Virus record (IMG/VR): IMGVR_UViG_3300035698_003406
Span: 1 to 28,507 of that record
DNA from: a virus
Direction: 5' to 3' (one strand)
Length of the DNA stretch: 28,507 bases
The notes under the pieces were generated by a model. That model saw only the letters and a list, made by a program, of their open reading frames with translations. It ran no database searches and had not been told where the DNA came from. A program made the position numbers and the translations under genes. Shown here piece after piece: positions 1 through 28,507 of the stretch (position 1 is the first letter of the stretch; every line of letters starts with the position of its first letter).

Positions 1-202
1 CACCCTCATCTACAGGCTGTGATACCCACGACTTGACGAACGTTTCGCGTGCGACACACTCGGCATTTTCACGCCGTGCTTTCAGGGTCTTTTCAATTGC
101 GGTGATCACAACAATCGTGCCGTCTGCTTGTTGGATAAGATCATCGACATCGGCGGGGCAATTGATCGCAATCATTCCGTTCGGTGTGTATGTGGTTGGC
201 AT
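1..202 (-). CDS. Hypothetical protein, 3' end cut by window edge
   Basis: This is the last leftward gene seen, with 67 codons before it runs off the left edge. The ATG at 202 is preceded by AAGGA about seven bases upstream, and it begins 11 bases after the stop of the repeat-containing protein. The protein starts MPTTYTPNG and is acidic in its first third (PADVDDLIQQADG), followed by a probably helical, charged stretch (EKTLKARRENAECV). I do not recognise it. Its place after the tape measure and a tail-region protein suggests a tail-associated or late-operon role, which is inference only. Confidence 0.6.
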   Translation of the reverse strand, partial: MPTTYTPNGMIAINCPADVDDLIQQADGTIVVITAIEKTLKARRENAECVARETFVKSWVSQPVDEG

Positions 203-213
203 GAGATTATCCT

Positions 214-1140
214 TTACGACGTTGCATATGTCATTGTGATATCTTCAGCGGGCGTGCCGGATCGGTAGAGTTGCCCGAAGAACTGTGCACGCACCGAAGC
301 GGCAGACGTGCCGGTGGTACTGTCTGTCCATGATAACACGAATTCATTTGTCCCTGTTCCATTTTGATACCCATCGTTGATGATAAGCGGGTGCGCGGCG
401 GTGCCCGGCATGATGACGGCCTGCTCTGCGATGGTGAACGTGCTACCCGCTGGATTGGTAACGTATGTGTCTTCCAAACCGATACCGTTTGATACTAAGA
501 TGTCTGAACCATACGGTGCAGTCCACTCCATTATCCCAACAGGTTGCCACTCAGTCGTGCGCAGTGATGCCGAACCGACGTTCAATACTGTCTGAAAATT
601 CATCGCATGAACCGTGCCACCAGTAGCACCGGTGAGCGCAATCTGAACATTCCAATTACGCACGACGAAGGTATAACCAGCCGGGGCTGTTATCACAAGT
701 TCGCCTGTTGAGAAAATGTCAATAGGCACACCAGGGTTTATACCACCAGATGCACTCGCAAGTATTCCTAAACTACCATCACGATTATTGGTGTGCAATT
801 CGTTATCAGCGTTTATTTCGGCTTCATTTGTGCCCGCTGAATCAAGTAACACGCTCCGTGTCTCAAGCTCACCGCCTGCTGTTACCTTTGCTTCATTTGT
901 CCCGGACGCATCCAGCAGCATGCTTCGCACCTCAAGCTGGTGGGCAGCGTTCACTTGAGCGAAGTTTATCCCACCTACACCATCAAGCATGATCCCGTAG
1001 GGTGCACCGAACTCGCCTTGTACCATACCCTGTTCGGCTTCGACCGCAGAATAATACTGTGCAGGTGTCGCGTATGCTTGACCGCTTGGGTTTGTGGTTT
1101 CGCGTGTTACCGTTGTGATTGTCGTTTTATGTGCTGGCAT
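214..1140 (-). CDS. Repeat-containing probable virion (tail-region) protein
   Basis: A 308-residue protein. The in-frame frame stays open further upstream, but ATG 1140 fits best: AGGTG lies a few bases before it and it sits 4 bases after the tape-measure stop. Residues about 61-119 hold 23-residue repeats (two full copies and a partial third) with the core LLDASGTNE / LLDSAGTNE. The C-terminal 180 residues are Thr/Gly/Ala-rich and look all-beta (GYTFVVRNWNVQI, SFTIAEQAVIMPG), as in phage appendage or decoration domains. Position directly after the tape measure suggests a distal tail, baseplate or fibre-related part. No enzymatic motif is visible. Assignment to a family is not possible by eye. 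Confidence 0.65.
   Translation of the reverse strand: MPAHKTTITTVTRETTNPSGQAYATPAQYYSAVEAEQGMVQGEFGAPYGIMLDGVGGINFAQVNAAHQLEVRSMLLDASGTNEAKVTAGGELETRSVLLDSAGTNEAEINADNELHTNNRDGSLGILASASGGINPGVPIDIFSTGELVITAPAGYTFVVRNWNVQIALTGATGGTVHAMNFQTVLNVGSASLRTTEWQPVGIMEWTAPYGSDILVSNGIGLEDTYVTNPAGSTFTIAEQAVIMPGTAAHPLIINDGYQNGTGTNEFVLSWTDSTTGTSAASVRAQFFGQLYRSGTPAEDITMTYATS
784..960 (-). repeat. 23-residue (69-bp) in-frame tandem repeats
   Basis: Two complete 23-codon units and a partial third lie inside the tail-region protein. They share the pattern A-x-V/I-x-A-x-x-x-L-E-x-R-S-x-L-L-D-x-x-G-T-N-E. The first two units keep their cores nearly unchanged (SMLLDASGTNE and SVLLDSAGTNE). Such short beta-type repeats are common in phage appendage proteins and can change in copy number by recombination. 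Confidence 0.7.
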
Positions 1141-1144
1141 GTTT

Positions 1145-3583
1145 TCACCTTGCGTATACGCGCGCAATGTCCGGCGCGTTCTTCATTACAGACTTGCCGA
1201 TCGTTCGACCATCAAGTTCAATATAGATCGATTGGCTTCCACGTCCACCACCACCGGCGACCATGTTCGACAATTTCGACAACGGTATCACCGCTTCGGC
1301 TTCACCCGCTTCACCGATCATCGCCATCGTGGGTTGTGTCACGATGCCACCTTCGGCGAACTTTGAAAACAATGCACGCCCACCGGAAGCGGAAAATCCA
1401 CCACCCGACGCGAAGTCGAAGATCGCGAACATGGCTTGTTCCACCGCCATGCGAATCAACGTTGCGACGAATTCTTTATACATCGCCGACATCATGTTCT
1501 TGAATGACTTTTCGATACCGTCGAAGTTGATCAACATGTCGGTCGCGAACGTCTCCATACCGACGCCCATAGCGTTGTATGTCGCGGACGCCACCATGTC
1601 TTGCTCGTGCATCTTGTCGATGGCGGCTTGGCGGGCTTCGTTGATCTTGCGAAGGCGTTCAAGTTGGCCAACTTCGGGGGTTGTTTTTTTCCCACCCGTG
1701 CCACCACCCTTGTCTGGTATGAATGGGGTTCCACCGGATTTAGTAGGTGTGCTCGGTTTACCCTTGTTCATTTCCGCGTTCGCCTTCGCAGTGGCCTTCG
1801 CGGCTTTATCCCACAAGCCGGGTATCGCACCAATGACGTCATTCCACGCTTTCGTGTTACCGACAACACCGACAATAGCTTTACCTAATGTTGGCAACAC
1901 AGCCGCCATCGTGCGCACTGATGTTTCCATCGCACCAAATAACGCGTCAGCACCGGGTATGGCTGATGTCAATTTTCGCAACCAGCGGATGATCCCGATG
2001 ACGATTTTCACGATGAAGTTAAACGCCGTTTGAAAATACCCCAACCATGTAGTGATATGACCGCTGAAGTTGTTTACCACACCAGCGAAAAATGGACTAA
2101 TGTTGATTTTGTTGTAAAGCTTCTGCACCCAAGTTACGATGAATTTGTATGCGGCACTCAAGAAAGCCAACCACGACCGAAATGCGAGCACAACCGCATC
2201 AATCGCCGCATTGATAACTTTCATCCCACCGAAGGCTTCAATCAACTTTTTCCCGAATGCAATGACAAATCGCCCAGCGGTTTCAATCTCTTCGCGGAAG
2301 TAAATGATCGCACCCACCAACACAGCACCACCGGCGATGAGCGGGTGTAACATCAAGAACGCCAAGGCGGTCATCAATGGTCCACCGGCAACCAACACCG
2401 CAACGACAGCCATGACGGCTTGTTTCATCGTTTCAGAAGACGCTGTGAACTTTGCGGCATGACTAGTTAGCCTGGTAATGATCGGGTCGATCGCCTCAAT
2501 AACCTTCGCGAACAGTGGCATCAATACATCGCCCATTTCGGCGGCGAAGTTCTGCAACTTCACCAACGCGACCTTGAATGCGAACCCGGTCTTGTTGACA
2601 CCGTTCGTCTGTGCATCAAAGGCTTCGTTCAACGCACCGGATGCGTTTTGAAGTTGTGCAAGTTTGTCCTCATACACGGTCGATTGTGCACCCGCGAACG
2701 CGAGTGCAAGCGTTTGACCTTCGATCGAAGATATGTATGTCTGCAACGGCACGCCCGCCGCCTTCGCCGATTCGACGATCGTCGCGACCGTCTTCTGCAA
2801 GCCAAGCGACTTGACCATCGCTTGCCCACTTTCGAACCCTTGCGCGGCCAACAGCCGTGTCATGCCTTCAGTCGGGGCCATTAACGACTGCATCACGCCG
2901 CGTAACTGTGTGCCGACCATCGAGGCGCGACCGGTCACGCCGGTGAAGGTTGCCATCACCGCAAACAATTCGCGTTGACTCACGGCGGCGGCTTGCGCGA
3001 CGGGTGCGACTAGCTGAATACCGCGTGCAAGTTGGGGGAAGTTGGTTTGACCTAACTTGATGGTGAGAAACGCCAAGTCGGCGGTTTCTTTCACCGCCTT
3101 CGCGGTTGTGTCGCCGTAGGTTTTCGTGACCGACGACGTCAACCCGACGGCATCCGCAACCGATGTCATGCCAGCGGCGGCGGCTTTCGCAGAGACTTCA
3201 AGCACGGTTGCGGAGTCGGCGGTATCACCGAATGCCGACACGACGTCATACAAACCCGCCGACACTTCGGTTGTGAACTTACCTGTCAAGACACTGATGC
3301 GTTTGACTTCAACACCCAAGTCATGCACGCGATCCGTGCTGTCGGGTATCAACGTCGCGACGTTCGCCATGCCTTCACTGAATTGCGTTGATGCACGTAA
3401 GAACGCGGCACCGGCGGCGATCATTGGCAAGGTGACGCCGCGCGTCATGCCCGCGCCGACGGTCTTCATGTGCTTACCGAACTTAGACGCGCGTGTTTCC
3501 GCACGCTTCATCTCTTGGTTGAACTTTGTTGCATCGGCTGAGATGGTGGCGACAAGTTTATACCGACTGTTGTTCGTTGCCAT
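1145..3583 (-). CDS. Tail tape measure protein
   Basis: An 812-residue protein that would set tail length and be ejected with the DNA. The N-terminus (ADATKFNQEMKRAETRASKF) is typical of tape measures. Residues 40-300 are Ala-rich helical sequence, matching the conserved TP901-type tape-measure core (SKAAAAGMTSVADAV, GQTNFPQLARGIQ, TGVTGRASMVGTQLRG). A hydrophobic membrane-like stretch spans about residues 388-428. The C-terminus has GGIVTQPTMAMIGEAGEAEAV-type sequence, a common tape-measure ending. The ATG overlaps the chaperone T-frame stop by one base (TAATG). By the usual ratio of about 1.5 angstrom per residue, an 812-residue tape measure implies a tail of roughly 120 nm. Confidence 0.93.
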   Translation of the reverse strand: MATNNSRYKLVATISADATKFNQEMKRAETRASKFGKHMKTVGAGMTRGVTLPMIAAGAAFLRASTQFSEGMANVATLIPDSTDRVHDLGVEVKRISVLTGKFTTEVSAGLYDVVSAFGDTADSATVLEVSAKAAAAGMTSVADAVGLTSSVTKTYGDTTAKAVKETADLAFLTIKLGQTNFPQLARGIQLVAPVAQAAAVSQRELFAVMATFTGVTGRASMVGTQLRGVMQSLMAPTEGMTRLLAAQGFESGQAMVKSLGLQKTVATIVESAKAAGVPLQTYISSIEGQTLALAFAGAQSTVYEDKLAQLQNASGALNEAFDAQTNGVNKTGFAFKVALVKLQNFAAEMGDVLMPLFAKVIEAIDPIITRLTSHAAKFTASSETMKQAVMAVVAVLVAGGPLMTALAFLMLHPLIAGGAVLVGAIIYFREEIETAGRFVIAFGKKLIEAFGGMKVINAAIDAVVLAFRSWLAFLSAAYKFIVTWVQKLYNKINISPFFAGVVNNFSGHITTWLGYFQTAFNFIVKIVIGIIRWLRKLTSAIPGADALFGAMETSVRTMAAVLPTLGKAIVGVVGNTKAWNDVIGAIPGLWDKAAKATAKANAEMNKGKPSTPTKSGGTPFIPDKGGGTGGKKTTPEVGQLERLRKINEARQAAIDKMHEQDMVASATYNAMGVGMETFATDMLINFDGIEKSFKNMMSAMYKEFVATLIRMAVEQAMFAIFDFASGGGFSASGGRALFSKFAEGGIVTQPTMAMIGEAGEAEAVIPLSKLSNMVAGGGGRGSQSIYIELDGRTIGKSVMKNAPDIARVYAR

Positions 3584-3909
3584 TACATAAACCCAAACAT
3601 ACGTTTGATGTTATCCCAGTTATTTTCTGTATTGGCCATCATGTATTCTTCAACCTTGTCGCGTTCGTCACTTGCGATCTTGTCAAGCGTCGGGCCTTCG
3701 TAATTCGGTATATACTTATCTGCCTTCACCGACTTGCCCGACGCCGCCGATGCAATCAAAGCCGCGATGATGCCGGTCTGCATGTCAACCCGCGACCCAT
3801 CCCAAGGATCAATCGAGTTCAATACGCCGAACTCCTTGATCTGTCGCACCGTGAACCGATTCGCAACCCAACACGGGTCTTTCCCGAATTGGAGGGCGAT
3901 CTTCAACAC
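3583..3909 (-). CDS. Tail assembly chaperone, -1 frameshift extension (T part)
   Basis: This frame encodes the C-terminal extension of the tail chaperone. GTG 3909 could start a 108-residue product, but no good Shine-Dalgarno sequence precedes it. The frame is open upstream through 3936, where a slippery A AAA AAC lies at the end of the preceding ORF. A -1 slip there would give a 255-residue fusion (138 + 9 + 108). The motif IDPWDGSRVDMQTGIIAALI resembles the T-domain signature of lambda GT-like proteins (DPW...R.DL..GIIA). The final residues fall next to the tape-measure start, as in lambda G/GT. I think it is made mainly as the fusion. Confidence 0.8.
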   Translation of the reverse strand: MLKIALQFGKDPCWVANRFTVRQIKEFGVLNSIDPWDGSRVDMQTGIIAALIASAASGKSVKADKYIPNYEGPTLDKIASDERDKVEEYMMANTENNWDNIKRMFGFM

Positions 3910-3932
3910 GAGTCGCCGTATCGGGTCACGAA

Positions 3933-4349
3933 TCAGTTTTTTGCGAGTTCTTCATCCGCTTCAGCATCAAGACCATTCAACCGCGCGGCGTGTTCGTGAA
4001 GTTCCGTCACAATCGCGGGCTTCCATTTTCCGACCTTGCGGAACTCGTTGAACTTATACAACGGTGTGCCATCTTCGATGCACATCGTGCGGGCTAAGAA
4101 TCGCAACCGAACAGTTTCTTGATCGACCTTCATGTTTGGCTGTTTGGTCTTGTCGTCGGTCGTGCCATCCGGGACGGCAATCGATGCCATGTATGCATCG
4201 TATTCCGCCGCGATCAACTCGCGGATATACACACCCTTGTGTTCACCGAGTTCCGGCAACGGGTGCCATTCAATCGTTCGCTTCCACTGTCCGATTTCAT
4301 CGGGTGTGATCACTGAACGTTCGGCGGGGGTCGGTGTTTCATTCGTCAT
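3933..4349 (-). CDS. Tail assembly chaperone (G part)
   Basis: A 138-residue acidic protein in the place where tailed phages encode the tail chaperone, between tail tube and tape measure. ATG 4349 has GAGG about 8-11 bases upstream. The sequence has mixed helical character (RELIAAEYDAYMASI, VRLRFLARTMC, HEHAARLNGLDAEADEEL). Its last codons are the slippery GCA AAA AAC before TGA, so a small fraction of ribosomes should continue into the T frame. The known role of this family is to coat the tape measure and recruit tail-tube subunits during tail assembly. The identification rests on position, length and frameshift, not on a sequence motif. Confidence 0.82.
   Translation of the reverse strand: MTNETPTPAERSVITPDEIGQWKRTIEWHPLPELGEHKGVYIRELIAAEYDAYMASIAVPDGTTDDKTKQPNMKVDQETVRLRFLARTMCIEDGTPLYKFNEFRKVGKWKPAIVTELHEHAARLNGLDAEADEELAKN
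3936..3942 (-). promoter_or_regulatory. Programmed -1 ribosomal frameshift slippery site
   Basis: On the minus strand the sequence reads GC A AAA AAC TGA. The heptamer A_AAA_AAC is in the correct phase of the upstream reading frame (X XXY YYZ) and sits directly before its TGA stop. Slipping back one base continues as AAA CTG ATT CGT and enters the T frame without another stop. This placement and gene order match the conserved tail-chaperone frameshift of long-tailed phages. Confidence 0.85.
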
Positions 4350-4390
4350 GTTCTCGCCCTCATTGAGGTTGTGAGTTCATGCGACACATG

Positions 4391-4702
4391 TCACATGATA
4401 TTCTTCTTGCCATCCGGGGTCAGTAGCGTGGCTTCGCAGTTTTTCAACCACAAAAGACCTTCATACGATATCGGTATCAAGACACGTTTACCCTTCCGCC
4501 ACGGTTCAACGACGGCGTTCGCCGCATCAAACATCACGGCCGGGTCGACGTCGTCGCCTACCGCTTTCCGGTTCAAGCGTGCAACCACGTCGGCGATGCA
4601 TCGTGCATCGTCCCATGTTGCACGGTAGCCGCCTTCGGCGATCACGTATGACTTGAAATTGATCGCCGGGGTATCTTCGGGGGTCTTTGCTTTTGCGGGC
4701 AT
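4391..4702 (-). CDS. Hypothetical protein of the tail module
   Basis: A 103-residue protein between the tail tube and chaperone genes. ATG 4702 is preceded by AGGAG with 8-base spacing, a good ribosome-binding site. It opens with MPAKAKTPEDTPAINFKSY, then has a compact mixed helix/strand sequence (DDARCIADVVARLNRK, VMFDAANAVVEPWRKG, RVLIPISYEGLLWLKNC). I see no known motif, signal peptide or membrane segment. Its place suggests a tail-assembly function; I cannot say which. Confidence 0.7.
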   Translation of the reverse strand: MPAKAKTPEDTPAINFKSYVIAEGGYRATWDDARCIADVVARLNRKAVGDDVDPAVMFDAANAVVEPWRKGKRVLIPISYEGLLWLKNCEATLLTPDGKKNIM

Positions 4703-4754
4703 TGTCGTTGCTCCTGTGTTGTTATCAACTTACGTCAAGCGTGTGAAGTGAGGG

Positions 4755-5180
4755 TCACGATCCGCCCATCAGAGTCGGTTCACCTGACAACTTGATCGTC
4801 GCATCGAATTCCGACAACGCATCAACGGGGTTCGTGACGTTGAAACCAGTGACGAAACCGGTGCAACTGATGTATGACGTTGCACTACCATCGGCAAGCA
4901 GGATGACGTATGTCGCATGTGTGGCATCCGAATCAAGTTCACCCATCAAACCGGCGGTCGTGCTCGCGTCTTGCGTCGCGTTGCCGGGTAGCAGGTTGCC
5001 GCTGATCGAGATTTCACCCGCGTTCTTCAACCCGCGAATGAACGTGCGCCACCCGTCGGTTGCATCGTGTGCGGTTGTTTCGATAGACTCACGTTCAAGG
5101 CCGTCGTGGCTGATTTCTTTGAGTGCGGCGACTGCAACGCCACCGACGGTCAACTGTGTACCAAATGCGAAAGTTCCCAT
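4755..5180 (-). CDS. Major tail tube protein
   Basis: A 141-residue, beta-rich protein that would polymerise into the hollow tail tube. The pattern is characteristic: an N-terminal strand (GTFAFGTQLTVGGVAVAALK), then DGLERESIETTAHDATDGWRT, a form of the tail-tube signature around 'E.ie.T.h....' in TP901-1/HK97-like tube proteins. Next comes the core GEISISGNLLPGNATQDAST, then FNVTNPVDALSEFDATIKLSG with typical late beta strands. ATG 5180 follows AGGG seven bases upstream. It lies between tail terminator and chaperone, the usual order. Length matches small siphophage tube proteins. Confidence 0.85.
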   Translation of the reverse strand: MGTFAFGTQLTVGGVAVAALKEISHDGLERESIETTAHDATDGWRTFIRGLKNAGEISISGNLLPGNATQDASTTAGLMGELDSDATHATYVILLADGSATSYISCTGFVTGFNVTNPVDALSEFDATIKLSGEPTLMGGS

Positions 5181-5189
5181 GTTGAAACC

Positions 5190-5606
5190 CTACCCTTCGA
5201 TAATGATGCGGACGCCCGCCACCGAACGAAGAGATCGCCCGTCTTCTTCGGCGAATGAATGAGTGTCCTGTATGAACATGACGACAAGTGTGATGCCGCC
5301 GGTGAATGTCAATGTGCCATAGTCGAGTAATGTGACGACGTCGTCGAGGGCTTGCTTCAACTTCGTTTCGCCCGCGTCTTTGTCGCGAATGTGTATGTGA
5401 ACTTCACTGTCAACCGTGTTGCCGGTGCGGTCGTGCAAGCGGTCGAATGTTTCCGTCACGTCCTGCTTGATCGTGATGTAAGGTGGCACTTCGTTTGTCG
5501 GGGGTCCATTGTAAACCGGCACGACGACGGTGTCGATCGTGATTGCGCCTATCAATTTCACCGACAAGGCTTTCTGAACCGCAAGTTGTCGACTATGCGT
5601 CGCCAT
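5190..5606 (-). CDS. Tail completion/terminator protein (DUF3168-like)
   Basis: A 138-residue protein of the size and layout of DUF3168/gp17-like tail terminators, which cap the tail tube and join it to the head. It begins with a helix (QLAVQKALSVKL) and has a conserved-looking P-P-Y-I-T-I segment (NEVPPYITIKQDVTETF). After that come DSEVHIHIRDKD and an amphipathic helix KLKQALDDVVTLL, then late strands ending RSVAGVRIIIEG, which matches the family's final '.....r.vl.fri....'. It overlaps the gp10-like gene by 14 bases and ends in TAG. Identification relies on pattern and gene order. Confidence 0.8.
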   Translation of the reverse strand: MATHSRQLAVQKALSVKLIGAITIDTVVVPVYNGPPTNEVPPYITIKQDVTETFDRLHDRTGNTVDSEVHIHIRDKDAGETKLKQALDDVVTLLDYGTLTFTGGITLVVMFIQDTHSFAEEDGRSLRSVAGVRIIIEG

Positions 5607-6057
5607 TTATTGTATCCCTCAAATCGGTCGCGATCGCGAACCGGAATTCTGGATCAACTGACTTCAATGCGTTTCGCATGAAGGGGTTCGGTTCGGTGCC
5701 TGGGTGACGAACAGACTTCACGAAGATTCGCTTCTTGCCGACCTTCCATGACAACGCCTTCTTATTCTTCGGCGTGATCAAGTGTGGTGCGGTTCCGAAT
5801 TCAACATACGGTGCATATACCTTGTCGGTGCCGACGGTCGCGATGGTGTCATGATCGTCGAATATGAATCGTATACTTCCACGCAAGTCACCGTTGTCGA
5901 CGGGTGCACCTTGCACAGCGTTCGCGTGTAGCTTGATACCCTTCCGATTCACGGTCACACGAACGCGATCTTTCAAGTCAGATTGCGTATTGCGCATGTC
6001 GCGGTTGAATTGCGCGACATCCCGCTTTCGCATACCGAGCATGTTCACCTTCGGCAT
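5593..6057 (-). CDS. HK97 gp10-like tail component
   Basis: A 154-residue protein of the HK97 gp10 family, a head-tail interface or tail-completion component. Diagnostic features are APVDNGDLRGSI (family pattern 'aPvdtG.Lr.Si'), followed by YAPYVEFGTAPHLITPK (pattern 'YA.yvEfGt..') and a C-terminal PNPFMRNAL helix (pattern 'p.PFl.pal'). The N-terminal third is helical and basic. It starts at ATG 6057, one base after the stop of the head-tail joining gene, and its own TAG stop lies inside the next gene. The upstream ribosome-binding site is weak, suggesting coupling to the previous gene. Confidence 0.88.
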   Translation of the reverse strand: MPKVNMLGMRKRDVAQFNRDMRNTQSDLKDRVRVTVNRKGIKLHANAVQGAPVDNGDLRGSIRFIFDDHDTIATVGTDKVYAPYVEFGTAPHLITPKNKKALSWKVGKKRIFVKSVRHPGTEPNPFMRNALKSVDPEFRFAIATDLRDTINGDA

Positions 6058-6058
6058 A

Positions 6059-6400
6059 TCAATCCCAATCCATCAAGTGCATCGTCATCCACCGTTCGCG
6101 ACCTTCAAGCATCTCAATCGTGTCAATCGCGTATACGACATCTTTGATCACGACTTGCGATCCCAACGTGACCAGTGACCAATATCGGCACTTGAACGTG
6201 TAACGGTTCGCACCTTGCATCGTGCCACCTTCCCATTCAGCGGGGCGCGGCGCCGTGCGGAAGTCGCCGGGTATCACCCCAACGCTTGTATACGTGATGT
6301 CTTCAGACTTGTTTACATCAACACCGTCAGTCGGGGGCTTGATCGTCGCGAAGTAACGTAGTTGACCCGTCGTCTTCGGCTTCAGCTTCGACTGTCTCAT
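6059..6400 (-). CDS. Head-tail joining protein (SPP1 gp16/stopper-like)
   Basis: A 113-residue protein with the small-barrel pattern of phage head-tail joining proteins: an N-terminal Lys-rich segment, then alternating strands (LRYFATIKPPTDG, FRTAPRPAEWEGG, RYTFKCRYWSLVT, QVVIKDVVYAIDTIEML) and a short C-terminal RERWMTMHLMDWD. In-frame ATGs also exist at 6424 and 6421. I chose ATG 6400 because AGGTGG lies six bases upstream and this shortens the unusually long overlap with the previous gene (still 74 bases). Position after the connector and before gp10 fits the stopper role. Confidence 0.78.
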   Translation of the reverse strand: MRQSKLKPKTTGQLRYFATIKPPTDGVDVNKSEDITYTSVGVIPGDFRTAPRPAEWEGGTMQGANRYTFKCRYWSLVTLGSQVVIKDVVYAIDTIEMLEGRERWMTMHLMDWD

Positions 6401-6671
6401 CGTTTCCACCTGTGAAGTCATCATGTGTCACTTCGGCATCAAGCACAACCTCACGACGTCGTTGCGCGACATCGGGGTGCACGCCGTCTTTTGCTTCGAG
6501 CGTGCTCGCCTTCGACAACGATTCACCGTCAAGCGATTCCGACGTGATCTTGAACACGCCCATTTGTGCATCGATGTTCACCGACGCGGCGCGGGCGATG
6601 ATTGAGCCATTTTCTTTCACTTCAAATCGACCATCATCAAGTCGTCGAATTGTCAATAACAGACCAGCCAT
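6327..6671 (-). CDS. Hypothetical protein of head-tail module
   Basis: A 114-residue, strongly acidic protein. ATG 6671 follows GAGGTG at good spacing. The N-terminal half looks like a small beta domain (LLLTIRRLDDGRFEVKENGS, MGVFKITSESLDGESL). The C-terminal half is rich in Asp/Glu (NDETVEAEAEDDGST) and probably disordered. Its last 74 bases are shared in another frame with the head-tail joining gene. I do not recognise a family. Confidence 0.65.
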   Translation of the reverse strand: MAGLLLTIRRLDDGRFEVKENGSIIARAASVNIDAQMGVFKITSESLDGESLSKASTLEAKDGVHPDVAQRRREVVLDAEVTHDDFTGGNDETVEAEAEDDGSTTLLRDDQAPD

Positions 6672-6680
6672 ACATACACC

Positions 6681-7331
6681 TCACAAGTAGATTCTGAAGG
6701 GTTCGATCGCCCGCTTCAACATTGCATCATCTTCGGCGATTTCACGCGATTCATATTCACCTGCGGCGGCGCGCAAGATCGCAACCTTCAACCCCGGTGG
6801 CACTGCCGACGCGGCTGTGTAACCTGCAACGTATTCGACAACAAGTGAATCTTCGTTGCGCATACCCGACGGCCACGAATACCCGGCGTTGATCAACACA
6901 CGCGGCGGTTCGCGCAAGGCGTCGAGTCGATACGAAGCGGTTGCGAACGTAGTCTCGGTGTTGTCAGACGTGTAATACACGATTGACGATATCGACACAA
7001 CGGGCACTGAAGGTATTGTGATGTCTTCGGCGGCGAATACGCCAGACGATACAGGTATGCCATACGCGATATACGCCTGTGCGCGCGCTAGGCTGTTCGG
7101 TGTGATTGCATCAAGTCGAAGTTGACGTGTTTGCGTCATCATGCAGCGCGACGTCATGCGTTCAACGTAATCGGTTGCCATGGTCAACGATCGGTTGATG
7201 TCGGCGATTTGATCGTCGTCCATGTCACCGACGGCTGGTATGCCGACGTAGCGGGCGAATTCAGCCGACGTGACCGCAAGGGCGGGTGTTGCGCTCGTTC
7301 GCGTGTCGGTGTAGTTGTTTTCCATCATCAT
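6681..7331 (-). CDS. Head-tail connector protein (gp6-like adaptor)
   Basis: A 216-residue protein of the phiE125 gp8/HK97 gp6-like connector type, which forms the ring below the portal. Residues near the N-terminus (DDDQIADINRSLTMATDYVERMTSRCMMTQTR) match the pattern of adaptors, with helix, then 'a..yve..tgr....q...l.ld'. The middle holds the P-V-V-S-I-S-S-I-V-Y-Y strand and PPRVLINAGYSWP, followed by VEYVAGYTAASAVPPGLKVAIL ('v.y.aGy....vP..l..Ai..l') and a final helix. Three ATGs in a row (7331, 7328, 7325) are possible starts; TTG 7349 is also open but lies inside a hairpin. The spacing to GGAGG is explained by that hairpin. Confidence 0.83.
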   Translation of the reverse strand: MMMENNYTDTRTSATPALAVTSAEFARYVGIPAVGDMDDDQIADINRSLTMATDYVERMTSRCMMTQTRQLRLDAITPNSLARAQAYIAYGIPVSSGVFAAEDITIPSVPVVSISSIVYYTSDNTETTFATASYRLDALREPPRVLINAGYSWPSGMRNEDSLVVEYVAGYTAASAVPPGLKVAILRAAAGEYESREIAEDDAMLKRAIEPFRIYL

Positions 7332-7340
7332 AACGTTGGT

Positions 7341-7362
7341 GGGGGCCAATTTCTTGACCCCC
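7341..7362 (-). promoter_or_regulatory. GNRA-capped hairpin between Shine-Dalgarno and ATG of connector gene
   Basis: On the minus strand the RNA can fold as GGGGGUCAA-GAAA-UUGGCCCCC: nine pairs including one U-G wobble, closed by a GAAA tetraloop. GGAGG lies at its 5' edge and the first ATG (7331) nine bases after its 3' edge. Folding would shorten the apparent distance between the Shine-Dalgarno sequence and ATG, as described for T4 gene 38. No U-tract follows, so a terminator is less likely. Confidence 0.6.
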
Positions 7363-7421
7363 CTCCAAACGTGAGCGAGTTTACCTACTTGTGTAAGTCA
7401 CACAAGCACCGCTCCCGTCGA

Positions 7422-7916
7422 TTAGGCGGCTGTGAATGCGGTCGTCAAGCCGTCGATTGCATCATCGGAATCCAATGCCGGCCCGCGCTTCGGGTTGTCG
7501 AGGATCGCATACGCGGTGACGTTGCTAGCACTCACCCCAGTACTGGTATACGTGTATTTCAGTCGCACGTAATCTCCGATACCGATATACCCGACACGCT
7601 GGAAGTCAGAATCGGTCGCGGCAACACCATTGACGACAAGGAACGCACCCGACAGATCAGCGGCGGCAACAGCGGAGAAGTCGGTTGATTCTGGCACCGA
7701 CATATCGGTGTCCATGTCGGCTTCTTCAACGGTGATCGTGAGATAGTTCGAAGTGTCTTCACCGGTGAATGTGCCCTGAATCGCGAGCAATTCAACGGCG
7801 TCGTTACCACGCACGCTCACGGCGTCTGAATAGAAACCGGTGTGTGCGTGATCGGCGAGTGCAACAAGTTCAACCACTTCGATCGACTTGTGAATATTCT
7901 GGATTGTAACGGCCAT
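7422..7916 (-). CDS. Hypothetical head-region protein
   Basis: A 164-residue acidic, beta-rich protein with an excellent ribosome-binding site (GGAGGG, seven bases before ATG 7916). Segments such as VSVRGNDAVELLAIQGTF, NYLTITVEEADMDTDMS, GAFLVVNGVAATDSDF and VRLKYTYTSTGVSASN look like strands of a beta sandwich. The SYxxx ending (AYAILDNPKRGP) is typical of phage small head proteins that pack on or near the capsid. It lies between the solenoid-like protein and the connector. A capsid decoration or stabilising role is a plausible inference, without a recognised motif. Confidence 0.68.
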   Translation of the reverse strand: MAVTIQNIHKSIEVVELVALADHAHTGFYSDAVSVRGNDAVELLAIQGTFTGEDTSNYLTITVEEADMDTDMSVPESTDFSAVAAADLSGAFLVVNGVAATDSDFQRVGYIGIGDYVRLKYTYTSTGVSASNVTAYAILDNPKRGPALDSDDAIDGLTTAFTAA

Positions 7917-7930
7917 GATATGACCCTCCT

Positions 7931-8668
7931 TTATTGCGGTCTGACGACCATGAGATTGATAATGTGCGTCGTCACAGCGGCGGACGTGATGAACACCGAA
8001 TCCGTGCCGGTAGCGGCATAGAGGGTATACGCTGAATCCGTAGGCGTTGCGAGTACCACATCAGTTGGCAAAACTCCAGCCATAAGAACCGTATCCGCTG
8101 GGGTGGTTTGAGAGAATAGTTCCGCAAACGAGTAATTGATTATTTCAGCAAACGCCGCGACGGCCCCATCGGCCACGGTGAGTGATCCAGCCGACGCAAT
8201 GGTCAACTCGGTTCCGCTCGCCACGGTGAATGCGCCTGTGCCAGACAGCCCGGCGGCTCCGCTGAAGTCAGCCGTGCTTTCTGCTGAGAACTCACCGCTT
8301 ACGGTGGTCGGTCCACTGAGTGTATTTGTCCCACTGAGCGTAGCATCTCCAACGATAGTAGCAACTCCGCCACTCTCAATCGTGAACACACCGCCCGTTG
8401 CCACGATTACAGAACACCCGGTTGCAATGTCGATAGTAGCCGTACCGGTTACATTGACGTCACCGGTCAGACTCTCAGTACCGCTCATGGTATACGTGCC
8501 AGCGTTGGAAAGTGTCCCGCCAGATAGAACACGTAATGTTCCACCGCTTGCGATCGTGATGCGATCGCCTCCCTGATCCTTGTAGACCTTACCAACATGC
8601 ACTGCACCGGCAAGGGCCACTAATAGGGCTATACTGACAATAGCCCCCGTAAGAATATTCTGACGCAT
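7931..8668 (-). CDS. Beta-solenoid-like repeat protein with N-terminal membrane segment
   Basis: A 245-residue protein starting at ATG 8668, which has AGGAGG seven bases upstream; a TTG at 8674 is too close to it. Residues about 7-25 form a hydrophobic segment (ILTGAIVSIALLVALAGA), either a signal peptide or a membrane anchor. Residues 35-175 consist of short Gly/Ser/Thr/Ala repeats such as TIASGGTLRVLSGGTL, MSGTESLTGDVNVTG and LSGTNTLSGPTTVSG, which read like turns of a beta-solenoid. The C-terminal part (TTPADTVLMAGVLP...) is a different, strand-rich domain. It follows the major capsid gene by 11 bases. A surface decoration or fibre function is inferred; an N-terminal membrane segment in such a protein is odd. 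Confidence 0.72.
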   Translation of the reverse strand: MRQNILTGAIVSIALLVALAGAVHVGKVYKDQGGDRITIASGGTLRVLSGGTLSNAGTYTMSGTESLTGDVNVTGTATIDIATGCSVIVATGGVFTIESGGVATIVGDATLSGTNTLSGPTTVSGEFSAESTADFSGAAGLSGTGAFTVASGTELTIASAGSLTVADGAVAAFAEIINYSFAELFSQTTPADTVLMAGVLPTDVVLATPTDSAYTLYAATGTDSVFITSAAVTTHIINLMVVRPQ

Positions 8669-8679
8669 GATCAATCCTC

Positions 8680-9918
8680 CTATGCCATCGTGAGTTTGAC
8701 GATTGCTTCAGGATGTCGCACACGACCGTCATTCATCATGAAGGCGTACAACCGCAACGTGGCCTTGCGAAGCTGTGTGACGTCATCGCGCTGGAACACC
8801 ATGTCCATTGCATCGCCGATGATGTAACCGCGTTTCAGGTTCGCTAGAACCAACGGGATCAACCCGGTTGTTGAATCGGGCATGTCTTGCGCGATGACGA
8901 TCGGTCGGCCAAGAATGGTCATCGGTTGCTGATGTTCAAGTCCATACGGATTCAACATCGGGCGACTTTCGCCATCTTGGGTGTTCCATATCTCACCCAA
9001 CGTGGTTGAATTCATCAACCACACCGCGTCGTTCCAATACGGCTGTTTCAAGGTCGTCAGCATCGTTGCGAAGCTTTCCCACGAGATGTCGGTTGCACTG
9101 TCGCTGTTCGTGACGGCACCGATGTTGGTGTTCGTCAAGATGCCTTCGGGCGCACCCTTGCCGGAACCGGTCAAGAATTCGCTACCTTCTTTCTTCGCAA
9201 ACTGTTCCGCAAGGTCTCCGCGAAGCAAGCTTTCGATCGACAAGGCGGAGAACATCTCACTCGTCATCGAGTAATCGAGGTATGCACGAATGAACGTCGG
9301 GGTAAGTGTGATATCACCAAACGTCGGGTTCGTCGATTCGTCGATCTGTTCAACTTCAGACGTTCGGGCGGCTGAAGAATTTCCGGTCTTGCGACCGATC
9401 GTCAATGTCTGTGTTGACATCGGCACGACCATCGAATGCGCGCGGATCGGTGAAATCTCGACGATGTCAGCGATCAGTTGATTGATGAACGTCGGGGGCT
9501 TGACGATTGCACCGGCGGAAGCCGAATCGCCGATCGTGATCGCCTTCATGACGTGTTTGTCAAGGTTTTCGCCGTCGGCGACCTTGTTACACCATTCGCC
9601 GAATTCGACGAATTGCTTGCGCGATTCGATCTCATGTGCAGCGTTGGTTGCGGTTTCGCCACCGAGTTCCGGGCGGCTTGCTTGCGTCTCCAACACGCCG
9701 ATGCGCTTGATCAAATCTTCGTTCGCCTTCGCAAGCGACTCTTCGATACTTCCGGTTCCGAGATTCTTTTCAAGCGCGGCGATCTTCTCATCGCTCAACG
9801 TGCGCACGGCGGCGTCTGCGTCGCGAAACGCCTTGACGTCATTGACAAGCTGAACAACGGCACCTGGCACTTGCGTGAGCGTGAGCGCGGCATCAAGTGG
9901 TGTGATTTCGGGCAACAT
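8680..9918 (-). CDS. Major capsid protein, HK97 fold
   Basis: A 412-residue HK97-type capsid protein. Residues 1-130 form a helical, charged delta/scaffold domain (VKAFRDADAAVRTLSDEKIAALEKN, ESLAKANEDLIKRI), which the adjacent prohead protease would remove. The shell domain follows with recognisable family blocks: SASAGAIVKPPTFINQL, SPIRAHSMVVPMSTQTLTIG, PTFIRAYLDYSMTSEMF, EGSEFLTGSGKGAPEGILTN, the WLMNSTTLGEIW helix, and GRPIVIAQDMPD. It ends with the typical RLYAFMMNDGRVRHPEAIVKL. ATG 9918 has GGAGG seven bases upstream. The gene overlaps the protease by 26 bases and ends in TAG. Confidence 0.95.
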   Translation of the reverse strand: MLPEITPLDAALTLTQVPGAVVQLVNDVKAFRDADAAVRTLSDEKIAALEKNLGTGSIEESLAKANEDLIKRIGVLETQASRPELGGETATNAAHEIESRKQFVEFGEWCNKVADGENLDKHVMKAITIGDSASAGAIVKPPTFINQLIADIVEISPIRAHSMVVPMSTQTLTIGRKTGNSSAARTSEVEQIDESTNPTFGDITLTPTFIRAYLDYSMTSEMFSALSIESLLRGDLAEQFAKKEGSEFLTGSGKGAPEGILTNTNIGAVTNSDSATDISWESFATMLTTLKQPYWNDAVWLMNSTTLGEIWNTQDGESRPMLNPYGLEHQQPMTILGRPIVIAQDMPDSTTGLIPLVLANLKRGYIIGDAMDMVFQRDDVTQLRKATLRLYAFMMNDGRVRHPEAIVKLTMA

Positions 9919-10609
9919 ATAGCGTCCTCCTGAAAGTTAGGTCCGTGATGACTTCAGTTGCGCCATTCATCGCTTCCGTGAGTGCCTTCAAGTCAAGCGG
10001 CTCATCGACAACGGGCGGCTCGACATCATCGTCGAGTGCACCATGAACGGGGAAGTGTGTAGATACGTAATCGTGTTCATCGCTCTTCAGCTTGCCCGCC
10101 CATGTTCGGGGGTTCGCGGGCCAAGGTGTCAAGCTGTATTCCATCAATCGAATTTCAAGCAACTCGATCGGTTCTTTGTGATCGTCTGGGAAGTTCGCTT
10201 TGATGATTCGACCGCCGATCGACAAGCCCATCTTGTTGCCGTTGGCTTGCATCTGCTTCATCATCGCCAACGCTTCGCGACCGCCTTCGGTGCCGATGTT
10301 CATTTCACCTTCAACAACAAGACCTTTCTTGTCTTCAACATGCGACAACGAGATACCCGCGAATCGATCATGATTCCACATCACCATCACGTTTTTTTGT
10401 TCCTTCAACGTCTTGGTGAATGCGCCGGGTTTGATAATTTCTTCATGTGCATCGACAACGTCGAAGATGCTTGCATACCCCTGGAACGTCGGGGCCTTGT
10501 CGTCGTCGCCTTCGCTCAAGGTCAAGTCGTTCATCGGGATCGTGAACATTCGATCGGCACTTTGTAAAAGTTCGCCGTTCGGTCGTGTCAAAATTTCGTC
10601 GTTCCACAC
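9893..10609 (-). CDS. Prohead maturation protease (HK97 gp4 family, U35/S78)
   Basis: A 238-residue serine protease that would cleave the capsid delta domain during head maturation. The family pattern is clear: FQGYASIFDVVDAHEEIIKPGAF, then VMWNHD with the catalytic His at about residue 80, and MGLSIGG with the catalytic Ser at about 130. EYSLTPWPANP ('.E.Slt..PAnp') follows. GTG 10609 is my preferred start: GAGG is seven bases upstream and the portal stop is two bases before. The in-frame frame extends to 10645 and an ATG at about residue 21 is an alternative. The end overlaps the capsid gene by 26 bases. Confidence 0.9.
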   Translation of the reverse strand: MWNDEILTRPNGELLQSADRMFTIPMNDLTLSEGDDDKAPTFQGYASIFDVVDAHEEIIKPGAFTKTLKEQKNVMVMWNHDRFAGISLSHVEDKKGLVVEGEMNIGTEGGREALAMMKQMQANGNKMGLSIGGRIIKANFPDDHKEPIELLEIRLMEYSLTPWPANPRTWAGKLKSDEHDYVSTHFPVHGALDDDVEPPVVDEPLDLKALTEAMNGATEVITDLTFRRTLYVARNHTT

Positions 10610-10611
10610 GT

Positions 10612-12672
10612 TCAAACCTCTTCGTATATTTCCGCACAACGACAATTGATGACGTTGACAGCGGTTGCGCCTAGCGATGAATCACCGGGGAACATCATTT
10701 TTGATCCATCCGGCAAATTGTATGCTTTGTCGATCGCCCGACGTTGACCGCCGACGCCCCCCATGAGCGTTGACGTGTGTTGTGAACGTGTGCGTGTGTC
10801 TTTGGTTTGTGTCCACACCTTCAACAGCTTCAAGCCCGTGTGCAACGCCCCCGCTTGATTGCCAAGCATCGCGGCGGAGTGGACTTCGGTGCGTGCGATC
10901 CGGTCGGCGCGGTAATCGGCGAACATCGTGAATTGATCTTGAAGACGCTTTGCGATGTCGCGTTGACCCAAACCTTCAGCAACACCCGATCGAATCGTCG
11001 TGCGTATGCCGTCTTTCGTTGTGGTTGTGATCGCCTTCACCTTATCAGCACCCGCTTCACTTATGTATTCGTCAGCAACGTCAAGCCACACATCGACTTC
11101 AACCAGCTTCAACGACTTACCAGTCAGCTTGTCATACGACGCGTCGGCGAACGTAGGCACGACGTCGGTGTATGTTTCTGACAAGTATGTTGACCATTTC
11201 TTCGGGTCGATCGCCGCGATCGCGGTGTCTGCATTGCCAGCTTTCGCATACGCGGCAACAACCGATTTACCTTCAGCCTTGAATACCGACGCGGCTTGCT
11301 TTCGACTTTTCTCAATGAATGATAACTCAGCATCTGCTTGTTTGGCAACATGTGCAAGTTCAACAGTTGGAACATGTGCATTTGCCAACATATCAATCGC
11401 CGACTTGCTGTCGTCTTTGTTCGGTGCATTCGCGACCGGCACGGCCTTCACCTTGAATTCATCACCACCATCAATCGGTTCCAATCCCAACCTCACGCGT
11501 GCTTCGTTCTTCGTGATGATTTCGCCGTCGTGGGCTTTGTGGATGCGCGCCCATAGGTGGATCGTCTCTTCGGCGAATTCAGCCAAGAGTTCGCGGTCGT
11601 ATCCGATCACGTAACCCGGCATGATGTGCGGCATGATGTGGGTGTTGAAACCTGCACGATACCGATCAAGAAACGGTATGATGCATTCGCGGTAAAACGA
11701 TTCGCGTGCAACCTTGTATGTGGAGTAGTGGGCGTTCTCGTGATCGCCGATCATCTCGGGCGGCACGTTCAACACCGCGCATATCTTCCGCGATGACAAC
11801 GTCAACGTGTCTTTCCATTGCAAGTCGTCGTCGGCGGTGCTTATCGGCATGACGTCTTCACCACCCTCAAGCAATAGTGCACGTCCAGGCGTTTCGACGT
11901 TACCCAACACGCGGTTGATTTGTTCGTGACGTTGCGCACGTTGTGATTCGGTCAACACGGTGTTCGCAGGCAACACCCACTTCAACGGCGGCAACCCACC
12001 CGCGTTCAACGCGGCGCGGTTGTATGCGCGTGCGACGTTACCCAATTCAACCTCGATTGCCGCCGCAAGAAGTTGCGGGTATCCGTAATACACGTTGATC
12101 GGATCGGGGAACATTTCGTGCCACACGGTGTCAACGGGGTATATCTTCGGCGGCTTCTTCGCGTCGAACTTGTATGCGTACCCTGATATCGACGGCATGA
12201 ACGATCCACCCTTTGGCTTGACGACCGACGTTTTATCGGGTGGCAACAACCACAATTCACCGGGCACACCGCGTGTCGGCACCGTCGGGCGTGCATGATA
12301 CATGAACGCGTTGCCCGCGAGCACGTAGTGATTGACCCACGTCATCACGAAGTTTGAACCGGTCGTCGTTTCATTCGGCATCGACATCAATTGTTCAACA
12401 TCGGGTGCATCGACCGGTTGTTCGTCTTCGCAACCTTCGGCGTATACCGACCAACGCACACGGGCGATAGTTTGCCCCATCGTCGACAAGCACGCAGCGA
12501 CGTCGCTGTTTCGTTTCAAACCACGTTCGACGAACTTGACGAACGTATCTGGCAGTTTATCGTTTTGTGCCGCGAACGCCGCGAGTATATTCGACGGTAT
12601 CGCAAACGACTTGCGCAACGATGCATCGTTCACATACACTTCGGGTTTCGATCGCTTCAAGAATTCAAACAT
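10612..12672 (-). CDS. Portal protein fused to MuF-like minor head domain
   Basis: A 686-residue protein. Residues 1-400 are an HK97-type portal: FVKFVERGLKRNSDVAACL, YVLAGNAFMYHAR, WLLPPDKTSVVK, VWHEMFPDPINVYYGYPQL and VPPEMIGDHENAHYSTYKVARESFY are family blocks. A helical linker leads to a C-terminal region of about 200 residues resembling the SPP1 gp7/MuF minor head domain (LGQRDIAKRLQDQF, RADRIARTEVHSAAMLGNQ, and the ending INCRCAEIYEEV with the conserved N-C-R-C). Usually these are two genes. ATG 12672 was chosen; a TTG at 12681 overlaps the terminase stop. GGAGG lies about 12 bases upstream. Confidence 0.92.
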   Translation of the reverse strand: MFEFLKRSKPEVYVNDASLRKSFAIPSNILAAFAAQNDKLPDTFVKFVERGLKRNSDVAACLSTMGQTIARVRWSVYAEGCEDEQPVDAPDVEQLMSMPNETTTGSNFVMTWVNHYVLAGNAFMYHARPTVPTRGVPGELWLLPPDKTSVVKPKGGSFMPSISGYAYKFDAKKPPKIYPVDTVWHEMFPDPINVYYGYPQLLAAAIEVELGNVARAYNRAALNAGGLPPLKWVLPANTVLTESQRAQRHEQINRVLGNVETPGRALLLEGGEDVMPISTADDDLQWKDTLTLSSRKICAVLNVPPEMIGDHENAHYSTYKVARESFYRECIIPFLDRYRAGFNTHIMPHIMPGYVIGYDRELLAEFAEETIHLWARIHKAHDGEIITKNEARVRLGLEPIDGGDEFKVKAVPVANAPNKDDSKSAIDMLANAHVPTVELAHVAKQADAELSFIEKSRKQAASVFKAEGKSVVAAYAKAGNADTAIAAIDPKKWSTYLSETYTDVVPTFADASYDKLTGKSLKLVEVDVWLDVADEYISEAGADKVKAITTTTKDGIRTTIRSGVAEGLGQRDIAKRLQDQFTMFADYRADRIARTEVHSAAMLGNQAGALHTGLKLLKVWTQTKDTRTRSQHTSTLMGGVGGQRRAIDKAYNLPDGSKMMFPGDSSLGATAVNVINCRCAEIYEEV

Positions 12673-12677
12673 AGGGT

Positions 12678-14063
12678 TCAACCCCCTCCAAGTATTGTCG
12701 GGTCACGGAACGCCGAAGCGTTGAATGATTGTGCAAGATCAGTCACCCCGTGCACCATCGCATCGATACGGTTTGGCGACTTCGATACGCCCGGAACCCA
12801 TGAAGTCATTTCAGCTTCAAGCGGGTCAAGTTGCCGCGTGTGCTTCACACGGTGCACGCGATACAAGACTTGTATCGGTTCCGCGCGCAACAACTTTGAG
12901 TCGGTCGCGTGCACAGTCACGATTGGTATGTATTCACCACCGGGCACGTTGCGAATCGACAACTCACACATCTTGCCACCTTGGTTATCTTCAATCACAA
13001 TGTAGTTCAAGTTATGTTCGTAATACAAGCGAACGGCAAGTATCGCCCATTCATCGGGGGCCATGCGACCGCTGAAGTCGTCTTCGACATACACGATACC
13101 GCGTTCGTCGCGACCGAGTATTATCATGCCGACTTCATCGCTGGTGGACTTGCTGTCGATCGACGGGTCGATGGAGAGAATGCGAATCGTAAGATCGGGG
13201 TATACATACTGTTGTGACGCTTCGATCAACGCCGTTGACCACAACGCACCGTCAACATCTTCAGTCGGGTTTTGCTGATAGAGTGCCTGAAACCACGCGT
13301 TGCGCATGAACGCGCGGGCGTTTGCGATTTCCGCTTCGTTGAAGCGCTCGGGCCATAACAAGTCACCGGGTTCGCGCCCCAGCGGATCGTTGTCTTCGGC
13401 GATCATCGGAAGGCGCACATAATCCCACAAGTGATGCCCGTCGGGGTTCGTTTCGGGCGACATGAGTCTACCCGCAAGGTCGTCGCGGTGCCATCGTGTC
13501 ATGATGATGAGAATGGGTGCGCCCGGTTCACGTCGGGTATAAAACGTCGATTGAAACCATTCCCACAAGTTATCACGTTGCGTCGGCGACAAGGCGGCTT
13601 CGGCGTCTTTGACCGGGTCGTCGAGTTGGAGAAACTGACCACCGCGACCAGTTATCCCACTACCGACACCCGCCGTGATCATGCCACCGCCGTGACCGTC
13701 GATCACCCATTCATCGGTCGCGTGTTTGTTGGGGTCGATGCCGATGTTGAATTGCCGTCCGTGCTTGATCAAGATGTCGCGCACCTTGCGACCCCAGCTT
13801 GCGGCGAACTTCGCACCGTATGAACCTAAGATCAACGTATCTTTAGGTTTACGTCCAAGATACCACGCGGGTGCAAGCATTGAGAGAAAGTGTGACTTGC
13901 CCATGCGCACCGGGAGTGAAACTATGCGGAATCGCGGACCACGACCGGCGATCATGTCGGTGTAGACGTTGGAAAGATATTCAACATGCTTCGGCACGAC
14001 GAACATGGAGTCTACGCTTCGTGCGAACAACAGCGGGTGGCGGGTTGCGGCGTAGTCAGTCAT
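12678..14063 (-). CDS. terL: Terminase large subunit
   Basis: A 461-residue DNA-packaging motor with ATPase and nuclease. Walker A is LPVRMGKSH at residues 50-58 and Walker B is FLQLDDPV around Asp149. A coupling-type MTRWHRDD motif is near residue 188-195. The RNase H-like nuclease region shows LSIDPSID (Asp299), IVIEDN (Glu358) and NRIDAMVHG (Asp434). ATG 14063 has GGTGG nearby and overlaps the small-subunit stop by 8 bases; the frame is open to 14081 but that start has no better site. Length and motifs are normal for the family (Terminase_6-type). Confidence 0.95.
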   Translation of the reverse strand: MTDYAATRHPLLFARSVDSMFVVPKHVEYLSNVYTDMIAGRGPRFRIVSLPVRMGKSHFLSMLAPAWYLGRKPKDTLILGSYGAKFAASWGRKVRDILIKHGRQFNIGIDPNKHATDEWVIDGHGGGMITAGVGSGITGRGGQFLQLDDPVKDAEAALSPTQRDNLWEWFQSTFYTRREPGAPILIIMTRWHRDDLAGRLMSPETNPDGHHLWDYVRLPMIAEDNDPLGREPGDLLWPERFNEAEIANARAFMRNAWFQALYQQNPTEDVDGALWSTALIEASQQYVYPDLTIRILSIDPSIDSKSTSDEVGMIILGRDERGIVYVEDDFSGRMAPDEWAILAVRLYYEHNLNYIVIEDNQGGKMCELSIRNVPGGEYIPIVTVHATDSKLLRAEPIQVLYRVHRVKHTRQLDPLEAEMTSWVPGVSKSPNRIDAMVHGVTDLAQSFNASAFRDPTILGGG

Positions 14064-14592
14064 TCGACACCACCGGTTCAACGGTGATCATCTTATTCGC
14101 TTGGCACGCGGCGGCGATCGCGTGCATTTCATCGGGGTCGATGTCGAATGAAACATGTGCGTCGTTGTTGATTTCTTCATGACGTTCAATGCGACCGAAG
14201 CGTTGCGGATATTTGCGTTCAAGCAACCATGCGAGTGCTTGCCATTGGGGTAGTGTGCGTGTCTCTTCGATGCGCCCATCGGGGTAAGTTACGCGTTTTG
14301 TGACAACGCCTCCCATACCAATATCACCGATAGCAATGACCTTCAATATCTCGGATTCGTTTTCAGCATTTTTTACAGCGTGCAGAAACCGAAGACATGT
14401 TGCATCATCTTCGGTTATCGTCTCACCAGCTTCAATAGCATCATAAGCCCGCTTACCACGGGCAAGCCAATTGTAACCGGTGCGATCGGTTACACCTACA
14501 CACTCAACAGCGGGTTTGAAATATGCACCCTTACTGATGGGTGCACATATCTTCGCTATCTTAGCATCATCAAGTTTCAGTCGGCACGGCAT
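14056..14592 (-). CDS. terS: Terminase small subunit
   Basis: A 178-residue DNA-binding packaging protein. The N-terminal 50 residues have helix-turn-helix character (ICAPISKGAYFKPAVECVGVTDRTGYNWLARGKRA), with 'gvtdrTvynWl.rG' matching the recognition helix of phage small terminases. The middle has an oligomerisation-type helix (FLHAVKNAENESEILKVI) and a second part (LPQWQALAWLLERKYPQRFGR) that is common in these proteins. ATG 14592 has GGTGGGG seven bases upstream. It lies directly before the large subunit, with an 8-base overlap. Confidence 0.88.
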   Translation of the reverse strand: MPCRLKLDDAKIAKICAPISKGAYFKPAVECVGVTDRTGYNWLARGKRAYDAIEAGETITEDDATCLRFLHAVKNAENESEILKVIAIGDIGMGGVVTKRVTYPDGRIEETRTLPQWQALAWLLERKYPQRFGRIERHEEINNDAHVSFDIDPDEMHAIAAACQANKMITVEPVVSND

Positions 14593-14632
14593 TCGCCGAC
14601 CCCACCAGCGTGTAGAGACGTATATCGCTTAC

Positions 14633-15139
14633 TCATGGTGTCCCGCCAATCGTGTTCATCAATTGCGTGATTTCGTCAACGTTCGACTTCTTTTCACGCG
14701 ACCGCAACACGCCGTAACCACCAACGAGAGTCGTGGTGATCGCGTGCATCGTCATCGGTATTTCAGCGATCGGCCATTCACACGCCGACCATACGGGATC
14801 AATCACCAGGTAACGCCCAACGTAGATCGCAAGCAAGCCATACATCCACGAAGGCCGTGCACGACGCACGAAGGCGTCGTTTGACTTCAACCGCGCACGC
14901 ATCGTCTTTTCGGCTTCCGCTTGTGAAGACGCCCATGACTGCTCAGTCTCAACCGTCACGTCGCCCTGGATGCGCGCGATGTCAACTTGTGCGTTCGTCA
15001 CGATGCCTTGAATCTCTGCAAGCTTGTCACCGGTGGGTTTATGCGGATCACCAACAATAGCCAACACCTTCGTTGCAATCTCTTGCACCGTTTCACGCGT
15101 GTTCGTGAATGCACCGACGATCTTTGATATCACACTCAT
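14633..15139 (-). CDS. Holin of the 3-TM type (GTA_holin_3TM-like)
   Basis: A 168-residue probable holin that would permeabilise the inner membrane for lysis. The N-terminal part is a helical coiled region (TNTRETVQEIATKVLAIVG, SWASSQAEAEKTMRARLKS). The hallmark is VRRARPSWMYGLLAIYVGRYL, matching '.R.aRP...y.....' of the 3-TM holins known from gene transfer agents and proteobacterial phages. Further hydrophobic segments (AIYVGRYLVIDPVWSA and MHAITTTLVGGYGVL) follow, then a charged C-terminus. ATG 15139 overlaps the previous gene's stop as ATGA, giving translational coupling. Confidence 0.8.
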   Translation of the reverse strand: MSVISKIVGAFTNTRETVQEIATKVLAIVGDPHKPTGDKLAEIQGIVTNAQVDIARIQGDVTVETEQSWASSQAEAEKTMRARLKSNDAFVRRARPSWMYGLLAIYVGRYLVIDPVWSACEWPIAEIPMTMHAITTTLVGGYGVLRSREKKSNVDEITQLMNTIGGTP

Positions 15140-15771
15140 GACGATAACCGCCTTGATATCACAAACTTGACCGCCCACGACGACGACACGCCCGCCGAAG
15201 TCTGAACGCGGTGATAGTTGCCTTGGAATGAAAGCCTCCCGTTGTCAACGTCAACACCCGCTTGTGAAGTTGCTTCAAACATCCCACGTGACGAATTGCG
15301 CGAATACGCCAAGCGGGTATCGAAGATGATCGATCCGACGTTGAATATGCTAACAGCCGATGCGCGTGCGAATGTCGCGGGGTCGTTGAACCATCGATCG
15401 GTGTATGATCGTTCGATACCGAAGCCGACGTGAAGGCTGTCGGAACCATAGAGTCGTTCGGCGGTTGTCGTGATCATGTAGAAGTCGTGTTCGCGGATGT
15501 CGGCGTAGCGAACGCCGAGTTTGTATCGATTGATGATGGTCGATGCCTTCATGTCGACGTCGGTGAAGCGGTTGCCCGCGTCGCGTTCGTGTTGAAGTTT
15601 AAGGTCGAAGTGGTTGGCACCCAACGCGATAGCATACTTACCTTCGACCATCCAATCGAATGGGGTCGCCTCAACACTTGCGGGGCGTGCGAAGAACCCG
15701 ATACTCACGGTCGAAGTGGTGGCGGATGCGATCGATGTGATCGACAGCAAGATCAAGATGATGGCATACAT
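15136..15771 (-). CDS. Secreted, outer-membrane beta-barrel-like protein
   Basis: A 211-residue protein with a clear signal peptide (MYAIILILLSITSIASA, predicted cut after A-S-A). The mature part alternates polar and hydrophobic residues in strands (HFDLKLQHERD, RYKLGVRYADIREHDFYMITTTAERLYG, SLHVGFGIERS, SIIFDTRLAYSRNS, RLSFQGNYHRVQTSAG), as in small outer-membrane barrels such as lambda Lom (about 206 residues). It does not end in the usual terminal Phe/Trp. ATG 15771 has GGGAGG seven bases upstream. The stop overlaps the holin start by 4 bases. Exact role is unknown; lysis or surface modification is inference. Confidence 0.72.
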   Translation of the reverse strand: MYAIILILLSITSIASATTSTVSIGFFARPASVEATPFDWMVEGKYAIALGANHFDLKLQHERDAGNRFTDVDMKASTIINRYKLGVRYADIREHDFYMITTTAERLYGSDSLHVGFGIERSYTDRWFNDPATFARASAVSIFNVGSIIFDTRLAYSRNSSRGMFEATSQAGVDVDNGRLSFQGNYHRVQTSAGVSSSWAVKFVISRRLSS

Positions 15772-15777
15772 TGAAAA

Positions 15778-15808
15778 CCTCCCGGAAAACGTTAAGCTCA
15801 CCGGGAGG
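15778..15808 (-). promoter_or_regulatory. Hairpin covering the ribosome-binding site of the barrel gene
   Basis: Arms CCTCCCGG (15801-15808 as read on minus) and CCGGGAGG (15778-15785) form a perfect 8-bp stem with a 15-base loop. The 3' arm contains the GGGAGG Shine-Dalgarno sequence of the barrel gene (ATG 15771), so folding would hide it. A TTTT follows the stem, so a weak intrinsic terminator is the alternative reading. Either would limit expression of the barrel-holin pair. Confidence 0.6.
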
Positions 15809-15834
15809 AAATGTAGCGATAGCGAAGATAACCG

Positions 15835-16056
15835 TCAATCGGTGGGTGTTACACCGTCATACACGTTGATGTTGTGCACGGCGATCAAACCCCGTGCGAC
15901 CGTAACGGGTATCTTATGCCAAGGCTGAAGCCATGTGCGCACGTCGTGGATCGACTCGTCGAATACGTCGCGGGGTTTCTCACCCATACGAGTGAATACG
16001 ATCAAGTCACTCTCGTGTGAAATGTGTGCGGATCGTGCACCGTCTTTTCGATTCAC
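15835..16056 (-). CDS. Small hypothetical protein, first gene of the leftward arm
   Basis: A 73-residue protein. I chose GTG 16056 because GGAGG lies six bases upstream; the frame is open further (to 16128) but overlaps the promoter. The protein starts MNRKDGARSAHISHESDLIV and ends with a beta-rich part (KIPVTVARGLIAVHNINVYDG). It is not recognised. It lies downstream of the leftward -35/-10 and upstream of the hairpin before the barrel gene, so it is likely the first translated late gene. No membrane segment. Confidence 0.55.
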   Translation of the reverse strand: MNRKDGARSAHISHESDLIVFTRMGEKPRDVFDESIHDVRTWLQPWHKIPVTVARGLIAVHNINVYDGVTPTD

Positions 16057-16107
16057 GGGAAACCTCCATGTTGGGGGTTGGGTAATTGTAATTAAGAATT
16101 GTTTGAC

Positions 16108-16135
16108 ATTATGAAGATAAGTTTTCAAGAGTCAA
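16108..16135 (-). promoter_or_regulatory. Leftward sigma70-type promoter (PL1)
   Basis: Read on the minus strand: -35 TTGACT (16135-16130), 16-bp spacer, -10 CATAAT (16113-16108). Both boxes match the consensus in 5 of 6 positions. Transcription would start about 16100, roughly 45 bases before GTG 16056, and drive the leftward head-tail-lysis genes. Confidence 0.6.
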
Positions 16136-16177
16136 TCCGCAATACGTGTGAATAGTGGCGGGGGTTGATAGCGAAAA

Positions 16178-16207
16178 ATGATAAATCTTCCGATGACGAC
16201 TTGACAA
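16178..16207 (-). promoter_or_regulatory. Possible second leftward promoter (PL2)
   Basis: Read on the minus strand: -35 TTGTCA (16207-16202), 18-bp spacer, -10 TATCAT (16183-16178). The -35 box shares bases with the rightward -35 box (TTGACA 16201-16206), so the two promoters would be back to back. Spacing and match are weaker than PL1. Confidence 0.4.
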
Positions 16208-16228
16208 TGATAATTACGATGTTATCAT
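16201..16228 (+). promoter_or_regulatory. Rightward sigma70-type promoter (PR)
   Basis: Perfect -35 TTGACA (16201-16206), 16-bp spacer, -10 TATCAT (16223-16228). It faces away from the leftward promoters and would start a transcript near 16235 that reads through the rightward replication genes. The spacer and -10 are built from an inverted repeat, pointing to repression. Confidence 0.65.
16207..16228. promoter_or_regulatory. Inverted-repeat operator candidate within PR
   Basis: ATGATAA (16207-16213) and TTATCAT (16222-16228) form a perfect 7-bp inverted repeat with an 8-bp centre, lying between the -35 and -10 of PR. A further direct half-site ATGATAA occurs at 16178-16184, in the -10 of PL2. 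A dimeric repressor could bind both sets. No repressor gene is visible in the window. Confidence 0.55.
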
Positions 16229-16258
16229 TACACCGAAGCACCGATCAATACATATGAA

Positions 16259-16279
16259 ACAAGGGGCGGTCGATGCCCC
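16259..16279 (+). promoter_or_regulatory. Orphan ACAAGGGGCG box and hairpin in the rightward leader
   Basis: The leader holds ACAAGGGGCGG, the same box that precedes the starts at 17538 and 17908, followed here by an ATG at 16273 without a long reading frame. GGGGC (16263-16267) and GCCCC (16275-16279) can pair around a 7-base loop and would hide that site. The rest of 16057-16345 holds only promoters; no other gene is visible. Confidence 0.45.
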
Positions 16280-16345
16280 CAAACATAAACACGACTAACT
16301 GTCTATACATACTTCACCTTATCGGGCGTAACACAGGAGATATAC

Positions 16346-16738
16346 ATGGACAAGGTATTGGTATCACACCCGCTAGGTTACGCCATCAACGGAGATCGTG
16401 TCGGTGGCGAGTTTACAGTAGAAGACCTCGGATATAGGCCGAAGTGTGGCGAGAGATTGCTTGCTGAGATGGACATACCAGAACGCAAGAAGCTGGCCGC
16501 CGCACTCGACCCCAACCGACTGCCTGACGAGTTGGTGGAGCGGATGAAGAACTTCTTTCCTGCTTTCAAGGGGTATGGTATGCAGGGTGTCGAGGACGGT
16601 GTTGGCTGGCATGAAGGTGAGGATGGTGAACAAGTGGCACACCCCACGCAGGACCTCGTGTGGGACGCTGTGAGTGAAGCTGAAGCGATCCTTGTCGCCA
16701 TCGACGCGCACCGGAAAGGCAAAGACGATGACGAGTGA
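16346..16738 (+). CDS. Hypothetical protein in atypical-codon module
   Basis: A 130-residue acidic protein, first of the rightward arm. ATG 16346 follows AGGAG seven bases upstream in a leader (AGGAGATATACATG) much like that of T7 gene 10. I recognise no domain. The N-terminal part (HPLGYAINGDRVGGEF, YRPKCGERLLAEM) and the Lys/Asp-rich end (HRKGKDDDE) show no motif. Leu codons TTG are few (3 of 11), unlike the neighbouring replication genes (12 of 22 in the Sak4-like gene), which suggests it came from another phage. The end overlaps a short downstream ORF. Confidence 0.65.
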   Translation: MDKVLVSHPLGYAINGDRVGGEFTVEDLGYRPKCGERLLAEMDIPERKKLAAALDPNRLPDELVERMKNFFPAFKGYGMQGVEDGVGWHEGEDGEQVAHPTQDLVWDAVSEAEAILVAIDAHRKGKDDDE

Positions 16739-16784
16739 ACGCCTACGTGAACTCGAAGCGCGTGCGAAGATCGTACATGAATGA
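16728..16784 (+). CDS. Very short ORF (18 codons), possible small peptide
   Basis: ATG 16728 overlaps the end of the previous gene by 11 bases and encodes MTSERLRELEARAKIVHE, a charged helical peptide that resembles the beginning of common phage small proteins. No clear Shine-Dalgarno precedes it. It could be a true small protein, the remnant of a longer gene, or chance. Low confidence. Confidence 0.25.
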   Translation: MTSERLRELEARAKIVHE

Positions 16785-16815
16785 GAATCACATCAACCAC
16801 ACAAAGGAGAACGCA

Positions 16816-17004
16816 ATGTCTTTTGTATCTAGTTGGAGCTACATGACACACCAGATGGCAGGACTACTTGAGGAAATCACCGAGACTGTCGAAACTGGCA
16901 ACTCCGTCACCGGTGAGCAGTTTGACAAGGCGAAGAAGCTCACCCGCGAATACGAAACACGCACCAAGGCCCAGGCACGCGCCGACGTGCAGAAGGAGCA
17001 GTGA
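16816..17004 (+). CDS. Small helical hypothetical protein
   Basis: A 62-residue protein. ATG 16816 was chosen over ATG 16735 because AAAGGAG lies a few bases upstream and the first 27 codons of the longer frame have no site. The sequence (HQMAGLLEEITETVETGNS, EQFDKAKKLTREYETRTK) is amphipathic and coiled-coil-like, without a membrane segment. It is not recognised. It belongs to the atypical-codon module; all three Leu codons here are CTA, CTT and CTC. Confidence 0.6.
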   Translation: MSFVSSWSYMTHQMAGLLEEITETVETGNSVTGEQFDKAKKLTREYETRTKAQARADVQKEQ

Positions 17005-17007
17005 GCG

Positions 17008-17124
17008 ATGAGTTATTGGATACAACTGAGCGAGCCAGGGACAAATACTGCGGTTGATGTTCCGCATTTCTGTGCTGGTGGAACGTACGTCGTCGGCGGG
17101 GATGACACGAAACACAAAGGTTGA
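17008..17124 (+). CDS. Truncated small phage protein (GGTY family N-terminus)
   Basis: A 38-residue ORF with ATG 17008 after AAGGAG. MSYWIQLSEP followed by HFCAGGTYVVGG matches the start of a widespread small phage protein family with the pattern 'MSYw..l.....h..GGTY..GG...a.LN.TYNY'. Here the reading frame stops right after the GG motif, and the expected TYNY part is missing. The next gene begins four bases later. This is a decayed or cut version, probably at a recombination junction. Confidence 0.55.
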   Translation: MSYWIQLSEPGTNTAVDVPHFCAGGTYVVGGDDTKHKG

Positions 17125-17127
17125 ATC

Positions 17128-17442
17128 ATGAAATGGCAAATGACCGGATGGACAACGAACGCCGATGGTGCGTTGAACGTGAAGATGATATCGGGCGATC
17201 TTGAACACGCAACATTGGTTCTTGAACGCGGGGCATTCAACCCGATGCGCGTCGGGCACATCGTGCACACCATTGATCACACGACGCTTGAAGATGTGTT
17301 GACGATCGACGATGTCGAGGACTTCATGTGGTCGGATGCATCACAGCAAATGACGGTCACAACGTTCGATGAAGGTGCGAATGTGATCAATATCGATGTA
17401 GATGTCATCACCGTCTTGAATGAGTTGCGTAAAATAAAATGA
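17128..17442 (+). CDS. Hypothetical protein
   Basis: A 104-residue protein with ATG 17128 preceded by AAAGG at seven bases. It looks like a small beta-rich domain (MKWQMTGWTTNADGALNVKM, HATLVLERGAFNPMRVGHIV, QMTVTTFDEGANVINID) with a C-terminal helix (DVITVLNELRKIK). No family is recognised. Codon use is back to that of the replication genes, so the foreign module probably ends at about 17.1 kb. A non-coding stretch with a candidate promoter follows. Confidence 0.6.
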   Translation: MKWQMTGWTTNADGALNVKMISGDLEHATLVLERGAFNPMRVGHIVHTIDHTTLEDVLTIDDVEDFMWSDASQQMTVTTFDEGANVINIDVDVITVLNELRKIK

Positions 17443-17460
17443 CAATCTTTCATTTTTCAT

Positions 17461-17489
17461 TTGTCATTCACGACTTTTCATTGTATCTT
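17461..17489 (+). promoter_or_regulatory. Candidate sigma70 promoter upstream of 17538 gene
   Basis: TTGTCA (17461-17466), 17-bp spacer, TATCTT (17484-17489), preceded by an AT-rich stretch at 17430-17460. Match is 5/6 and 4/6. It would serve the gene starting at ATG 17538. It overlaps no long gene in this frame and is a moderate candidate. Confidence 0.4.
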
Positions 17490-17537
17490 CTATTTGAAGG
17501 CACTAACGAACAACGACAACGAACAAGGGGCGACAAG

Positions 17538-17816
17538 ATGACGACGCAAACTATTAACACAACGATCCGCGAAGAATTGGCGAAGCATGGTTACACCGTC
17601 TACACATTCGTGAAGAATCACACACACAAAGCCGCGAATATGAAGCACAATGTATGTGACGCGCAGATGTTCAAGCTTGTAACACATAATAATAAAGGCG
17701 GTCAAACATTATTCCATATCGTCGATGGCGAAGTAAATGCTCGTTTCGACTTCACCGGCACTCGAACAACACAAGATATTGTTTTATGGATCGCGCGTAT
17801 ATGCACCCTCAAATAA
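17538..17816 (+). CDS. Small hypothetical protein
   Basis: A 92-residue protein. ATG 17538 comes after ACAAGGGGCG, a box that also precedes 17908. An upstream in-frame extension (to 17439) lies over the promoter and looks non-coding (FHFSFVIHDFSLYLLF). The protein has a helix (TIREELAKHGYTVYTF) and a beta part (TLFHIVDGEVNARFDF), possibly a small alpha-beta domain. No family is recognised. Two GC hairpins follow the stop. Confidence 0.6.
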   Translation: MTTQTINTTIREELAKHGYTVYTFVKNHTHKAANMKHNVCDAQMFKLVTHNNKGGQTLFHIVDGEVNARFDFTGTRTTQDIVLWIARICTLK

Positions 17817-17829
17817 ACAAGATCGAAAC

Positions 17830-17870
17830 GGGGTGTGGATCGACACCCCCGTCGTGCGGTGACGCCGCAC
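17830..17870 (+). promoter_or_regulatory. Two tandem intercistronic hairpins
   Basis: GGGGTGT (17830-17836) pairs with ACACCCC (17843-17849) and GTGCGG (17854-17859) with CCGCAC (17865-17870). They lie between the TAA at 17816 and the next ATG. No U-tract follows, so they look more like RNA-stabilising or processing elements than a terminator. Confidence 0.5.
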
Positions 17871-17907
17871 CTGAAGAGATCGACACACACGACACAAGGG
17901 GCGGAAC

Positions 17908-18150
17908 ATGCGAAAGTATTGCGACACATGCAAGATGACCACGACGCGCATTCAAGTCGATGATGGCACGCTCAAAGACAACGGGCTTGAGACACCGTAT
18001 CGAATCAACGTGTGCTTGCGATGTCAGAAAAGCGACATCTGGACAAGCGTATTGTGTCCCGGATGCGGGCGGCGTGTGTTCGAAGATCGCCGCACAAGTG
18101 ACTTCACATGCGAATTGTGCGAAACCACGAGGATGAATGACGATGTCTGA
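17908..18150 (+). CDS. Small double zinc-ribbon protein
   Basis: An 80-residue protein with eight conserved-type cysteines: C5-x2-C8 with C36-x2-C39, then C50-x2-C53 with C68-x2-C71. These fit two zinc ribbons and suggest a nucleic-acid or protein-binding factor. ATG 17908 follows ACAAGGGGCGG. The end overlaps the start of the ParB-like gene by 14 bases, so the two are probably made together. Precise role unknown. Confidence 0.7.
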   Translation: MRKYCDTCKMTTTRIQVDDGTLKDNGLETPYRINVCLRCQKSDIWTSVLCPGCGRRVFEDRRTSDFTCELCETTRMNDDV

Positions 18151-18628
18151 TACCAAAGTCAACGATGCCGAAGCGAAGATCGCGGCGATCAACAACAACG
18201 TCACGATGATCAACCCCTTCAGCATCAAGCCGTTGCACGGTGTCGAAAAGAATGATTCAGAATACGTCGCACTGCGCAGTTCAATGCGCGCGGACGGGTG
18301 GGTCGGGCGTCCGTTGTTGATATGCAAGTCACCGAAGCTGTCACACGCGTATCAAACCTTGACCGGATCACACCGGGTGAATGCCGCGTGCGAATGTAAG
18401 GAAACCGACACCGACGGGTTGAACGGTCGCTTGTGCAACATACCGTGTTACGTGATGAAGTTCGGCAAGCTTGACGACATGATCGCCTCCGCCGATGCAT
18501 GGAGTGATGACGATAGACTTGATATAGTGTGTGGCGAACATGATCCGATCGCAACGGCGTTGATGGAAATCGAAGTCGCGGCGAACGCCGGCAATGTGAT
18601 CGAATGGGTTCAAGAGGTGACGGCATGA
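18137..18628 (+). CDS. ParB/sulfiredoxin-like N-terminal domain protein
   Basis: A 163-residue protein with a ParB-type domain: MINPFSIKPLHGVEKNDSEY at the start, SMRADGWVGRPLLI in the middle, and LTGSHRVNAA (residues 75-84), the GxHR motif of this fold. ParB-like phage proteins of this size often lack the helix-turn-helix and act as nucleases or nucleotide-dependent regulators. Start could be ATG 18137 or 18143; GAGG is 4 or 10 bases upstream. The end is translationally coupled (ATGA at 18625) to the next gene. Confidence 0.7.
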   Translation: MTMSDTKVNDAEAKIAAINNNVTMINPFSIKPLHGVEKNDSEYVALRSSMRADGWVGRPLLICKSPKLSHAYQTLTGSHRVNAACECKETDTDGLNGRLCNIPCYVMKFGKLDDMIASADAWSDDDRLDIVCGEHDPIATALMEIEVAANAGNVIEWVQEVTA

Positions 18629-18861
18629 AGTGGGCGGTGAAGTTGGAGGGCATTCGCACCTTCTTGTCGCCCATCATCGCCGAAGACATCGCGAAGCGGA
18701 TGCGGTGTGAATGGGCACGCGTCGACGTGTTGTCGGTGGAAGCTAAAGGCGTGATGGAAGTGTATATCATCGCCGTGCGGGCACACGGTGACGACTTGAC
18801 ACAACCCCCGCGACTACTTCGGATCGACGGAACAATCGACGGGGGTCGTGATGAAAGGTGA
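18625..18861 (+). CDS. Small hypothetical protein
   Basis: A 78-residue protein. ATG 18625 overlaps the ParB-like stop as ATGA and has GAGGTG upstream. It contains an N-terminal strand and a helix (IIAEDIAKRMRCEWARVDVLSV) and is rich in charged residues. No known motif. The end overlaps the next gene start by 11 bases. Function unknown. Confidence 0.6.
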   Translation: MKWAVKLEGIRTFLSPIIAEDIAKRMRCEWARVDVLSVEAKGVMEVYIIAVRAHGDDLTQPPRLLRIDGTIDGGRDER

Positions 18862-19054
18862 TAAAGAACGCGGCGGTGGGCGGTCGATGCAACTTGTATA
18901 TGCACGATGCGGACACATCGAAACGAAGCACACGAACAACCTTCACGCCCCGTTGATGGAAATCAACGACCTATGCCCGGCGTGTCGGAAGGCGCGAAAG
19001 AAAATCACAAGGCGCGGCGGTCAACGACGTGTCGATACGGAAGGTCGGATATGA
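18851..19054 (+). CDS. Small basic Cys-containing protein
   Basis: A 67-residue basic protein with CGH near residue 20 and C-P-A-C near residue 43, plus an Arg/Lys-rich end (RKARKKITRRGGQRR). The two Cys/His groups could bind one zinc. Start is ATG 18851 (a GTG precedes it at 18848). It sits between an unknown gene and a membrane protein, overlapping the latter by ATGA. Possibly a nucleic-acid-binding accessory protein, inferred only from composition. Confidence 0.55.
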   Translation: MKGDKERGGGRSMQLVYARCGHIETKHTNNLHAPLMEINDLCPACRKARKKITRRGGQRRVDTEGRI

Positions 19055-19614
19055 AAACGGTGAAGAGTATCGAATCATTACTCACGGCGGCGGTGTCCGC
19101 GATACGTGCCCTATTGCTTCTGTGTGTCGTTGGGGCGGTCGTGGCGGTCACGGACGGTGAATACATGGCAATCATACCAATCGCAATCTTGCTCGCTGTC
19201 ACGGCAGGGTTATGGATCGGTGTTACACAATATGCACGCAACGAAATACAAGCGACAATACGATCGCTTGAAGACTTGCACGAACAGGTTGATGTGAATG
19301 ATATCACGATCTTGCCGAATCGAGGGGTTGCATACGTCGGTGGGGCAGTGTTGATGAAGACGTTGTCGCATATCAACGGCAACACCCCAACCGAATATGA
19401 TCCGAACATGGTGACGATGTTACAGAATTCAATCAGATCACCGATACGTGGTGACATATATACGATCACGTATCACGAGGGTGAACTTCGATTTTTCAGA
19501 TGTTCGCCATTCACAAACGCATGCTCGAAGACATTCACTCGCCCGCTTAATATCGCGAATGCTCGGGTGTTGGCAAATCACGGCTTTCTCGCACGCACCC
19601 CGGAGTTGAAGTGA
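19051..19614 (+). CDS. Two-TM membrane protein
   Basis: A 187-residue protein. ATG 19051 overlaps the previous stop as ATGA and is preceded by GGAAGG. Two hydrophobic segments near the N-terminus (about residues 13-33, ALLLLCVVGAVVAV, and 38-58, IIPIAILLAVTAGLW) suggest a hairpin in the inner membrane. The rest is a soluble, mixed domain (QATIRSLEDLHEQVDVND, GDIYTITYHEGELRFFRC). No family is recognised. The end overlaps the sliding-clamp-like gene by one base (TGATG). It could be a membrane-bound replication or exclusion factor, but this is not supported directly. Confidence 0.6.
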   Translation: MKTVKSIESLLTAAVSAIRALLLLCVVGAVVAVTDGEYMAIIPIAILLAVTAGLWIGVTQYARNEIQATIRSLEDLHEQVDVNDITILPNRGVAYVGGAVLMKTLSHINGNTPTEYDPNMVTMLQNSIRSPIRGDIYTITYHEGELRFFRCSPFTNACSKTFTRPLNIANARVLANHGFLARTPELK

Positions 19615-20504
19615 TGAATGAAACAACCGTGATATTGACGAAAGACATCTTGAAGTCGTTGCACGCTTGTGTTGACTTCGTGCCGAAGATCAAGCCGCAC
19701 GACGACCCACATCGGATCATACACTCGGTGAATGTGCGAACACATGGGTCGCAACTCGAAATATCCGCGACCGATGGCTTTTCGGTGATCGTGTTTGCGC
19801 ATGATGTTGAAGATATTGAAACGTGGCAATCGGTGTCGATGCGTATCGATCGCGAAGCCTTGCGGCGGTTCTTAAACCCTATTGGCAATAAGCCGGTCGA
19901 TATCGAATGCAAGTTCACGCACGAACCACCAGCGAAGCAAGTGCGGTTGACGATTGGCGGTAGTGGTAGACATGTGATGATGGATGTTGTTGATGATGAA
20001 TTCGCAATCGAAGCTCACATCAAGTCGAAGGTGCGCGAATATCTCGACATCGAAGCGAAACCATTGCTGAACGCGATGAAGCGGGTGCGAAACGCGCACG
20101 CAACCCCGTCGAATGCAACGATCACGATTGATTGGGGGCGTGAAGATCAACACGTGTTCGCATACGATCGGGAAAGCAAGTCAGTTGGAACCGAATGGCT
20201 CACGTTTGACTATTGCCCGCTGTGGGATGAACCGTGTGAAGTGAACACCATACCATATTCGCGTGTCCAACTATCCCACAAGCTGTTCAAGAAGGTTGTG
20301 AAGGCGTGCGGCGTGGGTGCGCGGGATCACATCACTATCGAATTCCATCACGCATACACCGAACCCATGATGATCATCAACGACGAATACAAACACGCCG
20401 AATGCGTTCGCGGGTATCTGAAACCGATGATCGACAAGCTACATGCGGGTGGTGAATTCGGGCCAAGTCGCGAAGATGTGTTGAAGACTCTCGACGTGAA
20501 ATGA
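19614..20504 (+). CDS. DNA polymerase III sliding-clamp-like protein (DnaN-like)
   Basis: A 296-residue protein that appears related to the bacterial beta clamp, which tethers DNA polymerase to DNA. Clamp-type motifs: HSVNVRTHGSQLEISATDGFSVIVF ('..v.l...g.l.l.ATDg.r..'), a MRIDREALRRFLNPI segment, and a C-terminal domain with VQLSHKLFKKVVKACGVGARD, HAYTEPMMIIND and GYLKPM ('..lmPm'). It is shorter than DnaN (about 366 residues), so one domain is likely reduced. ATG 19614 overlaps the upstream stop and has GGAG at good spacing. It lies just before a helicase gene. Confidence 0.62.
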   Translation: MNETTVILTKDILKSLHACVDFVPKIKPHDDPHRIIHSVNVRTHGSQLEISATDGFSVIVFAHDVEDIETWQSVSMRIDREALRRFLNPIGNKPVDIECKFTHEPPAKQVRLTIGGSGRHVMMDVVDDEFAIEAHIKSKVREYLDIEAKPLLNAMKRVRNAHATPSNATITIDWGREDQHVFAYDRESKSVGTEWLTFDYCPLWDEPCEVNTIPYSRVQLSHKLFKKVVKACGVGARDHITIEFHHAYTEPMMIINDEYKHAECVRGYLKPMIDKLHAGGEFGPSREDVLKTLDVK

Positions 20505-20506
20505 AA

Positions 20507-20539
20507 GAACCCCGATCGTCGAGGTTGCGACCGGGGTTC
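20507..20539 (+). promoter_or_regulatory. GC-rich hairpin after the clamp gene
   Basis: GAACCCCG (20507-20514) pairs with CGGGGTTC (20532-20539), extended by TCG/CGA after one mismatch, with a 9-base loop. It begins two bases after the clamp TGA. No U-run follows. It may end or stabilise the upstream message; a new promoter candidate lies just downstream. Confidence 0.55.
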
Positions 20540-20624
20540 CGAGGTGACGCATTGACCGGGGAAGTGGTCGTGCAACCCGAATATACTGCAACGACTTCGC
20601 ATCGGCAACGTCAACGGCATGATC

Positions 20625-20654
20625 TTGATACACGCGGGTCGATAGTCATATATT
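20625..20654 (+). promoter_or_regulatory. Candidate promoter of the helicase gene
   Basis: TTGATA (20625-20630), 18-bp spacer, TATATT (20649-20654). Each box matches the consensus in 5 of 6 positions. It lies between the hairpin after the clamp gene and GTG 20682, so it could give the helicase operon its own transcript. Not confirmed by any other signal. Confidence 0.45.
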
Positions 20655-20681
20655 CACAGCATCACACATCGAGGGGCACTT

Positions 20682-22094
20682 GTGAAATACAACATGACCG
20701 ACCTTGGCAACGCCGAACGACTTGAACACACGCACGGCAACGACTTGCGATATTGCCCAGAATTCGGATATTGGTTGGTATGGGATGGCGTGCGGTGGAA
20801 GGCGGACCCGGATCGGTCGGATGTGCAAGCCCGTATCGTCGACACGGTGCGGTCGATCGAAGGCGAACTCGACATCAGTGCGATACAAGACGATCAAGTC
20901 GCGTTGCTGAAGCACGCCGAAGCGAGCGAAAGCGGGTATTCGATGGGTCAAATGGAAAAGATCGCGAAATCGTTACCATCGATGATCGTGCACTCTGAAG
21001 AATTGGATTCCGACCCGATGTTGTTGAACACACCGAACGCGACGATTGACTTGAACACGGGGTTGGCGAGGGCACACAAGCGAATAGATTACATCACGCG
21101 CATGATTCCGGTTGTGTATGAGCCTGCCGCGACCAATTCACCACAATGGGACGATTACTTGTTGACGACGTTCAGGAACAAAAAGATCACGGCATACATG
21201 CAACGGGTGGTTGGGTATTGTCTCACCGGGTTGACGGATGAACAGTGTTTGTTCCTGTTGATTGGCGGCGGTAGTAATGGCAAGACCGTGTTTCTTGAAT
21301 TGTTGCGGGGGTTACTCGGGAGCGATTACAGCCAACAGGCTGATGCGAAGTCGTTCACCCCCCGGGCGGGTAACATACGCAACGATCTCGCGGCGATGAA
21401 AGGTGCGCGGATCGTCAACGCGATCGAAACGAACGAAGGTGAGGTGTTGGATGAAGCGTTGGTGAAATGGATCACGGGTGGTGATAGAATTCGGGCGCGG
21501 TTTCTCAGGCAAGAATACTTTGAATACATGCCAGAATTCAAGCTTTTTCTATCGACGAATCATGAACCGGAAATCAAAGGTAGTGACCCGGGCATATGGC
21601 GACGCATCAACATCATACCATTTCGGCACCCGGTTGAAGTCAAGGATCAGATACCAAGACTTTGGAATCATATACTGCACGATGAAGATTCGGCAATTCT
21701 CAATTGGGCGTTGAAAGGTTTGAAGATGTGGCAACGGAATCGTCTCGACCCGCCGAAGTCATTGATCGATCGTGCGAAACAGTTGAGAGATTCAAGCGAC
21801 CCGGTGCACGTATTTATCAATTCTCATTTCGTAACGCTCGATGCGGATTGCATCACTTTGAAATCAAAAGTGTGGGATTGGTATATCGCCGCAACGAAGT
21901 TATCAGATGATATTGAGTGGCAACCCATGTCAAAAATCGAATTCGGGCGCAAAATGATGTCCGCCGCACCCCTTTCTTCGGTGCGTGAGCGCGGAACTGG
22001 TCAAAGAGCGTGGAAGGGTATACGCATCAACGAAATGGCAACACATCAAGTGTGGGGTGAGGGTTATGAAGGTGAGAGGTCTATAGATACTTGA
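20682..22094 (+). CDS. SF3 replicative helicase (D5/P4 family)
   Basis: A 470-residue replicative DNA helicase. Walker A is GGGSNGKT at 195-202, Walker B ARIVNAIETNEG around 242-253, the SF3 sensor FLSTNHEPEI around 289-298, and the arginine region GIWRRINIIPF at 304-314. An N-terminal D5_N-like part is present (PMLLNTPNATIDLNTG, ...RVVGYCLTG). Family members often carry an N-terminal primase; here there is none, so a primase may be elsewhere or supplied by the host. GTG 20682 follows GAGGGG at six bases. Stop TGA is inside the first TTGAC repeat of a possible origin. Confidence 0.92.
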   Translation: MKYNMTDLGNAERLEHTHGNDLRYCPEFGYWLVWDGVRWKADPDRSDVQARIVDTVRSIEGELDISAIQDDQVALLKHAEASESGYSMGQMEKIAKSLPSMIVHSEELDSDPMLLNTPNATIDLNTGLARAHKRIDYITRMIPVVYEPAATNSPQWDDYLLTTFRNKKITAYMQRVVGYCLTGLTDEQCLFLLIGGGSNGKTVFLELLRGLLGSDYSQQADAKSFTPRAGNIRNDLAAMKGARIVNAIETNEGEVLDEALVKWITGGDRIRARFLRQEYFEYMPEFKLFLSTNHEPEIKGSDPGIWRRINIIPFRHPVEVKDQIPRLWNHILHDEDSAILNWALKGLKMWQRNRLDPPKSLIDRAKQLRDSSDPVHVFINSHFVTLDADCITLKSKVWDWYIAATKLSDDIEWQPMSKIEFGRKMMSAAPLSSVRERGTGQRAWKGIRINEMATHQVWGEGYEGERSIDT

Positions 22095-22120
22095 CTACTT
22101 TTGACAAGATTTGACAAATA
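22091..22120 (+). repeat. Three 10-bp phased TTGAC repeats (iteron-like)
   Basis: TTGACTACTT, TTGACAAGAT and TTGACAAATA follow one another without gaps, one helical turn apart. A fourth copy TTGACACATT is at 22173-22182 and an inverted one (TTGACAACTT on minus) at 22293-22302. Directly after the array comes an alternating AT run (22117-22131). Confidence 0.75.
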
Positions 22121-22198
22121 TATATATATACTAATACCATACTGGATTGGAGTTAGATACGATTCTCGACACTTGACACATTTTTCACCCATTACCTT

Positions 22199-22224
22199 AC
22201 ACGCACACATACGCACATGCGTGT
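22199..22224. repeat. Inverted repeat in the candidate origin
   Basis: ACACGCA (22199-22205) and TGCGTGT (22218-22224) form a 7-bp inverted repeat; inside it ACGCA (22211-22215) and TGCGT (22218-22222) form a tighter one around CA. It could bind a dimeric protein or form a cruciform. It is not followed by a U-tract. Confidence 0.5.
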
Positions 22225-22330
22225 TGGGGTTATCATACGTGAAAAAGCTGTCATCTTGTCGGACGCCGATGGTATGGGCGTTTGGGCGAAATAAGTTGTC
22301 AAGGAACAATCACAACCGAGGAAACTGAAA

Positions 22331-23233
22331 ATGTCAGCAGAACACACGACCGACGCAACGACCGAAGAGATCGTATCAGAATTCAACATCTTTGACCCCG
22401 AAGTATCGTTTGAGATGATCAATTTGAACGACGTCGATGCCGTGATCACGAAAGCACGGTTCACGACGAACGACTTTGGTGGCGCATTTACCGATCGCGA
22501 TGGTAGAAGTATGAGTATTCCAGTGTTGGAAATCGACTTCGAGACCGCCGATGGTGAAACGACAGAGAACCTACTCGTATGCGGCAACGATACGTCATGG
22601 GCCGCAACCGCCGACGGGTTGAACTTGCGACCGCTGAAATCGGCGCAACAGAAGCTGAATAAGAAAGACAGCATGAAGCGGTTCACCGACACGCTTGTCG
22701 ATTCAAAGTTCCCATTGGCGAAGTTCGCCGACGACATGGAAGCGGGTATTTCGGTGGTCGAAGGTGCGGCGGTTCACTTGATTCAGGTGCCGATCAAAGA
22801 CAAAGACGGTAAGGTCAAGTTGAACAAGAAGGGGTTCCCAGTGACCGATCTGACCGTGTCGCAGTATTACCCCGACGGCTTGGGAACACTGAGCAACGGC
22901 ACGAAACCAGCGGAGCGTAAAGCACCGAAGGCGGAAACCGACGTGAATGATGGTGAATCGGTTGACGCGGCGGCGAAGTCTGTGATCGCGGCGTTGTTGG
23001 CAGATGAAGGCGTGTCGATCGCGCGTGCACAGTTGCGGAAGCAAGGCATGGGCATCACGTTGAAGCCCGCGACCGTCACCGATGATACCGCGCGTGATGA
23101 AATGGTCGCCGCGATCGCCGGGGTTGAACGCGCCGCGATCAGTAATCGAATGGCAGATGAAGCCTTTCTGCAGGAAGGTGAAATGGAAGGTTTGTGGGTG
23201 TATGTCGATGGTGTCTTGACCGCGTGTGAATAG
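22331..23233 (+). CDS. Hypothetical protein, possible ssDNA-binding protein
   Basis: A 300-residue protein with ATG 22331 after GAGGAA. The N-terminal 180 residues are beta-rich with conserved-looking parts (VDAVITKARFTTNDFGGAF, SIPVLEIDFETADGETTENL, VVEGAAVHLIQVP), which could be an OB-like fold. A charged linker (AERKAPKAETDVNDGES) follows, and then a helical C-terminal domain (VIAALLADEGVSIARAQLRK). It sits in the replication/recombination operon ahead of nucleases and a Sak4-like ATPase, where phages often carry an SSB. No acidic SSB tail is seen, and the assignment is inference. It stops at TAG 23231-23233. Confidence 0.55.
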   Translation: MSAEHTTDATTEEIVSEFNIFDPEVSFEMINLNDVDAVITKARFTTNDFGGAFTDRDGRSMSIPVLEIDFETADGETTENLLVCGNDTSWAATADGLNLRPLKSAQQKLNKKDSMKRFTDTLVDSKFPLAKFADDMEAGISVVEGAAVHLIQVPIKDKDGKVKLNKKGFPVTDLTVSQYYPDGLGTLSNGTKPAERKAPKAETDVNDGESVDAAAKSVIAALLADEGVSIARAQLRKQGMGITLKPATVTDDTARDEMVAAIAGVERAAISNRMADEAFLQEGEMEGLWVYVDGVLTACE

Positions 23234-23255
23234 AAACGTGTGAACACTGTTACAC

Positions 23256-23282
23256 CGGGGCGGTCGGTCGTGTGCCGCCCCG
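23256..23282 (+). promoter_or_regulatory. GC-rich intercistronic hairpin
   Basis: CGGGGCGG (23256-23263) and CCGCCCCG (23275-23282) pair perfectly around an 11-base loop. It begins 22 bases after a TAG stop and ends 23 bases before the next ATG. No U-tract follows. It could tune translation or protect the message. Confidence 0.55.
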
Positions 23283-23305
23283 AATCTTACATCGAGGTGA
23301 ACGAA

Positions 23306-23713
23306 ATGAATGAGCAAACCAAAACGAAAGAATTGATCGCGTGTGCAGTAGCGAAAGGGTTTGATCGTATCGAACGCGATCACGCGACACGAAAAGCGAT
23401 TGAAGCAATTGAAGTCAGTGGTGATGGAGATGCACACCAACGGATATCAGAACTCATGGAATCGTTGGAATACGTGACAATAGGCACGTTGGATGATTTA
23501 GTTGGACAGGTGCGAAACACGATCACATCAATGCAATGGATTGGCACACCGTCTATGATTCCCAACGTCAGACACGTTTCTTCGCTTACAATGGGCACGT
23601 TATCTGATGGTCGTGAAGAACTTCGCGAAATCATCACAACGTGTGCAATGTTGGATCGTATGTTCGCATACGCCGAAGACCACGCAAAAGGGGTGTTGAA
23701 TGCCGAAGGTTGA
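23306..23713 (+). CDS. Hypothetical protein
   Basis: A 135-residue, mostly helical protein. ATG 23306 is preceded by GAGGTG; the longer frame starting at 23240 covers the hairpin and has no good site. Segments such as CAVAKGFDRIERDHATRKAIEAIE, ISELMESLEYVTIGTLDDLV and REELREIITTCAMLDRMFAYAED look like amphipathic helices. No family is recognised. The stop overlaps the nuclease start by 14 bases. It is in the same frame as the upstream gene across a TAG codon. Confidence 0.6.
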   Translation: MNEQTKTKELIACAVAKGFDRIERDHATRKAIEAIEVSGDGDAHQRISELMESLEYVTIGTLDDLVGQVRNTITSMQWIGTPSMIPNVRHVSSLTMGTLSDGREELREIITTCAMLDRMFAYAEDHAKGVLNAEG

Positions 23714-24530
23714 AGAGATTCTACGTGAAGATATCGATTTGATCGCGCAGATACCGCCCCGATCACCGGGGTTGCACCTGTCGACGATACTTGAATATCT
23801 CGACGAGATGATGGATGGCCCACAATACGACAAGACGATCGACGCGAACACGCGGGCGAGATTCGCAATCGGGTTGGCATGGGAAGCATACCTTTCGCTC
23901 GGCTTGTCGAAGGCGAAAGGGTGGTCGGTTGGTGAAATACGACATGATCACATCATATACACGCCCGACTTTTACGATGGCAAAACAGGTGAAGTGATCG
24001 AAGTGAAAGCAACGTCGCGCGCCGCGACCCGGAAGGGTGGCGAGGTGATGAAGCCAAGCAGTAATCGACGTTGGATGTGGCAAGTCATGGCATACATGCA
24101 AGCGGTCGCGATGACGCGACATGGTAGTGATCACGTCAGCAAAACGAATGATGTGGGTGAAGATGGCTTGCCGATTCCGAACTTACAAGCACGGTTCATC
24201 GTGTTACACTATCACGAATTCGATCGGCAACCACGCCCACGTGAATGGCGACTTGAATTCACCCATCGTGAGATCGCCGACAATTGGCGGATGATACAGA
24301 ATGCCGCGAAAGCCTTCTGCAACGTGTGTGGGGCGCGTGAAGATGTAACGCACGTTATCGATGGGGGTCGCGGCGTGCGGGCGTGTAAGAAGTGTGTGAA
24401 AGCCTACGAACATTGCGACTCGTGCGATCAATACTACGCCGGAAGTCGAAGCGGATTCAGACACAAGCATGATGACGGTGAACAGTGTTGGTATGCACGC
24501 ACCGACGGGGGAAATCTCAATGACAAATGA
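23700..24530 (+). CDS. PD-(D/E)XK nuclease with C-terminal zinc fingers
   Basis: A 276-residue probable exonuclease of the RecB/Cas4-like PD-(D/E)XK group. Catalytic pattern: Glu62 in the GLAWE helix, Asp90 in YTPDF, Glu101-Val-Lys103 (EVIEVKATS) and the QxxxY motif at Gln128 (WQVMAYM). The C-terminal part holds Cys207-x2-Cys210, Cys229-x2-Cys232, Cys239-x2-Cys242 and Cys263, fitting zinc binding. Such nucleases resect DNA for recombination. ATG 23700 has AAGGGG upstream and overlaps the previous stop. It is followed by RtcB with an 11-base overlap. Confidence 0.82.
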   Translation: MPKVEEILREDIDLIAQIPPRSPGLHLSTILEYLDEMMDGPQYDKTIDANTRARFAIGLAWEAYLSLGLSKAKGWSVGEIRHDHIIYTPDFYDGKTGEVIEVKATSRAATRKGGEVMKPSSNRRWMWQVMAYMQAVAMTRHGSDHVSKTNDVGEDGLPIPNLQARFIVLHYHEFDRQPRPREWRLEFTHREIADNWRMIQNAAKAFCNVCGAREDVTHVIDGGRGVRACKKCVKAYEHCDSCDQYYAGSRSGFRHKHDDGEQCWYARTDGGNLNDK

Positions 24531-25743
24531 AACGAAAGTCAACATGACGTTCAACACGACCGGCAATCATAAACACATACGCGTCTTCGGTGAAGTCGAA
24601 GATAACACGATGGCACAAGCGTGGGCGATCGCCGAAAATTCCGACATGCTTGTGTTGATGGCCGACAATCACCTTGGATATTCTATGCCGATTGGCGGCG
24701 TGGCGTTGTATCGCAACCACGTATCGCCGACCGCCGTCGGGTATGATATCGGGTGCGGCAATCAAGCGGTGAGGCTTGGCATACGTGAAGGTGTTGTGCG
24801 GCGTGATCTGGTGAAGTATGTCGATCTTATCAAGTCTACATTTCACTTCGGCGTCGGCGGGTGGATGGAAGGCGGACAGTTTCCAGAAGTCTTCATGCAC
24901 GAAGAATACAAGCCCGCGTGGGAATACATCAAAGAACACATCGAATTTCGCCGCGGCAAACGCGACACGTCACCGATCAACCCGTTCGTGTTTGCGAAGG
25001 GGCAGATCGGCACAATCGGCGGCGGGAATCATTACATCGACCTATTCATCGATGACGATCACGACGTGTGGGCCGGTGTGCATTTCGGGTCGCGGGGGTT
25101 CGGGTATCAAATCGCCGATCACTTCATCGAACGCGGTAAAGTCGAAGGTCATGAAGTCGCGGGCGGTGCAGTGTTATTGCCGATAGATCAAGATATCGCA
25201 ATCGAATACATCGCGTGCATGACGCTTGCGCAAGCCTATGCGTCTGAACACCGACGACTTGTGTGTAATAAGATCGCCGAAGTGTTCAACGTCAGCATCA
25301 ATGACCGGGTTGAAAACCATCACAACTTCGCGGAATACGCACGCAACGTCGGCGGGTGGTTGCATCGGAAGGGTGCGACGGCGAACAAACCTGGTAAGGT
25401 GTCGTTTGTCGGTGGATCGATGGGCGATGTGTCGTATATCATCAAAGGAAAAGAAAACCCCGATGAACAGGTGAAGGCGATGTTTTCCACCATTCACGGC
25501 GCGGGTCGTGTGATGGGACGCATGGAGGCTAAAGGTCGGAAAGGCAAGCCGGGTGCGGTCACGCAGACGATGCAAGACGAGTGGGTTGGGGGCGTTGACC
25601 ATGGTAAGGGCGTGCTTGTCGTCGGTGCGGGTGTGGATGAATCACCGCAGTGTTACAAGCGGATTGACAAGGTGATCGAGTATCATAAGGCGACGGTCGA
25701 AATCGTGTGCACGTTGACACCGATTGCAGTCGTGATGGGGTGA
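24520..25743 (+). CDS. rtcB: RNA-splicing/repair ligase RtcB
   Basis: A 407-residue RtcB ligase, joining RNA 3'-phosphate or 2',3'-cyclic phosphate to 5'-OH ends using GTP and Mn2+. Family motifs are intact: VGYDIGCGN (Cys79, Asp76), GTIGGGNHYIDL (Asn170, His171), GVHFGSRGFG (His188), HHNF (His267/268), LHRKGATAN, GSMGDVSYI, HGAGRVMGR with the guanylated His326, and VDESPQCYKRI with Lys380 near the end. Length equals the bacterial enzyme. ATG 24520 was chosen over ATG 24469 because GGGGG lies upstream and this start overlaps the nuclease by only 11 bases. It may repair tRNAs cut by host anticodon nucleases. Confidence 0.94.
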   Translation: MTNETKVNMTFNTTGNHKHIRVFGEVEDNTMAQAWAIAENSDMLVLMADNHLGYSMPIGGVALYRNHVSPTAVGYDIGCGNQAVRLGIREGVVRRDLVKYVDLIKSTFHFGVGGWMEGGQFPEVFMHEEYKPAWEYIKEHIEFRRGKRDTSPINPFVFAKGQIGTIGGGNHYIDLFIDDDHDVWAGVHFGSRGFGYQIADHFIERGKVEGHEVAGGAVLLPIDQDIAIEYIACMTLAQAYASEHRRLVCNKIAEVFNVSINDRVENHHNFAEYARNVGGWLHRKGATANKPGKVSFVGGSMGDVSYIIKGKENPDEQVKAMFSTIHGAGRVMGRMEAKGRKGKPGAVTQTMQDEWVGGVDHGKGVLVVGAGVDESPQCYKRIDKVIEYHKATVEIVCTLTPIAVVMG

Positions 25744-25747
25744 TGGT

Positions 25748-25981
25748 ATGGAAACGCATGTTGATGTTTCTGAAGATGGTGTGCGACCTACACATGTAGT
25801 GACCGCGCGTATTACGGTTGATCCGGCATTGCAAGACGGTCACGAAGGCGCGTTGTTGGTGATCAAGATCGACAACGACAACGAGCACGTGATCGGTCGG
25901 TTGGTCGCGATCGACATCTTATCATTGAGTGATAAACGTGAAACTGGAGAAGACGACAATGACATCGATCAAGGGCTTTGA
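25748..25981 (+). CDS. Small acidic hypothetical protein
   Basis: A 77-residue protein directly after rtcB, with GGGGTG shortly before ATG 25748. It has an apparent small beta core (THVVTARITVDPALQD, ALLVIKIDNDNEHVIGRLVAID) and an acidic, disordered tail (KRETGEDDNDIDQG). The last 23 bases overlap the ATPase gene. No known domain. It could be an accessory protein of the RtcB or recombination genes, by position only. Confidence 0.55.
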   Translation: METHVDVSEDGVRPTHVVTARITVDPALQDGHEGALLVIKIDNDNEHVIGRLVAIDILSLSDKRETGEDDNDIDQGL

Positions 25982-26798
25982 TCAATACAAGTTCCCCGCA
26001 CGACAATCGTTCGCGATCACGTTGCAGGGTCTCGACGGGACAGGTAAGTCAAGTCTCGCGTTGTCGGCACCGGGCGATATCGCATATCTGTTCACTGAGC
26101 GATCGGCGGATCATCTGAAGATCAACGGTGTGCCGGTCGTCGATATGCCGAACGTGCACCCGTTCGAGATACCATATTCGTTCGGGTATCGGAAGACGAT
26201 TGATCTGGTTGAAGGTGTGCGGATCAACGACGCGTATAAAGAACAATTGACCGTTGACGAATTGAATGAACAGATTCTCGCATGGGAGTATTTTCAATCG
26301 TTGTATTCGGCGTCGTTGGATTGGGAGCAATGCGCCGACCCGTTCGTCGTGATCGATAGCATGTCAACGGTGTATAAGAGTGCACGGCTTGCGATCAACG
26401 GGCGGCTTGAAAAGGTGCGCGGTCGCGACTATGGCCCGGTCAACGAGTCGATGGAACAACTTGTGTATGAAGCCGCGAAAGCGAGTGGAAAGACGGTGAT
26501 CTTCTTGAACCGACTCAAAGAAAAGTGGGTCAACGACACGAACACGGGTATGCATGTCATCGACGGATATTCGCAAACCCGGTTCGCCTCACACGTCGTT
26601 GTCGAGTGTCGATATGATTACAAGACAAAGACGTATGCGCAAGTGATCGACAAATGCGTTGACGACGCGACGTTGAACGGTGAACAGTTGTATATGGGTG
26701 ATACGTATGCACCGCACCCGACGCACGGTGGCGACATCGCCGGGTTGTTGACGATGTTGGGTGTGGATGTTGAAGACACGGGTGTGGGTGACGCATGA
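25959..26798 (+). CDS. Sak4-like RecA-type ATPase
   Basis: A 279-residue RecA-core ATPase of the AAA_24/Sak4 kind found in phage recombination modules. Walker A is GLDGTGKS at 24-31; Walker B PFVVIDSMS is around Asp133; VIFLNRLKEKW is a later motif. Sak4 proteins act in single-strand annealing and homologous recombination together with an SSB. ATG 25959 was chosen because GGAG lies upstream; the frame is open to 25929. The start overlaps the small upstream gene and the stop overlaps the nuclease by ATGA. Confidence 0.82.
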   Translation: MTSIKGFDQYKFPARQSFAITLQGLDGTGKSSLALSAPGDIAYLFTERSADHLKINGVPVVDMPNVHPFEIPYSFGYRKTIDLVEGVRINDAYKEQLTVDELNEQILAWEYFQSLYSASLDWEQCADPFVVIDSMSTVYKSARLAINGRLEKVRGRDYGPVNESMEQLVYEAAKASGKTVIFLNRLKEKWVNDTNTGMHVIDGYSQTRFASHVVVECRYDYKTKTYAQVIDKCVDDATLNGEQLYMGDTYAPHPTHGGDIAGLLTMLGVDVEDTGVGDA

Positions 26799-27502
26799 CC
26801 GGTCGTGTGCTATACGTCGATAACCGTGAAGGGTCGAAGGAGTTGTTGCCGTTGATACGTCATGCGAAGTCAACGTTGATGGCGGCGGGCGATGCCGCCT
26901 TCACCGGCAACGGGCCTGAGGGTCCGCTGGAGATTGGCATCGAAATCAAGACGTTGTCTGACCTTGCCGGGTCGATGCGATCGGGTAGGTTGAATGAACA
27001 ACTCAAAAAGATGATGCGGTCGTTCAACGTCTGCTACCTCGTCATCTATGGCGATTACCGCGTGACCGGCAACGGAAGTGGGGTATTCGATGAACGTTAC
27101 CAACGCACGCTTGAACCATCATGGACTGAACTATGGGGGCGCATGTTGACGATCGAAAATCACATGAACATCAGCGTGTTGTGGGCACCGAACATCGCGG
27201 CGGTCGCGCCGATGATCTGGACAACGTTCACATGGTGGCAACGTGAGTGGGGTGATCATGAGTCGTATCGTGAGGTGACGATACCAACCGGGTTCGGCAT
27301 CATGGGTCAGACGCCAGCGTGTCAAGTCGCCGCGTGTCTACCAGGTATCGGTAAGAAAAAGGCGACGATGGTCGGTGTGCACTTCGGCACCGTGATCGAC
27401 ATGGTGTTGGCGGACGTGAAAGAATGGACGGCGATCGACGGTATCGGCAAGGTGACGGCGGGTCGATGCATGAAATGGTTGACCGAAAGGGGAATGAAGT
27501 GA
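26795..27502 (+). CDS. XPF/ERCC4-type structure-specific nuclease
   Basis: A 235-residue nuclease with an ERCC4 domain: YVDNREGSKELLPLI (Asp9, Arg11, Glu12), GDAAF (Gly32-Asp33), IGIEIKTLSDL (Glu50, Lys52, Asp56, the ERK-x3-D pattern) and SMRSGRLNEQL, then YLVIYGDY. Two helix-hairpin-helix motifs follow near residues 175-190 (LPGIGKKKA) and 210-225 (IDGIGKVTAG). This layout is that of XPF/Mus81-like enzymes, which cut branched DNA. Its start overlaps the ATPase stop as ATGA and its end the HNH gene, so it belongs to the recombination operon. Confidence 0.9.
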   Translation: MTGRVLYVDNREGSKELLPLIRHAKSTLMAAGDAAFTGNGPEGPLEIGIEIKTLSDLAGSMRSGRLNEQLKKMMRSFNVCYLVIYGDYRVTGNGSGVFDERYQRTLEPSWTELWGRMLTIENHMNISVLWAPNIAAVAPMIWTTFTWWQREWGDHESYREVTIPTGFGIMGQTPACQVAACLPGIGKKKATMVGVHFGTVIDMVLADVKEWTAIDGIGKVTAGRCMKWLTERGMK

Positions 27503-27753
27503 ACGGGGCAAAGATGAAAGTCGGCAATCGCACGTATCAAGAATATCTTGAATCGACTCATTGGAAAGTATTCCGACGCATCGTGTTGGCATTCTGGGAT
27601 CAACATTGTTCGGTGTGCGGAAGTCTGCAAACATCCGCCGCGTTGCACATACACCACAATTCGTATGATCGGATCGGTGAAGAACGCTTATCCGACGTTG
27701 TCGTGTTGTGCCCGGCGTGTCATAAACTATTTCACGATGCGGAGAAAAAATGA
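27499..27753 (+). CDS. HNH-family protein
   Basis: An 84-residue HNH endonuclease-type protein. Core motif: CSVCG (Cys37, Cys40), LHIHHNSYDRIGEER (His52-His53, Asn54), and LCPACHKLFHD (Cys71, Cys74, His75, His79), so both zinc and metal ligands are kept. GTG 27499 overlaps the upstream stop as GTGA and has AAAGGGG six bases upstream; ATG 27514 is an alternative. Genes of this type in phages include homing endonucleases and packaging or recombination nucleases. The end overlaps the methylase start by ATGA. Confidence 0.8.
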   Translation: MNGAKMKVGNRTYQEYLESTHWKVFRRIVLAFWDQHCSVCGSLQTSAALHIHHNSYDRIGEERLSDVVVLCPACHKLFHDAEKK

Positions 27754-28100
27754 ATAAGAAACTCAAGGCACCGTTCCCCTACTTCGGTGGGAAGTCTCGC
27801 GTCGCGCCCATGGTATGGGAGCGATTCGGGGATACGAAGAACTACGTGGAGCCGTTCTGCGGATCGTGTGCCGTGCTGTTGGGTCGTCCTGCGTGGCCGG
27901 AAGGTGAGGTGCGATACGAGACCGTCAACGACAAGGACTGCATGATTGCGAACTTCTGGCGTGCCGTGAAGTATGCACCCGACGCAGTTGCGGAACACGC
28001 CGACTGGCCAGTGAACGAAGCGGACCTGCACGCACGGAACCGATGGCTCATCGGTCAACGTGAATCGCTGTATGATGCACTGGTAGCTGATCCTGAATAG
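27750..28100 (+). CDS. D12-class DNA adenine methylase, N-terminal part ended by TAG
   Basis: The first 116 residues of a Dam-like N6-adenine methyltransferase. SAM-binding motifs are intact: PYFGGKS (residues 10-16) and YVEPFCGSCAV (about 32-42). NDKDCMIANFWRAV follows, matching the family. The frame is then closed by TAG (28098-28100) after ADPE, exactly where the family continues '..y.DAkIAGWWvWG'. The following sequence keeps the same frame and the family pattern. A product of this length would lack the DPPY catalytic motif. Only 1 of 16 Leu codons across both parts is TTG, unlike the neighbours, which suggests recent transfer. ATG 27750 overlaps the HNH stop. Confidence 0.8.
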   Translation: MNKKLKAPFPYFGGKSRVAPMVWERFGDTKNYVEPFCGSCAVLLGRPAWPEGEVRYETVNDKDCMIANFWRAVKYAPDAVAEHADWPVNEADLHARNRWLIGQRESLYDALVADPE

Positions 28101-28507
28101 CACGACGCGAAGATCGCCGGGTGGTGGGTATGGGGTATCTGCTCATGGTTTGGATGGGGATTTGCAGAGCGAGACATGAAAAAACTTCCTCAGCTCGGTA
28201 GACCACAAGGCATCAACGGGGCAACACATGATCCACAGAGCATCCTTCGACATCTACCTGATCGCCTTCGGAGAGTGCGTGCCGCTTGCGGAGACTGGAC
28301 ACGGGTTGTCTGCACGACAGCAACAACGCACCACGGTCTCACTTCCGTATTCCTTGACCCGCCGTATTGCTCTAATCGTGAGAGTCATGTATACGCCAAC
28401 GAGATGACCACCGAGTCCTTACAGGTCCGCGATTGGGCCGTTGAACATGGTGATGACGAGCGTTTCCGTATTGCGCTGTGTGGACATGAAGGTGAGCACG
28501 ATATGCC
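28101..28507 (+). pseudogene. D12-class methylase, C-terminal part after in-frame TAG (cut by window edge)
   Basis: Continuing in the same frame after TAG 28098 the translation reads HDAKIAGWWVWGICSWFGWG, then RHLPDRLRRVRAACGDWTR and VFLDPPYCSNRE, with DPPY at 28356-28367 and later RIALCGHEGEHDM. All are conserved parts of the D12 methylase family, with no frameshift. So the gene was whole until a nonsense change or an equivalent sequencing difference. A restart at ATG 28176 is possible but has no strong site. It runs past 28507. Confidence 0.72.

Follow-up and report, generated by a model that had tools for sequence, protein, structure and literature searches.

The stretch of DNA analysed here, referred to throughout as the window, is a 28,507-base IMG/VR virus record. 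Terminal repeats were searched for and none was found over its 28,507 bases, so that the window is probably incomplete. Its gene content is that of a siphovirus-like phage. The minus strand carries tape measure, head, portal, protease and terminase genes, and a plus-strand arm, starting at about 16.3 kb, encodes an SF3 helicase, an RtcB-like ligase, a Sak4-like protein, an ERCC4-type nuclease and pieces of a methyltransferase. The latter are two same-frame open reading frames (27750-28100, and 28176 to the contig end), which match successive parts of DNA methyltransferase profiles, and the gene thus seems to be interrupted by a stop or split. A TerL search returned one locus, at 38%. Rfam and tRNA scans of the window gave no matches, and no primase was recognised in it. 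The region of interest is the gap of 236 bases between the stop codon of the helicase gene and the gene starting at 22331, and the features in and around it are as follows.

20682-22094, plus strand: D5/P4-type SF3 helicase gene, the probable initiator (GTG start, 470 aa)
22089-22117, plus strand: left repeat set of three 10-bp units with the consensus TTGACWA, read from the sequence
22107-22136, no strand assigned: AT-rich core and candidate DNA unwinding element, AAATATATATATATACTAATA, the least stable 30-bp segment of the window
22111-22140, plus strand: possible sigma-70-like promoter, TTGACA-18-TACCAT, matching at 10/12 positions and overlapping repeat 3 (equalled in 11% of shuffles of the region)
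22167-22261, no strand assigned: nested imperfect palindrome whose arms contain GACA/TGTC, from the z score of the DNA fold
22173-22178, plus strand: fourth copy of TTGACA, situated in the palindrome's left arm, read from the sequence
22296-22302, minus strand: inverted copy, TTGTCAA, read from the sequence
22331-23233, plus strand: next gene, 300 aa, of no recognised family

The helicase was assigned to the D5/P4 group. It matched Pfam D5_N (PF08706) at 3.8e-33 and 115 bits, against a cutoff of 22, and TIGR01613, the C-terminal primase profile of the P4 family, at 233 bits against a cutoff of 109; the Walker A motif GGGSNGKT was seen in the alignment. When the profile of the helicase family was compared with solved structures, the SaPI5 protein came first (8.6e-23). 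An AlphaFold2 model, built from 16 sequences (mean pLDDT 74, pTM 0.73, with the last ~20 residues unreliable), matched the African swine fever virus PrimPol (Z 23.9) and the SaPI5 primase-helicase 7om0 (Z 21.4) over residues 1-456. Within this model, residues 375-451 matched the DNA-bound winged helix of RFX, 1dp7, with a Z of 8.8 and 2.2 A over 72 of 76 residues, and the C-terminus (residues ~375-451) is accordingly predicted from the model to form a winged-helix domain. The 470-aa protein represents the helicase part only. The N-terminal extension possessed by most of those relatives that are annotated as primases is absent from the window helicase, which in this respect resembles Cch2 and some PICI Reps, also devoid of a fused primase domain. 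A 297-aa open reading frame of no recognised family (19611-20504) lies upstream of the helicase gene, at the position where relatives have the fused primase domain, and might encode a divergent primase. Single-protein scans of IMG/VR and of genome contigs gave no close relative of the helicase. The protein encoded from 22331 likewise had no match among phage records and no close relative in a single-protein scan of IMG/VR, and its predicted structure (pLDDT 34) was unusable.

The original prediction had placed three end-to-end TTGAC repeats, one helical turn apart, at the end of the helicase gene. These were found at 22091, 22101 and 22111, at an exact 10-bp step, as the units TTGACTACTT, TTGACAAGAT and TTGACAAATA, and the stop codon of the helicase gene (TGA, 22092-22094) does lie inside the first TTGAC. 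The further elements it had described were also present, namely an AT run following the third repeat (AAATATATATATATA, 22116-22130), a fourth copy and an inverted copy nearby (22173-22178 and 22296-22302), and a small inverted repeat, ACACGCA at 22199-22205 and TGCGTGT at 22218-22224. To the right of the AT region, therefore, there is one further direct copy and one exact inverted copy, accompanied by the degenerate inverted copies GTTATCA (22229) and GCTGTCA (22247), with no phasing among them; TTGTCAA, GTTATCA and GCTGTCA possibly make up a weak right-hand iteron set.

How far the array departs from chance depended on the measure applied. The search of the whole window that had been proposed for such clusters set the array apart in one respect, since no 5-mer of the window other than TTGAC occurs three times with a step of exactly 10 bp, but not in another, as the array is one of four three-copy phased chains in the 28.5 kb. 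Any 5-mer occurring three times at a 9-12 bp step arose in 0.3% of shuffles of the region and in ~20% of shuffles of the whole window. A tolerant phased-repeat score, in which 7-mers repeated at 9-11 bp are counted, and in which a link of the nearly self-complementary TTGACAA is counted once, placed the array at p = 0.058 relative to shuffles and at 0.155 relative to the other window segments. By repeat counts the values were 0.09/0.03/0.02 with shuffles as the reference and 0.42/0.41/0.16 with other segments as the reference, too weak to stand by themselves. The TTGAC array is thus real, yet by itself only borderline against chance.

The region of the AT-rich core has the lowest duplex stability in the 28.5 kb whether segments of 30, 50, 80 or 150 bp are considered, and among the four phased chains the TTGAC array alone stands beside the least stable DNA. 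Two other AT-rich gaps, at 16.08-16.23 and 17.43-17.53 kb, were considered as origins and rejected, both being less unstable and away from the helicase gene, and the former bearing a strong promoter in addition. The first of these (16080-16230) lies near the switch in gene orientation, has -35-like sites on both strands, and is probably a divergent early promoter region. The second (17429-17530) contains TTTCATT about three times together with a promoter-like TTGTCA-17-TATCTT, and is one of the three places in the window where the duplex is least stable.

A comparison with relatives carrying the same type of helicase had been suggested as a check, and it was made with loci drawn from IMG/VR, one-per-species genomes and phage records. 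This survey, which was not exhaustive and whose scoring was settled in the course of the analysis, yielded 36 usable loci, the window included, with less than 70% helicase identity among themselves. Phased repeats with a spacing of 9-11 bp were present directly behind the helicase stop in 15 of the 35 non-redundant relatives by both tests, and in 17 of the 35 when only p ≤ 0.05 against shuffles was considered, while a control place inside the helicase gene had them in 0 of 36 loci. About half of the 35 relatives had no significant phased repeats behind the stop. In loci with significant repeat counts, 40 of the 77 same-strand spacings fell at 9-11 bp, and the two 10-bp steps of the window fit this spacing. 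The repeat words varied from phage to phage (GTTACT, GGGTTA, GTTAAT, ACTATTCAC, AGCACAGAT, CGGGAGG, GACAACA and others), and at several loci, L135 and L147 for example, the word occurred in inverted orientation beyond the core. Phages of Enterococcus, Lactobacillus, Bacillus and Mycobacterium have gaps of ~140-310 bases with obvious repeats at the same place, and in those of Enterococcus, Lactobacillus and Bacillus an AT-rich core lies amid the repeats. The comparison thus bore the suggestion out as regards the place of the repeats, with words that differ.

These results bear on the view that the gap is ordinary AT-rich intergenic DNA with a coincidental short repeat. The phased-repeat score of the array and the frequency with which whole-window shuffles produce a comparable 5-mer would both be compatible with coincidence. 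Against it, the helicase gene is the one behind which arrays of this kind are enriched, and it is at the stop codon of this gene that the array lies, immediately next to the DNA of lowest stability in the window; we therefore regard chance as a rather unlikely explanation of the gap.

TTGACA is at the same time the consensus of a -35 box, and the gap could alternatively be a promoter or regulatory region serving the genes from 22331, in which the TTGACA copies would act as -35 boxes or operators and the AT run as a spacer or UP-like element. The TTGACA at 22111 is followed, 18 bp on, by TACCAT, a match of 10/12, and a 190-nt leader precedes the gene at 22331, within which a putative 25-codon open reading frame (22217-22294, MRVGVIIREKAVILSDADGMGVWAK) was noted. 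Moreover, the other main gap with TTGACA contains a near-perfect promoter at 16201 (TTGACA-16-TATCAT, 11/12), the best promoter-like site in the right half of the window. Stacked -35 boxes, the alternative that the original prediction had raised, nevertheless account poorly for the array, since a -10 element of 4/6 at 15-19 bp is available to copies 2 and 3 only: for copy 2 it is TATATA alone, and the best -10 for copies 1 and 4 and for the inverted copy does not exceed 3/6. A 10/12 match also arises in 11% of shuffles, and a promoter leaves unexplained the phased but differently worded repeats that relatives have at the same place. As an account of the gap by itself, a promoter region was consequently judged unlikely, if somewhat less so than chance.

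A promoter overlapping repeat 3 is, on the other hand, plausible, and it is compatible with an origin. Both functions might be present at once, the origin containing an embedded promoter from which transcription through the AT core would aid opening or priming and would also fire the downstream genes. Phage lambda is a known case in which transcription affects the activity of an origin. Here repeat 3 doubles as a -35 element and the -10-like TACCAT lies just beyond the AT core, but the match of the embedded promoter is within chance. We hold this combination to be a tentative possibility, less probable than the origin as such; being a refinement of the origin reading, its likelihood overlaps with that of the latter.

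The small inverted repeat described above proved to be the inner part of a larger palindrome, absent from the original prediction, which spans 22167-22261 and has the form CGACA..TGACA..TTTTTCAC // GTGAAAAA..TGTCA..TGTCG. As single-stranded DNA it folds with z scores of -5.3 on the plus strand and -5.8 on the minus strand, and none of 200 shuffles was as good. This palindrome could itself be the working origin element, with the repeats incidental, in the manner of the stem-loop behind orf904 of pRN1, which is needed for replication, and of a similar one after the replication gene of BIP-1 (PMC4234260). Among relatives, the segment behind the helicase outfolded all seven control segments in 11 of 19. 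In a window-wide scan, however, the palindrome ranked only about tenth among structured places, so that some ten other places show comparable or stronger structure; its score was equalled by 5% of the local shuffles and by 9% of segments from the window, and in a 140-nt fold scan the gap of the window itself did not beat its controls. The palindrome was thus rejected as the defining element, being too ordinary within the window, and we consider it improbable that it acts as the origin in place of the repeats. Single-strand folding is strongest elsewhere in the window, at 8926-9070 and 7321-7420 (z of about -6 and -5.5), the one place lying within the major head protein gene and the other mostly between the open reading frames 6681-7349 and 7422-7916.

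Known replication systems provide several close parallels to the arrangement seen here. The origins of SaPIs and PICIs lie immediately 3' of rep (PMC7581432, PMC6092414), and the C-terminal domain of SaPI Rep recognises iterons located directly downstream of its own gene (PMC7581432). The window shares with origins of this type a position immediately 3' of the initiator helicase gene, the first repeat overlapping the stop, a D5-family helicase with a C-terminal winged helix, in our case a predicted model, and an AT-rich candidate melting region behind the gene. It differs in that PICIs have two clear iteron sets flanking the AT region (PMC6092414), whereas only the left set is clear in the window, and in that SaPIs and PICIs are satellites while the window is a phage with terminase, capsid and tape-measure genes of its own.

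In the Streptococcus thermophilus phage Sfi21 (NC_000872), positions 34487-34784 are annotated as an 'origin of replication, 302 bp non-coding region', and this element is an origin activated by infection (PMC6356513). As in the window, the annotated origin overlaps, at its start, the 3' end of a D5-like gene and occupies the gap that follows, with repeats around an AT-rich core. Its word, in contrast, is GTTACT, at an 8-bp step and in many more copies, and the two helicases can barely be aligned (19%). Cch2 of SCCmec, likewise a D5-family helicase, offers a further likeness: its gene, as in the window, is followed by three short direct repeats, to which the C-terminal domain of Cch2 binds (PMC7581432). 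The repeat word differs, and the Cch2 site is itself a candidate origin. In pRN1, too, the origin directly follows the gene of an SF3 helicase that bears a winged helix, and it includes a long imperfect palindrome (PMC4234260), but pRN1 is devoid of iterons, and the repeats and AT core of the window are separate from the palindrome of the window. Finally, phage P4, whose alpha protein binds the origin repeats via a winged helix (PMC4234260), has a helicase of the same family (TIGR01613); alpha also has a Toprim primase within its polypeptide chain, whereas the window protein corresponds to the helicase part only.

Taken together, the position rule seen across the family, the AT core and the type of helicase, with the array as weak support, favour the gap at 22.09-22.33 kb as the replication origin of the phage, at which the winged-helix helicase would bind TTGACWA and melt the AT run, and we assign this reading a probability of about 0.72. 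It is favoured as well by the annotated origin of Sfi21 and by the published origins or candidate origins of SaPIs/PICIs, Cch2 and pRN1, which are situated just downstream of the respective helicase genes (PMC7581432, PMC6092414, PMC4234260). The likely phage origin proposed earlier beside the SF3 helicase is hence upheld by the layout of relatives, by published origins and by the AT core, and not by the array alone. Caution is called for, since the array is short, comprising two 10-bp steps, and borderline alone; the right-hand set is degenerate and unphased, and about half of the relatives are without phased repeats; TTGACA also corresponds to the -35 consensus; no close relative carrying the helicase was found in which TTGACWA could be compared; and GC skew points elsewhere, though it is confounded. 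A minimum of the cumulative skew had been expected at the gap and was instead located at 15,287, about 15.3 kb, where gene orientation flips. As this minimum coincides with the flip, on an incomplete contig, we consider the skew uninformative on the origin. After detrending of the right arm the minimum fell at 22,737, near the gap, a weak signal that is again confounded by gene orientation.

The D5-type SF3 helicase would, in our proposal, bind the TTGACWA repeats through its C-terminal winged helix and assemble as one or two hexamers beside the AT run. It would then melt the AT run and load onto the exposed strands, after which a primase and a polymerase would start forks. The overlap of the first repeat with the helicase stop suggests that the origin is passed on together with its initiator as a single cassette.

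In 2018, an arrangement of iterons and an AT-rich region immediately downstream of a D5-type helicase gene was described as unique to PICIs; from the survey, it looks widespread in phages. We lean towards the view that it represents a widespread class of origins in tailed phages and prophages, in which a lineage-specific word of 7-10 bp, once per helical turn, is read by the winged helix of the cassette itself, and of which the window would be one short-array example. The position and the parts are already known, and the phage is a new case. A probable origin has in this way been located, from sequence alone, for a phage with no cultured relatives, and for uncultivated phages and prophages in general the rule would be to seek the origin behind the stop codon of the D5/P4-type helicase gene. 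If the proposed class is real, a recognition code of the winged helix could be put to the test on its many helicase/iteron pairs, and the diversity of these pairs could show how a winged helix picks its repeat. Two prophage-like loci from genomes of Hyphomicrobiales and Variovorax, L135 (array following the stop at 3869) and L147, have large and regular arrays downstream of their D5 helicase genes, with CGGGAGG and ACCCCCC words at 9-11 bp steps and an inverted far side, and are good candidates for experiments on this class of origin.
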